DNA of 64,000 nucleotides, from assembly GCF_000745015.1 (NCBI RefSeq), contig NZ_JQNA01000001.1, positions 1,302,001 through 1,366,000 of the forward strand. The letters are read 5' to 3'. The notes under the pieces are model-generated. The model was given only the letters and a program-made list of their open reading frames with translations, ran no database searches and was not told the DNA's origin. Below are positions 1-64,000 of the stretch, one piece after another. A program made the position numbers and the translations under genes. Source of the stretch: Burkholderia sp. 9120 (lineage in GTDB: Bacteria; Pseudomonadota; Gammaproteobacteria; Burkholderiales; Burkholderiaceae). Each line of letters starts with the position of its first letter. Positions within the stretch are counted from its first letter, which is position 1.

Positions 1-110
1 TGGGGCCCGTACGCGAGCACCGCCTCGCGCGGCGCCGACGTGAACCACGAAATCCGGCCCGCGCACTCGATGCCGACCTGACGTCCCTTCCAGTACACAG
101 CGTTTTCCAT
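1..110 (-). CDS. Unknown protein, N-terminal 36 residues only
   Basis: The gene runs off the left edge of the window. The start is ATG at 108-110 on the minus strand, preceded by a strong AAGGAG about 8 bases upstream. The visible N-terminus begins MENAVYWKGRQVGIECAG and is neither a signal peptide nor a membrane segment. I do not recognise the family from this fragment. Confidence 0.6.
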   Translation of the reverse strand, partial: MENAVYWKGRQVGIECAGRISWFTSAPREAVLAYGP

Positions 111-484
111 GGCGGACTCCTTGTGAGGTAAAGCAGCCATCTTCCGCGCTCGCCTGGCCGCGTCCGTTCGCGACCGCACGCGAGAGCGCTATCCATTCGA
201 TTCATTCGATCCATGATAGGCGGCGCGCCCGCCCATGCGCCGGGTTGTCATCCGGTGACGCCATTCTGGCGCAAAAACATGACCGCACCGCCGCCCGGAA
301 CGGCGGCGTGAATTTCTGCTTTCCGGCGGGTATCGTCTACGCTGTCAGTCGTCGCGGCGCCGGCAACGTTGCCGTGCCGTGATAACTCAAACGGAATCCA
401 CTCATCGCCGGGCACAGTCCGTGCGGCCACATCCGCGTTCAACGCCCGTAACCGGGCTGCCGCCCCAACCCGCTATTCATCCCC

Positions 485-3169
485 ATGGACGCCATCCGCA
501 AACCGCCCCGCTCGACAGCGACACGCTCCGATACTCCCGCGTTCACCGGCTTCGTCCGGGTGCGCGGCGCACGCGAACACAACCTGAAGAACATCGACGT
601 CGACATTCCGCGCGATGCGCTCGTCGTGTTCACCGGCGTATCGGGCTCGGGCAAATCGTCGCTCGCCTTCGGCACGTTGTACGCCGAGGCGCAGCGGCGT
701 TACTTCGAATCGGTCGCCCCGTATGCGCGGCGGCTGATCGACCAGGTCGGCGTACCCGAAGTGGACGCGATCGAAGGGCTGCCGCCCGCGGTCGCTTTGC
801 AGCAACAGCGCGGCACGCCGAGCGCGCGTTCGTCGGTGGGCAGCGTGACCACCTTGTCGAGCCTCGTGCGCATGCTGTACTCGCGCACCGGCGACTATCC
901 GCCGAAGCAGCCGATGCTGTTCGCCGAAGACTTCTCGCCGAACACGGTGCAAGGCGCCTGCCCAACCTGCCACGGACTCGGGCGCGTGTACGAGGTCACC
1001 GAGAAGTCGATGGTGCCGGACGACTCGCTGACCATCCGCGAGCGCGCGATCGCCGCGTGGCCGCCGGCGTGGCACGGACAGAATCTGCGCGACATTCTGG
1101 TGACGCTCGGCTACGACGTCGACACGCCCTGGCGCGATCTGCCGAAGCAGGACCGCGACTGGATTCTGTTCACCGACGAGCAACCGACGGCGCCCGTCTA
1201 CGCCGGTCTCACGCCGAAGGAAACCCGCGCCGCGCTCAAACGCAAGGACGAGCCGAGCTACCAGGGCACGTTCACGGGCGCGCGCCGCTACGTGCTGCAC
1301 ACCTTCGCGAGCACCCAAAGCGCGCTGATGAAAAAACGCGTGTCGCAGTACATGATCGGTAGCGTGTGTCCGGCCTGCCATGGCAAGCGGCTCAAAAAGG
1401 AAGCGCTCTCGGTGAAGTTCGCCGGGCTCGATATCGGCGAGTTTTCGCAGTTGCCGCTGGCGGGGCTGGCCGCGCTGCTTCGGCCGATCGCTCGCGGCGA
1501 ATGGCCGGAGTCCGGTGCGGCTCAGAGCGCGGCAAAAAACAAAGGCGCCGTACTGAGCGAGAACGCGATGCGCGACGCCATCGACAAAAGAGTTGCCGCC
1601 GGCGGCTCGGCGCACAAAACTTCCCGCGACGTGCGGCGCACGCCGAACCTGTCCGAAGAAAAACGCGTCGCCGCGCAGCGCATTGCCGCCGAACTGCTGG
1701 AGCGGCTGACTACGCTGATCGATCTGGGACTCGGTTACCTCGCGCTGGAGCGCAGCACGCCGACGCTGTCCTCCGGTGAGCTGCAACGCTTGCGGCTGGC
1801 GACGCAGTTGTCGTCGCAACTATTCGGCGTGGTGTATGTGCTCGACGAACCCTCGGCCGGCCTGCATCCCGCCGACGGCGAAGCGCTCTTCACCGCGCTG
1901 CAATCGCTGAAGGCGGCGGGCAATTCGCTGTTCGTCGTCGAACATGATCTGCAGATGATGCGGCGCGCCGACTGGTTGGTCGACGTCGGCCCCGCAGCCG
2001 GTGAAGCCGGCGGCCATGTGGTCTATAGCGGACCGCCCGCCGGGCTCGAGAAGATCGAGGCCTCGCAGACGCGCCGGCATCTGTTCGCGCCGCCCTCGCC
2101 CGTCGCTCGCACGCCACGCGAGACCGCGGGCTGGCTGAAGCTCGCCGGCATCACGCGCAACAATCTCCGTGGCCTGAACGTCGCGTTTCCGCTTGGCTGC
2201 CTGACGGCCGTCACGGGCGTGTCGGGTTCCGGCAAATCGAGCCTGGTGAGTCAGGCGCTGCCCGAACTCGTCGCGAGTCATCTCGGGCGAATCATCGAAA
2301 GCGCGGACGACGACGAACTCGACCCCTTGCTCGCCGATGCCACGCTACCGACCGGCGGCCATATCGCCGCCGGCATGGACGCGTTGCGGCGGCTGGTGCG
2401 CGTCGATCAGAAACCGATCGGCCGCACGCCGCGCTCGAACCTCGCCACTTATACGGGTCTGTTCGACCACGTGCGCAAGCTGTTCGCCGACACGCCGTTA
2501 GCGCGCAAACGCCGCTACAACGCGGGCCGCTTCTCGTTCAACGTCGCCCAGGGCCGTTGCCCGACCTGCGAAGGCGAAGGCTTCGTCAGCGTCGAGTTGC
2601 TGTTTCTGCCGAGCGTCTACGCGCCCTGCTCGACCTGCCACGGCACGCGCTACAACCCGCCGACACTGGAAGTAACCTGGCGCGACAAAAACATCGCCGA
2701 GGTGCTGGACCTGACCGTCGACGCCGCCTGCACCTTCTTTGCCGACGAACCCGGCGTGATGCGCGCGTTAAGTGTGCTGCGCGACATCGGACTCGGCTAT
2801 TTGCGGCTCGGACAACCCGCCACCGAACTGTCAGGCGGCGAAGCCCAGCGCATCAAACTCGCCACCGAACTGCAACGCACGCAGCGCGGCGACACGCTGT
2901 ACATCCTCGACGAGCCGACCACCGGCCTGCATCCCGCCGACGTCGATCGGCTGATGATTCAGTTGCAGGGACTCGTCGACGCCGGTAACACCGTCGTGGT
3001 CGTCGAACACGATATGCGGGTGGCCGCGCAAAGCGATTGGGTGATCGACGTCGGGCCCGGCGCGGGCGACGCCGGCGGCACGATCGTCGCGAGCGGCACG
3101 CCGTCTGAAATCGCGCGCGCGAAGGATAGCCGCACGGCCGTTTATCTGCGGCCACTGCTGGCGGCGTGA
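485..3169 (+). CDS. UvrA-like ABC ATPase (class II, UvrA2 type)
   Basis: 894 residues with two ABC halves: Walker [10 protein letters not shown] near residues 51 and 577, signature motifs LSSGELQRL (~425) and LSGGEAQRI (~783), and Walker [12 protein letters not shown] and [11 protein letters not shown]. The CPTCEGEG...CSTCHG zinc module in the second half is intact. In canonical UvrA about 120 residues (the UvrB-binding domain and the first pair of zinc cysteines) separate the first ATPase core from the CPTCxGLG motif. Here they are missing, and the chain runs from SRTGDYPP almost directly into CPTCHGLG. Known UvrA2 proteins share this architecture and are linked to DNA-damage or drug tolerance rather than UvrB loading. 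It is probably not the housekeeping uvrA. The ATG start lacks a clear ribosome-binding site. Confidence 0.88.
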
Positions 3170-3642
3170 CGCTTTTTTAATTTTTGCAAAAAAAACTTAA
3201 AAACGCCTGTTGGGCGTCAACGAAATCGGAGAATCAATCGTTTACGAAAAGATTAGGCGGCTGAATGAGCAGACCAACGAACCGGTAATTAACGAACGTT
3301 CGGCCTCTTAACGAGAAAAGCCTGCCGATGCGGCAGCGCACAAAAATCACCGCGGTTTGTTCATATCAACTGCGTTGAACGTGTGACGCGCGAAGCATGA
3401 GAAGCACTGCGGCGAAATGCCCGTGCGACAGGGCTGACAGGGAAATGGAGGGGAGTATCGGACTGGTTTGAACGGGCGCGGGTAAAACCGGACATCCGCA
3501 AGGCAACCGATAAATTTTATTCAAACACTCTGTTCAAATGTTGAGCTGTGCCGATAAAGCAACAAAGAACAGGTGAGCTGCATCAGCTGCTGGTGCAAAA
3601 CGGGGACCGAGGCAGATAATCGGTTTGTAAAGGAGAAAGATC
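3170..3642. other. Intergenic, AT-richer stretch without a gene
   Basis: 473 bases between the uvrA2 stop and a small gene. It opens with runs of T and A (gcttttttaatttttgcaaaaaaaa), which could end uvrA2 transcription, though no clear GC stem precedes the T run. No ORF here has a ribosome-binding site, and I see no RNA gene. Confidence 0.5.
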
Positions 3643-3792
3643 ATGGATGCCAAACCACCGAAGATTCCGACCCCGGACAAAGTTTTCAGCCCGGATCCGG
3701 AACCCGCTGGCGTCGAGTTTCTGGGTGCAGAACTGCCGGAGCACGTTCGCGCCTTTTTCGACGAACAACGAAAGTCGTGCGACTCGAAGTAA
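3643..3792 (+). CDS. Small hypothetical protein (49 aa)
   Basis: The ORF starts at ATG 3643 and has a near-perfect ribosome-binding site (AAGGAG) eight bases upstream. The product is Pro- and acid-rich, begins MDAKPPKIPTPDKVFSPDPE and ends RAFFDEQRKSCDSK. It has no signal peptide, membrane segment or recognised domain, so it is probably a soluble cytoplasmic protein. The start and ribosome-binding site, not homology, support the call. The IS element lies just downstream and does not interrupt it. Confidence 0.6.
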   Translation: MDAKPPKIPTPDKVFSPDPEPAGVEFLGAELPEHVRAFFDEQRKSCDSK

Positions 3793-3929
3793 TCAGTCGG
3801 TGGCGCGATGCAGCATCGGCGTCCGCGCATTCGGCGCGCGGCGCGGATTCGCACGCCCCTCGCGATGAGTTTTACGCTCTGCGGGTGACGCGGGTTAAAA
3901 CCGTCTGAATTCGACGCCCGGGCGCGACG

Positions 3930-3952
3930 CAATGCTCTCAACTTAAGCCCCA
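3930..3952 (+). repeat. IS left inverted repeat; 10-bp target duplication at 3920-3929
   Basis: The 23 bases match the reverse complement of 5273-5295 without mismatch. The adjacent outer ten bases GGGCGCGACG recur immediately outside the right end. Confidence 0.95.
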
Positions 3953-4097
3953 AAGTGCTTGTAAACGAGGCATTGCCCCTGTAAACTTCATCGCATAACT
4001 CACTGATAAATCAACGATATGAACTCAAATACCAGCGTCCTCGCGGCTTCTGGCTGAGTTCTCCGATTTCCTGCTCGATCCGGCGCTCGCCGATCGC

Positions 4098-5267
4098 GTG
4101 CGTCGTTCTCCCACCGCCTTTACCCGCAATCGCACACTGACCTTGCCGCGCATGGCCGCGCTGATGATGTCGGGCATGTGTGCCAGCGTGCAGACCGAAC
4201 TCGACGCGCTATTCGGCGCATTGGGTGAGCACGGCGCACGCAGCCGCGCCGTCAGTGCGCAGGCGTTCAGCAAGGCCCGACGCGGACTGTCGGCCGACCT
4301 GTTCGAACTGGCCCGCGCCCGCCTGATTTCGCTGGCTCGACCCCATATCGATTCGATGCGCTGGCACGGCCTGAGGCTGGTCGCCGCTGACGGCAGCCGC
4401 CTGCGCGTAGGCACGCGTCGCGGCCATGAACTGCGCGCTGATCACTACGCATTTGCACTGTTCCTGCCGGGAGCAGAACTGACCCTGCACGCCACGCTTC
4501 ATCCCGCTGACGGCGCCGAGCGGCAGATGCTGTTCGAAGCACTGGACGTGCTGCAGCCGCGTACCGATCTGCTGCTGCTCGATCGCGGCTACATCGGCAA
4601 CACGATGGTGGCGGCACTTGTACAACGCGAAATCCCGTTCTGCATGCGTGTCGATGCGCGTAACTGGAAATGTGTCAGCGCCTTTGCCCGCAGCGGTAAA
4701 GCCGAGCATGTGGTGACACTGGAGGCGCCTGGCGAGCAGGATGCCCGCGACTATGAACTGATGCGCAGGCCGACTACCGTACGCCTGATCCGGGACGTCA
4801 CCCCAAGCGGTCGCGTGCGTGTGCTGATGACCTCGCTGCTGGACAGCGAGCGTTACCCGGCTGCATCGTTCGGCGCGCTCTATCATCAGCGCTGGCGCGT
4901 CGAAGAAGCGTTCAAACGCCTGAAACACCGGCTGCGACTGGAAGCCGTCACGGGCCTCGATTACCTGGCATTGCAGCAGGACTTCGGCGCAAAAATCCTC
5001 GCTGACAATCTTTGCACATTGCTCAGCGAGCTTGATGCGCCGCACGATGACGGGCAAGCCAGCCGGCCTAACCGGGTGTACGCACTGGGCGCACTCAAGC
5101 CGATCCTCGGCGGGTGCCTGCTGCGTGTCCGACACTGCCTGGACCGCCTCGCCGCTGTGCTGGACGTGATCCGCCTGACCCGATGCCGGATACAGCCGTC
5201 ACGCTCTTATCCAAGACCACCCAGAAAAGCCAAGCCCCACTTCCATCTCGCGTACAAACTCGCTTGA
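4098..5267 (+). CDS. IS4-family DDE transposase, probably frameshifted at its N-terminus
   Basis: Catalytic Asp residues sit in AADGSRLRV (D98) and LLLLDRGYIG (D162). The IS4 signature Y-x2-R-x3-E-x6-K is perfect at Y262/R265/E269/K276 (YHQRWRVEEAFKRLK). The GTG at 4098 is the first usable start in this frame, but it lacks a ribosome-binding site, and about 20 typical N-terminal residues (EFSDFLLDPALADRV) are encoded in frame just upstream. An ATG at 4019 opens in another frame (MNSNTSVLAASG) and stops at once. A single-base change near 4045-4055 would join the two. The catalytic core is intact, but full-length protein may not be made. Confidence 0.9.
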   Translation: MRRSPTAFTRNRTLTLPRMAALMMSGMCASVQTELDALFGALGEHGARSRAVSAQAFSKARRGLSADLFELARARLISLARPHIDSMRWHGLRLVAADGSRLRVGTRRGHELRADHYAFALFLPGAELTLHATLHPADGAERQMLFEALDVLQPRTDLLLLDRGYIGNTMVAALVQREIPFCMRVDARNWKCVSAFARSGKAEHVVTLEAPGEQDARDYELMRRPTTVRLIRDVTPSGRVRVLMTSLLDSERYPAASFGALYHQRWRVEEAFKRLKHRLRLEAVTGLDYLALQQDFGAKILADNLCTLLSELDAPHDDGQASRPNRVYALGALKPILGGCLLRVRHCLDRLAAVLDVIRLTRCRIQPSRSYPRPPRKAKPHFHLAYKLA

Positions 5268-5272
5268 TGCAG

Positions 5273-5295
5273 TGGGGCTTAAGTTGAGAGCATTG
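5273..5295 (-). repeat. IS right inverted repeat; target duplication at 5296-5305
   Basis: Exact inverted copy of the left end. It starts six bases after the transposase stop codon, so the gene ends almost at the element boundary, as usual in compact insertion sequences. Confidence 0.95.
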
Positions 5296-5457
5296 GGGCG
5301 CGACGCCCAGCGTCCGGTTACGCTCGCCCTCAAGGTTTAATACGCGCTACGGGTTCTGTCTCACGCGCCGCTTTTCGCCGATGAATACGCCCGCAGCGCC
5401 GGGCATCGTCTATTCTTCTGGTTTTTCTTCCACGGCCGTCCGGCCATCGCCTTCTCC

Positions 5458-6054
5458 ATGAATCGTTCGTTTCGCATTGGCGCGTTCTGTGCGCTGACGT
5501 TGTTCGCCGCGCTTGCTTTCACGTCCGCTCCCGCTGTGGCGGATGGCGACGACACAGCGCTCACCAATCTGATCGCGCTGGCTTCGCAGCGCCTTGCGCT
5601 GGCGGAGCCGGTCGCGCGCTGGAAGTGGGCGAATCATCAGGCCATCACCGACACGCCGCGCGAAAACGCACTGCTCGCCGATGTCGAGAAACGCGCGGCG
5701 GCCGCCAATGTCGACCCCGCGTTCGCACATGCGTTCTTCCAGGATCAGATCGACGCGAGCAAGGACGTGCAGAACGCGCTGTTTGCCGACTGGCGCGCCA
5801 CGCAACCACCGCAAGGCCCGGCACCGGATCTCGCCACCACGACGCGGCCGCAGTTGGATCGGCTGACGCAATCGCTGGTGGCCGGGCTTGCGCGCGTGCA
5901 GCCGCTGCGCTCGGCGCCGGATTGTCCGTCGCGCGTCGCGCAAGCGCTGGCTAATTGGAAGTCGCTGACACGCTACGACTCGGCCCGCTCGGGCGCGCTG
6001 ACTCGCGCGCTGGGTCATGTGTGCGAGACGGGCGGTGTAGGCGCGACGGGTTGA
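5458..6054 (+). CDS. Exported chorismate mutase, AroQ-gamma type
   Basis: 198 residues starting with a Sec signal peptide (about 26 residues, ending SAPAVADG). An all-helical AroQ domain follows, with LIALASQRLALAEPVARWKW (start of the catalytic helix) and HAFFQDQIDASKDVQ. C-terminal Cys residues (CPSR, HVCE) could form the disulfide seen in secreted members. AroQ-gamma enzymes convert chorismate to prephenate in the periplasm or outside the cell; their physiological role is debated and sometimes tied to host interaction. It is a single gene, and the IS element sits about 160 bases upstream and may have displaced its natural promoter. Confidence 0.85.
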   Translation: MNRSFRIGAFCALTLFAALAFTSAPAVADGDDTALTNLIALASQRLALAEPVARWKWANHQAITDTPRENALLADVEKRAAAANVDPAFAHAFFQDQIDASKDVQNALFADWRATQPPQGPAPDLATTTRPQLDRLTQSLVAGLARVQPLRSAPDCPSRVAQALANWKSLTRYDSARSGALTRALGHVCETGGVGATG

Positions 6055-6102
6055 GGCTACGCGGCGTGATAAAACGCCGCCAGGCTCAACCGGCTGAATG
6101 GT

Positions 6103-7254
6103 TTAAGCGAGACTCGGCGCGGATGCGCCGCTCGTCTCGCTCAACGGCATCACGCGCAAACCGCGCGCGAGGTGACTTTGCAGGATGCGGTAGGTCGACA
6201 GTTCGAACGGCCCCGCGACGCTCGACGCGTGCAAATCCGCCGCCTGCGCGAGCGATGGCGCATGGCCCACATAGCGCCAGCGATCAACCACATGAAACGC
6301 GCGCGCCTGCGATCCTTCCTCGCGCTCCTCGAAAACAATCGGGCCTTGAAACGGCCAGGGGGCGTCCGCCGGATCGCTTTTCGTGACTCGCGGCACCCGG
6401 TTGTGACCGGGACGCAAGGTCGCAATCCACTGCGCTTCCGCCAGCATCGCGCCCAGTTCGCCACCGGTCGCGCGCCATTCGACGCGCCGTACTTGCTGCG
6501 CAAGTCGAACATCTTTCGACGACCGCTTTTCGCCGGTCAAATGCGAGCGCAAACGCTGACGCACTCGCACGCTTCGTCCGACGTACAGCGGCAAATCCTC
6601 TTCCCCATAAAACGCGTAGACGCCGCATCCGGCCGGCGCGCTGTCCAGCAGGTCCTCGGTGATGTCGCCGGCGAGCCGGTAGCGCCGCGTGGTGCGCTCG
6701 ATCTGGGTCCGCAATACGTCTAGCGGCACGAGGCCATGCAGGCGCTGCCAGAACTGCCAGATCAGATCGGCGTCGGCGAGGGCGCGGTGACGATCTGACG
6801 GCACCAGCGCGTGACGTTCGACCAATGCATCCAGCCCGTGACGCTTTTCCGCCGGAAACAACGCGCGCGACAGACGCACCGTGCACAGCACGTCCGGATC
6901 GAACGCCAGCCCGGCGCGGCGAAACTCACCGCGCAAAAAGCCGCGATCGAAACTCGCGTTATGAGCGACGAACAGTTTGCCGTTCAGACGCTCGAACAAT
7001 GCCGGCGCGATCACGTCGAAGGTCGGCGCGCCGCGCACCATCGCATTGGTGATACCGGTGAGCTGCTGGATGAAGGACGGGATCGGCTGCTGAGGGTCGA
7101 CGAGACTGCTCCAGCGCGACACGCCGGCGGGTCCGATTTCAACCACGCCGACTTCGGTAATGCGATGCTCGCTGGTCGAGCCACCGGTGGTTTCGAGGTC
7201 GACGAAAACGATCGGGCCATCCAGGGCCGGCTCCGACAAAAACTGTTCAGACAT
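6103..7254 (-). CDS. DnaQ-like 3'-5' exonuclease fused to GIY-YIG nuclease (Cho/UvrC-N type)
   Basis: 383 residues from the ATG at 7254. The N-terminal DEDDh exonuclease has IVFVDLETTGG (D19, E21), HNASFDRGFL and HRALADAD. The second half is a GIY-YIG domain (GCGVYAFYGEEDLPLYVGRS) as in UvrC and Cho, followed by a C-terminal region rich in DPADAPWPF-type motifs. Such fusions are usually annotated as DNA polymerase III epsilon-like or excinuclease Cho-like and probably act in repair, giving one protein both an incising and a trimming activity. A TTG at 7290 could extend the N-terminus by 12 residues, but the ATG fits the exonuclease start better. It is monocistronic and convergent with the chorismate mutase gene. 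Confidence 0.88.
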   Translation of the reverse strand: MSEQFLSEPALDGPIVFVDLETTGGSTSEHRITEVGVVEIGPAGVSRWSSLVDPQQPIPSFIQQLTGITNAMVRGAPTFDVIAPALFERLNGKLFVAHNASFDRGFLRGEFRRAGLAFDPDVLCTVRLSRALFPAEKRHGLDALVERHALVPSDRHRALADADLIWQFWQRLHGLVPLDVLRTQIERTTRRYRLAGDITEDLLDSAPAGCGVYAFYGEEDLPLYVGRSVRVRQRLRSHLTGEKRSSKDVRLAQQVRRVEWRATGGELGAMLAEAQWIATLRPGHNRVPRVTKSDPADAPWPFQGPIVFEEREEGSQARAFHVVDRWRYVGHAPSLAQAADLHASSVAGPFELSTYRILQSHLARGLRVMPLSETSGASAPSLA

Positions 7255-7403
7255 GGAAAGGGATACTTTGGACGCGTGACTTTGCGGCAAGTATGCACCA
7301 GTTGGCTGGTCTGTACCCGGATTGCATCGAACGATCTGGGTTGAACGGCAGCGCGGCGCGCCACATTTCCCGGCCCTTCGCGCGACCGATAAAATCCATC
7401 ACG

Positions 7404-7430
7404 ATTATATTTTTCGGATAAACGTTGCAA
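7404..7430 (-). promoter_or_regulatory. Candidate sigma-70 promoter of the exonuclease/GIY-YIG gene
   Basis: On the minus strand TTGCAA (7425-7430) is followed after 15 bases by a perfect TATAAT (7404-7409), about 150 bases before the gene. The spacer is shorter than the optimal 17 bases. Confidence 0.45.
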
Positions 7431-7541
7431 CGATCTGAAAAACGTTGTGCATTTGATTTTTTCGATCACAAACGGCCATTCGAACCGGATAGTTAATTCG
7501 ATCCAGCGCTGCGATAACGTCGAGATAACGAAACAGGCATT

Positions 7542-7570
7542 AAAAAAGCCCTCGCTTTCGTGCGAGGGCT
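7542..7570 (-). terminator. Rho-independent terminator of the cold-shock gene
   Basis: A 9-bp GC-rich stem AGCCCTCGC/GCGAGGGCT is followed on the minus strand by TTTTTT, 40 bases after the csp stop codon. Confidence 0.9.
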
Positions 7571-7610
7571 CCTTGGCGATCCACTGCGCGATACGGCCGT
7601 GCGCGGCTTC

Positions 7611-7814
7611 TTACAGCGGCTGGATATTCGCAGCCTGCTTGCCCTTCGGGCCGGCCTTGACTTCGAACGAGACGCGCTGGTTTTCCTTCAGCGACTTGAA
7701 GCCGTCCGCGCGAATCTCCGAGAAGTGCGCGAACAGATCTTCGCCACCCGAATCCGATGTGATGAAGCCAAAGCCCTTAGCATCGTTGAACCATTTGACG
7801 ATACCAGTTTCCAT
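7611..7814 (-). CDS. Cold-shock domain protein (CspA family)
   Basis: 67 residues, the usual length for a single cold-shock domain. It has RNP1 (KGFGFI) and RNP2 (DLFAHF) nucleic-acid-binding motifs and the typical opening [10 protein letters not shown]. It binds single-stranded RNA/DNA as an RNA chaperone. The gene stands alone, with a good terminator after it and a long AT-rich upstream region consistent with a long regulated 5' leader. Which csp paralogue this is, and whether it is cold-induced, cannot be told from the sequence. Confidence 0.95.
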
Positions 7815-8254
7815 GTTCCAGTTTCCCTCGAGGATTTATAAAAATCGGGCAATGCCCTCACGCTGAATATCACTGTCAAATTATCCGCCATGGATTATTT
7901 CTGACAACCCATCTGAAATCAGATCGGTTAGTGAATTCAGCTTTGCCGTTATACGGGGGACGAAGAATCGTCGTCAAGCAAATTTTTAATATTCGTTTAG
8001 CTTGCAACACGCTATGCGTAACGCAAATTCAATCGGCAATGTTTATCGCATATCTCAGTAAATACTGAATAATTTTCACGTCATTATTACTGACTTAACG
8101 GCGCGACATGCGAAATAGCGGGAAAAATTTCTGCACGACGCCCACTTATGTAACAAATGATATTTTTAGTAAGTGTTTTTCCGAGTTGTTGCGCCGCACT
8201 CGCATCAGCATCATTGAAAATAGTAAATGTTGTGATGCAGATCAGGAGAGTGCC
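7815..8254. other. Divergent intergenic region between csp and an 87-aa gene
   Basis: 440 AT-rich bases. The minus strand should hold the csp promoter and a long leader. The plus strand holds the ribosome-binding site (CAGGAG, 8244-8249) of the downstream gene. An in-frame extension of that gene back to 8108 exists but lacks a ribosome-binding site and has different composition, so I left it non-coding. Confidence 0.5.
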
Positions 8255-8518
8255 ATGTTGTTCAATGAAATCCGCCGGTTGGTCACGTGGCTCACGCAGT
8301 CGCACGTCAAGGCAACGGACGGTCAGTCCGAAGCTCACGCGGAAATGGCAGGCTCTTCCGCCTTTCAGTTCGATACTGTGTCTCCCGCCTGGCACGGCGA
8401 TCACTGGCAGAACCTGTTGTCGTCGCCCATGGACGCGCGCCGCTATGTCATGGAAGACTGGAGCGTGCCGGTCAGCGCCGAATGGGATCTGACTGACGGC
8501 GCAGCGCCCGCACACTAA
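8255..8518 (+). CDS. Hypothetical protein (87 aa)
   Basis: The start ATG at 8255 is set by AGGAG eight bases upstream. The product begins MLFNEIRRLVTWLTQSHVKA and ends in an acidic, Trp-containing tail (MEDWSVPVSAEWDLTDG). No signal peptide, membrane segment or known domain is visible. Codon use matches the neighbours, so it looks like a real resident gene of unknown function. A hairpin follows at 8557-8576, but its U tract lies on the opposite strand. Confidence 0.55.
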   Translation: MLFNEIRRLVTWLTQSHVKATDGQSEAHAEMAGSSAFQFDTVSPAWHGDHWQNLLSSPMDARRYVMEDWSVPVSAEWDLTDGAAPAH

Positions 8519-8548
8519 CCGGCGCACGCATCCGCACGCCGACAGGCG

Positions 8549-8632
8549 AAAAAAAAGCGCGACTGGGAAGTCGCGCCGACAAAGGTTTGGAGATCTTTTT
8601 CGTCAACGAAAAAGTCTGCTTCGAAAAGCAGA
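8549..8632 (-). ncRNA. Candidate small RNA with three hairpins
   Basis: Read on the minus strand, the transcript would open with TCTGCTT-TTCG-AAGCAGA (8632-8615, UUCG tetraloop). It continues directly into CTTTTTCG-TTGA-CGAAAAAG (8614-8595), then an unpaired ATCTCCAAACCTTTGTCG containing a CUCC anti-Shine-Dalgarno motif. It ends in GCGCGACT-TCCC-AGTCGCGC followed by eight U (8576-8549). A TATACT -10 box at 8644-8639 places the transcription start at the first hairpin. No protein gene precedes it on this strand, so the terminator is otherwise unexplained. Size is about 84 nt. The single-stranded CUCC suggests base-pairing with translation start sites; Hfq use is inference from the 3' U tract. 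Confidence 0.6.
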
Positions 8633-8638
8633 GATTTC

Positions 8639-8644
8639 AGTATA
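8639..8644 (-). promoter_or_regulatory. -10 box (TATACT) of the candidate sRNA
   Basis: It lies seven bases upstream of the first hairpin on the minus strand. No convincing TTGACA-like -35 box lies at 16-18 bases, so an activator or alternative sigma factor may be involved. Confidence 0.45.
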
Positions 8645-9048
8645 GCGGTTGAGAAGACGCCGATTATTTACACAATCAACAATCATCTATTTCATTCTCA
8701 ACAACAATCCTTTTTTACGAATTATCTCGTTGTTTTTTTGCATCGGTTACTGTCGCAAATGAGCAACGACAATCGCTTCGAACCGCTTTCCCCATTCCGC
8801 GAATAGCGCCGACAGCCTTTATCTATAAGGCTCGCGCGGCATTCACACATCGTTTCCAATTGCGTAATACTTTATTGCGCAATTCGGAATGTCCATGTCG
8901 CAAGCCGTCTCTCTACACTTTGCGTAACCGGAAACCAGCGCGTTTTTTATCGCGCGCATCTCACACGGATCACGCCTCTCGCAGCGGCCGCGTGAAGGTC
9001 TCCCTAAAGCCTGGGTTCAATGCCCACTCTCGCTCTCGGAGTTACAAA
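8645..9048. other. Upstream region of the porin gene
   Basis: 404 bases, AT-rich in the first half with several T runs. The last 190 bases precede the porin start. An in-frame extension of the porin to 8860 exists, but it would bury the signal peptide and lacks a ribosome-binding site. A long 5' untranslated leader is more likely, as is common for regulated porins. Confidence 0.5.
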
Positions 9049-10200
9049 ATGATGAAGAAGACACTCATGGTCGCTGCCCTCACGGGCGTTTTTGCAACGG
9101 CTGCGCAAGCTCAAAGCAGCGTCACGCTGTACGGCTTGATCGACGCCGGCATTACTTATACGAACAACCAGCACGGCCATAGCAACTGGCAGGAAACCAG
9201 CGGTTCGGTGAACGGCAGCCGTTGGGGCCTGCGCGGCGCTGAAGATCTGGGTGGCGGTCTCAAGGCCATCTTCACGTTGGAAAATGGCTTCGGCATCAAT
9301 GACGGCACGCTGAAGCAAGGCGGTCGCGAATTCGGCCGTCAAGCGTTCGTCGGTCTCGCGAGCGACCAGTTCGGCGCTGTCACGCTCGGCCGTCAATACG
9401 ACAGCATGGTCGACTACGTCGGCCCGCTGGCACTGACCGGTACGCAATACGGCGGCACGCAGTTCGCGCACCCGTTCGACAACGACAACCTGAACAACTC
9501 GTTTCGTGTGAACAACTCGGTCAAGTATCAGAGCGTGAACTACGGCGGCTTCAAGTTCGGCGCGTTGTACGGTTTCTCGAACCAGGCTGACGGCTTCGCG
9601 AACAACCGCGCGTATAGCGCCGGCGCGTCGTACAACTGGGGCGGCCTGAACGTCGCTGCCGCTTACCTGCAACTGAACAGCAACGGCGCGACCGGCGCAG
9701 CGGCTGCGTTCAACTCGGGCGGCGCGGTGTCGAGCGACAACACGTTCTTTGCTGGCCGCCAGCAAACGTGGGGCGCGGGTGCGAACTACGCGTTCGGCCC
9801 GGCAACGGTCGGCCTCGTGTACTCGCAAACCAACCTGTCGGGTCTGGCTGGCATCGGCGCGGGTGCGTCGGGTCAATCGGCTGGTATCGGCGGCTTCGGC
9901 GGCGACAGCGCTCACTTCCAGAACTTTGAAGCGAACGCCCGTTATGCTCTGACGCCGGCAGTGAGCATCGCCGGTTCCTACACGTACACCAAGGCAAGCC
10001 TGGCCGGTACGCGTCCGCACTGGAACCAGTTCAACCTGCAAACCGCGTACGCGCTGTCCAAGCGTACCGACGTGTACCTGCAAGGCGAATACCAGCAAGT
10101 CAACGACGGCGCGATCGTCGACGCCGACATCAACGGTCTGGCAGCTTCGGGCAACAACAAGCAAGTGGCTGTCACTGCCGGTCTGCGTCACCGCTTCTAA
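9049..10200 (+). CDS. Outer-membrane porin (Neisseria/Burkholderia general porin family)
   Basis: 383 residues from ATG 9049, preceded by CGGAG. A 20-residue signal peptide (MMKKTLMVAALTGVFATAAQ, cut after AQA) leads into the family hallmark SSVTLYGLIDAGI, then SRWGLRGAEDLGGGLKAIF and FGRQAFVGLAS-QFGAVTLGRQ. The chain ends in VTAGLRHRF, the terminal Phe used for outer-membrane assembly. It should form a 16-stranded trimeric diffusion channel. It is a single gene with a strong terminator. The candidate sRNA on the opposite strand about 400 bases upstream could be related to porin control, but that is speculation. Confidence 0.95.
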   Translation: MMKKTLMVAALTGVFATAAQAQSSVTLYGLIDAGITYTNNQHGHSNWQETSGSVNGSRWGLRGAEDLGGGLKAIFTLENGFGINDGTLKQGGREFGRQAFVGLASDQFGAVTLGRQYDSMVDYVGPLALTGTQYGGTQFAHPFDNDNLNNSFRVNNSVKYQSVNYGGFKFGALYGFSNQADGFANNRAYSAGASYNWGGLNVAAAYLQLNSNGATGAAAAFNSGGAVSSDNTFFAGRQQTWGAGANYAFGPATVGLVYSQTNLSGLAGIGAGASGQSAGIGGFGGDSAHFQNFEANARYALTPAVSIAGSYTYTKASLAGTRPHWNQFNLQTAYALSKRTDVYLQGEYQQVNDGAIVDADINGLAASGNNKQVAVTAGLRHRF

Positions 10201-10227
10201 AGCGGCAGGCAGGTCTCGTCGTATCGA

Positions 10228-10253
10228 AGGCGCCGTTCGCGGCGCCTTTTTTT
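10228..10253 (+). terminator. Rho-independent terminator of the porin gene
   Basis: An 8-bp stem AGGCGCCG/CGGCGCCT with loop TTCG is followed by seven T. Confidence 0.95.
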
Positions 10254-10346
10254 ATGTCGTCGAGCCGCAGGCGCGCCGGGTCAACGTCACGATGTCACGA
10301 TCGCATCGCCCAGGATCCTGTTGCGACAACGTGGCGGCTCAGCGCC

Positions 10347-10916
10347 CTAGCCACCCGTGTCCGGCGGTGGATACGTGACGTTGAGTATGTCGATCGGCTG
10401 CGGGCCGGCAGGCGTGTACAAGGTCACCGTATCGCCGATTTTTGCCTTGATCAGCGCGCGCGCAACCGGCGAGATCCAGCTCACGTAGCCGATATCCAGA
10501 TCGACCTCGTCGACGCCGACAATGGTCACGACGTGATCCTCGCCGTCTTCGGTCGCGTACTCGACGGTCGCGCCGAAGAACACCTGATCGATGTTCTCCT
10601 GCTTGCTGCTGTCGACCACTTCCGCGAGGTCGAGGCGCTTGGTCAGAAAGCGGATGCGCCGGTCGATCTCACGCAACCGACGCTTGCCGTAGATGTAATC
10701 GCCATTTTCCGAGCGATCGCCGTTCGACGCCGCCCACGACACCAGCTTGACCACTTCGGGCCGCACGACGTCGATCAGATTCAGCAGTTCGTCACGCATG
10801 CGCCGGTAGCCGGCAGGCGTGAGGTAATTTTTGGTCCCCGCAGGGACATCCGGCTGGGCGACGTCGAGGTCGTCGTCATTCTCTTCACTCGACTCTTTAA
10901 CAAAGGCCTTGTTCAT
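10347..10916 (-). CDS. greB: Transcription elongation factor GreB
   Basis: The N-terminal coiled-coil domain contains the Gre motif NGDRSENGDYIYGKRRLREIDRRI region, with the acidic tip (RSENGDY) that enters the RNA polymerase secondary channel. A C-terminal FKBP-like domain follows (GATVEYATEDGEDHVV...WISPVARAL). The SENGDYIYGK form is typical of GreB rather than GreA. It stimulates transcript cleavage in backtracked polymerase. An acidic 25-residue N-terminal extension (SSEENDDDLDV) is present. The ATG at 10916 has GGATG six bases upstream and is preferred over the ATG at 10922. Monocistronic. Confidence 0.93.
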   Translation of the reverse strand: MNKAFVKESSEENDDDLDVAQPDVPAGTKNYLTPAGYRRMRDELLNLIDVVRPEVVKLVSWAASNGDRSENGDYIYGKRRLREIDRRIRFLTKRLDLAEVVDSSKQENIDQVFFGATVEYATEDGEDHVVTIVGVDEVDLDIGYVSWISPVARALIKAKIGDTVTLYTPAGPQPIDILNVTYPPPDTGG

Positions 10917-11017
10917 GATCATCCGTTGACTGCAGCAAACGACTGCCTATCAAGGGTACACGATCATGACCATGAGACAAATCGCAGTTACACCCTTCCC
11001 TTTTTGAAAACCTTTGC

Positions 11018-11023
11018 TATAAT
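11018..11023 (+). promoter_or_regulatory. -10 box (TATAAT) of the tRNA-Arg pair
   Basis: A perfect TATAAT lies 13 bases before the first tRNA. No good -35 box is visible at standard spacing. Confidence 0.6.
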
Positions 11024-11036
11024 CTCGTTTCTGCGT

Positions 11037-11113
11037 GCGGCTGTAGCTCAGATGGATAGAGTACTTGGCTACGAACCAAGGGGTCGTGGGTTCGAATCCT
11101 GCCAGCCGCACCA
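11037..11113 (+). tRNA. tRNA-Arg (anticodon ACG), copy 1
   Basis: 77 bases with an encoded CCA end. The acceptor stem is GCGGCTG/CAGCCGC and the anticodon arm CTTGG-CTACGAA-CCAAG, with a standard T arm (GGTTCGAATCC). The first anticodon base A is normally deaminated to inosine, reading CGU, CGC and CGA. Confidence 0.97.
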
Positions 11114-11121
11114 CTTATTCG

Positions 11122-11153
11122 AGGGCCTTCCTCCCGGGAGGCCCTTACGTTTT
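11122..11153 (+). terminator. Hairpin after tRNA-Arg copy 1
   Basis: AGGGCCT...AGGCCCT stem followed by TACGTTTT. The T tract is weak, so it may partly read through to copy 2. Confidence 0.6.
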
Positions 11154-11191
11154 ACCCAGTTTCATGCAGTAATGCATTACCCGTTTAGCGT

Positions 11192-11268
11192 GCGGCTGTA
11201 GCTCAGATGGATAGAGTACTTGGCTACGAACCAAGGGGTCGTGGGTTCGAATCCTGCCAGCCGCACCA
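11192..11268 (+). tRNA. tRNA-Arg (anticodon ACG), copy 2
   Basis: Identical over all 77 bases to the copy at 11037-11113, including CCA. The bases just upstream (CGTTT..GCGTGCGG) are also shared, which points to a tandem duplication. Confidence 0.97.
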
Positions 11269-11275
11269 CCTATAG

Positions 11276-11309
11276 AGGGCCTTCCGATCGGAAGGCCCTT
11301 TGTTTTTGT
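11276..11309 (+). terminator. Rho-independent terminator after tRNA-Arg copy 2
   Basis: A near-perfect palindrome AGGGCCTTCC-GATC-GGAAGGCCCT is followed by TTGTTTTTG. Confidence 0.9.
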
Positions 11310-11400
11310 TCGACGGATTTTGCTTTGCTCAGTTGCTTCAAGCAGGCAGCCCATGCGCTGATGAGTTCGCTGGGCTCGCAACGGCGCGCCAGCCCTTCAG

Positions 11401-11892
11401 TTACCGCGGCGCCGACTGAATATCCCCAATCTGCCCATCCGGGTTCGGCATATCGCCACCATACGAACCTTGCGCGGTTTCCTCGCCGATCGGCCGTGCT
11501 CGCTCTCCGCTGAGCACCTGTGCCTCGTGCAGCACATCGTCCACGGTCGCGCCATACCGGCTTTCGACGAACGCCCGCAGCAACGCCTCCCGCAGCGAGT
11601 CCCCTCGCCCTTCCACCGTCCGGTGACTACCTTCAAAATCCGCGACGCAGTGCGCCGGGCCCTGATCGGTCCGCTCGCGAACTTCGAGCCGTTGCGCGCG
11701 CTCCAGTACCGCAGCCGCGGCCTCCCATGACGTGGACGGCATGAACCGGCCGTCCCACGGACGTCCGCGATCATTGCCGCGAATCGAAACGGTTTCGCCG
11801 CCGTCGGTAAAGTGGATTTCGCGCACGAAGTCGTGCAGGCTGCGCGCGACCCAATAGTCGAGCGCAAGGCCGGTGAGGTCAGCTACGTTCAT
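11401..11892 (-). CDS. DUF2591-family protein (phage-type)
   Basis: 163 residues. The N-terminus MNVADLTGLALDYWVARSLH is the hallmark of the DUF2591 family, common in phages and in Burkholderia genomes. The middle holds Trp-rich pieces (RPWDGRFMPSTSWEAAAAVLE) and the tail is polar and likely disordered. A GGGAG ribosome-binding site lies 8 bases before the ATG. Biochemical function is unknown. No other phage gene lies nearby, so this is either a domesticated gene or a common chromosomal member. Confidence 0.7.
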   Translation of the reverse strand: MNVADLTGLALDYWVARSLHDFVREIHFTDGGETVSIRGNDRGRPWDGRFMPSTSWEAAAAVLERAQRLEVRERTDQGPAHCVADFEGSHRTVEGRGDSLREALLRAFVESRYGATVDDVLHEAQVLSGERARPIGEETAQGSYGGDMPNPDGQIGDIQSAPR

Positions 11893-12060
11893 GAGCGTTC
11901 TCCCTGAAGAACACGTGAGACTCGCAGGCGGCCCGGGCGTTCAGATTGACGCGGAAGGCGCTTGAGACAAGCTAAGTGCAAAAAACAAAAGGCGCGCTCG
12001 CGCACGCCTTCGGCCCCATCTCAAGCACATCGCACATGGCGCGCGGTGCGCGGAACAAAA

Positions 12061-14418
12061 TCAGTAATCCGCCCGCTCGCGATCAATCCGCATCCCGCCG
12101 TCGTGACGGTGATGACCTTCCTCGCTCGGTCGCTCGCGCGAAATGCGCATGACGTCCGGATTGGTACGCACGCGACGCATCACATTGGCAAGATGGACGC
12201 GATCGCTCACCTGAATCACGAAGCGCAGCACCGTGGACTCCTGCGACAGGTCTTCGTCCATCGCGATGTGCACGATGTTCGCGTCCGCCGATGTAATGTC
12301 GGCTGCCACGCGGGCAAACACGCCCTTGGTGTTCTGGACCAGCACCTTGACGGCGACATCGAACAGACGCCCCGGCTGCGGCGCCCATGCCACGTCGATC
12401 CAGCGACCCGGATCGCGCTTATGGATACGCTGCGCGACGCGGCAATCCGTCGTGTGGATGGCCATGCCGAGGCCGATGCCGATATAGCCCATGATGTCGT
12501 CGCCGGGAATCGGACGGCAGCAGGCGGACAGTTGCACCGACATGCCCTCGGTGCCCGTGATAACCACCGGCGGCGCATGCGGCAGATCGGAGTTGGAGCG
12601 CGAGCCGTCGTCGTCGGCGTCGCGGCCGCTCATCAGCACCTCGATGCGCTTGGCCATGACGGCCGCGACACGCCGGCCGAGGCCGATGTCCGCGAAAATT
12701 TCCTGACGGTTCTTGTTGCCCGTCCACTGCACGAGCTTTTCCCACGCTTCCGGTGTAACGTCCGACAACGCCAGTCCGTAGCCCTTCAACGACTGATCGA
12801 CCAGCCGCTCGCCGAGCTGCACGGACTCGTTCAAACGCATAGTCTTCAGATAATGACGGATCGCCGAGCGCGCCTTGCCGCTGCGCACGAACCCAAGCCA
12901 CGCCGGATTCGGCTTCGAATACGGCGCCGTAATCACTTCGACGATGTCGCCGCTCTTCAACTCAGTGCGAAGCGGCAGCAGTTCATTGTTGATCTTCACC
13001 GCGACGCACTGGTTGCCCAGGTCGCTGTGGATCGAATACGCAAAGTCGAGCGCGGTGGCGCCGCGCGGCAGCGCCATGATCTTCGACTTCGGCGTAAACA
13101 CGTAGACCGCATCCGGGAACAGATCGATCTTCACGTGTTCGAGGAATTCGCTCGAGTCGCCGGCTTCGCTCTGAATATCGAGCAGCGACTTGAGCCACTG
13201 GTGCGCGCGCTTCTGCACGTCGTTCAGGTCGGCGCTGCCGTTCTTGTACAGCCAGTGCGCGGCCACGCCGGCTTCGGCGATCTCGTGCATCTTGCGCGTG
13301 CGCACCTGAAACTCGATCGGCGCGCCGAACGGGCCGACCAGCGTGGTGTGCAACGACTGATAGCCGTTCACCTTCGGGATCGCGATGTAGTCTTTGAACT
13401 TGCCCGGCACGGGCTTGTACAGCGCATGCAGCGCGCCGATGCAGGTGTAGCACTCCAACGCACTCTCGACCACCACGCGGAAGCCGTACACGTCGAGCAC
13501 CTGCGAGAACGACAACTGCTTGTCGCGCATCTTCTTGTAGATACTGAAGATGGTTTTCTCGCGGCCGGTGACTTCGGCGTCGATCTTCGCATCGGCAATC
13601 GCGCGTTGCACCGACTCCAGAATCTTGCCCACCACTTCGCGCCGGTTGCCGCGCGCCGCCTTGACGGCTTTTTCGAGCGTGGCGTACCGGTGCGGGTTGA
13701 AGTTCGCGAAGCTCAGGTCCTGCAGCTCGCGATAAGTATTGTTCAGACCGAGCCGATGAGCGATCGGCGCGTAAATATCCAGCGTTTCTCGCGCAACCCG
13801 GCGACGTTTCTCGTGCGGCACCGCACCCAGGGTGCGCATGTTGTGCAGCCGGTCGGCGAGCTTCACCAGAATCACGCGGACGTCGCGCGCCATCGCGAGC
13901 AGCATCTTGCGGAAGTTTTCCGCCTGCGCTTCTTCGCGATTGCGAAACTCCATCTTGTCCAGTTTCGACAACCCGTCGACCAGTTCCGCGACCTTGGCGC
14001 CGAATCGCTCGGCGAGTTCGGCCTTGGTCACGCCCTGGTCTTCCATCACGTCATGCAGCAGCGCCGCCATGATCGACTGGGCGTCGAGATTCCAGCCGGC
14101 GCAGATTTCCGCAACGGCGACAGGATGCGTGATGTAAGGCTCGCCACTCTGGCGGTACTGGCCGAGGTGGGCTTCGTCGCTGAAATGGAAGGCCGCCTTG
14201 ATGTCCTTGATCTCTTCCGGCTGCAGATAGCCGGACAAGGCGGACGTCAGTTTGGCAATCGAGACGACGTCATGCCGGCGCGGTTGCTCCGGCGTGGCGG
14301 TCGGCCCGAACAGATGGCGAAACGACTGTTCGAGGACCGCGTCGATGTATTTGCGTGCGGACGAGGGCGAGTCGGCGTCGTGTTCCACTTCCGTGGCGGT
14401 GGGCGGGGTGGTACTCAT
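12061..14418 (-). CDS. spoT: Bifunctional (p)ppGpp synthetase/hydrolase
   Basis: 785 residues. The HD hydrolase domain is intact (YITHPVAVAEI; catalytic ALLHDVMED, H122/D123). It is followed by the synthetase domain (YGFRVVVES...YKPVPGKFKDYIAIPKVNGYQSLHTTL), a TGS domain (DAVYVFTPKSKIMALPRGAT), the Cys-containing conserved region (LSACCRPIPGDDIMGY) and a C-terminal ACT domain. An intact HD site means it can degrade the alarmone, as in SpoT/Rel. The start at 14418 follows a perfect GGAGG, whereas a farther upstream start lacks one. It shares the minus strand with rpoZ and gmk, a conserved proteobacterial order. Confidence 0.97.
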   Translation of the reverse strand: MSTTPPTATEVEHDADSPSSARKYIDAVLEQSFRHLFGPTATPEQPRRHDVVSIAKLTSALSGYLQPEEIKDIKAAFHFSDEAHLGQYRQSGEPYITHPVAVAEICAGWNLDAQSIMAALLHDVMEDQGVTKAELAERFGAKVAELVDGLSKLDKMEFRNREEAQAENFRKMLLAMARDVRVILVKLADRLHNMRTLGAVPHEKRRRVARETLDIYAPIAHRLGLNNTYRELQDLSFANFNPHRYATLEKAVKAARGNRREVVGKILESVQRAIADAKIDAEVTGREKTIFSIYKKMRDKQLSFSQVLDVYGFRVVVESALECYTCIGALHALYKPVPGKFKDYIAIPKVNGYQSLHTTLVGPFGAPIEFQVRTRKMHEIAEAGVAAHWLYKNGSADLNDVQKRAHQWLKSLLDIQSEAGDSSEFLEHVKIDLFPDAVYVFTPKSKIMALPRGATALDFAYSIHSDLGNQCVAVKINNELLPLRTELKSGDIVEVITAPYSKPNPAWLGFVRSGKARSAIRHYLKTMRLNESVQLGERLVDQSLKGYGLALSDVTPEAWEKLVQWTGNKNRQEIFADIGLGRRVAAVMAKRIEVLMSGRDADDDGSRSNSDLPHAPPVVITGTEGMSVQLSACCRPIPGDDIMGYIGIGLGMAIHTTDCRVAQRIHKRDPGRWIDVAWAPQPGRLFDVAVKVLVQNTKGVFARVAADITSADANIVHIAMDEDLSQESTVLRFVIQVSDRVHLANVMRRVRTNPDVMRISRERPSEEGHHRHDGGMRIDRERADY

Positions 14419-14559
14419 GGTCGCCTCCGCAGCGGTTGGGGTTGGACGCCGGTCTGCACGTTGATGCAATTACGTGTAGCAAATGCGTAAAGCGAGTGTA
14501 GCGGTGAAGCAAAAAGCACGTGAAGCAAGCGGGCAATCGAAACCGGAAAACAGCGCGCC

Positions 14560-14763
14560 TTAAACCGGCACCTTCTTCAGCATTTCGACGCCGACCTGGC
14601 CGGCTGCGATTTCGCGCAGTGCGACGACCGTGGGCTTGTCGCGGCTTTCGATCTTCGGCGTGTGACCTTGTGCGAGCTGACGCGCGCGATAGGTCGCGGC
14701 AAGCGCGAGTTCGAAACGGTTCGGGATCTGTTTGAGACAGTCTTCGACGGTAATGCGGGCCAT
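14560..14763 (-). CDS. rpoZ: RNA polymerase omega subunit
   Basis: 67 residues beginning [23 protein letters not shown], typical of omega. The subunit aids assembly of the beta-prime subunit and forms part of a ppGpp-binding site on RNA polymerase in proteobacteria, which makes its place beside spoT functionally fitting. AAGGAACC lies before the ATG. It lies 60 bases downstream of gmk on the same strand. Confidence 0.97.
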
Positions 14764-14823
14764 GTTGGGTTCCTTCTCAGTATGTTGCTTATTCTACCTT
14801 ATGTGCTCGACACGCCGCCGCGT

Positions 14824-15504
14824 TCACGCGTGTGGCAGGTGAATGCCGAGCTGCACGAAAAGCTGCGTGTGGCGCGCGTATTGCGACGCAAAGCGCGAAC
14901 GCGTTGCGGCCACGAGGCACTGCAGTTCGCCGAGCGCGCGATCGAAATTCTCGTTGATCACCACGTACTCCGCTTCGGCCGCGTGCGCCATCTCGCTACC
15001 CGCTGCGAGCAAACGCCGCGTGATCACATTCGGCTCGTCCTGGCCGCGTTTCTTCAGACGCTCTTCGAGCGCTTCGAGCGACGGCGGCAGGATGAAAATT
15101 TCGACCGCGTTGTGAAACTGTTTCTTCACCTGCTGCGCGCCCTGCCAATCGATTTCGAGCAGCACGTCATGGCCGCTTTTCATCTGATCCTCGATCCAGA
15201 CGCGCGACGTGCCGTAGTAATTGCCGTGCACTTCCGCGCTTTCGAGAAACTCGCCGGTGTCGTGACGCGTCATGAAATCGTCGACAGTGGTGAAGTGATA
15301 ATGCTCGCCGTCCTGCTCCTTCGGACGCGGCGGGCGCGTCGTGTAGGAGATCGACAGACGGATCGCGTCGTCGCCGGCGAGCAGCGCGTTCACGAGCGTC
15401 GACTTGCCCGCGCCCGACGGTGCCACCACCATGAACAGGTTGCCCGGATAAGCGCCGGCGTAGGGATTGCGCGGAGCGCCGGTTTCGCGTGTGTGGTCGG
15501 TCAT
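14824..15504 (-). CDS. gmk: Guanylate kinase
   Basis: 226 residues with P-loop [15 protein letters not shown] (~28-42), GMP-binding residues in [20 protein letters not shown], and the lid/CORE motif [15 protein letters not shown]. It phosphorylates GMP to GDP in purine metabolism and may itself be inhibited by ppGpp. It has about 18 extra N-terminal residues ([19 protein letters not shown]) compared with E. coli. It is co-oriented with yicC upstream (18-base gap) and rpoZ downstream, so an operon yicC-gmk-rpoZ-spoT is likely. Confidence 0.96.
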
Positions 15505-15522
15505 GTTCGTGTTGCTCCCGCC

Positions 15523-16446
15523 TTATTCCAGATTCTGTACTTGCTCGCGCATCTGTTCGATGAGCAGCTTCAGGGTCATCGACGAATCCGCCAGTTCTTT
15601 CGCGGCGGCCTTCGAGCCGAGCGTGTTCGCTTCGCGATTCAGTTCCTGCATCATGAAATCGAGGCGCTTGCCGACCTTGCCGCCCTTCTGGATCACGTGG
15701 CGCGTTTCGTTCAGGTGCGCGGTGAGGCGCGACAATTCTTCGGCGATGTCGATGCGGATGCCGTACATCGTCACTTCCTGGCGAATCCGCTCGTTGATCT
15801 CTTCGCGCGACACGATCGTCGCGGCCGTGTCCGGCGCGGCGATGCCGAGCGCTTCCTGCAGACGCTCGACGATCTTCTGTTGATGCTTGGCGATCAGTTC
15901 CGGCACGAGCGGCGTGATCTTCGTGACGATCGCTTCCATCTCCGTGACGTTGGCGAGCAGCATGGTGGCCAGTTGCGCGCCTTCGCGGCCGCGCACGTCG
16001 ATCAGGTCGGTAATGGCCTGTTTGCCGCAGGCGAGCACCGCGTCGCGCAACACGTCCTGCGCCACGCCGGTCTCGGCCAGCACGCCCGGCCAGCGCATGA
16101 TTTCACCGGTGCGCAGGCGCCCGGCTTCGGGGAACGTGGACAGCACCGTGCGTTCGAGCACCGCGAGTTGCGTCAGCGCTTCATGGTTGACCGAGCCCGC
16201 GCTGGCCGTCTGTTCGCTACGCTGCAGATTGATACGGATATCCACCTTGCCGCGCGACAGTTTGTTCATCAGCATTTCGCGCAGCGTCGGTTCGCAGACG
16301 CGCACGTCTTCCGGCATGCGGAAGTTCAGATCGAGAAAGCGCGAGTTCACCGTGCGCAGTTCGACCGATACGCTCACACCGCCGGTGCCCGAGGCCGCGA
16401 CGAGTTCGCGCGTGGCGCTCGCATAGCCAGTCATGCTGTAGATCAT
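15523..16446 (-). CDS. yicC: YicC/YloC-family endoribonuclease
   Basis: 307 residues from the ATG that gives the conserved N-terminus MIYSMTGYASATRE. The N-terminal YicC domain includes ELRTVNSRFLDLNFRMPED. The C-terminal DUF1732 half includes ERLTAHLNETRHVI, RLDFMMQELNREANTLGSKA and the terminal LKLLIEQMREQVQNLE. Family members form hexamers that cleave RNA, and the E. coli protein helps degrade the sRNA RyhB. It is first in the yicC-gmk-rpoZ-spoT cluster and divergent from rph. Confidence 0.92.
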   Translation of the reverse strand: MIYSMTGYASATRELVAASGTGGVSVSVELRTVNSRFLDLNFRMPEDVRVCEPTLREMLMNKLSRGKVDIRINLQRSEQTASAGSVNHEALTQLAVLERTVLSTFPEAGRLRTGEIMRWPGVLAETGVAQDVLRDAVLACGKQAITDLIDVRGREGAQLATMLLANVTEMEAIVTKITPLVPELIAKHQQKIVERLQEALGIAAPDTAATIVSREEINERIRQEVTMYGIRIDIAEELSRLTAHLNETRHVIQKGGKVGKRLDFMMQELNREANTLGSKAAAKELADSSMTLKLLIEQMREQVQNLE

Positions 16447-16688
16447 CGTATTTCTCGCGATTGTGGCCATGCGCTAGACGATGGCCGGAGAGTCGAATCG
16501 CCCGGCGCTGACGAGGCGCGGGGCGGAGAATCGGCATTATCCCATTTTTGCCGGAAGGGCCGTCCTGCCACGCTCGCCGCCGACCGGCGCACGGCGATGC
16601 ATGCGAGCGCCCCGCACGCGACCGCCGCCACGCGATCGGCGGTAAAATCGCGCTTTCCCTCCCGCTTTTCTTCCAGACCGATCCCAAC

Positions 16689-17429
16689 ATGACCCACACC
16701 ACCCAACGCCCCAGCGGCCGCCAGGCCAACCAGCTGCGCGACGTGCGCATTACGCGCCACTACACGAAGCATGCGGAGGGCTCGGTGCTGGTCGAGTTCG
16801 GCGACACCAAGGTCATCTGCACCGCGAGCATCGCCGAATCCGTGCCGTCATTCCTGCGCGACCGCGGCCAGGGCTGGCTGACCGCCGAATACGGCATGCT
16901 GCCGCGCGCCACCAACACGCGCAACGACCGCGAAGCCGCGCGCGGCAAACAGACCGGCCGCACCCAGGAAATCCAGCGGCTGATCGGCCGCGCGCTGCGC
17001 TCGGTGTTCGATCTCGAGAAGCTCGGCGCGCGCACGCTGCATATCGATTGCGACGTGATCCAGGCCGACGGCGGCACGCGCACGGCGAGCATTACCGGCG
17101 CTTTCGTGGCCGCGCATGACGCGGTGGCCAAGTTGCTGGCCACGGGCCGCATCGAAAGCTCGCCGATCAACGACTACGTCGCGGCGATTTCGGTCGGCGT
17201 GTACGACGGCTTGCCGGTGCTCGACCTCGATTACGACGAAGACTCGCAGTGCGATACCGACATGAACGTCGTGATGACCGGCGCGGGCGGTTTCGTCGAA
17301 GTTCAGGGCACGGCCGAAGGCGTGCCGTTCTCGCGCGCCGAAATGAACGCGCTGATGGACCTGGCGAGCGACGGCATCACCACGCTGATCGCGAAGCAGA
17401 AAGAAGCGCTGGAGCAAAAGAGTGAATGA
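16689..17429 (+). CDS. rph: Ribonuclease PH
   Basis: 246 residues. Conserved signatures include [34 protein letters not shown], the phosphate-binding RxxxR region in [15 protein letters not shown], and [19 protein letters not shown]. It trims the 3' ends of tRNA precursors and other RNAs by phosphorolysis. A TAAAAT element upstream (~16645) may be its -10 box. It is first in the tightly packed rph-rdgB-hemW operon. Confidence 0.97.
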
Positions 17430-18069
17430 GGTTCGTCAAAGCGGCGGCGAGTCCGGCTCGGATTCGCCGTTGAAAAAGGTGGTGCTGGCGTCGAATAACG
17501 CCGGCAAGCTGCGCGAGTTCGCGGCGCTGCTCGGCGCGGCCGGCATCGAACTGATTCCGCAAGGCGAGTTGAACGTGCCGGAGGCGGAAGAGCCGTATCC
17601 GACTTTCGTCGAAAACGCGCTGACCAAGGCGCGTCATGCGGCGAAGCTGACCGGCCTGCCCGCCCTCGCCGACGACTCCGGCCTGTGCGTGCGTGCGTTG
17701 CGCGGCGCGCCGGGCGTTTATTCGGCGCGCTACGCGCAGTTGGCCGGCGGCGAGAAAAGCGACGCCGCGAACAACGCGCGGCTCGTCGCCGCGTTGCAAG
17801 GCGAGACCGATCGTCGCGCGTATTACTTCTGCGTGCTGGCGCTGGTGCGTCACGCCGACGACCCCGAACCGCTGATCGCCGAAGGCCGCTGGCATGGCGA
17901 AATTCTCGACACGCCGCGCGGCGAGCATGGTTTCGGCTACGACCCGCACTTCTTCCTGCCGTCGCTGAACGCGAGCGCCGCGCAGCTCGAACCGGCGGTG
18001 AAGAACGCCGGCAGTCATCGCGCGATGGCGTTGCGGCAACTGCTCGCGCGCCTGACGGAGGAAGCGTGA
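17422..18069 (+). CDS. rdgB: dITP/XTP pyrophosphatase
   Basis: 215 residues, HAM1/RdgB family: [18 protein letters not shown] near residue 15, [37 protein letters not shown] and the late [12 protein letters not shown]. It hydrolyses non-canonical purine triphosphates (ITP, dITP, XTP) to prevent their incorporation. It starts with GTG at 17422, overlapping the rph stop by eight bases. It carries a slightly longer N-terminus ([19 protein letters not shown]) than usual. Confidence 0.96.
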
Positions 18070-19295
18070 TTCCGATCAAACCGGTGCCGGCCGACATCGG
18101 CAATGGCGTCATCAAGGCATTCACGTCGCCGGGCAGTATCCGGCTGACGTCGCTGCCGCCGTTGGCGTTGTACGTGCATTTTCCGTGGTGCGTGCGCAAG
18201 TGTCCGTATTGCGATTTCAACTCGCATGAGTGGAAAGGCGACACGTTCCCGGAAAACGAATATCTCGACGCGTTGCGCGCCGATCTGGAGATGGCGCTGC
18301 CGCTGGTGTGGGGACGCCAGGTGCATACGGTGTTCATCGGCGGCGGCACGCCGAGCTTGCTGTCGGCGGCGGGACTCGACCGGATGCTGTCGGACGTGCG
18401 TGCGCTACTGCCGCTCGACGCCGATGCGGAAATCACGCTCGAAGCGAACCCCGGCACCTTCGAAGCCGACAAGTTCGCGCAGTTTCGCGCGAGCGGCGTG
18501 AACCGGCTGTCGGTGGGAATTCAAAGTTTCAACGAGGCGCATCTGAAAGCGCTCGGCCGGATTCACGACGCGACGCAGGCGCGCCACGCGGTCGAGGTGG
18601 CGGCCACCACGTTCGACAACTTCAATCTCGACCTGATGTTCGCGCTGCCGGGGCAAACGCTCGCCGAATGCCAGGCCGATATCAATACGGCGTTGGCATT
18701 CGCGCCGCCGCATCTGTCCTTGTATCACCTCACACTCGAACCCAACACGCTGTTCGCGAAGTTCCCGCCGGCGCTGCCCGACGACGACGCCTCCGCGGAT
18801 ATGCAGGACTGGATTCACGAGCGCACCACGGCTGCCGGTTACGGTCGCTATGAAGTGTCGGCGTACGCGCAGCCGCATAAGCAGAGCAAGCACAATCTGA
18901 ACTACTGGCGCTTCGGCGACTATCTCGGCATCGGCGCGGGCGCGCATACCAAGCTGTCGTTTCCGAATCGCGTGCTGCGCCAGGTGCGCTACAAGCATCC
19001 GTCCACCTTTATCGAGCAGGCCATGGCCGGCACGGCGGTGCAGGAAGAGAACGAAGTCGGGCCGCGCGATCTGCCGTTCGAATTCATGCTGAACGCGCTG
19101 AGGCTGGTGGAAGGGTTTCCGGTGCATCGGTTTATCGAGCGCACCGGGTTGTCGATGACGTCGATCGAGCCGGCTTTGCAGGAAGCGGAACGTCGCAAGC
19201 TGATCACGCGCGACCATGAAAAGATTGCGCCGACACCGCTCGGTCAGGCGTTCCTGAACGACTTGCAGGAGCTGTTTCTGAAAGATCCGCTGTGA
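18066..19295 (+). CDS. hemW: Radical SAM heme chaperone HemW
   Basis: 409 residues starting at GTG 18066, overlapping the rdgB stop (GTGA). The radical-SAM cluster motif is C42-x3-C46-x2-C49 (WCVRKCPYCDF). HemW features include the SAM-binding FIGGGTPSLL, the HemN-like VGIQSFNEAHL and the C-terminal wing. It lacks the extra Cys of true HemN, whose motif reads CxxxCxxCxC (compare the gene at 50165), so it is HemW and not a coproporphyrinogen oxidase. It inserts heme into respiratory proteins. Confidence 0.93.
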   Translation: MIPIKPVPADIGNGVIKAFTSPGSIRLTSLPPLALYVHFPWCVRKCPYCDFNSHEWKGDTFPENEYLDALRADLEMALPLVWGRQVHTVFIGGGTPSLLSAAGLDRMLSDVRALLPLDADAEITLEANPGTFEADKFAQFRASGVNRLSVGIQSFNEAHLKALGRIHDATQARHAVEVAATTFDNFNLDLMFALPGQTLAECQADINTALAFAPPHLSLYHLTLEPNTLFAKFPPALPDDDASADMQDWIHERTTAAGYGRYEVSAYAQPHKQSKHNLNYWRFGDYLGIGAGAHTKLSFPNRVLRQVRYKHPSTFIEQAMAGTAVQEENEVGPRDLPFEFMLNALRLVEGFPVHRFIERTGLSMTSIEPALQEAERRKLITRDHEKIAPTPLGQAFLNDLQELFLKDPL

Positions 19296-19350
19296 TAGCG
19301 GTTCGAGCGAGTGCCGCACGGCCGATTTTTCAGGTTACAATTTAGGGCTT

Positions 19351-19440
19351 GGAGGTGTGGCCGAGTGGTTTAAGGCACCGGTCTTGAAAACCGGCGAAGG
19401 AGCAATCTTTCCGTGAGTTCGAATCTCACCGCCTCCGCCA
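19351..19440 (+). tRNA. tRNA-Ser (anticodon UGA)
   Basis: 90 bases with a long variable arm and CCA end. The acceptor stem is GGAGGTG/CGCCTCC-G, the anticodon arm CCGGT-CTTGAAA-ACCGG, and the T arm GAGTTCGAATCTC. A perfect 8-bp inverted repeat (CCGGGAAG...CTTCCCGG) lies about 40 bases after it and may help termination, although no T run follows. Confidence 0.97.
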
Positions 19441-19635
19441 GAACAAGTGTTTTATCTCTTCGGAATCGCTCTGATTCCTTGGCCGGGAAGCCTCGCAGGT
19501 TGCACTTCCCGGCATCGACAGTACTGTCTTTCCCTCAGCAAAACCCGAAACGCCGAATGCGCCGACAGCCATCCTGGTCCGATGGTCCCGTCTGGATTGC
19601 TAGCGACCGGCTGACTCTCGACGACGCTGTTGTCG

Positions 19636-20412
19636 CTACTGCGGCAACTCGTTTTGAAGGTGTTGTAACGCCTGATTCGCCTGTTGCAGTTGCTGCTCGA
19701 CCCCATGCAATTGATTGTTGACGTTAGCAAGCTGCGCGCTCAACGCGCTCTGCAGAAACGCCAGTTCCAGTGGCGACCGGTTCGCGTGCTGGGGCCCCGG
19801 AAATGGATGCAGCTGACCTTGCAAGTGTTGGCGCTGCTGCAGTAAGTCCTGCCTCTGAAGCTGCAACTGTTGCACCTGCTGCTGCAACTGTCCGATGGCA
19901 TGGTGCCCAAAACTCATCCCCCCAGGCGCCCCACCACGCCAGCCTCCCGGCACCCCGACCTCACCGTGCGCATGCCAGCTACCGCTATCGTCCGGTTTGA
20001 CGGGATACGCGTACTTCGTCGGCCTATCCGGCCGGTGGACTCGCCAGGTACCGTTGTCTTTGTCGTACCTCACCGGGTAAGTCTGAGTGCCTTGCCTGAT
20101 GTATGCCGCCCCGCTGTCGTCTTTGTACACGCCTCGATGGATCGCATCGGCCCGTAGTCGACCCACCGGTTCGATCGCGTAATGCGCGGGCACACCGAAC
20201 CCCGCGTTGCTCGTGAACGGCCGCGACTCGTCCGGACTGACTCCACTCGCGCGTCTTTCCCCATTCGACGACCCGTGTGCCGACGTATCGAACACGGCTG
20301 GCGCCGCACCCGACGTTTCCGCCGGCCCTGCGCCTTGCGTCGCCTGTGCCTGTGCCTGTGCCTGTGCCTGACCTGATGCGTTCGCTTGACTGTTGGCTGA
20401 CTGGACTCTCAT
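19636..20412 (-). CDS. Q-rich protein with effector-like Y/W motif domain, unknown function
   Basis: 258 residues from ATG 20412 (AAGGA eight bases upstream). The N-terminus is Ser/Ala/Gln-rich with a QAQAQAQAQA tract and no hydrophobic signal peptide. A central module (~100-165) reads YKDDSGAAYIRQGTQTYPVR then YDKDNGTWRVHRP and YAYPVKPDDSGSWHAHGE. This resembles repeat units in large secreted or dermonecrotic-type toxins and type III effectors. The last 80 residues form a Gln/Leu coiled coil (QLQQQVQQLQLQRQDLLQQR). The unstructured, signal-less N-terminus would suit type III or VI export, but this is inference. It sits alone beside tRNA-Ser. Confidence 0.6.
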   Translation of the reverse strand: MRVQSANSQANASGQAQAQAQAQATQGAGPAETSGAAPAVFDTSAHGSSNGERRASGVSPDESRPFTSNAGFGVPAHYAIEPVGRLRADAIHRGVYKDDSGAAYIRQGTQTYPVRYDKDNGTWRVHRPDRPTKYAYPVKPDDSGSWHAHGEVGVPGGWRGGAPGGMSFGHHAIGQLQQQVQQLQLQRQDLLQQRQHLQGQLHPFPGPQHANRSPLELAFLQSALSAQLANVNNQLHGVEQQLQQANQALQHLQNELPQ

Positions 20413-20704
20413 TTCGCTATCCTTGTCTACGTGAAAAGTCGAATCGGCTTCGCCGAGCACTTTCCATTGCAGAAGTGCGAGTCCATTGAAGCACCAGAGC
20501 GCCGGCACAAGGTCGTAGTCTTATATCGGGCATATTGTTTCGTCAGCCTCCATCTCTCCAGCGACGCTCACTTCGTTCGGCCCGATTCAAACAGGCGTAT
20601 CGCTCTACCGATAGAAAACTCAGGTCGACCGCGCCCCTCAACTTCCCGTTTCCCCGGTCGATATCCAATCTATCGATGCGGTACGCACACGCCAGGAGGC
20701 GCTC

Positions 20705-21172
20705 ATGAAAGTCCGTTCATTAGTCGTTACGTTGATTTACGTGGCCGCGGGTTCGGGCGCATCGTACGCGTTCGCAGGGGTATCGACGGCTTTGTCCGAC
20801 GATGACAGCGCCGCCGTGTTCGGCTCGGCGACATTGTCAAATCTGCAGGATATCGGCGGCAGCGCGAAACTCGGGCCCGCTTCGGCGGCACTCGGTACGG
20901 ATGCGTTGCGCGGCGTCAGCGGCAACCTCGGCGTCAATCTCGCCGCCGGTGCGCTGAACGCGCAAGCCAATGAAATCGCGGTGATCGACACGCCTCGCGC
21001 GGAGATTTCCACGCAGCAGAATGTGCATGCCGTCGCACAGTTGAGCGGCAGCGATAGCGCAGAACTCGGCGCTCATGCATTAGCCGGTGCGAGCGGCAAC
21101 GTCGGTGTGAATATCGCCGCCGGCGCAGGCAATGCGCAGTTCAATGGACTCGTGGTCCATCTCACACACTAA
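20705..21172 (+). CDS. Secreted protein with amyloid-like repeats
   Basis: 155 residues behind a perfect GGAGG. A signal peptide (about 23 residues, ending ASYAFAG) is followed by two imperfect repeats. The first ends LRGVSGNLGVNLAAGALNAQ (~77-96) and the second LAGASGNVGVNIAAGAGNAQ (~127-146). The pattern A-x-G-x-S-G-N-x-G-V-N-x-A-A-G-x-x-N-x-Q-x-N recurs in Fap and curli-type functional amyloid subunits. A role in biofilm matrix or surface adhesion is inferred. No export machinery gene is adjacent, and only two repeats are present. Confidence 0.65.
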   Translation: MKVRSLVVTLIYVAAGSGASYAFAGVSTALSDDDSAAVFGSATLSNLQDIGGSAKLGPASAALGTDALRGVSGNLGVNLAAGALNAQANEIAVIDTPRAEISTQQNVHAVAQLSGSDSAELGAHALAGASGNVGVNIAAGAGNAQFNGLVVHLTH

Positions 21173-21392
21173 GCGCTTCCAGCCTTTCGCGCGCGTCCGC
21201 ACACCGGCGATTCAGGTCGCGATGCATCAACTGGCTGTCGAGCAGCGCCGATACATCAGACAAACCGAAATCAAAGCGCAGGACGTATTCGATGTCCGTG
21301 TAATCGTGATAGGCGCCGCTGTCAGCCAGCTTCTGCGCTTCAGCGAAAGCGGCATGTTGCCGTTCGCCATTCATCAAATCTCTGATCGCCAT
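21162..21392 (-). CDS. Hypothetical protein (76 aa)
   Basis: Start ATG 21392 with GGAG nine bases upstream. The product is acidic, helical and soluble (MAIRDLMNGERQHAAFAEAQ...DYTDIEYVLRFDFGLSDVSALL) with no known domain. Its last 11 bases overlap the end of the convergent amyloid-like gene. A longer frame to 21509 lacks a ribosome-binding site. Function unknown. Confidence 0.6.
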   Translation of the reverse strand: MAIRDLMNGERQHAAFAEAQKLADSGAYHDYTDIEYVLRFDFGLSDVSALLDSQLMHRDLNRRCADARERLEALSV

Positions 21393-21556
21393 GATTGCCG
21401 CTCCGAGGAACAGTGGTCCCATCATAGCAATGCAAATCGAAACACAGGGTCGCGCGCGTGCAACACCTGGTGTTTTCCGTAGACACATCGCATTGCGCGA
21501 CGTGCACAAGCGCGCGCCGCTTCAGGCACCTTTGTCACCGTTGCGTAACGCGGCGT

Positions 21557-22777
21557 TCACACAGCCGCGACCGGCGCCTTCGTTCCATGCCATCTGACAA
21601 CGAGAATCCGGCCCACATAACACAACACGCCCGCGACGCCGATGACGACACCCATGCCCTTCGGCGAGCCGTCCTGCCACCATCCGACCGCCAGACTCGA
21701 CACCGCGCCGAGCGCCAGCTGCACCGCGCCGAACACGGCCGCCGCGGCGCCGGCATTGACCGGATAGCGATGCATCAGATCGGTCGTGCAATTGGCTGAC
21801 AACAGTCCCACCACGCCGACCACGAAGAACAGACCGAACACGATCGACCACAATCCGCCGAGCCCGGTCAGCGACACGAAACACACGAACAACGACGCGA
21901 TACAACTGACGGTGGCCGCGAACGAGATGATCGGCAGCGACCCGAGTTGCCCAACGAGCCGCGTATTCATGAAGTTGCCGAACATGATGCCGACGATATT
22001 CAGCGCGAACAGAAAGCCGTAATGCTGGGCCGACACATGGAAGTACTCGATATAAACGAACGGCGTCGCCGTGATGTACGCGAACATCGACGCGAACGCC
22101 ATGCCGCCGCACAGCATGTGCCCCCACGCCACCGGATCGCGCAGCAGCTTGCCGTACGCGCCGAACGACTTCAGCAGCGCCGACTCGGCCCGCTTCTCGC
22201 GCGGCCACGTTTCCGGCACCTTGAGAAACGCGGTGACCGCGCACAGCGTGCCGAACAGCGTCAGCACCACGAACACCACGCGCCAGCCGCCGAGCAGCAG
22301 CAACTGGCCGCCGATCAGCGGGGCGAGCAGCGGCCCGATCGACGTGACGATGGCGAGCATCGACAGCACGCGGGCGGCATCGGTTGGACCGTGCGCGTCG
22401 CGCGCGATTGCCCGTGCGAGCACCGACGCCGCGCCCGCGCCCAGTGCCTGCACGAAGCGGAACGTCACCAGCGAGCCGATCGAGAACGACAACGCGCAGG
22501 CCACGCTCGCCAGCGCATACATGATGATGCCGCCGAGCAGCACCGGCCGGCGTCCATAGGTATCCGACAGCGGACCGTAGAGCAGCATGCCGATCGAAAA
22601 GCCGAACATGAAGCTGGTCAGCGTGGTCTGCGCGGCGCCGTTGGTGATCGCGAATGCCTGCGCGATAGTCGGCAGGCTCGGCAGATACATATCGATGGAG
22701 ATCGGCCCGCATGCGGCGAGCGCACCGAGCAACAGAATCAGCCGGCCATCGGGCCGGCGTCTGGTGACGTGAGACAT
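21557..22777 (-). CDS. MFS drug-efflux transporter (Bcr/CflA family)
   Basis: 406 residues with 12 predicted transmembrane segments. The family signature ISIDMYLPSLPTIAQAF lies in the first helix, and LLYGPLSDTYGRRPVLL is the MFS motif A loop between helices 2 and 3. It is a proton-driven inner-membrane exporter. Relatives export bicyclomycin, chloramphenicol and other small molecules; the substrate here is unknown. Monocistronic, with no regulator next to it. Confidence 0.9.
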   Translation of the reverse strand: MSHVTRRRPDGRLILLLGALAACGPISIDMYLPSLPTIAQAFAITNGAAQTTLTSFMFGFSIGMLLYGPLSDTYGRRPVLLGGIIMYALASVACALSFSIGSLVTFRFVQALGAGAASVLARAIARDAHGPTDAARVLSMLAIVTSIGPLLAPLIGGQLLLLGGWRVVFVVLTLFGTLCAVTAFLKVPETWPREKRAESALLKSFGAYGKLLRDPVAWGHMLCGGMAFASMFAYITATPFVYIEYFHVSAQHYGFLFALNIVGIMFGNFMNTRLVGQLGSLPIISFAATVSCIASLFVCFVSLTGLGGLWSIVFGLFFVVGVVGLLSANCTTDLMHRYPVNAGAAAAVFGAVQLALGAVSSLAVGWWQDGSPKGMGVVIGVAGVLCYVGRILVVRWHGTKAPVAAV

Positions 22778-23111
22778 GGGAATCCAGATGATGCGCCGCG
22801 CCGTGACCGGCGGCGGAACGGGTGAAACGGGGAATGCGACGACTTGACCGCCTCAATTGTACGCGACGGTTAATCTGAACATCGTGCAACACCGCTTGGC
22901 ACCGCATGGCACCACTTGGCGCCGCGACACACCGCGCAGCCGCACGCACTATCGCATCCGCGAATAATGCGCGTCCATGCTGAACCGCACGCGTAGGCCC
23001 CGGCCCACCACGGCGACCGCACCGCCGATCGGTTAAGCTGCCGCCAGACCGATCCGGACGCCGCATGACGATCCGGGCCGCCCATCTCCCCCCTCCCGCA
23101 ACGACCACGCG
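22778..23111. other. Divergent intergenic region
   Basis: 334 bases between the MFS gene and the EVE-like gene. Short imperfect repeats of GGCACC/TGGCACC lie near 22895-22925. No RNA gene, terminator or clear promoter is seen. Confidence 0.4.
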
Positions 23112-23645
23112 ATGACCGCCTTCCTGCTGATCTGGAGCCCCAAGAAATGGCCTTGGCCCGAACTGCCTGACGTGGCGAAGCGCGTCGCCGCAGGTGTCGC
23201 GGTGTCCGACGTCTGGGGCTGCGGATTCGCGCGCGGCATCCTGCCGGGCGATCGGGTGTTTCTGCACCGTGTGGCCATGGAACCCAAGGGTATCTTCGGC
23301 TCCGGCTACGTGACGCGTGCGCCGTACGAGGTCCCGGACGCGGCGACGAAGCGCGGCTACCGCCTGTGTATCGACTTCGCGTACGACTGGCTGGTCGATG
23401 CGCATGCAAGCGTGGTGATTCCGCGCGACACGTTGCGCGTGCATCCATTCTCGGTGCAGACATGGGACGCGCAAAGTTCCGGCACCGTCATCAAGCCGAT
23501 CGCCGAAGGCGCGCTGGAAAAGCGTTGGCGCGAGCTAACCGGTGCACGTCCGTCGCCGGCACTCGAACCGCCGACCACACCGCCGCGTTCCAGTAAAGTC
23601 AGCGCGCACGCCGCGGTGGCGGCAAAAAGCGCGCGCAAAACCTGA
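23112..23645 (+). CDS. EVE/PUA-like domain protein
   Basis: 177 residues. The N-terminal two thirds look like an EVE-like fold: [17 protein letters not shown], then [20 protein letters not shown] and [21 protein letters not shown] and PUA domains bind modified bases in RNA or DNA and are often joined to HNH or McrBC nucleases in anti-phage systems. Here the domain stands alone with a basic, Pro-rich tail (~145-177) and no nuclease domain or restriction gene beside it. Substrate and role are unknown. Confidence 0.65.
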
Positions 23646-23776
23646 GGTCACGTACAAGGCCAGCCGCAAAGCCGCTTCACGCTGACTCCGGTACAATTTC
23701 CTCACCGATCCCAGCGCCGCGCGAACCGCCTTCCGGCAACCCGCGCCGCTGCGCAACCTCTATTCCAGCTATCGCC

Positions 23777-25060
23777 ATGTCCAACAACGAAACCCTCTTC
23801 GAACGCGCGCAACATACCATCCCCGGCGGCGTGAACTCGCCGGTACGCGCGTTCCGCTCGGTCGGCGGCACGCCGCGTTTCATCGAGCGCGCGCAAGGCC
23901 CGTACTTCTGGGACGCGGACGGCCAGCGCTACATCGACTACATCGGCTCGTGGGGGCCGATGATTCTTGGCCACGTCCACCCCGACGTGCTCGAAGCGGT
24001 CCAGCGCGTGCTCGGCAACGGCTTCTCGTTCGGCGCGCCGACCGAGTCCGAAATCGAAATCGCCGAAGAAATCTGCAAGCTGGTGCCGTCGATCGAACAG
24101 GTTCGTATGGTGTCGAGCGGCACGGAAGCCACCATGAGCGCGCTGCGTCTCGCACGCGGCTTCACGGACCGCAGCCGCATCGTCAAGTTCGAGGGCTGCT
24201 ATCACGGTCACGCGGACAGCCTGCTGGTCAAGGCCGGCTCGGGCCTGCTGACCTTCGGCAATCCGACCTCGGCGGGCGTGCCGGCCGATATCGCGAAGCA
24301 CACCACCGTGCTCGAATACAACAACGTCGCGGAACTCGAAGAAGCGTTCAAGGCGTTCGGCAACGAGATCGCTTCCGTGATCGTCGAGCCGGTGGCGGGC
24401 AACATGAATCTCGTGCGCGCCACGCCGGAATTCCTGCAAGCCTTGCGGCGCCTGTGCACCGAATACGGCGCCGTGCTGATTTTCGACGAAGTGATGTGCG
24501 GTTTCCGCGTCGCGCTGGGCGGCGCACAGCAGGTCTACGGCATCACGCCGGACCTGACGTGTCTGGGCAAAGTGATCGGCGGCGGCATGCCGGCCGCGGC
24601 ATTCGGCGGACGGCGCGACATCATGGCGCACCTCGCGCCGCTCGGCGGCGTCTATCAGGCCGGCACGCTGTCGGGCAATCCGATCGCGGTCGCCGCGGGC
24701 CTGAAAACCTTGCAACTGATCCAGGCACCGGGCTTTTACGACACGCTTACCGCCCGCACCACGCGCCTCGCGCAAGGTCTGGTGAAGGTCGCGCATGAAG
24801 CCGGCGTGCCGTTCGCGGCCGATTCCCTCGGCGGCATGTTCGGCCTCTACTTTGCCGACGCGATTCCGGCGAGCTTCGCCGAAGTGACGAAGAGCGACGT
24901 GCCGCGCTTCAACGCGTTCTTCCACAAAATGCTCGACGCCGGCGTGTACTTCGCGCCGTCGGCGTACGAAGCGGGCTTCGTGTCGATCGTTCACGACGAC
25001 GCGATCATCGACGCCACGATCGACGCGGCGCGTGGCGCGTTCGCTTCGCTCGCGGCCTGA
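23777..25060 (+). CDS. hemL: Glutamate-1-semialdehyde 2,1-aminomutase
   Basis: 427 residues, class III PLP aminotransferase fold. Motifs include [16 protein letters not shown] near the start, [16 protein letters not shown] (cofactor phosphate), [17 protein letters not shown] and the PLP lysine in [19 protein letters not shown] (~K267). It converts glutamate-1-semialdehyde to 5-aminolevulinate in the C5 heme pathway. It is followed after five bases by ribD, so hemL and the riboflavin genes are probably co-transcribed. Confidence 0.97.
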
Positions 25061-25065
25061 AGCCG

Positions 25066-26223
25066 ATGTTCTCGCAAACCGACTTCGTCCATATGGAACG
25101 CGCGCTCGCTCTCGCGAAGCGCGGCATGTACACCACCGATCCCAATCCGCGAGTCGGCTGCGTGCTCGTCAAGAACGGCGAAGTGATCGGCGAAGGTTTC
25201 ACGCAACCGGCCGGCCAGGATCATGCGGAAATCCGCGCATTGAAAGACGCGCGTTCGCGCGGTCACGATCTGCGCGGCGCCACGGCCTACGTCACGCTCG
25301 AACCGTGCAGCCACTTCGGCCGCACGCCGCCGTGCGCGAATGCGTTGATCGAAGCGCAGGTCGCGCGTGTGGTCGCGGCAATGGAAGACCCCAATCCGCA
25401 AGTGTCCGGACGCGGCCTCGCAATATTGCGCGACGCCGGTATCGAAGTGCGTTGCGGACTGCTCGCGCAGGAAGCGCATGAACTGAACATCGGCTTCGTA
25501 TCGCGCATGACGCGTGGCCGCCCGTGGGTGCGCATGAAGGTGGCGGCGTCGCTCGACGGCCGCACGGGCTTGCCTTCGGGTGTCAGCCAGTGGATCACTG
25601 GCGAAGCGGCGCGCGCCGATGGTCACGCGTGGCGCGCCCGGGCGTCGGCGATTCTGACGGGTATCGGCACCGTCAGGGAAGACGATCCGCGCATGACCGT
25701 GCGCGCCGTCGACACGCCGCGCCAGCCGCAACGCGTGTTGATCGACAGTCAGCTCGACGTGCCGCCCGAGGCGCAGATTCTGGCCGGTGCGTCCACGTTG
25801 ATTTTCTGCGGCAATCTGGATCAACGCCATACCGAGCGCGCCAACGCGCTGCGCGATCGCGGCGCCGAGATCGTCCAGCTGGCGAACCCCGCCGGCAAGG
25901 TCGACCTGCCCGCCGTGCTGAACGTGCTCGGCCAGCGCAACGTGAACGAACTGCATGTCGAGGCGGGCTACAAGTTGAACGGTTCGTTGCTGCGTGAAGG
26001 CTGCGTCGACGAACTGCTTGTGTATCTCGCGCCGAGCCTGCTCGGCATGGACTCGATGAGCATGTTCAATCTGAGCGCGCCGGACACGCTGGACGGCCGC
26101 GTCAAACTGAATTTCCATGCGATCGACCGGATCGGCGACGATCTGCGGATTCTCGCGCGCTTCACGCCTCACGGCGCGAGCGAGCCCGGCACCGATCCCA
26201 CGTCTGAACCCATTTCAAATTGA
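25066..26223 (+). CDS. ribD: Bifunctional riboflavin deaminase/reductase
   Basis: 385 residues. The N-terminal cytidine-deaminase-like zinc site is HAEIRAL and TLEPCSHFGRTPPCANAL. The C-terminal reductase half includes RPWVRMKVAASLDGRTGL and LHVEAGYKLNGSLLREGCVD. It performs deamination of the pyrimidinone and reduction of the ribose in riboflavin synthesis. It sits between hemL and ribE on the same strand. No FMN riboswitch is seen before it, and the five-base gap to hemL leaves no room for one. Confidence 0.96.
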   Translation: MFSQTDFVHMERALALAKRGMYTTDPNPRVGCVLVKNGEVIGEGFTQPAGQDHAEIRALKDARSRGHDLRGATAYVTLEPCSHFGRTPPCANALIEAQVARVVAAMEDPNPQVSGRGLAILRDAGIEVRCGLLAQEAHELNIGFVSRMTRGRPWVRMKVAASLDGRTGLPSGVSQWITGEAARADGHAWRARASAILTGIGTVREDDPRMTVRAVDTPRQPQRVLIDSQLDVPPEAQILAGASTLIFCGNLDQRHTERANALRDRGAEIVQLANPAGKVDLPAVLNVLGQRNVNELHVEAGYKLNGSLLREGCVDELLVYLAPSLLGMDSMSMFNLSAPDTLDGRVKLNFHAIDRIGDDLRILARFTPHGASEPGTDPTSEPISN

Positions 26224-26238
26224 TCGAGGATTAGCACG

Positions 26239-26856
26239 ATGTTCACAGGAATCGTCGCGGCAGTGGGCCGCATTGAATCAGTCAAGTCGCTCGGCACCGA
26301 CGGCGACGCGGGCGTGCGCCTGAACGTCGAAGCGGGCGGGCTCGATCTCGGCGACGTGCAACTCGGCGACAGCATCACAATCCAGGGCGCCTGCATGACC
26401 GTGGTCGCGCTGACCGCGCATTCGTTCGAAGTCGACGTGTCGCGCGAAAGTTTGAACTGCACGGCAGGGCTCGGCGAAACCGGCGAGGTGAATCTCGAGA
26501 AGGCGCTGCGCGCGCATGACCGGTTGGGCGGGCATATCGTTTCCGGTCACGTCGACGGACTCGGCACGGTCACGCATTTCGCGCCGGTGGGTGAATCGCA
26601 TGAATTGCGCGTGCTGGCGCCGCGTGAGATTGGCCGCTACCTGGCGTTTAAAGGATCGATCACGGTGAATGGCGTGAGCCTGACGGTGAACTCGGTTAAA
26701 GATCGCGACGATGGCTGCGAGTTTTCGATCAATCTGATTCCGCACACGGTGCAGGTGACGTCGCTGAAGAATCTGCGCGAGGGGTCGGCGGTTAATCTGG
26801 AGATCGATCTGATTGCGCGGTATGTGGAGCGGATGCTGTCGACGTCGCAAAGCTAA
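26239..26856 (+). CDS. ribE: Riboflavin synthase alpha subunit
   Basis: 205 residues with the two lumazine-binding barrels: MFTGIVAAVGRIESV with GDSITIQGACMTV, and LGGHIVSGHVDGLGTV with KGSITVNGVSLTVNSV. It dismutates two lumazine molecules to riboflavin. A ribosome-binding site GAGGA precedes the ATG, 15 bases after ribD. The stop overlaps the start of the next gene (TAATG), showing translational coupling to the PLP enzyme. Confidence 0.96.
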   Translation: MFTGIVAAVGRIESVKSLGTDGDAGVRLNVEAGGLDLGDVQLGDSITIQGACMTVVALTAHSFEVDVSRESLNCTAGLGETGEVNLEKALRAHDRLGGHIVSGHVDGLGTVTHFAPVGESHELRVLAPREIGRYLAFKGSITVNGVSLTVNSVKDRDDGCEFSINLIPHTVQVTSLKNLREGSAVNLEIDLIARYVERMLSTSQS

Positions 26857-27875
26857 TGGCCCTCGCCCCCACACCCCAACTCGATCTGTCGAAGTTTCCG
26901 CGCCGCGCCCTCCTCGAAGGGCCGACGCCGATCCAGCATCTGCCTCGCCTGAGCGCCCACTTAGGCGGCGTGAGCGTGTTCGTCAAACGAGACGATCTGA
27001 ACGGTCTGGGCGGTGGCGGCAACAAGTTGCGCAAGCTCGAATTCCTGATCGGCGAAGCATTAGCGAGCGGCGCGGACACGATCATTACCGTCGGCGCGCG
27101 GCAGTCGAATCACGCGCGCCTGACGGCTGCGGCCGCTGCGCGTGTCGGCCTCGGGTGCGAGCTGGTTCTGACGAGAGCGGTGCCGCGTGACGACCCCGAC
27201 TACGTCGACAACGGCAACATTCTGCTCGACGCATTGTTCAACGCGCGCGTGCACGATTTGCCGGGCTCGGCCAACGCGCTGCAATTCGCCGAGGACCGCG
27301 CGAACGAGTTGCGTGCGCAAGGCCGTCGCGTCTATGTCTGTCCGTTGGGCGGCTCGAGTCCGGTGGGCTGTTTGGGCTATGCGGATTGCGCGGCTGAAAT
27401 CGTCGGCCAGGCGAAGGCGGATGGCCTGTCGTTCGATCGCATCGTGGTTCCCAACGGCAGCGGTGGGATGCACGCCGGGCTCGTCGCCGGATTGGTGGCG
27501 ATGGGACGGGATCCGTCGCTCGTGAGCGCGTTCACGGTGTATGGCAAGGCCGAACAGGCCCGCTCGACCACGCTCGATAAAGCGAACCAGACGGCTCAAC
27601 TCATCAACGCGACTCTCCGCGTCGACAGCAGCGCGATTTCAATCGACGAGGCCCAACTCGGCGCCGGCTACGGCATCCCAACCGATGGCATGCGCGCAGC
27701 AGTTCGCCTGATGGCGTCGACGGAAGGATTGCTGCTCGATCCGGTCTACGGTGGAAAAGCGTTCGCGGGTCTCGTGGAAAACGCCGCCGCCGGGCACTAC
27801 CGCGCAGGACAGAACATCCTGTTCGTCATGACCGGTGGTCTGCCCGGGCTTTTCGCCTACCGAAGCGAGTTCTGA
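26856..27875 (+). CDS. dcyD: D-cysteine desulfhydrase / ACC deaminase family PLP enzyme
   Basis: 339 residues. The PLP lysine is in LNGLGGGGNKLRKLEFL, QSNHARLTAAAAAR is the substrate loop, and PNGSGGMHAGLVAGL binds the cofactor phosphate. The family splits D-cysteine to pyruvate, sulfide and ammonia; close relatives are ACC deaminases. The sequence alone does not separate these safely, so the symbol is tentative. The start codon shares a base with the ribE stop, which places it in the hem/rib operon, although no metabolic link is obvious. Confidence 0.8.
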   Translation: MALAPTPQLDLSKFPRRALLEGPTPIQHLPRLSAHLGGVSVFVKRDDLNGLGGGGNKLRKLEFLIGEALASGADTIITVGARQSNHARLTAAAAARVGLGCELVLTRAVPRDDPDYVDNGNILLDALFNARVHDLPGSANALQFAEDRANELRAQGRRVYVCPLGGSSPVGCLGYADCAAEIVGQAKADGLSFDRIVVPNGSGGMHAGLVAGLVAMGRDPSLVSAFTVYGKAEQARSTTLDKANQTAQLINATLRVDSSAISIDEAQLGAGYGIPTDGMRAAVRLMASTEGLLLDPVYGGKAFAGLVENAAAGHYRAGQNILFVMTGGLPGLFAYRSEF

Positions 27876-27939
27876 CGGTTTAACCGTCGGCCAGGAAAAG
27901 CCGACGCTTAAACCGCTAAACCGCTAAACAATCAAACGC

Positions 27940-28245
27940 TTACGCGCTGATATCGATGCTCTTGCCCACCGCGGCATTAGCGCCGCTCGCTTGCGACGTC
28001 GACGGCACGGCATCGGCCGACGCGCTCACCACGATTCCCTTGGAATGCAGATGAGGGTGATGGCTTCCCGTCGTACTGGTCGACGAGGTCGCCGCCTTCA
28101 GGTGGGTGGCAAAAGTGGGTTGCTGGCTGGCGCTGGCGCCCGATGCGCTGGAGCTGCTCTTGTTGCCGGCCAGTTGCGACAGACCGGAACGGATTGCGCT
28201 GCCCACATTGCTGAGCAGCGTTGAGGCTAGACCGATTGGAATCAT
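27940..28245 (-). CDS. Hypothetical Ser/Ala-rich small protein (101 aa)
   Basis: Starts at ATG 28245 (MIPIGLASTLLSNVGSAIRS) with a weak GGA upstream. It is low-complexity with many Ser, Thr and Ala, plus a His cluster (HHPHLHSKG). The hydrophobic start is short and not a clear signal peptide. No domain is recognised. It is convergent with the PLP gene and downstream of a LysR regulator with a 170-base gap. Confidence 0.5.
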   Translation of the reverse strand: MIPIGLASTLLSNVGSAIRSGLSQLAGNKSSSSASGASASQQPTFATHLKAATSSTSTTGSHHPHLHSKGIVVSASADAVPSTSQASGANAAVGKSIDISA

Positions 28246-28417
28246 TTCGACGTCCGTCGTGAGAAGGGGTGGCTGAAACAGCCATGCCGACCGACTATAT
28301 CGTGCCTCCCTGGCAGCGAACGCGGCGAATAGAGCGGGTAATTGCCGCCTTTTCACTCCGCTCGCGAGAAGTTCGACAAGTCACTGGCCCGCGCAACGAC
28401 ACGATCCGACTCTCGAC

Positions 28418-29395
28418 TCACCCGTCCCTGCGCCGTTCCGCATAGGTCTCCGCGCAAATCGCCTGCAACGATGCGATGAAAAGCGTCAGCGCCTCCGGAC
28501 GCGGCCGTTGCGAATGTGTGAACACGGCGATCGGCGGCAGCGTCCACTGAAACGAATACGGCACGATCGCCACGCCCGCGATTCGAACCAGCTCTTCGGC
28601 GATATCGGCCGGAACAATCGACACGGCGTTTTCACCCGACGCAATCATTTCGCCGATCAGCTTGGACGAGTAACTCTCCACCATCGGCACGGGTGGCGCC
28701 GCGCCCGCAGCCAGAAACAGATCCGACACCTGCTCGCGCATCGGCGTCTGCGGTGCGCCGAGAATCCAGTCGAGTGTGCGCAGCGTGTTCCAGTCGAGCT
28801 TCACGCGCGCCAGTTGCGCGGCCAGCCGCCGGTTCGCAATCAGCCGGGGTTGTTGCTGGTACAGCACCTGGAAGCCGACTTGCGCCAGATCCACCGCCGC
28901 CGACGCCCGGCCGATCACGATGTCGACGGCATGGTCGTGTAGTTGCGAGAGCAACTGCTCGCTGGTGCCTTCGTGAATCGTCACGGTCAGGCGCCGCTCC
29001 ATGCCGGATTTCAGGCGCCGTAAGGTCGCCGACAACATCTGCCCGGAAATGAACGGAATCACCCCGACGTGCAGATGCGCCGCATGCCCGGACGCCACCG
29101 CCTGCATATCGCGCGCGAGGTGGTCAAGATCGTGGACCATGGCCTGCGCGCGCCTGAGCACCACGGCGCCCAACGCGGTCGGCAGCATGCCGCGCGACGA
29201 GCGCTCGAACAGCGGCGTGCCGAACATGCTCTCCAACTCCGCCAGCGCGTTGGTCACGGCGGGTTGACTGCTGGCCATGTGCTCGGCGACCCGCGTGAGC
29301 GACCGGTGCTGCTCGATGTGCAGCAACAGCACCAGATGCCGCATTTTTAGCCGCGCGCTCAGGCGCCTGACCAGATCGTTCGATTCGAATGTCAT
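28418..29395 (-). CDS. LysR-family transcriptional regulator
   Basis: 325 residues. The N-terminal winged helix is MRHLVLLLHIEQHRSLTRVA with SQPAVTNALAELESMFGTPL and FERSSRGMLPTALG. The C-terminal periplasmic-binding-like domain senses a co-inducer (VGVIPFISGQMLSATLRRL...VDIVIGRASAAVDLAQ). The N-terminus resembles the GbpR/CbbR-like subgroup that acts on sugar or aromatic metabolism genes. It is divergent from maeB, with a CATCA-N8-TGATG repeat between them, so it may regulate itself and malic enzyme. Confidence 0.88.
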   Translation of the reverse strand: MTFESNDLVRRLSARLKMRHLVLLLHIEQHRSLTRVAEHMASSQPAVTNALAELESMFGTPLFERSSRGMLPTALGAVVLRRAQAMVHDLDHLARDMQAVASGHAAHLHVGVIPFISGQMLSATLRRLKSGMERRLTVTIHEGTSEQLLSQLHDHAVDIVIGRASAAVDLAQVGFQVLYQQQPRLIANRRLAAQLARVKLDWNTLRTLDWILGAPQTPMREQVSDLFLAAGAAPPVPMVESYSSKLIGEMIASGENAVSIVPADIAEELVRIAGVAIVPYSFQWTLPPIAVFTHSQRPRPEALTLFIASLQAICAETYAERRRDG

Positions 29396-29433
29396 CGCAA
29401 AGTCGTCGCAAAGTTGCCGGTTAGCCCGCACTC

Positions 29434-29451
29434 ATCATAAAAAAGTGATGG
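29434..29451. promoter_or_regulatory. Candidate LysR binding site between lysR and maeB
   Basis: CATCA-N8-TGATG is a perfect inverted repeat of the size and symmetry of LysR boxes. It lies 39 bases before the regulator start and about 100 bases before maeB. Confidence 0.4.
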
Positions 29452-29549
29452 GTCGATATTAAAACAGAATGATCCCCTTATAACGACTGTCTAGAATCGC
29501 CTTAACAGATCGCGCCGGGACCGGCCCGGCGCGCACCAAGGCGAGAAAC

Positions 29550-31841
29550 ATGAACCCGACCGACCAGCAAGCCGCTTTCGACTATCACGAATTCCCGACC
29601 CCGGGAAAGATCTCCGTGGTGGCCAGCAAACCGCTCGCGACCCAGCGCGACCTGGCGCTCGCCTACACGCCGGGCGTCGCCAGCGTGTGCTCGGCCATCG
29701 CCGAAGATCCGCTTCAGGCGTATCGCTTTACCGCGCGCGGCAACCTGGTCGGCGTGATCAGCAACGGCACCGCAGTGCTGGGCCTCGGCAATATCGGCGC
29801 GCTGGCCTCCAAGCCGGTCATGGAAGGCAAAGCCGTGCTGTTCAAGAAGTTCGCCGGCGTCGACGTGTTCGACATCGAGATCAATGAAACGGACCCGGAC
29901 AAGCTGGTCGACATCATTGCCGGCCTGGAGCCGACCTTCGGCGGGATCAACCTCGAAGACATCAAGGCGCCAGAGTGCTTTATCGTCGAACGCAAGCTGC
30001 GCGAGCGCATGAAGATTCCGGTCTTTCACGACGATCAGCACGGCACGGCGATCACCGTGTCGGCCGCGTTTATCAACGGCCTGAAGGTGGTGGGCAAGTC
30101 CATCGCCGAGGTCAAGGTCGTCACGTCCGGCGCGGGCGCGGCGGCGCTGGCCTGCCTCGATTTGCTGGTGGACCTCGGCCTGCCGGTGGACAACATCTGG
30201 GCGACCGACATTGAAGGCGTCGTTTATCGCGGCCGCACAACGCTGATGGATCCGGACAAGGCGCGCTTCGCGCAGGAAACCCCGGCGCGTACGCTGGCCG
30301 AGGTGATCGAGGGGGCCGACGTGTTCCTCGGTCTGTCGGTGGGCGGCATTCTGAGCGCGGACATGCTGAAAACGATGGCCGCGCGGCCGCTGATCCTCGC
30401 GCTCGCCAATCCGACGCCGGAGATTTTCCCGGAACTCGCGCACGCGACCCGCGACGACGTCGTGATCGCGACCGGCCGCTCGGACTATCCGAACCAGGTC
30501 AACAACGTGCTGTGCTTCCCTTATATCTTCCGCGGCGCGCTCGACGTGGGCGCCACCACCATCACGCGGGAGATGGAAATTGCCGCCGTGCACGCCATTG
30601 CCGGCCTCGCGGAAGAAGAACAGAACGACGTGGTCGCGGCCGCCTACGGCGCCTACGACGTGGCGTTCGGCCCGCAATACCTGATTCCGAAGCCGTTCGA
30701 CCCGCGTCTGATCGTGCGGATCGCGCCGGCCGTCGCGCGGGCCGCCATGGAAGGCGGCGTCGCGACCCGGCCGCTGCCGGATCTGGACGCCTACGTCGAA
30801 CAGTTGCAGCAGTTCGTCTACCACTCGGGCGCGTTCATGAAGCCGCTTTTCTCGAACGCGCGACAATTCGTGCGCGACGGCGGCAAGGCACGCATCGTCT
30901 TCACCGAGGGCGAGGACGAACGCGTGCTGCGCGCGGTGCAGGTGGTCGTCGACGAAAAGCTCGCACGGCCGATTCTGGTCGGGCGGCCGGAGGTGCTGCT
31001 CGCACGCATCGAGAAATTCGGTCTGCGCTTGCGGCTCGGCCAGGACGTCGAAGTCACCAATCCCGAGTACGACGAGCGTTTCACGCAGTACTGGACGACT
31101 TACTGGGAATTGATGTGCCGCGACGGCATCACGAAGGAAATGGCACGCGTCGAGACGCGCCGGCGCCTGACGCTGATCGGCGCGATGATGGTGCGCCTGG
31201 GCGACGCGGACGGCATGGTGTGCGGCACGGTCGGCGCGTATCACGACCATCTGCGCTTCGTCGATGAAGTGATCGGCAAGAAGCCCGGCGCGCGCACCTA
31301 TGCGGCGATGAACATTCTGCTGCTCGACGAGCGCACGGTCGCGCTGGTCGACACGCACATCAACGACGACCCCACCGCCGAACAGATCGCCGAATACACG
31401 ATCGCCGCCGCGAAGCAGATGGCGTGGCTAAACCTGACGCCCAAGGCCGCCCTGCTGTCGCGCTCGAACTTCGGCTCGGGCGCCGCGGCCTCCGGCGCGA
31501 AGATGCGCCGCGCGCTGGAACTGGTGCGGGCGCAGGCGCCCGAGCTCGAAGTGGACGGCGAAATGCACGGCGATTGCGCACTGGACGAAGCGTTGCGCCT
31601 TCGTATTCTGCCCAACTCGCCACTCAAGGGCGCGGCCAATCTGCTGGTCTGCCCGAACGTGGACGCCGGCAACATTGCCTACAACCTGCTGAAAACCGGC
31701 GCGGGCAGCAATGTCGCCGTGGGTCCGTTCCTGCTCGGCGTCAACGCGCCGGTCAATATCCTGACCTCGAGCTCGACGGTCAGGCGGATCGTCAACATGA
31801 CGGCGCTGACCGTGCTGCAGGCGAACCTGACGGATCACTGA
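29550..31841 (+). CDS. maeB: NADP-dependent malic enzyme with C-terminal phosphotransacetylase-like domain
   Basis: 763 residues. The N-terminal malic domain ([49 protein letters not shown]) and NAD-binding domain ([16 protein letters not shown]) fill residues 1-430. The C-terminal 330 residues are a phosphate acetyltransferase-like domain ([35 protein letters not shown]) that is regulatory in this family. It oxidatively decarboxylates malate to pyruvate, making NADPH. Divergent from a LysR gene. Full length for MaeB. Confidence 0.94.
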
Positions 31842-31858
31842 GTGGTTTGGTAAGCGTT

Positions 31859-31903
31859 GGCCGGCCGATTGTGGAGGTCCGCCGGGCCTTCCACAAGCCG
31901 GCC
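31859..31903 (+). other. Strong hairpin between maeB and ribB
   Basis: Outer stem GGCCGGC/GCCGGCC encloses inner stem TTGTGGA(GG)/(CC)TTCCACAA. No U tract follows, so it is not a classical terminator. It may stabilise the maeB 3' end or act with Rho. It does not carry FMN-riboswitch sequence. Confidence 0.5.
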
Positions 31904-31986
31904 GAATGGCCTATCCCATCCGGCGGATGGCGACTTGAGACCGCGCGTGGCGTAAAATACGCGCTTTCCCGAAAATCTCCGCCAAC

Positions 31987-33120
31987 ATGACGCTCGCCTC
32001 CACTTTAGAGATCATCGCCGAACTGAAAGCCGGCCGGATGGTGATCCTCGTCGACGAAGAAGACCGCGAAAACGAGGGCGACCTCGTAATCGCCGCCGAA
32101 TTCGTCACGCCGGAAGCGATCAACTTCATGGCCCGCTACGGCCGTGGCCTGGTCTGCCTGACGCTCACCCAGGAGCGCTGCAAGCTGCTGAACCTGCCGC
32201 TCATGACGTACCGCAACGGCACGCAGTACGGCACGGCGTTCACGGTCAGCATCGAAGCGGCTGAAGGCGTGACCACCGGCATCTCCGCGGCGGACCGCGC
32301 CCGCACGATCGCCGCGGCGGTCGCGCCGGACGCCAAGGCCGAGCACATCGTGCAGCCGGGCCACGTGTTCCCGATCATGGCCCAGCCGGGCGGCGTGCTG
32401 GTGCGCGCCGGCCATACCGAGGCCGGTTGCGACTTCACCGCGCTGGCAGGCCTCACGCCGGCCGCGGTGATCTGCGAAGTCATCAAAGACGACGGCACCA
32501 TGGCGCGCCTGCCGGACCTGATGGAGTTCGCGAAAGAACACGATCTCAAGATCGGCACGATCGCGGATCTGATCCACTATCGCAGCCGCACCGAGTCGAT
32601 CGTCGAGCGTATTTGCGAACGCACCATGCAAACGGCGCACGGCGCGTTCCGCGCGGTCATGTATCTCGACCAGCCGAGCGGCCAGCCGCATATCGCGCTG
32701 GTGCGCGGCACGCCGTGCACGGATCAGGACACGCTGGTGCGCGTGCATGAGCCGCTGTCGGTGCTGGATCTGCTGGAAGTCAGCGAATCCACCCACTCGT
32801 GGACGCTCGACGCGGCCATGAAAGAAATCGCCGCGCGCGACTGCGGCGTGATCGTGCTGCTGAACTGCGGCGACTCGAAAGACCATCTGATCGACGTGTT
32901 CAAGGCCTTCGATTCGAAGGAAAAAGCCGAGGCGCTCAAACGCCGTCCGGTCGACTTCAAGACGTACGGCATCGGCGCGCAGATTCTGCGCGAGCTGGGT
33001 GTCGGCAAGATGCAGGTCCTGTCGAACCCGCGCAAGCTGGGCAGCATGTCGGGTTACGGTCTCGAAGTCACCGGCTTCGTTCCGATGCCGGGCAGCAAGG
33101 CACAAGCTCCACAAGGCTGA
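31987..33120 (+). CDS. ribB: DHBP synthase with degenerate GTP cyclohydrolase II domain (RibBX type)
   Basis: 377 residues. The N-terminal 3,4-dihydroxy-2-butanone 4-phosphate synthase is complete: [34 protein letters not shown] and [16 protein letters not shown]. The C-terminal half follows the GTP cyclohydrolase II fold but lacks its zinc-binding Cys cluster: where active enzymes have SECLTGDVFGSxRCDCG, this one reads [19 protein letters not shown]. It therefore makes the four-carbon riboflavin precursor but probably does not open GTP. This is the RibBX variant known in proteobacteria; a separate ribA should lie elsewhere. It is followed by ribH and nusB. Confidence 0.92.
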
Positions 33121-33171
33121 TCCGACCACTCTCGCGCATTAGCGCCCACTCAAAACACTACGGAATTCACA

Positions 33172-33681
33172 ATGGAAATCGGACAATACCAACCGAATCT
33201 CGACGGCGACGGACTGCGCATCGGCATCGTCCAGGCGCGCTTTAACGAACCCGTTTGCAACGGCCTCGCCGACTCCTGCATCGAAGAACTCGAACGCCTC
33301 GGCGTGACCGGCGAAGACGTGCTGCTGGTCACCGTGCCGGGTGCACTGGAAATTCCGCTGGCGCTGCAAAAGCTCGCCGAAAGCGCGCAATTCGACGCAC
33401 TGATCGCGCTCGGCGCGGTGATTCGCGGCGAGACGTACCACTTCGAACTGGTCTCGAACGAAAGCGGCGCGGGCATCACGCGTATCGGTCTCGACTTCGG
33501 CATTCCGGTCGCGAACGCCGTGCTGACCACCGAAAACGACGAGCAGGCCGTCGCCCGCATGACCGAAAAGGGTCGTGACGCAGCGCGCGTGGCCGTCGAA
33601 ATGGCGAACCTCTCCGTCGCGCTCGAACAACTCGGCGGCGACGACGAAGAAGAAGAAGACGAAGAAGAGGAAGGGGCATGA
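33172..33681 (+). CDS. ribH: 6,7-dimethyl-8-ribityllumazine synthase
   Basis: 169 residues. The family core is present: [57 protein letters not shown] and [18 protein letters not shown]. It condenses the RibB product with the RibD product to lumazine. The last 15 residues form an unusual acidic tail ([15 protein letters not shown]) beyond the normal end of the domain, which in icosahedral members would project from the particle. The stop overlaps the nusB start by four bases. Confidence 0.95.
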
Positions 33682-34112
33682 AGAGCGCACGCCGACGCTC
33701 CCGCGAACTGGCCACGCAGGGGCTTTACCAGTGGCTGCTATCAGGTTCGTCCAGCAGCGAAATCGACGCGCAACTGCGCGGCGCGCAAGGCTACGACAAG
33801 GCCGATCACGAACATCTGAACGCGCTGCTGCAAGGCGTGATCCGCGATTCGGAAGCGCTCTCCGCCGACATCGCGCCGTGTCTGGACCGTCCGCTCGAAC
33901 AGCTCTCGCCAGTCGAACGCGCGGTTCTGCTGGTCGCCGCCTACGAGTTCAAGAACCATGTGGATATTCCCTATCGCGTGGTCATCAACGAAGCCGTCGA
34001 ACTCGCCAAGACGTTTGGCGGCGCGGACGGCTACAAGTACGTGAACGGCGTGCTGGACAAGCTGGCGGCGCAATTGCGCTCGGCTGAAACGCAAGCGGCC
34101 CGCAAGTCTTGA
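33678..34112 (+). CDS. nusB: Transcription antitermination factor NusB
   Basis: 144 residues, all-helical: [20 protein letters not shown] at the N-terminus, [20 protein letters not shown] and [20 protein letters not shown] towards the C-terminus. It binds boxA RNA with NusE (S10) during rRNA antitermination. ATGA overlap with ribH gives translational coupling; ribH-nusB is a widely conserved pair. Confidence 0.96.
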
Positions 34113-34268
34113 GTTTGATGCAGCACATGACTGCGGCGTGAGCCGCGGCATGTGCTGGGTTTGCTGAGTCTGGCTGTGCGCGCTTGAACGTGAAGCGCGT
34201 TGCCGCGAAAGGCGCCGTCCGTCTTTGCTTCTGCCGTCTTTGCTTCTGAATGGATCTGATCTGATCGT

Positions 34269-35465
34269 ATGAACTCCGTGACCGAACCCTTGGTGCGGCT
34301 CGCCGCTCGCGTCGATGCCATCCAGCCTTTCTATGTGATGGAGCTGGCCAAGGAGGCCGCGCTGCTGGAGCGCGACGGGCGCGACATTATTCACATGGGA
34401 ATCGGCGAGCCCGATTTCACCGCGCCCGAACCGGTCATCGAGGCCGCCGCGAACGCGCTGCGCCGCGGCGTCACCCAATACACCAATGCGCTCGGCCTGC
34501 AGCCGCTGCGCGAAGCCATCTCCGCGCACTACGCCGACTTCTACGGCGTGAACGTCGATCCGGCGCGGATCGTGGTCACGGCCGGCGCTTCCGCCGCGTT
34601 GCTGCTGGCATGCGCCGCGCTGGTCGATCGCGACGACGAAGTGCTGATGCCCGACCCGTGCTATCCGTGCAACCGGCATTTCGTGATCGCCGCCGAAGGC
34701 AAGCCGGTCATGGTGCCGGGCGGCCCGGCCGAACGTTTCCAGCTGACCGCCGCCGACGTCGAACGTCTGTGGAACGAGCACACGCGTGGTGTGCTGCTGG
34801 CGTCGCCGTCGAATCCGACCGGCACGTCGATCGAACCCGCCGAACTCGAACGCATCGTCAAAGCGGTGCGCTCGCGCGGCGGCTTTACCATCGTCGACGA
34901 AATCTACCAGGGCTTGAGCTACGACGCGAAGCCCGTGTCAGCGCTGTCGTTCGGCGACGACGTGATCACCGTCAACAGTTTCTCCAAGTACTTCAACATG
35001 ACCGGCTGGCGACTCGGCTGGCTGGTGGTGCCGCCAAACACGGTCGGCGCTTTCGAAAAGCTCGCGCAGAACCTGTTCATCTGCGCGTCGGCGCTCGCGC
35101 AGCACGCGGCGCTCGCGTGCTTCGAGCCAGACACCATCGCCATTTATGAAGGCCGGCGGCTGGAATTCAAGCGTCGGCGCGACTTCATCGCACCGGCTCT
35201 GGAATCGCTGGGGTTTTCGGTGCCGGTCATGCCCGACGGCGCGTTTTACGTCTACGCGGATTGCCGCACGGTCGCGCATCCGGCCGCCGGCGACAGCGCC
35301 GCGCTGACCAAAGCGATGCTGCACGATGCGGGCGTGGTGCTGGTGCCAGGAATGGATTTCGGCACGCATGCGCCGAAGGACTACATCCGGCTGTCGTATG
35401 CAACGGCTTATCCGAAGCTGGAAGAAGCCGTCGACCGGCTGGCGAAGCTGTTCGGGCAGCATTGA
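34269..35465 (+). CDS. Class I PLP aminotransferase
   Basis: 398 residues, fold-type I. Motifs include GIGEPDFTAPEPVIEAA near residue 40, NPTGTSIEPAELERI, DEIYQGLSYD and the PLP lysine in TVNSFSKYFNMTGWRLGW (~K240). It is probably an alanine/aspartate-type aminotransferase. The substrate cannot be fixed from sequence: DapC, AlaA or aromatic activity are possible. It follows nusB after a 156-base gap and ends at a strong bidirectional terminator. Confidence 0.88.
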   Translation: MNSVTEPLVRLAARVDAIQPFYVMELAKEAALLERDGRDIIHMGIGEPDFTAPEPVIEAAANALRRGVTQYTNALGLQPLREAISAHYADFYGVNVDPARIVVTAGASAALLLACAALVDRDDEVLMPDPCYPCNRHFVIAAEGKPVMVPGGPAERFQLTAADVERLWNEHTRGVLLASPSNPTGTSIEPAELERIVKAVRSRGGFTIVDEIYQGLSYDAKPVSALSFGDDVITVNSFSKYFNMTGWRLGWLVVPPNTVGAFEKLAQNLFICASALAQHAALACFEPDTIAIYEGRRLEFKRRRDFIAPALESLGFSVPVMPDGAFYVYADCRTVAHPAAGDSAALTKAMLHDAGVVLVPGMDFGTHAPKDYIRLSYATAYPKLEEAVDRLAKLFGQH

Positions 35466-35486
35466 TCGTTCCGGATCGCCAGACGC

Positions 35487-35516
35487 AAAAAAGGACACCC
35501 GAGGGTGTCCTTTTTT
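35487..35516. terminator. Bidirectional rho-independent terminator
   Basis: AAAAAAGGACACCC-GA-GGGTGTCCTTTTTT serves the aminotransferase (+) and the lytic transglycosylase gene (-). Confidence 0.95.
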
Positions 35517-35585
35517 ATGGGCGACGGCCTTGCATCGGCCCAGTCGCGTTCAGCTCATATCGCCGACGCAAAACAACGCTAAACG

Positions 35586-36767
35586 TTAAGCGCCGAACTC
35601 CGAATTCGAAGCGACATGCTTGGTCGCGTTGGAACTGGCGTCGTCCTGCTCGGACACTGGCGTCTTCACCGGCGCCGCGCTCAGCGGATGACCGCCGTCG
35701 AGCGTCATCTGTACGCGCTTGCCGCTGGCAGCCGCCGCAGCCGTCGTATTCGCCGATGCGGTCGTCAGAACCGGCGATTGCGGTGCATTGATCGGCACCT
35801 TGCGGCCACGCGCCACGTCGCGCAGACGACCGCGCTCAGCCATCACCTTGGCGCCGTAACCGCCGTCGTCCTGCGAGGTCGAGCCCACATACAGGCGCAA
35901 GCCGCCCGGCAACGAACCGCCACGGGCGATGCAATCCTTCAGCACCAGCGCGCCCACCTTGATGTTCGCGACCGGTTCGAGCGCCGCGCTCTGGCCGCCG
36001 AAGTACTGGAACTTGTCCGAGTGCACCTTCGACATGACCTGCATCAGGCCTTGCGCGCCCACGCCGCTCTCGGCGTACGGGTTGAAGCCGGATTCGATCG
36101 CCATCACGGACAGCAGCAGCAGCGGGTCGAGACCGACTTCGCGGCCGGTGTCGAACGCGGCCTTCACGAGCTCGCTAACGGGCTCCTGGGCGACGCGATA
36201 ACGCCGCGCCAGGTAAGACGCGACCAGATCCTGCTCACGGGTCGACACCAGCACGCGGTCATCGCGGGCGTCGGCGGAGACACGCTGCGACGGGATCAGA
36301 CGCGCCAGCGCGCTGACGCTTTGCATGGTGCGCGGGTCGAGCCCGTTGAGGGCTGCGACGCCCATACCGGCCGAACCGGAGCCGTCGAAGGCGCCGTCAA
36401 AGCTGGTATTGCTTACGGTGGCGGCGGTGTTGCCGTTGGTCGCACCGCTCGCGCTGTCGGCGCCGTTCGAATTGGCGGACAGCGATTCGTCGGAAGACGG
36501 GCTGCCCGGCGGGCCGAACGACGGCAGCGGGTTGCCCTGCAGCAACCGGGCGGGCCCGGCTTGCACGGCGGCTGACACAACCGGCATCAGCTTGGCGGCG
36601 AGCGTGCCGCGCAGGGCCGGCATCAGCCACAGTACGAGTGCCAGCACGACAGCGATACCGCCGACAATGCTGAACAGGTGATGACTCATTCGCGTCCCGC
36701 GACGCAGCACACCACGCACAACCTGCGCAATACGCTCATCGGGACGCCACGATAACCAGGCGTTCAT
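35586..36767 (-). CDS. Membrane-anchored lytic transglycosylase (SLT domain)
   Basis: 393 residues. One transmembrane anchor lies at ~33-52 (SIVGGIAVVLALVLWLMPAL). A Ser/Asn-rich linker follows, then the SLT domain with catalytic Glu in LLLLSVMAIESGFNPYAESG and VGAQGLMQVM (~215-250). It cleaves peptidoglycan glycans with anhydro-muramic ends. The conserved C-terminal half of the domain continues to about residue 310, then a disordered tail. The upstream leader (36,768-36,970) contains a three-way-junction RNA. Monocistronic on the minus strand. Confidence 0.88.
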   Translation of the reverse strand: MNAWLSWRPDERIAQVVRGVLRRGTRMSHHLFSIVGGIAVVLALVLWLMPALRGTLAAKLMPVVSAAVQAGPARLLQGNPLPSFGPPGSPSSDESLSANSNGADSASGATNGNTAATVSNTSFDGAFDGSGSAGMGVAALNGLDPRTMQSVSALARLIPSQRVSADARDDRVLVSTREQDLVASYLARRYRVAQEPVSELVKAAFDTGREVGLDPLLLLSVMAIESGFNPYAESGVGAQGLMQVMSKVHSDKFQYFGGQSAALEPVANIKVGALVLKDCIARGGSLPGGLRLYVGSTSQDDGGYGAKVMAERGRLRDVARGRKVPINAPQSPVLTTASANTTAAAAASGKRVQMTLDGGHPLSAAPVKTPVSEQDDASSNATKHVASNSEFGA

Positions 36768-36907
36768 TCAGATCTCCCATGGTGCATGATCCCCGAACTC
36801 CGCCATGTAAACAGGCGGTAACACACGTTCGAAGAGTCAAGACATCGCGTGCTCTGTCTGGTTAGGGCAGCAGCGACGTCGGGAAAACGGCAAATACCGT
36901 CTCTGTG

Positions 36908-36966
36908 GGGAGCCGTCCTGAAAAGTGGACGCGGCATACCAAAAAAGTATGCAGGCGATGGCTCCC
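36908..36966 (-). ncRNA. Candidate structured leader RNA (three-way junction)
   Basis: A perfect 7-bp closing stem (GGGAGCC/GGCTCCC) encloses two perfect hairpins: GTCC/GGAC (36915-36930) and GCATAC/GTATGC (36934-36952). On the minus strand it lies in the 5' leader of the lytic transglycosylase gene, about 140 bases before its ATG. A small ACGG/CCGT hairpin followed by TTTT (36901-36884) comes next, an arrangement like a sensor plus attenuator. It could also be read on the plus strand. It matches no riboswitch motif I can recognise. Confidence 0.4.
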
Positions 36967-36971
36967 ACGCG

Positions 36972-36996
36972 AAAAACCAGCGTCAGTTGGCGCTGG
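36972..36996 (-). terminator. Terminator-like hairpin, minus strand
   Basis: CCAGCG-(CCAACTGA)-CGCTGG is followed by TTTTT on the minus strand. No annotated minus gene ends here, so it would end an unannotated transcript from 37,000-37,180. Confidence 0.5.
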
Positions 36997-37376
36997 CGAG
37001 GACTTCAGTAAGGCCGTCAGATACCGTGCAGGGGTTCGGTAAACGGTGACGCGTTGCGTCTAAAGGGACCGGGGGCAGTGGTAAAAAGGTTCACGCCCTG
37101 CAACCAATGTGGACGGATTCTATGCAGGGTTTTATAGATCGTCAACACTATAGACGGGCAAAAGTATAACTAATTGTAATAATGAACAGTGTTCAGTCGG
37201 TCAAGAACCGCGCAGCATGCGCCTTTTGAGCCATCTCAAATGAGTTCCTCTACCCAGGCCGTTCGGCTGAGCTACGTGCGCTAGTCAACGCAGGTAAAAT
37301 CGACAATCGTTTTGGAGCGGTAGCAGCCTGCCGCGCCCTTCCTTCCCGCCGCTCGCGCGGCACTGAACCGCACCAG

Positions 37377-38945
37377 ATGAAATATAAAGACCTGCGTGAT
37401 TTCGTCGGCCGTCTCGAATCGATCGGAGAACTGCGCCGTATCTCGCAAACCGTCTCGCCTGTCCTGGAAATGACCGAACTGTGCGACCGCGTGCTGCGCG
37501 CCGGCGGCCCGGCGTTACTGTTCGAGAGCCGGGCCCAGCATGAGTTTCCAGTGCTCGGCAACCTGTTCGGCACACCGCGTCGGGTGGCGCTCGGTATGGG
37601 TGTCGACGCGCAGGCCGGTGAAGGCGACGGCGCTGCGCTCGAGTCGCTGCGCGATGTCGGTCGGCTGCTCTCCGCGTTGAAGGAACCGGAGCCGCCGAAA
37701 GGCCTCAAGGACGCGGGCAAACTGTTCTCGCTGGCCAAGGCGGTGTGGGACATGGCGCCCAAAACGGTGAGCGCGCCGCCCTGCCAGGAAATCGTCTGGG
37801 AAGGCAACGACGTGGACCTCGCCAGACTGCCGATTCAGACCTGCTGGCCGGGCGATGCCGGCCCGCTGATCACATGGGGCCTGACCGTCACAAAAGGCCC
37901 GAATAAGAGCCGACAAAATTTAGGTATATATCGCCAGCAACTGATCGGGCGTAACAAACTGATCATGCGCTGGCTCGCCCATCGCGGTGGCGCGCTCGAT
38001 TTCCGCGAGTTCGCGCTGCAGAATCCGGGCAAACCGTATCCGGTGGCGGTCGTGCTGGGCGCCGATCCGGCCACGATCCTCGGTGCGGTCACGCCGGTGC
38101 CCGATACCTTGTCCGAATACCAGTTCGCCGGACTGCTGCGAGGCGGGCGCACCGAGCTCGCCAAATGCATCACGCCGGGCGTCGACGGTTTGCAGGTGCC
38201 CGCGCGCGCCGAGATCGTGCTCGAAGGGTTCATCTATCCGCAGGAAGGCACGCCCTCGCCCGCTCCGGCCGGCGCGCCGCCGCGGCCCACAAAGGGTGCA
38301 TCGGCCGGCTACGAACATGCGCTGGAAGGCCCGTACGGCGACCACACCGGCTACTACAACGAGCAGGAGTGGTTCCCCGTCTTCACCGTCGAACGCATCA
38401 CCATGCGGCGCGATGCGATCTATCACTCCACCTACACCGGCAAACCGCCCGACGAACCCGCGGTGCTCGGCGTCGCGCTCAACGAAGTGTTCGTGCCGCT
38501 GTTGCAGAAGCAGTTCAGCGAGATCACCGATTTCTATCTGCCGCCCGAAGGCTGCAGCTACCGCATGGCCATCGTGCAGATGAAGAAAAGCTACCCCGGC
38601 CACGCCAAGCGCGTGATGTTCGGCGTGTGGAGTTTTCTGCGGCAGTTCATGTATACGAAGTTCATCGTGGTGGTCGACGAAGACGTCAATATTCGCGACT
38701 GGAAAGAGGTGATCTGGGCGATTACCACGCGCATCGATCCCGCGCGTGACACGGTGCTGGTGGACCGCACGCCGATCGACTATCTGGATTTCGCGTCGCC
38801 GGTGGCGGGGCTCGGGTCGAAGATGGGGCTCGACGCCACCAACAAATGGCCCGGCGAAACCGATCGCGAATGGGGCCGCCCGATCGAGATGGATAAAGCG
38901 GTCAAACAACGCATCGACTCGTTGTGGAACGAACTGGGCCTGTAG
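37377..38945 (+). CDS. ubiD: UbiD-family 4-hydroxy-3-polyprenylbenzoate decarboxylase
   Basis: 522 residues. Conserved elements are [20 protein letters not shown], the middle [20 protein letters not shown] and the E-x-D region in [20 protein letters not shown], with prFMN-binding residues around them. It decarboxylates the polyprenylated benzoate in ubiquinone synthesis using prenylated FMN made by UbiX. It is slightly longer than E. coli UbiD (about 497 residues) owing to a Pro/Ala insert near 300 ([15 protein letters not shown]). Confidence 0.95.
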
Positions 38946-38998
38946 GCGAGCCGCACGACAAGTTCAAATAACAAAACACCGAGGGAGTGGTCGCGCGG

Positions 38999-39676
38999 AT
39001 GCATGCTTTTTCAATGATGTCGGATGGTTTTTTTCTGTCGTTGTCGTTGTGTCTGGATATCGGTCTCGTGAACGTCGCAATGATTTCGCTGACGCTCTCG
39101 CACGGCTTCAAACCCGGCTTCTGGCTTGGCCTCGGCTCGTGCATCGGCGACCTGATTTACGCAGCGCTCGCGCTCGCGGGCATGGCCGCGTTGCTGCAGT
39201 TCGAATCGGTGCGCTGGGTGGTATGGATCGGCGGCGCGGCGATTTTGCTGTTTCTCACGTGGAAAATGGCGCGTGAGGCAATGTTCCCGGCGCCGGCGCC
39301 CGCAGTCGCCGGCAAGGCGGACGCGAATGCGCCGCATCTGTCCGCATGGCGCGGCTTTTTGCGTGGCGTCTTGCTGGCGGTGTCGTCGCCTTCGGCGATT
39401 CTGTGGTTCGCGGCCGTCGGCGGCGCGTTGATCGCGAAAGCCGGTGCGACGAGCGTCACAACAGCGCCGGTGTTTCTCGGCGGCTTCTTTCTCGGCGGAT
39501 TGTGCTGGACGATCTTTATCTGCGGGCTCGGCAGTCACGGCCGCAAGCGCGCCGGCACCGGTTTGCTGCGCGCGTGTCATGTGCTGTCCGCGCTGCTGTT
39601 CGCGTACTTCTCTTATAGCGTGATCGTCAACGGGTATCGCGATCTGATCGTGCAGACCGCGCACGCGGTGAGTTGA
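38999..39676 (+). CDS. LysE-family amino-acid exporter
   Basis: About 225 residues and six hydrophobic segments. The N-terminus DIGLVNVAMISLTLSHGF replaces the usual PGP motif of LysE with a related GLVN form, and GFWLGLGSCIGDLIYAAL matches the GxxxGxGxxxGD family motif. It likely exports amino acids or related metabolites; substrate unknown. GAGGGAG lies 11 bases before the ATG, and a GTG at 38987 is an alternative start. It follows ubiD and ends at a bidirectional terminator. Confidence 0.85.
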   Translation: MHAFSMMSDGFFLSLSLCLDIGLVNVAMISLTLSHGFKPGFWLGLGSCIGDLIYAALALAGMAALLQFESVRWVVWIGGAAILLFLTWKMAREAMFPAPAPAVAGKADANAPHLSAWRGFLRGVLLAVSSPSAILWFAAVGGALIAKAGATSVTTAPVFLGGFFLGGLCWTIFICGLGSHGRKRAGTGLLRACHVLSALLFAYFSYSVIVNGYRDLIVQTAHAVS

Positions 39677-39680
39677 TACG

Positions 39681-39710
39681 AAAACGGCTCGCTTTAGGCG
39701 AGCCGTTTTT
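39681..39710. terminator. Bidirectional rho-independent terminator
   Basis: AAAACGGCTCGC-TTTA-GGCGAGCCGTTTTT serves the LysE gene (+) and the dehydratase gene (-). Confidence 0.93.
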
Positions 39711-39772
39711 CCATCTGCGACCTTCTATTCCGTTCAGCGAACGTCAGCGTACGCGGCAACGCGAGCGATCTA

Positions 39773-40738
39773 TCACGCGAGATACTGCGCGAGCTTCTCC
39801 AGATCGACGTTCCCCCCGCTGATCACCACGCCGACGCGTTTGCCCTCAACCGGCACGATGCCGTTCAGGACCGCCGCCGCCGCGAGGCAGCCCGTCGGCT
39901 CGACCACGATCTTCATGCGCTGTGCGAAAAAACGCATCGTGTCGATCAATTGCGCGTCGCTGACCGTTTCGATTCGCGCCACCAGTTTGCGAATAATCGC
40001 GAACGTGTAGTCGCCGAGATGCGTGGAGGCGGCGCCGTCGGCGATAGTTCGCGGCGTGTCGATACGCACGATCTCTCCGCGCGCGAGCGATTGCTGGCCG
40101 TCGTTGCCGGCTTCCGGTTCGACGCCGATCACCGTGCATGCCGGGCTCAACGCCGCCGCCGACAACGCGCTGCCGCCGATCAATCCACCGCCGCCGAGAC
40201 AGACGAACAGCATGTCGAGCGGGCCGGTTTCATCGATGAATTCCTTCACCGCGGTGCCCTGCCCCGCGATCACATGCGGATGGTCGTAAGGCGGAATCAG
40301 CGTCATGCCGCGCTCTTCGGCGAGGCGGCGGCCGATCTCTTCGCGGTTCTCCGTGTAGCGATCGTAGGTGATGACTTCACCGCCGTAGCCCTTGGTCGCC
40401 GCGACTTTGGCCGCGGGGGCGTCGTGCGGCATGATGATCGTCGCGCGGATGCCGGCGAGTTGCGCGGACAACGCGATGGCTTGCGCATGATTGCCCGACG
40501 AGTACGTCAGCACGCCGGCTTTGCGCTGCTCCGCGTCGAAGTGCGAAATCGCGTTATAGGCGCCGCGAAACTTGAAGGCGCCCATGCGCTGAAAATTTTC
40601 GCACTTGAAGAATACCGACGCACCCGTGCGTTCGTTGAACGTGCTCGAGGTCAAAACAGGGGTGCGATGCGCGACGCCTTCGAGACGCGCGGCGGCGTCG
40701 AGGACGTCGTCGAAAGTGGGAGCGGGAAGCGCATGCAT
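39773..40738 (-). CDS. Threonine/serine dehydratase (PLP fold-type II)
   Basis: 321 residues. The PLP lysine is K56 in RMGAFKFRGAYNAI, the substrate loop is SSGNHAQAIAL, and the Gly-rich phosphate loop is CLGGGGLIGG. No C-terminal ACT regulatory domain is present, so it resembles catabolic threonine deaminase, serine racemase or threo-3-hydroxyaspartate ammonia-lyase rather than biosynthetic IlvA. These cannot be told apart by eye. Monocistronic. Confidence 0.88.
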   Translation of the reverse strand: MHALPAPTFDDVLDAAARLEGVAHRTPVLTSSTFNERTGASVFFKCENFQRMGAFKFRGAYNAISHFDAEQRKAGVLTYSSGNHAQAIALSAQLAGIRATIIMPHDAPAAKVAATKGYGGEVITYDRYTENREEIGRRLAEERGMTLIPPYDHPHVIAGQGTAVKEFIDETGPLDMLFVCLGGGGLIGGSALSAAALSPACTVIGVEPEAGNDGQQSLARGEIVRIDTPRTIADGAASTHLGDYTFAIIRKLVARIETVSDAQLIDTMRFFAQRMKIVVEPTGCLAAAAVLNGIVPVEGKRVGVVISGGNVDLEKLAQYLA

Positions 40739-40825
40739 CGGCGAAACTCTCCAGAGCGATGGTTAAACAACCATTGTCCCAGCTTCACCGGTGCTTTGGA
40801 TCACGGCCGCGCCAACAAAAGACAA

Positions 40826-40864
40826 ACGGCGTAACCCGGCGATCAAGCCGGCGTTACGCCGTTA
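40826..40864 (-). terminator. Long hairpin terminator of the Gly/Tyr-rich protein gene
   Basis: AACGGCGTAAC(g)CCGGC pairs with GCCGGGTTACGCCGTT across a six-base loop. On the minus strand TTTGTCTTTTG follows. Confidence 0.75.
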
Positions 40865-40888
40865 AACCCGCGCTAAACGCTGGTGCGA

Positions 40889-41206
40889 TTAGCGGCGGTA
40901 GTAACCATGGCCGTAATAACCGTGTCCGTAATAGCCGCGGCCATAATAACCGTGATGGTAATAAGGACGGCCATAGCCACCGTAATACCCGCCCACCACG
41001 ACGGCAGGCGGCGGCGCATACACCACCGGCGGCGGAGCATAGACCGGCGGCGGTGCGTAATAAACCGGCGGCGGCGCAGCATAAACCGGATAAGCCGGCG
41101 CGATCGGCACCCCGATACCGATACCCACGGAAACGTGTGCTTCGGCTGCACTGGCGAGCCCTAAGCCGAGTGCGGCGGCAACGACAAACGGAACGATCTT
41201 TTTCAC
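40889..41206 (-). CDS. Secreted Pro/Tyr- and Gly/Tyr-rich protein
   Basis: 105 residues starting at GTG 41206, fixed by AGGAG nine bases upstream. A signal peptide (MKKIVPFVVAAALGLGLASA, cut at AEA) precedes APPPVYYAPPPVYAPPPVV repeats. The C-terminus is a GYYG/GHGYYR tandem (YYGRGYYGHGYYGHGYYRR). Low-complexity Pro-Tyr and Gly-Tyr regions are typical of small exported proteins with structural or adhesive roles in Burkholderia. Actual function is unknown. Confidence 0.75.
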   Translation of the reverse strand: MKKIVPFVVAAALGLGLASAAEAHVSVGIGIGVPIAPAYPVYAAPPPVYYAPPPVYAPPPVVYAPPPAVVVGGYYGGYGRPYYHHGYYGRGYYGHGYYGHGYYRR

Positions 41207-41524
41207 TTGTATTCTCCTGGCGCGGCCCACTCAGGTCGCCGACTTTGCACGCGTTGCATGCTATGAATCCAATGTATCGAAAAAGCCCAATCGTATTTGT
41301 GCGCATTTGTTGCAAATTGCAATTGACGGCAATACGCCGCAATTAGCCCGTGCGCGAGAAATGCCGAACGGCCGACGTAGCGGGCTGAAAACTAAGGGTT
41401 TCCGCGCGGCCGCGGGATCTCATTGGCCGCTTGACGAAGCGCGCGGCGTCGAATGCGCGCTTTTCAGTAATCTTTGATTACAAATTAGCTTCAATCCTGA
41501 CGGCTCGATTGACGCGCCAAAACG
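41207..41524. other. Intergenic region
   Basis: About 320 bases upstream of the secreted Gly/Tyr-rich gene. It contains a perfect palindrome GTAATC-TTT-GATTAC (41467-41481), which could be an operator. No ORF with a ribosome-binding site was found. Confidence 0.4.
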
Positions 41525-41552
41525 AAAAATGCCCGGCGCTGAGGCCGGGCAT
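41525..41552 (-). terminator. Rho-independent terminator of the 53-aa gene
   Basis: ATGCCCGGC/GCCGGGCAT stem with TTTTTCGTTTT on the minus strand. Confidence 0.9.
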
Positions 41553-41585
41553 CTCTTACCTGCAAACAGCGCTAGCAGCGGTGTG

Positions 41586-41747
41586 TCAACCGACCTTCAC
41601 GTAGGCGAATTCGCGCGACACGCTCGGCGGGACGTAGGCGCCGCTAATCCGCACGCGCGGCGTCAGGCGTTTTTTCTGGTCCCACCAGCGGCGGCGCTGG
41701 GCGTGGGTGAGGAACCGCAAGTGCTTTCGGTAAGAAAAAATGCTCAT
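41586..41747 (-). CDS. Small basic protein (53 aa)
   Basis: The start is ATG at 41747 with GGGAGG six bases upstream, and a strong terminator lies 35 bases past the stop; together these make it a credible complete gene. The product is very basic and aromatic (MSIFSYRKHLRFLTHAQRRR, then WWDQKKRLTPRVR) and ends SREFAYVKVG. A nucleic-acid-binding role is possible from charge alone. No family recognised. A 98-residue frame on the opposite strand over the same bases is not supported. Confidence 0.72.
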   Translation of the reverse strand: MSIFSYRKHLRFLTHAQRRRWWDQKKRLTPRVRISGAYVPPSVSREFAYVKVG

Positions 41748-41969
41748 CGTGACCTCCCGAATCTGACTGCGAGACGAAATACCCGGAACTGCAACGGCCT
41801 AAAGCGGTACATAAAGAAATTGTGAGCAGTTTTCAAGCCTGCGGGGCGCGTGCCGCCGGATAACCGGCCTGCTGCGCCATACGGCGCGCCAACTGATCAG
41901 AGGAAAGCGCGGCCGGATGCGCGATACTTCTGCTTTCCCGTCCCAATGTTCCGTCTGGAGCAGGCAACC

Positions 41970-42905
41970 ATGTCCCAGTCTTCTCTGCCGCGCCTCGGCT
42001 TTATCGGTGCAGGCCGGCTCGCGCGGTGCCTCGCGCTGAGCTTTTCCCGCGCCGGCTATCCGGTCACGGCGGTGACGAGCCGCACAGCGGCTTCAGCCAG
42101 CCGGCTCGCCAGTCAAATCGGGCATTGCGCGGCTTGTGACGACCCTCAACAGGTAGTCGACGCCGCCGACATCATCTTTTTAGCCGTTCCGGACGACCAT
42201 ATCGGTTCGTCAGCCCACACTCTGCGCTTCGGCCCGGCGGCAGCGAGCGACTCGCGTAAGGCGCTGGTGCATTGCAGCGGCGCCTCGCCGGTCGAGCTGC
42301 TGGCCCCGGCGCGCGATCAGGGCGCGGCGATCGGCGGCTTTCATCCACTGTACCTCTTTGGCGGTGACCTCGCCGACCTCGAGCGGATTGCCGGCTGCTC
42401 GGTCACGATCGAGGCCGACGGCGCGCTGAAAGACGCGCTGACGGCGCTAACCGTCGCGCTACGCTGCCATCCGCTGTCGATTCCGGCAGGCGGCCGCATG
42501 CTGTATCACGCGGCCGCGCACTATGCCGCCAGCTTCGCGCTGTGCAGCCTCGCCGAATGCGTCGCGCTGTGGCGCACGCTAGGTTTCGCGGAGGACGACG
42601 CCCTGCGCGCGCTGCTGCCGATGCTCGCCGGCACGATCGAAACGGCGCGCGACAAGGGCCTGTCCAATGCGCTCGCCGGCCCCGTGTCGCGCGGCGACAC
42701 GGGTGTCGTCGAAAAGCAGCTGGCGCTGCTGGAAGGGCTCGGCGGCGACCACGCCGCGCTATACGGTTTGTTGTCGCGGCGCGCGGTCGGCCTCGCCGAA
42801 CGCCGCGCCACGCCGCCCGCCGCCATCGACGCGATCGCCGAGGTTGTCGAAGAATCGCTCAACCGCTCGCTGAATCAGGCGGCAGCAGGTGCAAGCGTCA
42901 AGTAA
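41970..42905 (+). CDS. DUF2520 / Rossmann-like dehydrogenase-type protein
   Basis: 311 residues. The N-terminal Rossmann fold (RLGFIGAGRLARCLALSFSR) resembles pyrroline-5-carboxylate and ketopantoate reductases. The C-terminal DUF2520 helical domain is recognisable at GGFHPLYLFGGDLADLERIA and AAAHYAASFALCSLAECVAL. Probably an NAD(P)-dependent reductase of unknown substrate. GGAG lies nine bases before the chosen ATG, and an ATG 24 bases upstream is possible. It is followed by two co-directional genes. Confidence 0.85.
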   Translation: MSQSSLPRLGFIGAGRLARCLALSFSRAGYPVTAVTSRTAASASRLASQIGHCAACDDPQQVVDAADIIFLAVPDDHIGSSAHTLRFGPAAASDSRKALVHCSGASPVELLAPARDQGAAIGGFHPLYLFGGDLADLERIAGCSVTIEADGALKDALTALTVALRCHPLSIPAGGRMLYHAAAHYAASFALCSLAECVALWRTLGFAEDDALRALLPMLAGTIETARDKGLSNALAGPVSRGDTGVVEKQLALLEGLGGDHAALYGLLSRRAVGLAERRATPPAAIDAIAEVVEESLNRSLNQAAAGASVK

Positions 42906-42982
42906 GCCGTGATAATGTGACGTCCGGCGCCGCGCGCAATCCGCCAGCGCCGCGCTTCTGGACCAACAGACGAGAACGCACA

Positions 42983-43303
42983 ATGATCAAGGTCAGCATC
43001 CTTTATCCGTACCGGGAAAACGGCCACTTCGACGTGGACTATTACTGCGTCACGCACATGCCGCTGGCGGCCAGGCTGTTCGGGCCGTCGCTGAAAGGCT
43101 GGTCGGTCGACGTCGGCATCAACGCCGGGCCGCCGGGAACGCCACCGCCGTACGTCGCAGCGGGACACTTCCTGTTCGAGAGCACGGACGACTTCTACAA
43201 GGTCTTCAAGTCCGCAGCCGAACAACTCACCGCGGACATTCCCAATTACACCGACGGCGGCAACGGCACGATTCTGATCAGCGAGATCAAGATTTCCGTG
43301 TGA
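42983..43303 (+). CDS. EthD-family protein
   Basis: 106 residues. It begins MIKVSILYPYRENGHFDVDY with YYCVTHMPLAARLFG, the HMP motif of the EthD dimeric alpha/beta barrel fold. Members accompany degradation and secondary-metabolite genes; enzymatic roles are mostly unproven. No catabolic partner is nearby. Confidence 0.88.
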   Translation: MIKVSILYPYRENGHFDVDYYCVTHMPLAARLFGPSLKGWSVDVGINAGPPGTPPPYVAAGHFLFESTDDFYKVFKSAAEQLTADIPNYTDGGNGTILISEIKISV

Positions 43304-43543
43304 TGGCAAGCGGAGACGGCCAGGGCGGCGACTTATCGTTGGACCAGCCGCTCAAGCTCGCTGGAAGGTAGCGCGATCGAAGTAAGCTGGGCAAACGCCG
43401 AGCGGCCGCTCGAAACCGCACATGACGCGCCCTTCCGCGGAATCGGCGCATGGAAACCGAATGAAACCGCCGGCGCACCGATCGGCTCGCGCCGGCTCCC
43501 CGCGGCCGATCGACGGCCGCCATCAGAAGGATAAGGACACACG

Positions 43544-44107
43544 ATGTTTGGCGATATCGCCCGTTTTCTGCTCAATACCGTCTTTACGCTGTTCGGCGCG
43601 GCGTTGCTGCTGCGCGCCTGGCTGCAGGTCGTGCGCATGCCGCCGTACAACCCGGTCACGAACGCCGTGCTGCAAGCCACCAACTGGATCGTGCTGCCGC
43701 TGCGGCGCATTCTGCCGAGCACCCGCAGCATCGACTGGGCGAGCCTTGTCGCGGCGCTGATCGCGGCGATCGTCTATGTGGTGCTGATGGTGGTCCTGAC
43801 CGGCGCCGATCCGCTGACCCTCGTGCCGACGCTGCTGATCGTCGCCGTGCTGACGCTGATCAAGTGGGCGCTGAATCTGATCATCTGGATGACGATCCTG
43901 ATGGCGCTGCTGTCGTGGCTCAATCCGCGTTCGCCGGCCATGCCGATTCTGTATCAGCTGACCGCGCCGTTTCTGAATCCGCTGCGCCGGGTCGTGCCGC
44001 AGCTCGGTGGCATCGATCTCTCGCCGATTCTGCTGTTCGTGATCGTGCAGGTGCTGCTGATGGTGGTGACGCGCGCGGCGGTTCAACTGACTTACTTCGT
44101 GATCTGA
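43544..44107 (+). CDS. yggT: YggT-family integral membrane protein
   Basis: 187 residues with two YGGT repeats and four to five hydrophobic segments. The repeat hallmark is AWLQVVRMPPYNPVTNAVLQ in the first half and WLNPRSPAMPILYQLTAPFL with NPLRRVVPQLGGIDLSPILL in the second. The inner-membrane family may help in osmotic tolerance or membrane organisation; its exact function is unknown. AAGGA lies 12 bases before the ATG. It is the last chromosomal gene before tRNA-Gly and the mini-island. Confidence 0.92.
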   Translation: MFGDIARFLLNTVFTLFGAALLLRAWLQVVRMPPYNPVTNAVLQATNWIVLPLRRILPSTRSIDWASLVAALIAAIVYVVLMVVLTGADPLTLVPTLLIVAVLTLIKWALNLIIWMTILMALLSWLNPRSPAMPILYQLTAPFLNPLRRVVPQLGGIDLSPILLFVIVQVLLMVVTRAAVQLTYFVI

Positions 44108-44190
44108 AGCTGACCGCGGCATCGGCTTTGACGGGAAATGGCGGCGCGATTTGCGCTAACCGCCCTTTCCCGAGTAAAATCATGCGCTCT

Positions 44191-44264
44191 GCGGGCGTCG
44201 TATAATGGTAATACCCTAGCTTCCCAAGCTAGAGCCGTGGGTTCGATTCCCATCGCCCGCTCCA
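44191..44264 (+). tRNA. tRNA-Gly (anticodon CCC)
   Basis: 74 bases with acceptor stem GCGGGCG/CGCCCGC, anticodon arm CTAGC-TTCCCAA-GCTAG and T arm GGGTTCGATTCCC, ending in CCA. A TAAAAT -10 box lies upstream (44175-44180). Its 3' end has been used as an insertion site (see the 13-bp repeats). Confidence 0.97.
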
Positions 44265-44266
44265 CC
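44254..44266 (+). repeat. Left attachment-like repeat (in tRNA-Gly 3' end)
   Basis: CGCCCGCTCCACC, the last 11 tRNA bases plus two, is repeated exactly at 46902-46914. The 2648 bases between carry hipBA and a lysozyme-like gene. Confidence 0.75.
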
Positions 44267-44456
44267 GCTTCCGTTCGTGAAGCGTTGCAAGGTGGTTCAT
44301 CCGCCTATCTCATCAAGGCCGTGCTGGACCTGGTCGACATTCACCAGAATCATTGATTGCAAAAGCCGGTCCGGTCGGGTTAATCCGTCGTCGTCTGGCG
44401 AAATTGGCGCGCGCTTGGCCTGTGCGCTTGGGATTAACTCGCGACCATAACCCGAA

Positions 44457-44585
44457 AATGTCTGCAATCCCAGTCCTTAACCGACATAAGGTCTATGATT
44501 CCAGTCTTGACGACGAAACCCGAGCGGCATAGCATGTTCTCAATCACAAGCCATAAGTCACTTTAAGACTACGATTGCAGACATT
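44457..44585. promoter_or_regulatory. Candidate hipBA operator array
   Basis: The left arm AATGTCTGCAATCccAGTCc (44457-44476, continuing TTAA) is inverted at 44563-44585 (TTAAGACTacGATTGCAGAC, then ATT) ending one base before the hipB start. A third related half-site GATTCCAGTCTTGA lies between them near 44497-44510. HipB dimers repress their own promoter by binding such sites, and paired sites let HipBA complexes bridge or loop DNA. Confidence 0.6.
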
Positions 44586-44927
44586 ATGAAGCGCAACGAA
44601 ACGCCTCTCCTGCCCTCCGTCCGTCTCACCGAAGCGCAAATGCTGGGCGAGCGCATCGCCCAACTCAGGCAAGGCGTCAAGCTGCGCCAGTCCGACGCGG
44701 CGGCGCGTGCCGGGCTGTCCCGGTCCACGGCGATTCTTATAGAAAAGGGCGACCCTGGGCGCACGTTGGCGCAAGTCCTGCGCTACGTGCATGCCATGGC
44801 ACCGGAAGTGTCGTTGCAAGCGTTACTGGCTGGCGACGTGCCCGCCCTGATTGCACTGCACGCACGCAAGTTGCCGCAGCGCGTGCGTAGCGCGACCAAA
44901 ACCGAACTTCGCGATCTCGACTTTTAA
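44586..44927 (+). CDS. hipB: HipB-like antitoxin / transcriptional repressor
   Basis: 113 residues. The helix-turn-helix is LGERIAQLRQGVKLRQSDAA with ARAGLSRSTAILIEKGDPGR (Xre/Cro type). The Ala-rich C-terminal 40 residues may contact HipA. It neutralises HipA and represses the operon. It starts one base after the right operator arm, so DNA binding would block translation-start access. hipA follows after ten bases. Confidence 0.85.
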   Translation: MKRNETPLLPSVRLTEAQMLGERIAQLRQGVKLRQSDAAARAGLSRSTAILIEKGDPGRTLAQVLRYVHAMAPEVSLQALLAGDVPALIALHARKLPQRVRSATKTELRDLDF

Positions 44928-44937
44928 GGAGCCGTAC

Positions 44938-46317
44938 TTGGCAACTCGCCGCGTCCCTGACCGGGTAGCTGTTTTTGCTCACGTGCCCGATCAGGTCGAC
45001 GGCGCGCATCAATTCGTGCCGGCCGGCCTGCTGGACAGCGAGACAGCCGCAGCGGATCAACGGACCGTCAGTTTTGCCTACGGCACACGCTACGTAAAAC
45101 GCCCGGAAGCCTTCGAGGTGGACCCGCTCGCGCTAAACCTGGCAAAGGCACGCGAAAATCCCGGCGCACGGTGGTATCCGCTGCCGGCGGTCGGAGAATT
45201 TGGCGGCATTCGCGACGCCACACCGGACGCCTGGGGCCGGCGCGTCATCGAGGCCCGGCTCCAGGCCGCGCCGAATAGCCTCGACGAATTCACCTATCTG
45301 CTGGAAGCCGGCAGCGATCGGGTCGGCGCGCTCGACGTTCGCGAACGCCTCGACACACCGCCCCGACAGGCCGCCGGCAATATGCTGGGCTTGCCGTATC
45401 TGCTCCAGGCAGCGGCGGCCGTCGAAGCAGGCGAACCAATTCCGGCGAATCTCCTGCCCTACCTGGGCGGCGCACCGTCGGCCGGTGGCGCGCGTCCCAA
45501 AGCGTCCGTACGCGACGAACACGGCGTGCTGTGGCTCGCCAAATTTCCGGCAAAAAACGACGCGTACAACCTGGCGATTGTCGAGGCAGGCGCTCTGGAA
45601 CTAGCCCGTGCGGCCGGTCTGACGGTGCCGCCGGTGCGGATCATCGCCGTGGGCGACCATCCGGTTCTGCTGATTCGCCGGTTCGACCGTTTCTGGGCGC
45701 CGACGGGCCAGCCGCTCACGGCCATGGCGCGCGGCTACGACACCGAACCGCGGGCGGGATTCACTGAAGGACGCATTCCGCAAGTCAGCGCGCTGACCTT
45801 GATGGCTTGCCCCGAGATGGAATCGATCGCCAAGGGCTACAAGGATCTCGCGCAGACCATCCGCGAGCAGGTTCATCCCCAGTGTATTGCGCGCGACAAC
45901 GAAGAGCTGTTCGCCCGGATGGTGCTTAACATCTTCGTGACCAATGACGACGACCACCTGCGCAATCACGCGTTCTCCTACGACGCGCAGTTACAGGGCT
46001 GGCGGCTAAGCCCCTTGTACGACGTGGTCCCGCGGCCGTCGGCCTCGCAGGAGAGGCGCTTGCATCTGAGCGTTGGAACCCAGGGAAAACTGGCCACGCT
46101 AGACAACGCCATGAGCGAATTCGCGGCCTTCGTGCCGGATCGCCCCGCCGCGCTTGGCGTTATCCGCCGCGTCTGGGGTGCGGTTCGAAGCTGGAAGACC
46201 GTCTTCGAAGCGCAGGGCGCCACCCCGTCGCTCATCAGGATTCTCGAGCAAGCCATTCGGCCTTTGGACGAGATTGCCAGCGCGAAGCTCGAACACGAAT
46301 TGCGCCGTACCACCTAG
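44938..46317 (+). CDS. hipA: HipA-like serine/threonine kinase toxin
   Basis: 459 residues from TTG 44938, chosen because AAGGAG sits seven bases upstream and overlaps the hipB stop region. The N-terminal HipA subdomain includes GGIRDATPDAWGRRVIEARL. Kinase features are GGARPKASVRDEHGVLWLAK (P-loop/Lys), catalytic loop FVTNDDDHLRNHAF, and metal-binding LSPLYDVVPRP. HipA toxins phosphorylate glutamyl-tRNA synthetase or related targets, causing growth arrest and persistence. All catalytic motifs are intact. It lies inside the tRNA-Gly insertion. Confidence 0.9.
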   Translation: MATRRVPDRVAVFAHVPDQVDGAHQFVPAGLLDSETAAADQRTVSFAYGTRYVKRPEAFEVDPLALNLAKARENPGARWYPLPAVGEFGGIRDATPDAWGRRVIEARLQAAPNSLDEFTYLLEAGSDRVGALDVRERLDTPPRQAAGNMLGLPYLLQAAAAVEAGEPIPANLLPYLGGAPSAGGARPKASVRDEHGVLWLAKFPAKNDAYNLAIVEAGALELARAAGLTVPPVRIIAVGDHPVLLIRRFDRFWAPTGQPLTAMARGYDTEPRAGFTEGRIPQVSALTLMACPEMESIAKGYKDLAQTIREQVHPQCIARDNEELFARMVLNIFVTNDDDHLRNHAFSYDAQLQGWRLSPLYDVVPRPSASQERRLHLSVGTQGKLATLDNAMSEFAAFVPDRPAALGVIRRVWGAVRSWKTVFEAQGATPSLIRILEQAIRPLDEIASAKLEHELRRTT

Positions 46318-46341
46318 AACCACGGCGCATCGCAACGCGCA

Positions 46342-46725
46342 TTAAACCCAGTGATTCGCTTCCCACACCAACCTGGCGGCGCCGGCATGATGATAACGGC
46401 CAAGAATATAGCGAATGCCGCCCTGGCATTCTTCAACGGCATTGCCGAAAGACTTGTCGCCATCAGGATTCAATCGGGACTGCGCCGGTAATAACTGATA
46501 AAGCCCGCGCGCGGCAATCTTCGGATTGCGCAGGTCCACGACCCCGCCCGATTCCTGCGCCATCAACCACAGTAAATCGTCGAATTGGGTCAGCGACACT
46601 TTTTCGATCGACAACGCCTCGCGCAGCGCATGTCGTGAAGTGGTCGGAACGGTACTCGGATCGACAGCCACCCAGCCCTGTTTGGCCGGTTTCGCCTGAC
46701 GATGATTGTGTGCGTGCTTACTCAT
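46342..46725 (-). CDS. Small lysozyme-like (SLT) protein
   Basis: 127 residues. LLWLMAQESGGVVDLRNPKI with ARGLYQLLPAQSRLNPDGDK and CQGGIRYILGRYHHAGAARL fits a minimal transglycosylase fold with Glu in AQESGG as the catalytic acid. No signal peptide is present; the N-terminus is His/Lys-rich (MSKHAHNHRQAKPAKQGW). A phage- or conjugation-type local peptidoglycan hydrolase is plausible. It is convergent with hipA at the distal side of the mini-island. Confidence 0.7.
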   Translation of the reverse strand: MSKHAHNHRQAKPAKQGWVAVDPSTVPTTSRHALREALSIEKVSLTQFDDLLWLMAQESGGVVDLRNPKIAARGLYQLLPAQSRLNPDGDKSFGNAVEECQGGIRYILGRYHHAGAARLVWEANHWV

Positions 46726-46901
46726 AGTGGATAGTCGTTCAGATAATCGTTGGAAACAGGTGGCTTACAGAACGATTAAATCATACGAATGCCCATCGCG
46801 GTTATTGAAATGTAATGTACCCGCGATTTCCATGCGCAAAGCACGCTCCTGTCCGTCTGGACGCACCCTTTTCGGTTGTGCTACCTTACGCGCACTTGCA
46901 A

Positions 46902-46914
46902 CGCCCGCTCCACC
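46902..46914 (+). repeat. Right attachment-like repeat (copy of tRNA-Gly 3' end)
   Basis: Exact 13-bp copy of 44254-44266 with no tRNA body before it. The terminator that should follow tRNA-Gly lies 31 bases after this copy. Confidence 0.75.
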
Positions 46915-46945
46915 TTGCTGCTGAACCTCAGCAGAATCCAGCACG

Positions 46946-46972
46946 AGCCGCCTCCACGAAGGCGGCTTTTTT
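46946..46972 (+). terminator. Displaced tRNA-Gly terminator
   Basis: AGCCGCCT/AGGCGGCT stem followed by TTTTTT on the plus strand. No plus-strand gene ends nearby; it would fit directly downstream of tRNA-Gly if the 2.65-kb insert were removed. Confidence 0.85.
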
Positions 46973-47145
46973 GTAGTGGCGGCGGCCCGGCGGCGCGATT
47001 CGCCGCGCACGGTGCTGACAAACCGCGCGTGCGAACCACGGCGGCCCATGGCCCATGTCACGCGCAATACACCGCGAGCGCGGAGCGCCGCGTAGCGATA
47101 CGCCGCCCGAGCCGCGCAGCCCTGACCCTTGTAGCAGCATCGACA

Positions 47146-47928
47146 ATGATCCACGATCCCAACGACGCCGGCCTGCCGGACGACCTCCCTACGCCTTCCA
47201 GCGCAGCCGACGACCACCCCGCCACCGGCGACGCCGCCGCGCCGCAAGGCGAAGCCCTGCACCTGCGCCGCATCCGCAGCTTTGTGACGCGCGCCGGCCG
47301 CGTCTCGACCGGCCAGCGCCGCGCCATGGACGAGCTCGGCCCGCGCTACGTGGTGCCGTTCACGCCGCAACAACCCGACTGGAACAGCGTGTTCGGCCGC
47401 GCCGCGCCGCGCGTGCTGGAAATCGGCTTCGGCATGGGCGCGACCACGGCGGAGATCGCCTCGCACCGCCCTGACGACGATTTCCTCGGCGTCGAAGTAC
47501 ACGAGCCCGGCGTCGGTGCGCTGCTGAAACTGATGGGCGAGCAGAACGTGTCGAACATCCGCATCATTCAGCACGACGCGGTGGAAGTGCTCGAGCAGAT
47601 GATCGCTCCGGACAGCCTCGACGGCGTGCACATCTTCTTTCCGGATCCGTGGCACAAGGCGCGTCATCACAAACGCCGGCTGATCCAGCCGAAGTTCGTC
47701 GCATTGCTGGTGTCGCGGCTGAAACCGGGCGCGTATCTGCACTGCGCGACCGACTGGCAAAACTACGCCGAGCAGATGCTCGAAGTACTCGACGCCGAAC
47801 CCGCGCTGGCCAATACCGCCGACGGTTACGCCCCGCGTCCCGACTATCGTCCGGTGACGAAGTTCGAGCGCCGCGGGCTGCGGCTCGGCCACGGCGTTTG
47901 GGATCTCGTATTCCGCAAACGCGACTGA
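47146..47928 (+). CDS. trmB: tRNA (guanine-N7-)-methyltransferase
   Basis: 260 residues. The SAM-binding [17 protein letters not shown] (~86-102), the [18 protein letters not shown] motif and the catalytic [19 protein letters not shown] are present. It forms m7G46 in tRNA. The N-terminal 60 residues (Asp/Ala/Pro-rich, then [18 protein letters not shown]) are longer than in E. coli, as is common in Burkholderia. It ends at a bidirectional terminator. Confidence 0.95.
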
Positions 47929-47971
47929 CGGCAACGTCTCAGACGGAACGGTAAAGCCGCCGTCGTCAAAC

Positions 47972-48000
47972 AAAAAGGTCCGCAAACGCGGACCTTTTTT
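47972..48000. terminator. Bidirectional rho-independent terminator
   Basis: AAAAAGGTCCGC-AAAC-GCGGACCTTTTTT ends trmB (+) and uppP (-). Confidence 0.95.
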
Positions 48001-48034
48001 CATGGTGCAAGCTAACCACCCGACGCGAAGAAAC

Positions 48035-48871
48035 TCAATCCGCCCAACTCAGCGCGCCGCTATAACCAACCAGCAGGATCAATAAGCCGAAGCCGATCCG
48101 ATACCAGGCGAACACGGTGAAATCGTGCGCGGAGATATAGCGCAGCAACCAGCGCACGCAGGCGAACGCGCTGACAAAGGCCGCCACGAAGCCGAGCGCG
48201 AAGCTGCCGAGCGCATCGACGGAAAGCAGGTGCCAGTCTTTATAGAGCTCGTAAGCGGTCGCGCCGAAAATGATCGGAATCGCGAGGAAGAACGAAAACT
48301 CGGTGGCGACGCGCCGTTCGAGACCGAACAACATCCCGCCGATGATCGTCGAGCCCGAGCGCGACATGCCCGGAATCAGCGCGAAACACTGCGCGAGGCC
48401 AACTTTCAACGCGTCGAGCGGGCTCAGTTCGTCGACGTTTTGCACGCGCGCCGGCGCATTGCCGCGCGCGCGCTGCCGCGCTTCCGCCCACAGAATCACC
48501 ACGCCGCCCGCCACCAGCGCGAACGCGACCGGCACCGGCGAAAACAGCGCCGCCTTGATCGACTTCTCGAACAGCAAGCCCAGCACGATCGCCGGAATCG
48601 TCGCAATGATCACGTTCAGCGTGAAGCGGCGCGCGTCGGGACGGCTCGGCAAACCGGTCACCACACTGCCGATACGCCGCCGGAACTCCCAGCACACGGC
48701 GAGAATCGCGCCGAGCTGGATCACGACGTCGAAGGTTTTCGCGTGCGCGTCCGTGAAATTCAGCAGACTGCCCGCGACGATCAGATGCCCGGTGCTCGAC
48801 ACCGGCAGAAATTCCGTCAACCCTTCGACGACGCCCAGAATCAGCGCCTTGCAAGCCATTAGCCAGTCCAT
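48035..48871 (-). CDS. uppP: Undecaprenyl-diphosphatase
   Basis: 278 residues and about eight transmembrane segments. Catalytic motifs are [17 protein letters not shown] (E17, SSTGH) and [17 protein letters not shown] (PGMSRSGST). It recycles the lipid carrier of cell-wall synthesis by removing one phosphate at the outer face of the inner membrane. Its loss sensitises cells to bacitracin. Full length. Confidence 0.96.
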
Positions 48872-48950
48872 CCGTGACCCTCATCGCGGTAAATAGTCGG
48901 AACGACAGGGCCGGCACGCTCAGGCGCGGCCCTGACGGCCGCACGCCACG

Positions 48951-49544
48951 TCATTTTTCGACGATCTGCACGCGTATGCCGTTTGTAAGGATCGTGATTG
49001 TACCGGGTTCGTAATTCACGCCGGCAAATTGCAACTGTTCGGGCTTAAAGGTGTAAATCGGATAGTTGGTCAGCAATTGGGTGGCGAGCACCGCCGCTGC
49101 GGCGCTGATCTGTTGCGTATAGGCCTGCGCCTGGCCGCTCACGCTAACATTGTCGACGTTCGGCGACTTCAGCACGACCGACTTGCTGGCGGCGTCATAG
49201 GCGAGTTCGCTCGATAGCGTGAAGACGCCGTCGACCGGCTGCGGCATGAACGGGCTCGCGAAACGCGCGTCGAGCTTCACCGAAATACGGTTCGCGTCCG
49301 GCAGGAAGCCGACCACCGGGTTGGACAGCGCCACGTCAAACACTTGCGAAACCGTGCGCTGATACGGGAATTTGCGCTGCACCGCGTCCTGCACCTGCTG
49401 CTGCGAGAACGTGTAGTGCGAGGGGATGAACGGGAAAGTCGGCGTCGCGCAAGCGGCCAGCGAGATGGTGATGCCCAGCGCGCTACAGCTTGTCAGCGCG
49501 GCGAGCAGAAAGCGGCGCCGGGCCGGCGCGGTGGGTTCAATCAT
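48951..49544 (-). CDS. DUF1439-family lipoprotein
   Basis: 197 residues. The signal peptide RRRFLLAALTSCSALGITIS ends in the lipobox LAAC (Cys ~32). The mature part has the beta-rich DUF1439 fold (FSQQQVQDAVQRKFPYQRTV, ISVKLDARFASPFMPQPVDG). Relatives (YceB type) are periplasmic or outer-membrane lipoproteins of unknown function. A Tat-like RR precedes the hydrophobic stretch, but a Sec/Lol route is expected. Confidence 0.88.
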   Translation of the reverse strand: MIEPTAPARRRFLLAALTSCSALGITISLAACATPTFPFIPSHYTFSQQQVQDAVQRKFPYQRTVSQVFDVALSNPVVGFLPDANRISVKLDARFASPFMPQPVDGVFTLSSELAYDAASKSVVLKSPNVDNVSVSGQAQAYTQQISAAAAVLATQLLTNYPIYTFKPEQLQFAGVNYEPGTITILTNGIRVQIVEK

Positions 49545-49599
49545 GCGGAATCTCCTGAAGAAGGTTGTTTGTGCACGCGGTTGGGCCGGGGCGGGTTGT

Positions 49600-50073
49600 C
49601 TAATTGCGCGGCCGGGTTTGCACTTCGAGCTGCGTCAGCCACGCGAGGGCTTCGTCGCGCTCCGTGCCGCACATGTCCATCTGCGGTTGCAGACCGGAAC
49701 AGCACGCCGGACGCTCCGGCTGACCGAAGATCGCGCAGCGCAGATCGTCGCCGAGTTGCACGCAGCGCACGCCGGCCGGCTTACCGTCGGGCATACCGGG
49801 AATCGGACTCGAAATCGACGGCGCGATACAGCACGCGCCGCAATCGGGCCGGCACGCGTGACCCGCGACGCGAAACGGCGACTCGCGTTTCCCCGCGCGG
49901 TCCGCCACGGCGTTTTGCGCCGGGTTCCGCACGTCGATCTGCCCTGCGTTTCGCACTCGATCTTTCACTTCGTTCACCACGTCATTCACCGCTTCATCCA
50001 CCCAATCACTCACGCCATCTCCCGAAACCCACCAACCGCCGCCACCCTGTAGACCCGCATTGTGCCATCGCAT
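49600..50073 (-). CDS. YkgJ-family cysteine-cluster protein
   Basis: The C-terminal 90 residues hold the metal-chelating cluster: [34 protein letters not shown] and DMCG. The family binds zinc or iron-sulfur. The true start is unclear: the ATG at 50073 ([13 protein letters not shown]) and one at 50115 are both weak, and a later start shortly before [12 protein letters not shown] would match the compact members better. It lies back-to-back with hemN. Confidence 0.75.
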
Positions 50074-50164
50074 TCCATGCGACCTTTTTACGCAATCCAG
50101 CAAACGGCCGCTCACGTAAACTCAGAGGATCACAAAGGCCACGCTCAAGAGGCACCGACCGGTG

Positions 50165-51628
50165 ATGTCCGATCCCGTTCCGCTCAGGCAAAGCGCGCCC
50201 GAGCCTGCCTCTTCCAGGGTGGCCAACCAACCCGAGCCCCTCATGACCACCGCCGAGACGCTGTTCCGCCCCGACCTGCTCGCCAAATACAGCGCGAACG
50301 GTCCACGGTATACGTCCTATCCGACCGCGCTGCAGTTCCGCGACGAGTTCGATCCCGCCGACTACCTGCGCGCCGCCGCCGACCCGGGCGCCGCTACGAC
50401 GGACCTGTCGCTGTACTTCCATATTCCGTTCTGCGACACCGTGTGCTTCTACTGCGGCTGCAACAAGGTCGCGACAAAGAACCGCGCCCACGCGCGGCCC
50501 TACCTCGACCAGTTGAAGCGCGAGATGGCGTTACAGGCCGCCTGTTTCGACACGCGGCGTCCGGTGTCGCAACTGCATTTAGGCGGCGGCACGCCGACCT
50601 TCCTGTCGCACGATGAAATGGCGGAGTTGATGGCCGCCGCGCGCGAGCACTTTACGTTGCTGCCCGAAGCCGAAGGCGAGTATTCGATCGAAGTCGATCC
50701 GCGTGAAGCCTCGCCCGACACGATCGCGCATTTGCGCAAGCTCGGCTTCAACCGGCTCAGCCTCGGCGTACAGGATTTCGATCCGGTCGTGCAGCAGGCG
50801 ATCAACCGCATTCAGCCGCTCGCCATGACCGCGTCGGTCATGCAAGCCGCGCGCGAGACCGGCTTTCATTCGATCGGCGTCGATCTGATCTACGGGCTGC
50901 CGCATCAAACGGTTGAGAGCTTCAGCCGCACGCTCGACACGATGCTCGAACTCGCGCCGGATCGTCTCTCGGTGTTCGCTTACGCGCATATGCCGCAGCT
51001 CTTCAAGATGCAACGGCAGATGGACCCGGCCACGCTGCCGTCACCGACAGTGCGGCTCGCGATCCTGCAACGGGTGGTCGAGCGCCTGACCGGCGCGGGC
51101 TACGTGTACATCGGCATGGATCACTTCGCGCTGCCCACCGACGAGCTCGCGCGCGCCCAGGCGCAGCGTACCTTGCACCGCAATTTCCAGGGCTACAGCA
51201 CGCGCGCGGAATGCGATCTGATCGGCTTCGGTGCGTCGTCGATCGGCAAGGTCGGCGATGTCTACGCGCAGAACGTCAAGGACCTGCCTGGCTACGCCGC
51301 CGCGATCGACGCAGGCCGGCTCGCGATCACACGCGGCGTGCGCCTCACCGCCGACGACCGTCTGCGCCGCGACGTGATCACGCAACTGATGTGCAATCTG
51401 GAACTCCGCTTCGACGAATTCGAAGCGGCTTACGGCATTCGCTTCGCCGACACATTCGAGCCCGAGCTGGAGCGTCTGCGCAGTTTCGAAGACGACGGAC
51501 TGGTCACGCTCGGCGCCGGCAAGCTCGAAGTGCGAATGGCCGGACGCATGCTGGTGCGCAACATCGCGATGGTGTTCGACCGCTACCTCGGTCAGCAGAC
51601 ACTCGAACGATTTTCGCGGACGGTTTGA
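50165..51628 (+). CDS. hemN: Oxygen-independent coproporphyrinogen III oxidase
   Basis: 487 residues. The radical-SAM motif CDTVCFYCGC has the extra Cys of true HemN (CxxxCxxCxC). Other conserved parts are YTSYPTALQFRDEF near the N-terminus, LHLGGGTPTFLSHDEM and IGFGASSIGKVGDVYAQN. It decarboxylates coproporphyrinogen III to protoporphyrinogen IX in the absence of oxygen. The ATG at 50165 (or GTG 50162) is preferred; an internal ATG at 50243 lacks a ribosome-binding site. It ends about 100 bases before tRNA-Leu. Confidence 0.96.
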   Translation: MSDPVPLRQSAPEPASSRVANQPEPLMTTAETLFRPDLLAKYSANGPRYTSYPTALQFRDEFDPADYLRAAADPGAATTDLSLYFHIPFCDTVCFYCGCNKVATKNRAHARPYLDQLKREMALQAACFDTRRPVSQLHLGGGTPTFLSHDEMAELMAAAREHFTLLPEAEGEYSIEVDPREASPDTIAHLRKLGFNRLSLGVQDFDPVVQQAINRIQPLAMTASVMQAARETGFHSIGVDLIYGLPHQTVESFSRTLDTMLELAPDRLSVFAYAHMPQLFKMQRQMDPATLPSPTVRLAILQRVVERLTGAGYVYIGMDHFALPTDELARAQAQRTLHRNFQGYSTRAECDLIGFGASSIGKVGDVYAQNVKDLPGYAAAIDAGRLAITRGVRLTADDRLRRDVITQLMCNLELRFDEFEAAYGIRFADTFEPELERLRSFEDDGLVTLGAGKLEVRMAGRMLVRNIAMVFDRYLGQQTLERFSRTV

Positions 51629-51734
51629 CGGCATCGCGGCTGAATCGAGCAACCGGCTTGCCCGTCGTCCGATTTTTTGCCATAATCTGCGTCTTCGCCG
51701 CGCGCCATGTTCCGACGCGTGTGCTGCAAGACCT

Positions 51735-51819
51735 GCCCAGGTGGTGAAATTGGTAGACGCAGGGGACTCAAAATCCCCCGCCGCAAGGCGTGCCGGTTCG
51801 ATTCCGGCCCTGGGCACCA
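51735..51819 (+). tRNA. tRNA-Leu (anticodon CAA)
   Basis: 85 bases with long variable arm and CCA end: acceptor stem GCCCAGG/CCTGGGC, anticodon arm GGGGA-CTCAAAA-TCCCC and T arm CGGTTCGATTCCG. It is the probable integration site of the island that starts with the integrase 160 bases downstream. Confidence 0.97.
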
Positions 51820-51851
51820 ACAGCATATCCGACGATGTCCGAGATCGTCCG

Positions 51852-51888
51852 AAAACCCCAATAAATCAATGAGTTTGTTGGGGTTTTT
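51852..51888 (+). terminator. Terminator after tRNA-Leu
   Basis: AAAACCCCA/TGGGGTTTT arms around an AT-rich loop, ending in TTTTT. Confidence 0.8.
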
Positions 51889-51981
51889 GCTTTTCTGGCG
51901 TCGAATGATGTCCGATACAATCCAAAAAACTTGATGGTATATTCGTTGGTATCGACCTAACTCGTGTTGGTATCAACGTAC

Positions 51982-53196
51982 ATGAGCCTCACAGATCTTG
52001 CCGTCCGCAACGCCAAGCCTCAGCCCAAGCCATACAAACTGACTGACGGAGATGGCATGTTCCTGTTGGTACAACCCAATGGCGGGAAATATTGGCGCCT
52101 TGCGTATCGCTTTCTAGGCAAACAAAAGACGTTGGCCCTGGGCGTTTACCCAGAGGTAAGCCTCTCCTTAGCTCGGTTACGTCGCACGGAAGCTCGAGAA
52201 AAGTTAGCCTTGGGGGTCGATCCGAACGAGGCGAAGAAGGCTGACAAACAGGCGTCTCGACTCGCCGCCAACAATTCGTTTGAGGCAGTTGCTCGCGGCT
52301 GGATGGATGAGCGTAAGTCGAATGTCGAAACTGGGCAGTACGACAAGACCCTCGCTCGCTTCGAAAAGGATATATTCCCATGGCTCAGCAAACGTCCGAT
52401 TGAAAATATAGAGGCGCCCGAAATTCTGGCCGTGTTGAAGCGGGTCGACAGCCGTGGAGCACGCTTCACTGCACATCGGGTGCGCAGCGAGATCAATAGA
52501 GTATTCCGATACGCTATCAAGGAAGGATTTTGCAAAAGCAATCCAGCCACGGATCTCGTAGATGCGATCCCTCCGGCTCAAACTACGCACTTCGCAGCGA
52601 TCACGGAACCCGTTAAGGTTGGGGAAATGCTGCGTGCTTTCGATGGGTTCGGCGGTACCTTTCCGGTGCTTTGCGCACTCAAGCTGGCACCTATGCTGTT
52701 TGTACGTCCTGGCGAGCTACGCAAAGCCGAGTGGTCCCAGTTCGATTTCGAGAAAGCTGAGTGGCGCTATCTGGTCACGAAAACCAAGACGGAGCATCTC
52801 GTTCCGCTCTCTCGACAAGCAGTACAAATTCTCAAAGATCTGCAGGCGTTGACAGGCGATGGACGTTACGTGTTTCCAGGAGCGCGGTCGAAATTACGTC
52901 CGATGAGCGATGCCGCAATCAATGCAGCGCTACGTCGCTTAGGGTACGACACTCGTACCGAAATCACCGGACATGGCTTTCGAGCAATGGCGCGTACGAT
53001 CCTCCATGAGGAACTGGAGCAAAAACCCGAAGTGATCGAGCATCAGCTTGCTCATACAGTCCCAGACACCCTCGGTCGAGCATACAACCGAACGAAATTC
53101 ATCAAGGAACGGCGACTAATGATGCAGAAATGGGCAGACTACTTGGATCAACTTAGAATTGGTGCGAAGATTCTTCCACTTCAAGCAGCGGGATGA
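51982..53196 (+). CDS. P4-type tyrosine integrase (DUF4102)
   Basis: 404 residues. The N-terminal DUF4102 arm-binding domain (MSLTDLAVRNAKPQPKPYKL, GDGMFLLVQPNGGKYWRLAY) is followed by the core-binding region and catalytic domain: Arg in RPGELRKAEW, HGFRAMARTIL, His in EHQLAHTVP and the nucleophile in LGRAYNRTKF. It integrates or excises islands at tRNA 3' ends, matching tRNA-Leu upstream. Codon use is less GC-biased than the core genes, as expected for acquired DNA. The far attachment site lies outside the window. Confidence 0.93.
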   Translation: MSLTDLAVRNAKPQPKPYKLTDGDGMFLLVQPNGGKYWRLAYRFLGKQKTLALGVYPEVSLSLARLRRTEAREKLALGVDPNEAKKADKQASRLAANNSFEAVARGWMDERKSNVETGQYDKTLARFEKDIFPWLSKRPIENIEAPEILAVLKRVDSRGARFTAHRVRSEINRVFRYAIKEGFCKSNPATDLVDAIPPAQTTHFAAITEPVKVGEMLRAFDGFGGTFPVLCALKLAPMLFVRPGELRKAEWSQFDFEKAEWRYLVTKTKTEHLVPLSRQAVQILKDLQALTGDGRYVFPGARSKLRPMSDAAINAALRRLGYDTRTEITGHGFRAMARTILHEELEQKPEVIEHQLAHTVPDTLGRAYNRTKFIKERRLMMQKWADYLDQLRIGAKILPLQAAG

Positions 53197-53227
53197 CTCG
53201 GTGAATCGGAAGCATTCAACACTTTCT

Positions 53228-53443
53228 ATGGGCATGGTGTCGCCTATCCGAGTGGGTGAAGTGCCCGTCCGAGTTGTTGCTCAGATCCAAGAACACAAGC
53301 CGTCCGCCATCGCCGAAAAGCATTATCGGCGGATTGATTTGCTGCGTCAGTCGCACGGCAGGATCGAGTCCTGGATGTTGACGCAAGCCGGAATTTCGCT
53401 TCAAGAGGTCAACGGGAATAAGAGAAACAGCACCAACACTTAG
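53228..53443 (+). pseudogene. C-terminal fragment of a second tyrosine integrase
   Basis: The frame encodes VVAQIQEHKPSAIAEKHYRR and GRIESWMLTQAGI, the last ~45 residues of another phage-type integrase family, with the catalytic-Tyr context EKHYRR. The rest of the gene is missing. It lies 31 bases after the intact integrase, so an earlier element at this site was probably replaced or recombined away. Confidence 0.65.
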
Positions 53444-53617
53444 ATCAAGGGGCATAAGCGCCGTACGCGGGCGCCAAGCCTGCGTACGGTAAACTGGCCG
53501 AATCAGGTACGTCCCCAAAGATAGCTGCCGTATGCCTCCTCGTCCCTCGCAATCAAATCAACAAGTTCGAACCGCCACCCAACATTGGACCCGTCTGCTG
53601 TGTTTGTGGCAACAAGG

Positions 53618-53872
53618 CTACGTCCTCAATCTAGGCCTGTTGATCAGATCAAGTAATCTCTCCAGCTCTAGCCCGTACTCGTTGGGTTCAAAGGTCGGCA
53701 ATATACCTTCCATCATGAACTCTGCGTTTATCAGCCCGCATATCACATCAATCTCAGCGAAGGTCATTTCCCCCGCATCCAGGCTATCGAACGTCGCCGT
53801 GTTTTTCCCTGCGTCTTTGACACGAAGGTTGCTCACGATTTCCTTTTGACGATCAGTTAGTGCCAGTTTCAT
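53618..53872 (-). CDS. Immunity-like protein (84 aa)
   Basis: The ATG at 53872 overlaps the stop of the toxin-tail frame (ATGA), with GGGAG eight bases upstream. The product is small, acidic and helical (MKLALTDRQKEIVSNLRVKD, TFAEIDVICGLINAEFMMEG, GLELERLLDLINR), the typical profile of an immunity protein. No specific family is recognised. The upstream context is the end of a polymorphic-toxin-like frame. It appears intact. Confidence 0.6.
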   Translation of the reverse strand: MKLALTDRQKEIVSNLRVKDAGKNTATFDSLDAGEMTFAEIDVICGLINAEFMMEGILPTFEPNEYGLELERLLDLINRPRLRT

Positions 53873-53967
53873 TTTCCAACTCCCGCTGCACTTGTTCCCC
53901 ATGTAGTGACCACATTGCCTTGTGGATTGACCACTACGGTTGCGTTCTGTCCGATGTATTCCAAGCG
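53873..53967 (-). pseudogene. C-terminal remnant of a polymorphic toxin
   Basis: About 30 codons in a different frame from the ABC gene encode LEYIGQNATVVVNPQGNVVT then TWGTSAAGVGK before the stop that overlaps the immunity start. A final NATVVVNPQGxVVTTW strand is a common end of secreted contact-dependent toxins such as CdiA and Rhs C-termini. No upstream part of the toxin remains in this window; a stop codon in the same frame lies just before 53970. Confidence 0.55.
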
Positions 53968-54957
53968 TCACGAACTTACCCACAAGCTGGATCAGCTGCT
54001 GCCCTACATTGCCAAGCGAGGAGACGCGAAAGCCTGCAGCGACGTAAGCTGCTAGTTGCCCCTCCCAGCGCCTGACAAACTGCGGCTCAACCGCCATTGA
54101 TTTGACGGTTTCGAAGCTGGAGACTGCTTCGACCAGAAACGACTGGTTGTCGGCGCCGCGCGCAAATTTCTCATTCAGTCTGCCACGAAGGATTGGATTG
54201 AGCCCGGCGGAAATGGCAGCATAGATTGGCAACGACACCGCGACAATTAGCGTGAGCCAAACGCTGTACATGCACATCACTGCGAGGAAGATTACCGAGA
54301 AGGTTAGATCAATGACGGCGGTGAGCGCCTGCCCGGTCAGAAAGTTTCGAATGTTCTCGAGTTCCCGGACACGTGCCACGGTATCGCCGACACGGCGGGC
54401 ACCAAAATACGCAAGAGGGAGGGCGAACAGGTGCCGGAAAAGGCGGGCACCGAGCTCGACGTCGATCCGGTTTGTCGTGTGAGAGAAAATATAGTTACGC
54501 AGCCCTGTAAGCAGGATTTCGAACACCGAACTGACCAGCAACGCAATACAGACCACGTTAAGCGTATCGTACGCACGGTTCGTCAAGACCTTGTCCATCA
54601 CGACCTGAAACATCAACGGCGAGACGAGACCGAAGAGCTGAAGGATCAACGATACGAACAGCACCTCCAGCAATAGCCGGCGATACTTGACGACTGCCGG
54701 GATAAACCAGGAGAAATCGAAACGCGCGAGTTCGCCAGCGAGCGACGCCCGCGACGCGAAAAGCATCAGTCGTCCGTTTGATCGCTCGGACACCTCTTCG
54801 CGCGAACGTACGACGGTGGCCTGTGCGTTTGGTTCGAGTACGAGGACAGTCTCTCCGTCGCTGCCTGCGAGAATGAAGTGCTTGCCATCGTGACCGAAGG
54901 CCAGTGCGGGAAACGGGGTGCGCGAAAGCCTCTCGGGCGACATCTTGACGATTCGCT
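53968..54957 (-). pseudogene. Type I secretion ABC transporter remnant, truncated at both ends
   Basis: About 325 codons of an HlyB/LapB-type exporter. Homology begins mid-domain right after a TAG (RIVKMSPERLSRTPFPAL, the end of the C39-like domain) and covers the transmembrane domain (FGLVSPLMFQVVMDKVLTNR, RVGDTVARVRELENIRNFLT, LPIYAAISAGLNPILRGRLN). It stops at LVGKFVTLG, where the frame runs into unrelated sequence. The whole nucleotide-binding domain is absent, so it cannot be functional. Confidence 0.8.
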
Positions 54958-55633
54958 AGCTTCTAGCATTCAGTGCCCGTGGTTGTTCGTGTCATTCATC
55001 GCAAATGATGCGTTGCTGAAAAAGATGACTGTACGTTACGCGAAAGCATACGGACTTCGTGCCATAGGCACTGGACCCGATCAGCAGTAGTCCCACGCGC
55101 ACCGTATGAGATTTCCGCATCGCCGACCCAGCACCAGTATATCGACGTCGCGGAACGAGACAAATGCCTCCTCGACCGTCCGCTAACGGGAAATCTGGGA
55201 GACCGCTTCGGGTCGACTTCTACCCGACGCGGACCACTCAATGGCGGTCCGCTCCGTCAGTTCAACGTCGGACCGGGCTCGTTAAAGGTTATTCGATGCC
55301 TGCCATGGACCACAGGAATGTGACGGTGCCTCTGCGCGTGCTGGCAGGCGTCGAATAAGCCCGATGGAGGAAACCGCGGAGTGCCCCAACGCGGTTGGAG
55401 GTTTCGCGGCTATGGCGATTGATGGGCCGGGGTGGTCAGTGGTGTCGGATAAGGCCGGGTCAGGCGGGGTGCCGGACGGGCGCTGACGCCGTAGCGAAGT
55501 GGTGCAGTCGTGCATTCGCGATGATGAAGCGGGCGAGCGAAGCGCCTGGCGAGGCGACACGCGCAAACGTCCGCCCGTGGGCCGCGTTGCCGCAGAGCCG
55601 ACGTTCGACAGGCAGATCGAGCAACTGTTGCGC
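54958..55633. other. Non-coding recombination debris
   Basis: About 675 bases without a credible gene. It contains CGACCGTCCGCTAA (55173-55186) and GGGTCGACTTC (55210-55220), both repeated at 58425-58438 and 58380-58390 on the other side of the IS91 element. The left end of the IS91-type element probably lies in its second half (about 55380-55500). Confidence 0.45.
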
Positions 55634-56803
55634 TCATGTTTGACGCCGGCACATGGGCGGTGCGCGGATCGGGGCGCTGCGCGCGAGGATGTCGATGACG
55701 ATCATCGGTGCTCCGCAGTGCCGGCAGATGAAGACGGGCCGCGTCTGGAGGACAGTGTCATCCGGTGGCGGGCTGACCTTGGGTGCGACGTGCAGCAGGT
55801 CCCGCAACTTCGCGAGACGGGCGCGGCGCACCGGGTTGGCGAGCAGTCCGTAGTGACGGATGCGATGGAAGCCACCGGGCAGCACATGGAGCAGGAAGCG
55901 GCGCATGAATTCGCCGGCTTCGAGGGTCATGGTCTTGTAGCGGGTGCGTCCCTTTGCGCGGTAGTCCTTCCAGCGGAACGTCACGCCGCGCTCATCGAAG
56001 GCGACGAGGCGCTGGTTGGAGATGGCGACGCGGTGCGTGTAGCGTGAGAGGTACTCGAGCACCGCTTGCGGTCCGGCGAACGGGCGTTTGGCATAGACCA
56101 CCCATTCGCAGGTACGTAGCGGCGCAAGCCACCGGGCAAAGGTAGCGGGATCAGCGAGCCCGGTGTACTCGCCGAAGAACTGCAACTGGCCGCGCCGGTG
56201 TGCGTCTGCGAGTGCTTCGAGGAAGCGGCGCCGGAACAGGCGTGAGAGGACGCGCACGGGCAGGAAGAACCCGGGCCGGCAGGCGATCCAGCGCTCACCG
56301 TCAGGCGAGAGCCCGCCACCGGGAACGATGCCGTGCACATGCGGGTGATGCGTGAGCGCCGAGCCCCAGGTGTGCAGTACGAGCGTGGCGCCAATGTGGG
56401 CGCCGAGATGCCTGGGATCCCCGGCGATCGTGCGCAGCGTGTCAGCGGCGATGTCGAGCAGCAGGCCGTAGATGATCCGTTTGTTGTACCAGGCAATCGC
56501 ACTGATGGATGCGGGAAGCGTGAAGACGACGTGGAAGTACTCGATGGGTAGCAGATCGGCCTGGCGTGCCTCCAGCCAGCGGTGTGCGGCGCTGGCCTGG
56601 CACTTCGGGCAATGCCGGTTCCGGCACGAGTTGAACGACACCTCTGTCCTTGTGCAGCCTGAACAGCGCAGCACATGTCCGCCCAGTGCCGCCGTGCGGC
56701 ACCGTTCGATGGCCGACATGACCTTCAGCTGCCCCAGGCTCAGGTGTGTCGTGGTCCGCCACGCTGGCCCGTGGCTGCGGAAGATGTCCGCAACCTCCAG
56801 CAT
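55634..56803 (-). CDS. IS91-family rolling-circle transposase
   Basis: 389 residues. The N-terminal zinc finger (LRCSGCTRTEVSFNSCRNRH then CPKCQ) is followed by the HUH metal-binding motif HHPHVHGIVPGGG and the tyrosine region LEYLSRYTHRVAIS with two Tyr (Y-x3-Y). A second Cys pair (CRHCGAP) lies near the C-terminus. It nicks DNA and transposes by a rolling-circle mechanism. The key residues look intact. Confidence 0.93.
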   Translation of the reverse strand: MLEVADIFRSHGPAWRTTTHLSLGQLKVMSAIERCRTAALGGHVLRCSGCTRTEVSFNSCRNRHCPKCQASAAHRWLEARQADLLPIEYFHVVFTLPASISAIAWYNKRIIYGLLLDIAADTLRTIAGDPRHLGAHIGATLVLHTWGSALTHHPHVHGIVPGGGLSPDGERWIACRPGFFLPVRVLSRLFRRRFLEALADAHRRGQLQFFGEYTGLADPATFARWLAPLRTCEWVVYAKRPFAGPQAVLEYLSRYTHRVAISNQRLVAFDERGVTFRWKDYRAKGRTRYKTMTLEAGEFMRRFLLHVLPGGFHRIRHYGLLANPVRRARLAKLRDLLHVAPKVSPPPDDTVLQTRPVFICRHCGAPMIVIDILARSAPIRAPPMCRRQT

Positions 56804-56824
56804 GAGGCGCTACAGCGCGCGGGC

Positions 56825-57700
56825 CTACCCGGGAGGCAGACAGTCCAGGGGACTGGTGACCTCGTGAAGCAGGTCGGTAGCCACCTGGACGTAGAGTGCG
56901 GTGTTCTCGAGCTTCGCATGGCCGAGCAGCACCTGGATTACGCGGATGTCGACCTTCTGTTCGAGGAGGTGTGTCGCAAAGCTATGCTGCAGCGTATGCA
57001 TGGACACGCGCTTGTCGATGTGCGCGGCCTCGGCGGCGGCATGAATGGCACGGTTCAACTGTCGCGTGCTTAACTGGTCGAGCGGATCGAGCCCGGGAAA
57101 CAGCCACCCGCCATCGGGCATCTTGCCCTGCGCACGGGCCACGCGCCACCACACACGCAGACGTTCGAGCAGCACCGGCGAGAGCATGGCGTAGCGGTCA
57201 CGGCGACCCTTGCCCTGCTCGATGCGCAGTGTCATGCGTTCGCTGTCGACGTCGGCGACCTTCAGCGCTACCACTTCGCTGGCGCGTAGCCCCGCGCCGT
57301 ACGCGACCGACAGCGCGGTCTGGTGCTTCAGGTTGCCAGCCGCCTCGATGAGTCGCCGCACTTCGTCGGGACTGAGCACGACGGGCAATATGCGGGGCAC
57401 GCGCACCGGTTGCATCCTGACCATCAGCTCGGGCCGGTCGAGCGTGACGGTGAAGAAGAACTTCAGGCCGGTGATCGCGTGATTCAGCGACACGGCCGAT
57501 GTGCCGTGGTCGACCAGATAGAGCTGGTAACGGCGCAGGTCCTCGACGGTGGCCGTGTCAGGTGAGCGCCCGAGAAACCGGGTGAACTCACGCACGATGT
57601 GCAGATAGATGTCCTGCGTCTTGGGGGCAAGCTGGCGCATGCGCATGTCGTCGATCATGCGCTGGCGCAGTGGGCTGGTGTTTGCCGGTAAGGAGGTCAT
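56825..57700 (-). CDS. IS91-associated tyrosine recombinase with altered catalytic box
   Basis: 291 residues from ATG 57700 (CAGGAG upstream). It has a SAM-like N-terminal domain (MRMRQLAPKTQDIYLHIVRE) and the catalytic Arg I in GAGLRASEVVAL. The box II motif reads HTLQHSFATHLLE, whereas active members have HxLRHS, so the second catalytic Arg is Gln (codon CAG). The nucleophile Tyr is present (NTALYVQVAT). Such proteins accompany IS91-type elements, but their role in transposition is unclear. Loss of Arg II would normally inactivate recombination. Confidence 0.88.
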   Translation of the reverse strand: MTSLPANTSPLRQRMIDDMRMRQLAPKTQDIYLHIVREFTRFLGRSPDTATVEDLRRYQLYLVDHGTSAVSLNHAITGLKFFFTVTLDRPELMVRMQPVRVPRILPVVLSPDEVRRLIEAAGNLKHQTALSVAYGAGLRASEVVALKVADVDSERMTLRIEQGKGRRDRYAMLSPVLLERLRVWWRVARAQGKMPDGGWLFPGLDPLDQLSTRQLNRAIHAAAEAAHIDKRVSMHTLQHSFATHLLEQKVDIRVIQVLLGHAKLENTALYVQVATDLLHEVTSPLDCLPPG

Positions 57701-57858
57701 GATTCGGCTCCTGCTGAAGAACGAGGCGGATTGCCTCATTCGCCAACATAAAGCCGCGTGACCGGCCTCTCCCTGACCTCCAGCGTCTGACCGTAGCCCC
57801 TACCGCGCGAGCGGTTTAGTCCTTCGGCCATGAAGAGACGGTCGCTATCACGCCAGAA

Positions 57859-58257
57859 CTACTGTGGTTCCGGATCGTGACAGCAAACACAAATCTTGTT
57901 TCCCTCAGGATCACGGAAGTACGCACCGTAATAGTCGGGGTGATAGTGCGCTCTCAAACCGGGTGGGCCTTCGCAAGAGCCCTCGTTCGCCAGCGCGTTA
58001 GTGTATGCGTTGTCGACTGATCGGCGATTAGTGGCGAGCAACGCCACCATTTGACCATTTCCGCGTTTGGCGGGGTTGCCATCGTAGGGCTGACCAATAA
58101 GAAAGAGCGGACGGGGCAGTCCCTCGGCTACCCAACCCGCCCAAGGCTTATCGGGTTCACAGAACTTCAATTTATGCCCCAATTCATTCATCAAGACCGA
58201 ATAGAATTTGAAGGCACGGTCGAAGTCGTTAACGCCGACAAAAACATGCGAAATCAT
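57859..58257 (-). CDS. VOC-superfamily (glyoxalase-like) protein
   Basis: 132 residues. It begins MISHVFVGVNDFDRAFKFYS and ends with YYGAYFRDPEGNKICVCCHD, the beta-alpha-beta-beta-beta halves of a VOC fold with metal-ligand positions H4 and a late Glu (DPEGN). Members include glyoxalase I, dioxygenases and fosfomycin-type resistance proteins; the substrate here is unknown. It is cargo between the IS91 element and the ICE-like core. Confidence 0.85.
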   Translation of the reverse strand: MISHVFVGVNDFDRAFKFYSVLMNELGHKLKFCEPDKPWAGWVAEGLPRPLFLIGQPYDGNPAKRGNGQMVALLATNRRSVDNAYTNALANEGSCEGPPGLRAHYHPDYYGAYFRDPEGNKICVCCHDPEPQ

Positions 58258-58630
58258 CTTGTTTTTCCCGTAGACATGCGGTGATGTTTATCCACGTTAC
58301 CACGGCGGAAATTGATTGCGCATCCGTTGAACCTCTGACAGCTGAATGACCGCTTTGCGGAAGCGCGACCGTCCCTTTTGGGTCGACTTCGGAAGTTCGG
58401 GAAGCGCAATCGAAATCGCTGCCCCGACCGTCCGCTAAAGAGAAACGAGAAAGCTGAGGGTCCATGCAGGGCCGCACCCGGCCAGAGGCCGCAGCCTTCG
58501 TCCGCCTGTCCACCCATGCAGGATTGAAGATTTTTTCAAACCTATATGACTGCTGCGAGCCCAGGCCCTTCCTGCGGCTTCGCCAGTACACATCCATGCT
58601 GGCGTCGTCATCCTTCCCAGGAGTCAAGCG
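58258..58630. other. Intergenic region before the ICE-like core block
   Basis: 373 bases with the second copies of the two short repeats seen at 55173-55220. The downstream part contains the AGGAG ribosome-binding site of the 50-aa gene. No RNA gene recognised. Confidence 0.45.
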
Positions 58631-58783
58631 ATGCTACCCACCTCTTCTCCCCTCGACTATCTCGCCGCCTTCGCGCTCGCCTTCCTCGGCGGTGCGTTGC
58701 TCGCCGCATGCCACTGCAAGTATGTGGGCAAGGTGCGGCGCGACACCCATGCCCGTGCATACCGGGTCCAGATCCATGCATGA
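58631..58783 (+). CDS. Small single-span membrane protein (50 aa)
   Basis: Starts at ATG 58631, eight bases after CAGGAG. Residues 8-27 (LDYLAAFALAFLGGALLAAC) form a transmembrane helix followed by a basic tail (KYVGKVRRDTHARAYR). The stop overlaps the next gene by eight bases. Unknown function; likely part of the mobile-element gene set. Confidence 0.6.
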   Translation: MLPTSSPLDYLAAFALAFLGGALLAACHCKYVGKVRRDTHARAYRVQIHA

Positions 58784-59252
58784 GCGTCCTCCGTTCTTTC
58801 CTTATGGCGACGAGGACGAAGATGAAGACGACATGTTGCAGCACCGTCTGCACGGGCTGCCCCCGCCGCCCGAGCCGGACGAACGCGAATCGCCACGCTT
58901 TCGCCCCGGCAAGGGCAACCTTATCTGGCCGTGTCCGTCGTGCGAGTCACTGCGCACCGAGCAGCGCCACATCGCCCGGCGGATCTGTGGCGCCGTCGGC
59001 GCTGCGGCAGGCGCAACGAGCGCGATCGCAGCCTCGCTCTGCGGAGCGGAGACCGGCGCGGCGATCGGCCTGCTCGGCGGTCCGGGTGGCGCCGTGTGCG
59101 GCGGCATCGCGGGCGCCATCCTCGCCGGGCTCGTGGCTGGCGCCGCTGGCTGCGCCACAGGCTCAGCGTTGGGCGAAGCCATCGATCAGACGGTCTTGAA
59201 CAACTGGCGGTGTCTCGCCTGTGGATGCGTCTTCACCGTCTGTTCCGGCTGA
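58776..59252 (+). CDS. Glycine-zipper protein with zinc-ribbon-like ends (ICE-type)
   Basis: 158 residues. An acidic Pro-rich N-terminus is followed by CPSCESLRTEQRHIARRICG, then a 70-residue Gly/Ala-rich zipper (AAAGATSAIAASLCGAETGA, GGPGGAVCGGIAGAILAGLV) that can insert in a membrane. The end, NWRCLACGCVFTVCSG, pairs with the earlier CPSC to form a possible zinc ribbon. Start ATG 58776 lies inside the end of the 50-aa gene, so the two are coupled. Function unknown; found here as part of a conjugative-element-like block. Confidence 0.65.
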   Translation: MHERPPFFPYGDEDEDEDDMLQHRLHGLPPPPEPDERESPRFRPGKGNLIWPCPSCESLRTEQRHIARRICGAVGAAAGATSAIAASLCGAETGAAIGLLGGPGGAVCGGIAGAILAGLVAGAAGCATGSALGEAIDQTVLNNWRCLACGCVFTVCSG

Positions 59253-59366
59253 CCGTTTCAGATCGGTCCTGAGCCTCGCCCCCCACTTTTCTCTTCGCTT
59301 TCCTTCCTTTCACGTTGCCTGGCCTCGCGCCGGGCTTTATGCCTTCATTTTTATCGGAGTCTCAAT

Positions 59367-60331
59367 ATGCATCTCGTTCAATCAATGGCCTACGCTAACG
59401 AAGTCCCTTGGCACGGCCTCGGTAATCCGCTCGCCCGCAACCAGTCGCTCGAAGTCTGGGCCAAGGCTTCAGGCATGGACTGGAAGATTGAGGAATCCGA
59501 AGTGCGCTTTGTTGCGGGCACATCGGGCCTTGGCTCCATCCACGCGTTCCCCGAACAGAAGGTCCTGTACCGCTCGGACACGAAGGCTGCGTTATCGGTC
59601 GTCTCCAGCCGCTATCAGGTCGTTCAGCCTGCCGAGATCCTGGACTTTTACAAGGATCTCACAGAGGTCTCGGGCTTCGAACTCGAAACCGCCGGCGTGC
59701 TCAAGGACGGCAAGAAGCTGTGGGCGCTCGCCCGCACCGGCCAATCCGTCGCGCTCAAGGGTAACGACACGGTCAACGGTTACTTGCTGCTAGCCACCGC
59801 TTGCGATGGCACGCTCGCGACCACCGCGCAGCACACGACAATTCGTGTGGTATGCAACAACACACTTTCCGTCGCGCTCGGCGACAGTACCGGCGCAGTC
59901 AAGGTCGGCCACCGCAGCCAGTTCGATGCACAGGCCGTCAAGCGCCAGCTCGGTATCGCGGTTTCCTCCTGGGACGGCTTCATGGCCCGCATGAAGGCAC
60001 TCTCGGAGCGCAAGGTGTCCGATGCCGTTGCAGAGAAATTCCTGCGACGCGTACTGACTTATTCCGCGACCAACCCTGCCGATCGCGATGCGCTCGCCGT
60101 CAACGAACGCGCGATCAAGGCGGTTGCCCAGCTTTATGCGGGGCGCGGCAAAGGCGCGGATATGGCATCCGCATCGGGAACCGCATGGGGCTCGTCAACG
60201 CTGTTACGGAATACGCCGACCACCATCGCCGCGCGCGCAGCGACGATCACCGGCGCGACGCGGCGTGGTTCGGCGCGGGTGCCACGCTCAAACAGAAGGC
60301 GTGGCATGAGTCCATGAAGCTCGTCGCATGA
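59367..60331 (+). pseudogene. DUF932 protein with a late frameshift
   Basis: The frame from ATG 59367 (CGGAG upstream) encodes a DUF932 protein (VPWHGLGNPLARNQSLEVWA; YLLLATACDGTLATTAQHTT; IRVVCNNTLSVAL). After GTAWG near 60188 it leaves the family, whereas the +1 frame continues GLVNAVTEYADHHRRARSDD and AAWFGAGATLKQKAW to a stop at 60331. One missing base in a GGGGC run (expected GGGGCC) would restore one 320-residue protein. DUF932 genes are common on plasmids, phages and ICEs near single-strand annealing proteins. The change could be a real mutation or a sequence error. Confidence 0.85.
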
Positions 60332-60355
60332 GTGTTTCACCGTTACGGCATACGT

Positions 60356-60387
60356 GCCCGGTTGAGCTTCGGCTCACCGGGCTTTTT
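60356..60387 (+). terminator. Hairpin between DUF932 and YqaJ genes
   Basis: GCCCGGTTGAGC-TTCG-GCTCACCGGGC followed by TTTTT. It is one of several similar hairpins between genes of this block. Confidence 0.8.
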
Positions 60388-60404
60388 CATTTCTGGAGGT
60401 GTTC

Positions 60405-61400
60405 ATGTCTCAACCTGAATCAGCAGGACCCGGCAGGAACCGTCCGGCATTGCGGCTTGTTGAAACGAAGGATCTTGCGCGTGAAGACTGGCTCAAGGTG
60501 AGGAAATCCGGGATTGGCGGATCGGATGCAGCCGCCGCCGTAGGACTCAACCCGTACATGAGCCCGCTGGAGCTGTGGCTCGACAAGACCGGACGCGATG
60601 CCGGACTGGCAAAACCCGACCCGCACGACACGTCTGAGCCCATCTACTGGGGCACGCTGCTTGAGCCGATCGTTGCTGCCGCCTATACACAGCAGACCGG
60701 CAATCGCGTACGCAAGGTTAACGCAGTCCTTCAGCATTCGACCATCTCCTTCATGCTCGCGAACCTCGACCGCGAAATCGTTGGCGTGCCGGGCGTGCAG
60801 ATTCTGGAGTGCAAGACCGCTGGCGAGTTTGGTGCACGGCTCTGGCGCGATGGCGTACCGGAATACGTGCAGTTGCAGGTGCAACACCAGCTTGCCGTCA
60901 CCGGCAAGCTGGCTGCCGATGTCGCAGTGCTGCTGTGCGGCCAGAAGCTGGAGGTTCACCGCATCGAGCGCGACGACGAACTCATTGCCCGCCTGATCCC
61001 GCTCGAGGCGCGGTTCTGGCGCTACGTCGAAACGGATACCCCGCCGCCTGCGGACGGATCGGAATCGGCCGATCGCGCATTGCGGCACCTGTATCCGGGC
61101 AATGCCGGCACGGTGGACTTTACTGACGACCGGCGCATGTCGCAGGCCTTCGCCGATCTGGTCGCCGTGCGGGGCGAGATCGAACTTCGCGAGGAGCACG
61201 GGGCGAAGCTCAAACAGACCATCCAGCAGGCCATGGGCGACGCATCCCGGGCGCGGTTCGAGACTGGCGAAGTCTCATTCAAACGTAGCAAAGACTCGGA
61301 CGGCATCGATCTGAAACGGTTGCTGGCCGATCACCCCGAACTCGAATCGCAGTACGCCATCACGAAACCCGGCTCACGCCGCTTCCTCATTAACGTCTGA
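60405..61400 (+). CDS. YqaJ-family exonuclease (lambda-exonuclease-like)
   Basis: 331 residues with GGAGG six bases before ATG 60405. The YqaJ domain begins REDWLKVRKSGIGGSDAAAA and has the PD-(D/E)xK core: LEPIVAAAYTQQTG, MLANLDREIVG, and VQILECKTAG with catalytic E and K, then EYVQLQVQHQLAVTGK. It should resect double-stranded ends to give single-stranded DNA for a RecT/Bet-type annealase, which is not in the window but may follow. The C-terminal 100 residues are helical. Confidence 0.9.
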   Translation: MSQPESAGPGRNRPALRLVETKDLAREDWLKVRKSGIGGSDAAAAVGLNPYMSPLELWLDKTGRDAGLAKPDPHDTSEPIYWGTLLEPIVAAAYTQQTGNRVRKVNAVLQHSTISFMLANLDREIVGVPGVQILECKTAGEFGARLWRDGVPEYVQLQVQHQLAVTGKLAADVAVLLCGQKLEVHRIERDDELIARLIPLEARFWRYVETDTPPPADGSESADRALRHLYPGNAGTVDFTDDRRMSQAFADLVAVRGEIELREEHGAKLKQTIQQAMGDASRARFETGEVSFKRSKDSDGIDLKRLLADHPELESQYAITKPGSRRFLINV

Positions 61401-61420
61401 TATCCACAAGGAAAACCATC

Positions 61421-62374
61421 ATGCTGAAGGGTCTCGCAATCACGCCGCCAGTCATCGGCAGAATTTCCATCGGCCGCGTCGTTGAGAAGAACGGCAAGCG
61501 CCTGCCCGAGAAAGATGACCAGTTCACGCTCACCACGCAGGTTCAGCAGCGCGGCGAATGGGTGCTGCATCCGTTGAACGAATCTTTGCGCAAGGCCACC
61601 ACCGGGAAGCTGCGCGCGATCCCCGTGCGTTTCCTCTTTAACGATCCCGACCTCAACCTGCGTGCCGAGTATTCGCTGTTTGACCGTGAGTCCGGGCGGC
61701 CCGTCTGTGTCGGCAATGGAGAGACTTGCAGACGCGCAGGCGACGCAGGCGACGCAGGCATTGAGACACTGCCGTGTCCGTCGCCAGACGGTTGCACGTT
61801 CGGGCAGGCTGGCAACTGCAAGCCCTACGGGCGGCTCAACGTCGCAATAGGTGACGAGGATGAACTCGGGTCGTTCGTCTTTCGCACGACCTCCTATAAC
61901 TCGATCCGGTGTCTCGCCGCCCGTCTTCATTACTTCAGTGCCGTCTCGGGCAACCTGCTCGCGTGTCTGCCGCTGGAGTTGAAGCTGCGCGGCAAATCGA
62001 CAACCCAAAGCTATCGAGCGGCGATCTACTACGTGGACCTCGGCGTACGAGGCGGCGGCCCGCTCGAAGAAGCCATCGTACAGGCGCGCGAACTGGATGC
62101 GCGTCGAAAGGCGGCGGGCTTTGACCAGGCGGCGCTGGATGCCGCTGCACGGATCGGCTTCAGTAACGGTGCGTTCGAAGACAGTATCGAGGACGGGTCT
62201 GCTGTCGTCGAGGAGTTCTATCCTGCTCCCGAGCGTCTGGATGAAGGCGACGGCGGCAATGGTGACGCGGACCAAACAACCGGCACATCAAACGGAACAG
62301 CCTCGGCCAGCCGTTCGACGCTACGTGACAAGCTTGAGCGCAAGGCGGTGCTGCTCGGCGGGGCGGCGGCATGA
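61421..62374 (+). CDS. Cys-rich mobile-element protein (hydrolase/metal-binding or gp3-like family)
   Basis: 317 residues. Core motifs are RISIGRVVEKNGKRLPEKDD with QFTLTTQVQ, IPVRFLFNDPDLNLRAEYSL, and a Cys set (PVCVGNGETC, LPCPSPDGCTFG, NCKPYGRLNV) that may bind zinc. This family is usually named hydrolase or metal-binding protein on plasmids and ICEs. The G-R-I-x-I-G...K-R-x-P-x-K opening recalls phiC31 gp3 recombination directionality factors; that link is inference. A 9-bp tandem (CGACGCAGG) adds DAGDAG at residues ~105. Its stop overlaps the next start (ATGA). Confidence 0.65.
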   Translation: MLKGLAITPPVIGRISIGRVVEKNGKRLPEKDDQFTLTTQVQQRGEWVLHPLNESLRKATTGKLRAIPVRFLFNDPDLNLRAEYSLFDRESGRPVCVGNGETCRRAGDAGDAGIETLPCPSPDGCTFGQAGNCKPYGRLNVAIGDEDELGSFVFRTTSYNSIRCLAARLHYFSAVSGNLLACLPLELKLRGKSTTQSYRAAIYYVDLGVRGGGPLEEAIVQARELDARRKAAGFDQAALDAAARIGFSNGAFEDSIEDGSAVVEEFYPAPERLDEGDGGNGDADQTTGTSNGTASASRSTLRDKLERKAVLLGGAAA

Positions 62375-63402
62375 CGGTGCCAGCCCGCCTGGCGTTCATG
62401 CTGGCGGTCGGCGCAACGGCCACCGCGCTCAGCCTGTCGGTTCTGGCAGGCTGGCAGCGCGGCGGCTCACTGCCCGAACGGGTCGTGTGGGTCGCGGTCG
62501 GCGTCGTGCTGGTCATCAGCGCGCATCTGCTGCCCGCGCTCATCCGGGACGTGGAATTACCCGTGCGCGCAACAGGTAGCCTGCTGTGGGTCGCGTGTCT
62601 GGCGACCGCCTGTTACGGGCATGGGCAGTTCTTCCTGCTCGCCCAGCAGCATGCAGGAGACCGGCGGGCGGCGACCGTTACGGCAGTCGGCATCGCAGAG
62701 CCCGGTCGCAGTCTGACCATCGTGATGGCGGAACGTGCAACGGTAGTCGCTCAACTCGCGACTGCGCGTGCCCGTTACTGCGTCGGCAACTGCCCGACGC
62801 TGGAAGCTCGTCGCGTGACGCTTGCCGCGAAACTCGACGCGTTGAACGCCGAAGCGGACGATGTACGACGCATCGAAGCCGGGCGCGACCGGGGCACGGC
62901 ACGACGCGACGCGTTACTCGCCGATCCAGTCACGTCGCGACTCGCGGCGTTACTCGGCACGACTACCGCACGCGTCGATCTGCTGTCGGGGCTCGCGTTC
63001 GCAGCCGTCCTGGAAGGCGTCGCCTGCCTGCTGTGGACGCTCGCACTGCGGTCATCACCCCTGCCCGCTCCAGTCGCCGCGACTCCGCCAGTCGTCGCAC
63101 CGCTGCCCGGACCAGTCGTGGATGTGACCCGCGTGACCCAGCCCGCAGTAACGGCAGTCGCACCGGTTGACGCATTGCCAACCGTTAGTTGCGAAGGGAA
63201 GACCGCTAGTCACGAGGTACCGGGCAATCCCGTCTCACCGTTACCGGTTGCCGGACCGACCGACGACGACGTGACGCAGCTCGCCCGTGACGTCGCGGCC
63301 GGTCGCGTGCGCGCAACCGTCGCGGGTATTCGCGGCCACCTCGGCTGCTCTCAGGCCAGGGCCGTTGCACTGCGCCGCCAGCTCGCCGACCTCACGGCAT
63401 AA
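62371..63402 (+). CDS. Membrane protein of the ICE-like block
   Basis: 343 residues. Three transmembrane segments lie in the first 100 residues (LAFMLAVGATATALSLSVLA; VVWVAVGVVLVISAHLLPAL; GSLLWVACLATACYGHGQFF). A helical, soluble section follows (~115-200) with CVGNCPTLEARR, then another hydrophobic stretch (~210-227) and a Pro/Val-rich tail ending in a small helix-turn-helix-like end (RATVAGIRGHLGCSQARAVA). It overlaps the previous gene (ATGA). Topology is clear, function is not. Confidence 0.65.
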   Translation: MTVPARLAFMLAVGATATALSLSVLAGWQRGGSLPERVVWVAVGVVLVISAHLLPALIRDVELPVRATGSLLWVACLATACYGHGQFFLLAQQHAGDRRAATVTAVGIAEPGRSLTIVMAERATVVAQLATARARYCVGNCPTLEARRVTLAAKLDALNAEADDVRRIEAGRDRGTARRDALLADPVTSRLAALLGTTTARVDLLSGLAFAAVLEGVACLLWTLALRSSPLPAPVAATPPVVAPLPGPVVDVTRVTQPAVTAVAPVDALPTVSCEGKTASHEVPGNPVSPLPVAGPTDDDVTQLARDVAAGRVRATVAGIRGHLGCSQARAVALRRQLADLTA

Positions 63403-63501
63403 GCCGGGCGCGTCCTGCGCCCGATCTCTTTTCCACCACGACACGATCACGTTATCCGGTTCATCCGGAGGCCCGTGCTCGCCCTTTATCTGGAGTAATC
63501 C

Positions 63502-63762
63502 ATGCACGAAACGACATTCGTTCACCTGCCGCCTCGCCTCTGTCCCGTGACAAAGGGGCTCGGCGTCGTGGCCGGTATCACGGCCATTAGCTTCGCCGCA
63601 GCCTGGGCTTTCGAGCTGCATCGCCAGCGCGAGCTGGTCCGCATCCTCGCCTCGATGCCCCGTGTCGCCAGCATCTTCCCGGCGCTCCGCGCGCATCTGG
63701 AGATAGTGCCCAGGCAGTTCGGTACAGGCGTTCCGCTGAAGCCGAACAACCGTAGGCCGTAA
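63502..63762 (+). CDS. Small membrane protein (86 aa)
   Basis: ATG 63502 follows TGGAG at eight bases. One hydrophobic helix (GLGVVAGITAISFAAAWAFE, ~19-38) is followed by a basic amphipathic tail. No family recognised. It sits between hairpin-bearing spacers in the ICE-like block. Confidence 0.55.
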   Translation: MHETTFVHLPPRLCPVTKGLGVVAGITAISFAAAWAFELHRQRELVRILASMPRVASIFPALRAHLEIVPRQFGTGVPLKPNNRRP

Positions 63763-63868
63763 CTCCCAGACCTGTTCGAGCCGGCGCATGCCGCCGGGCT
63801 TCCCTTCATTTCCCGCATGCATCCGGCTCGACCGGAGGGGCGTGCCCGTCCATTTTCAGGAGAAGTCG

Positions 63869-64000
63869 ATGTTCCAACCTACCCGCCTCAAACCGCTATT
63901 TCATCCGGGCAAGCTGCTCATCACGCCCGCTGCGTTTGCCGCATTGCGTACGAACGGCGTTCCCGTCATCAGCGTCATGCTGCGTCACCTTGCTGGCGAC
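63869..64000 (+). CDS. Plasmid/ICE-related hypothetical protein (N-terminal part)
   Basis: The gene runs off the right edge. ATG 63869 is preceded by CAGGAG. The 44 visible residues (MFQPTRLKPLFHPGKLLITP, AAFAALRTNGVPVISVMLRH) match a small family often called plasmid-related protein on Burkholderia and Xanthomonas mobile elements, typically followed by an HxxGDWG-like stretch; here LRHLAGD is the last visible part. Confidence 0.6.
   Translation, partial: MFQPTRLKPLFHPGKLLITPAAFAALRTNGVPVISVMLRHLAGD

Follow-up and report, generated by a model that had tools for sequence, protein, structure and literature searches.

The minus strand of the window, the 64,000-nucleotide stretch of DNA analyzed here, carries an orthologue of NcS25, a small RNA (sRNA) characterized in Burkholderia cenocepacia. 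The genome looks Paraburkholderia-like, and the sRNA, through its unpaired linker and hairpin 2, would block the Shine-Dalgarno (SD) sequence and start codon of a distant porin mRNA, the counterpart of BCAL3473. The probability of this reading is put at about 0.95. The sRNA is not new, being already known from an Rfam entry and published papers. What the analysis adds is the place of a characterized regulator in this genome, together with a concrete predicted target.

Identity and Distribution of the sRNA

An Rfam scan (cmscan) matches RF02869 (ncS025, "Burkholderia sRNA 25") to window positions 8632-8548 of the minus strand at 114 bits, against a cut-off of 46. The match exceeds the gathering threshold and covers positions 1-85 of the 85 in the model. 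This full-length match agrees with the original prediction of a minus-strand sRNA (~80-90 nt) that ends in its own terminator, and the sequence fits the published 84-85 nt. The description of the sRNA as unannotated does not hold, since Rfam already lists it as RF02869 and it is also in print. NcS25 first came to light through dRNA-seq of B. cenocepacia biofilms, and a deletion mutant of that species identified its Northern band (PMC5688073). It is reported as conserved in Burkholderia, Paraburkholderia, and Pandoraea, with the same gene order as in the window (PMC10117139).

The genome holds a single copy of ncS25 and 46 porin matches. Among genomes of the same family, RF02869 is present in 219 of 398 at E <= 0.001 (209 above the cut-off; 8 of 25 genera), and an order-wide draw finds it in 4 of 300, every one from this family, with the window's genome among the four; both searches used stricter filters, which lose some weak matches. 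RF02869 is found in none of 14 control genomes, and a plasmid collection searched with 8500-8760 yields no match. Second matches below the threshold (33-37 bits) occur in G065, G157, G317, and G397 and may reflect chance or decayed or divergent paralogues. A porin encoded here shares 99% identity with one from Paraburkholderia bryophila, and the genus is therefore taken to be Paraburkholderia.

Structure and Conservation

The sRNA comprises three hairpins and a linker:

8548-8632, minus strand: whole match to NcS25 (RF02869 ncS025), 114 bits by cmscan; 84-85 nt, the published length
8615-8632, minus strand: hairpin 1, 7 bp, loop UUCG; from the fold, with 4 of 7 pairs changed on both sides and 89.5% of cells paired
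8595-8614, minus strand: hairpin 2, 8 bp, loop UUGA; from the fold, with 3 of 8 pairs changed on both sides and 92.5% paired
8578-8594, minus strand: linker, unpaired in the fold and in the Rfam consensus
8587-8595, minus strand: anti-SD seed GAUCUCCAA, made up of linker bases and the final base of hairpin 2, a 9-nt perfect match to UUGGAGAUC in the leader of the porin on contig C1 (the C1 porin)
8549-8577, minus strand: terminator, hairpin 3 (9 bp) plus eight U; from the fold and a terminator scan, with 5 of 9 pairs changed on both sides and 95.4% paired

Hairpin 1 (8632-8615) is formed by UCUGCUU-UUCG-AAGCAGA and hairpin 2 (8614-8595) by CUUUUUCG-UUGA-CGAAAAAG; the 5' arm of the latter, CUUUUUCG, can pair with the target start AUGAAAAAG in the predicted duplex. 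The 17-nt linker AUCUCCAAACCUUUGUC (8594-8578) contains AUCUCCAAACC. It is unpaired, in keeping with the free CUCC anti-SD segment first proposed, and finds its 9-nt perfect SD match in the C1 porin leader. Hairpin 3 (8577-8556), GGCGCGACU-UCCC-AGUCGCGCU, has 9 bp, counting one outer G-U pair, and runs into a tract of eight U (8556-8549). Three perfect stems of 7, 8, and 8 bp had been described; the first two are as stated, the third is 9 bp long with one G-U, and the eight terminal U are present. The UUCG loop is also present, but because its closing pair is U-A it is not of the extra-stable C(UUCG)G type.

The fold has a minimum free energy of -29.7 kcal/mol (z -4.27), equaled or bettered in 1 of 200 dinucleotide shuffles. 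Three terminator-like sites, hairpin 3 among them, occur in the 1.1 kb of 8000-9100, versus 1.4 by chance, and a consensus promoter scan of 8000-9100 returns no minus-strand promoter; the case therefore leans on the family match and on conservation.

Conservation was followed in 63 loci (L001-L031, L035-L064, L095, and L096) out of the 219 matching genomes, a sample that is not random because L002-L031 are top-scoring and L035-L064 were picked for weak or double matches. Excluding the incomplete locus L061, the remaining 62 loci contain 39 distinct sRNAs. Covariation, the check proposed in the original prediction, supports the three stems. In a MAFFT alignment made without reference to the structure, 92.8% of cells in the stems are paired, against 40-53% in slid controls, and both sides have changed in 12 of 24 pairs, against a shuffle mean of 6.3, with 12 reached in 1 of 500 shuffles; the sequences are related, and these figures therefore overstate independence. 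The majority of single-sequence folds retain the three hairpins, and several divergent sRNAs (e.g., L046, L055-L057, L060, and L062) adopt a different fold in hairpins 1 or 2. The structural trait of NcS25, three hairpins with an unpaired linker, is found both in the fold and by covariation over the 39 distinct sequences. Across the 62 loci, conservation peaks over the sRNA and drops sharply past its 3' end. Hairpins 1 and 2, the linker, and the -10 box are kept and most flanks are not, the reverse of the pattern (unconserved stems between conserved flanks) that would speak against an sRNA.

Predicted Pairing with a Distant Porin mRNA

In B. cenocepacia, NcS25 represses the distant porin BCAL3473 (383 residues) by pairing with the SD region of its mRNA (PMC10117139). 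Deletion of ncS25 raises BCAL3473 83-fold in planktonic cells and 27-fold in biofilms; the effect is complemented by native NcS25 but not by seed-mutated NcS25, and a translational reporter registers a small NcS25 effect (PMC10117139). The substrates of BCAL3473 in B. cenocepacia are arginine, tyrosine, tyramine, and putrescine.

The likely counterpart of BCAL3473 in this genome is the C1 porin, whose ATG lies at G000:C1:1869898; the assignment is based on length, on pairing, and on how closely the protein resembles those of Burkholderia species, rather than on the locus tag. Proteins of 383 or 385 residues from several species of the Burkholderia cepacia complex are 73-76% identical to the C1 porin. 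The pattern GGAGATN{3,14}ATGAAAAAG has three matches in the 8.46 Mb genome, and all three precede porins, which is partly family resemblance because porins often begin with ATGAAAAAG; the looser pattern TTGGAGAYN{3,14}ATGAAA has 8 matches. The match at C1:1869886 reads CCTTGGAGATCATTCG-ATGAAAAAGTCG and belongs to the C1 porin. The SD of this porin, UUGGAGAUC, pairs perfectly with the sRNA linker over 9 nt, where at least 7 nt would be expected for a BCAL3473 counterpart, here assigned by similarity. Downstream, AUGAAAAAGUC pairs with GACUUUUUCGU, a segment that takes in the end of hairpin 1 as well as the 5' arm of hairpin 2. The duplex, as predicted, joins sRNA 17-46 to mRNA -14 to +11, an extent similar to that of the published NcS25-BCAL3473 duplex, -14 to +16 (PMC10117139).

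Pairing energies were obtained by a simplified calculation, in local windows with the opening costs of both RNAs, for 45 of the 46 porins (L088 has no start by the rule); start codons were chosen by rule, and some look wrong (e.g., L107 and L108). The C1 porin gives a hybrid of -29.0, the strongest among the best 45 of 83 rows, and a net energy of -10.6 kcal/mol after opening both RNAs, which places it 8th of the 45 porins scored.

By this account, which carries over what is shown in B. cenocepacia, NcS25 would be transcribed independently and end at hairpin 3. Its exposed linker would bind the SD in the mRNA of a porin encoded at another locus, in this genome the C1 porin, and the duplex would reach over the AUGAAAAAG start region as far as hairpin 2, whose 5' arm would take part. 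Ribosome-binding site and start codon would thereby be hidden, stopping translation and lowering the mRNA. Further porins of this genome are predicted as possible pairing targets.

A broader reading, compatible with the preferred one, is that the linker hits the SDs of several porins here, with the BCAL3473 counterpart as just one among many. Seven porins (L076, L074, L078, L102, L065, L086, and L082) surpass the C1 porin in net energy, among them:

G000:C2:2341297-2342262: L076 porin, net -15.5 kcal/mol; pairing inside the coding sequence, +8 to +23
C2:1397287-1398246: L074 porin, net -14.1 kcal/mol
C2:5708271-5709275: L078 porin, net -12.5 kcal/mol

The mean net energy is -6.0 kcal/mol for porins versus -2.9 kcal/mol for 38 open reading frames (ORFs) of the window, but the porin scores are not independent, because porins share similar leaders and starts, and the 38-ORF control is crude, with uncertain starts and the adjacent porin included. 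The top 100 CopraRNA predictions in Burkholderia include 14 porin genes (PMC10117139). However, BCAL3473 was the one responder among five porins tested in B. cenocepacia: the adjacent porin BCAL3008 and three other predicted porins were unchanged on ncS25 deletion, as was nagE (PMC10117139). A multi-porin regulator in this genome is thus conceivable but somewhat improbable.

The Target Site in Relatives

Returning to the C1 porin as the likely target, the best 80 of its 305 relatives carry GGAGAT (78), TTGGAGA (71), and TTGGAGATC (68) before the start, and 70 of these 80 start with ATGAAAAAG. Taken alone, these conserved leader motifs are weak evidence, because most of the relatives kept are Paraburkholderia, where the leader bases around them are likewise conserved.

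When the porin protein is used to search 18 genomes, 12 show a porin that begins ATGAARAAGTCGCTT. It ranks fourth by score in G017 and second in G031. Among the one or two top porin matches per genome, no counterpart is recognizable in five sRNA-bearing genomes (G013, G044, G097, G130, and G285) or in G060, which is also absent from the 219 RF02869-matching genomes. With wobbles allowed, 13 of 13 sRNA-porin pairs (the 12 genomes and the window's own) have a continuous SD duplex 8-10 nt long; the porins were picked by a start signature that overlaps the pairing site in part and leaves out the SD, except for the G017 porin, which was picked by the SD pattern. In two genomes, a change on one RNA is matched on the other: G150 has the linker AUCUCCAU and the SD AUGGAGAU, and G078 has GUCUCCAAA and UUUGGAGAC. 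An SD pair turns into G-U in three g11 genomes. Net energies over the 13 pairs range from -7.2 (G090) to -22.2 (G031). For the g11 genomes G048, G101, and G031, the best predicted duplex falls on the start-codon region (-7 to +20) and leaves the SD uncovered.

Neighboring Genes

Three genes flank the sRNA:

9049-10200, plus strand: divergent adjacent porin, counterpart of BCAL3008 by position; Pfam PF13609 (4.9e-54), homologue in 61 of 63 loci, net pairing energy -5.2
8255-8518, plus strand: convergent hypothetical protein, 87 aa, without a Pfam family; homologue in 54 of 63 loci
7611-7814, minus strand: CspA-like cold-shock protein, 67 aa; Pfam PF00313 (3.4e-29), homologue in 53 of 63 loci

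The sRNA therefore lies between the hypothetical protein and porin genes with the cold-shock gene beyond, which is the published gene order of NcS25. Wherever homologues of the three neighbors are found within 1,500-base flanks of the 63 loci, their orientation and side are constant. The porin is the only one of the three in six loci (L055, L056, L057, L059, L061, and L062, of which L061 is incomplete), and all three are absent from the flanks of L063. The divergent porin gene has conserved blocks at 8857-8922, in its leader or promoter region, and among them is an imperfect inverted repeat, TTGCGTAATACTTTATTGCGCAA.

The location upstream of a porin gene had been taken to recall porin-regulating sRNAs, an idea that succeeds for the class of target and fails for the neighboring gene. 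Repression of the adjacent porin would suit the porin homologue beside ncS25 in 61 of 63 loci and the argument that sRNAs often share circuits with their neighbors (PMC10117139). However, BCAL3008 is unchanged in the ncS25 deletion mutant (PMC10117139), and the best site in the window is a 7-bp pairing of sRNA 49-55 with the start-codon region at a net -5.2 kcal/mol (-5.4 from the first ATG). Given the published BCAL3008 data and this poor predicted pairing, the adjacent porin is rejected as a target, and such repression is highly unlikely. Even less credible is that the locus is nothing more than a terminator or 3' region belonging to the convergent hypothetical gene, or a set of chance hairpins: the terminator is described as shared and bidirectional (PMC10117139) and the terminator scan alone is near chance, but on the plus strand the sequence after the stem (8548-8577) is CGACAAAGG, which lacks a U tract, hairpins 1 and 2, the linker, and the -10 box are conserved where most flanks are not, and the Northern band of the orthologue is lost on deletion (PMC5688073).

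Promoter and Upstream Boxes

Upstream of NcS25, four elements are conserved over the 62 loci:

8639-8644, minus strand: -10 hexamer TATACT, 1.7-2.0 bits per base
8663-8666, minus strand: TAAT box, -34 to -31, at the position expected for a -35 element; putative function
8679-8691, minus strand: box AATAGATGATTGT, -59 to -47, putative regulator site
8702-8708, minus strand: box ATTGTTG, -76 to -70, putative regulator site

TATACT is near-invariant and lies at 8644-8639, six bases before stem 1 where 7 had been stated. Across the loci, the -59 to -47 box reads AATAGATG.TTGT. No TTGACA-like -35 element stands out over the 62 loci, and the boxes at 8663-8708 possibly form a site for a regulator. 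Within this genome, the full arrangement of boxes occurs at the ncS25 locus only, and a 14-base box with at most one mismatch occurs 4 times versus 5 for the reversed control; with counts at control level and a single arrangement, no wider regulon is found. No mention of the boxes was found in passages of the main text of PMC10117139. The 167 nt upstream of ncS25 on the published complementation plasmid (PMC10117139) would include them. The boxes offer a lead on the control of NcS25, on whose expression published accounts differ: the 2023 study calls it constitutive (PMC10117139), and the 2017 study reports 2- to 8-fold changes in three conditions (PMC5688073). A speculative extension, more doubtful than not, is that a -35-less promoter is switched by a regulator through the -76 to -31 boxes and that NcS25 tunes a set of porins in porin-rich Paraburkholderia. 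If true, NcS25 would be a porin-regulon hub.

Relation to Other Bacterial sRNAs

The sRNA and NcS25 of B. cenocepacia are alike in sequence, the three hairpins, linker, length, gene order, and complementarity to the SD and start of a distant porin. They differ in genus, and expression and target were measured in B. cenocepacia and are predicted from sequence here. MicC, MicF, OmrA/B, and RybB are enterobacterial porin sRNAs that pair in trans at ribosome-binding sites or starts, and the enterobacterial porin sRNAs have Rfam models. At the gathering threshold, no model other than RF02869 is reported for 8400-8800, the enterobacterial porin sRNAs included. NcS25 is like them in mode, trans pairing at the ribosome-binding sites or starts of porin mRNAs (a general statement in PMC10117139), but no relation is seen: only RF02869 is matched, a family found in 0 of 14 control genomes. 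The double-hairpin CU-rich Burkholderia sRNAs of RF02278 (e.g., NcS27) likewise combine hairpins with unpaired CU-rich anti-SD stretches (PMC5688073), but they form a separate Rfam family, with none reported at 8400-8800.

Elsewhere in the window, a 389-aa ORF at 4098-5267 has the look of an IS4-type transposase, an impression from its sequence. Another known Burkholderia sRNA, RF02422 (Bp1_738), is matched at full length at 36970-37179 with 212.6 bits.
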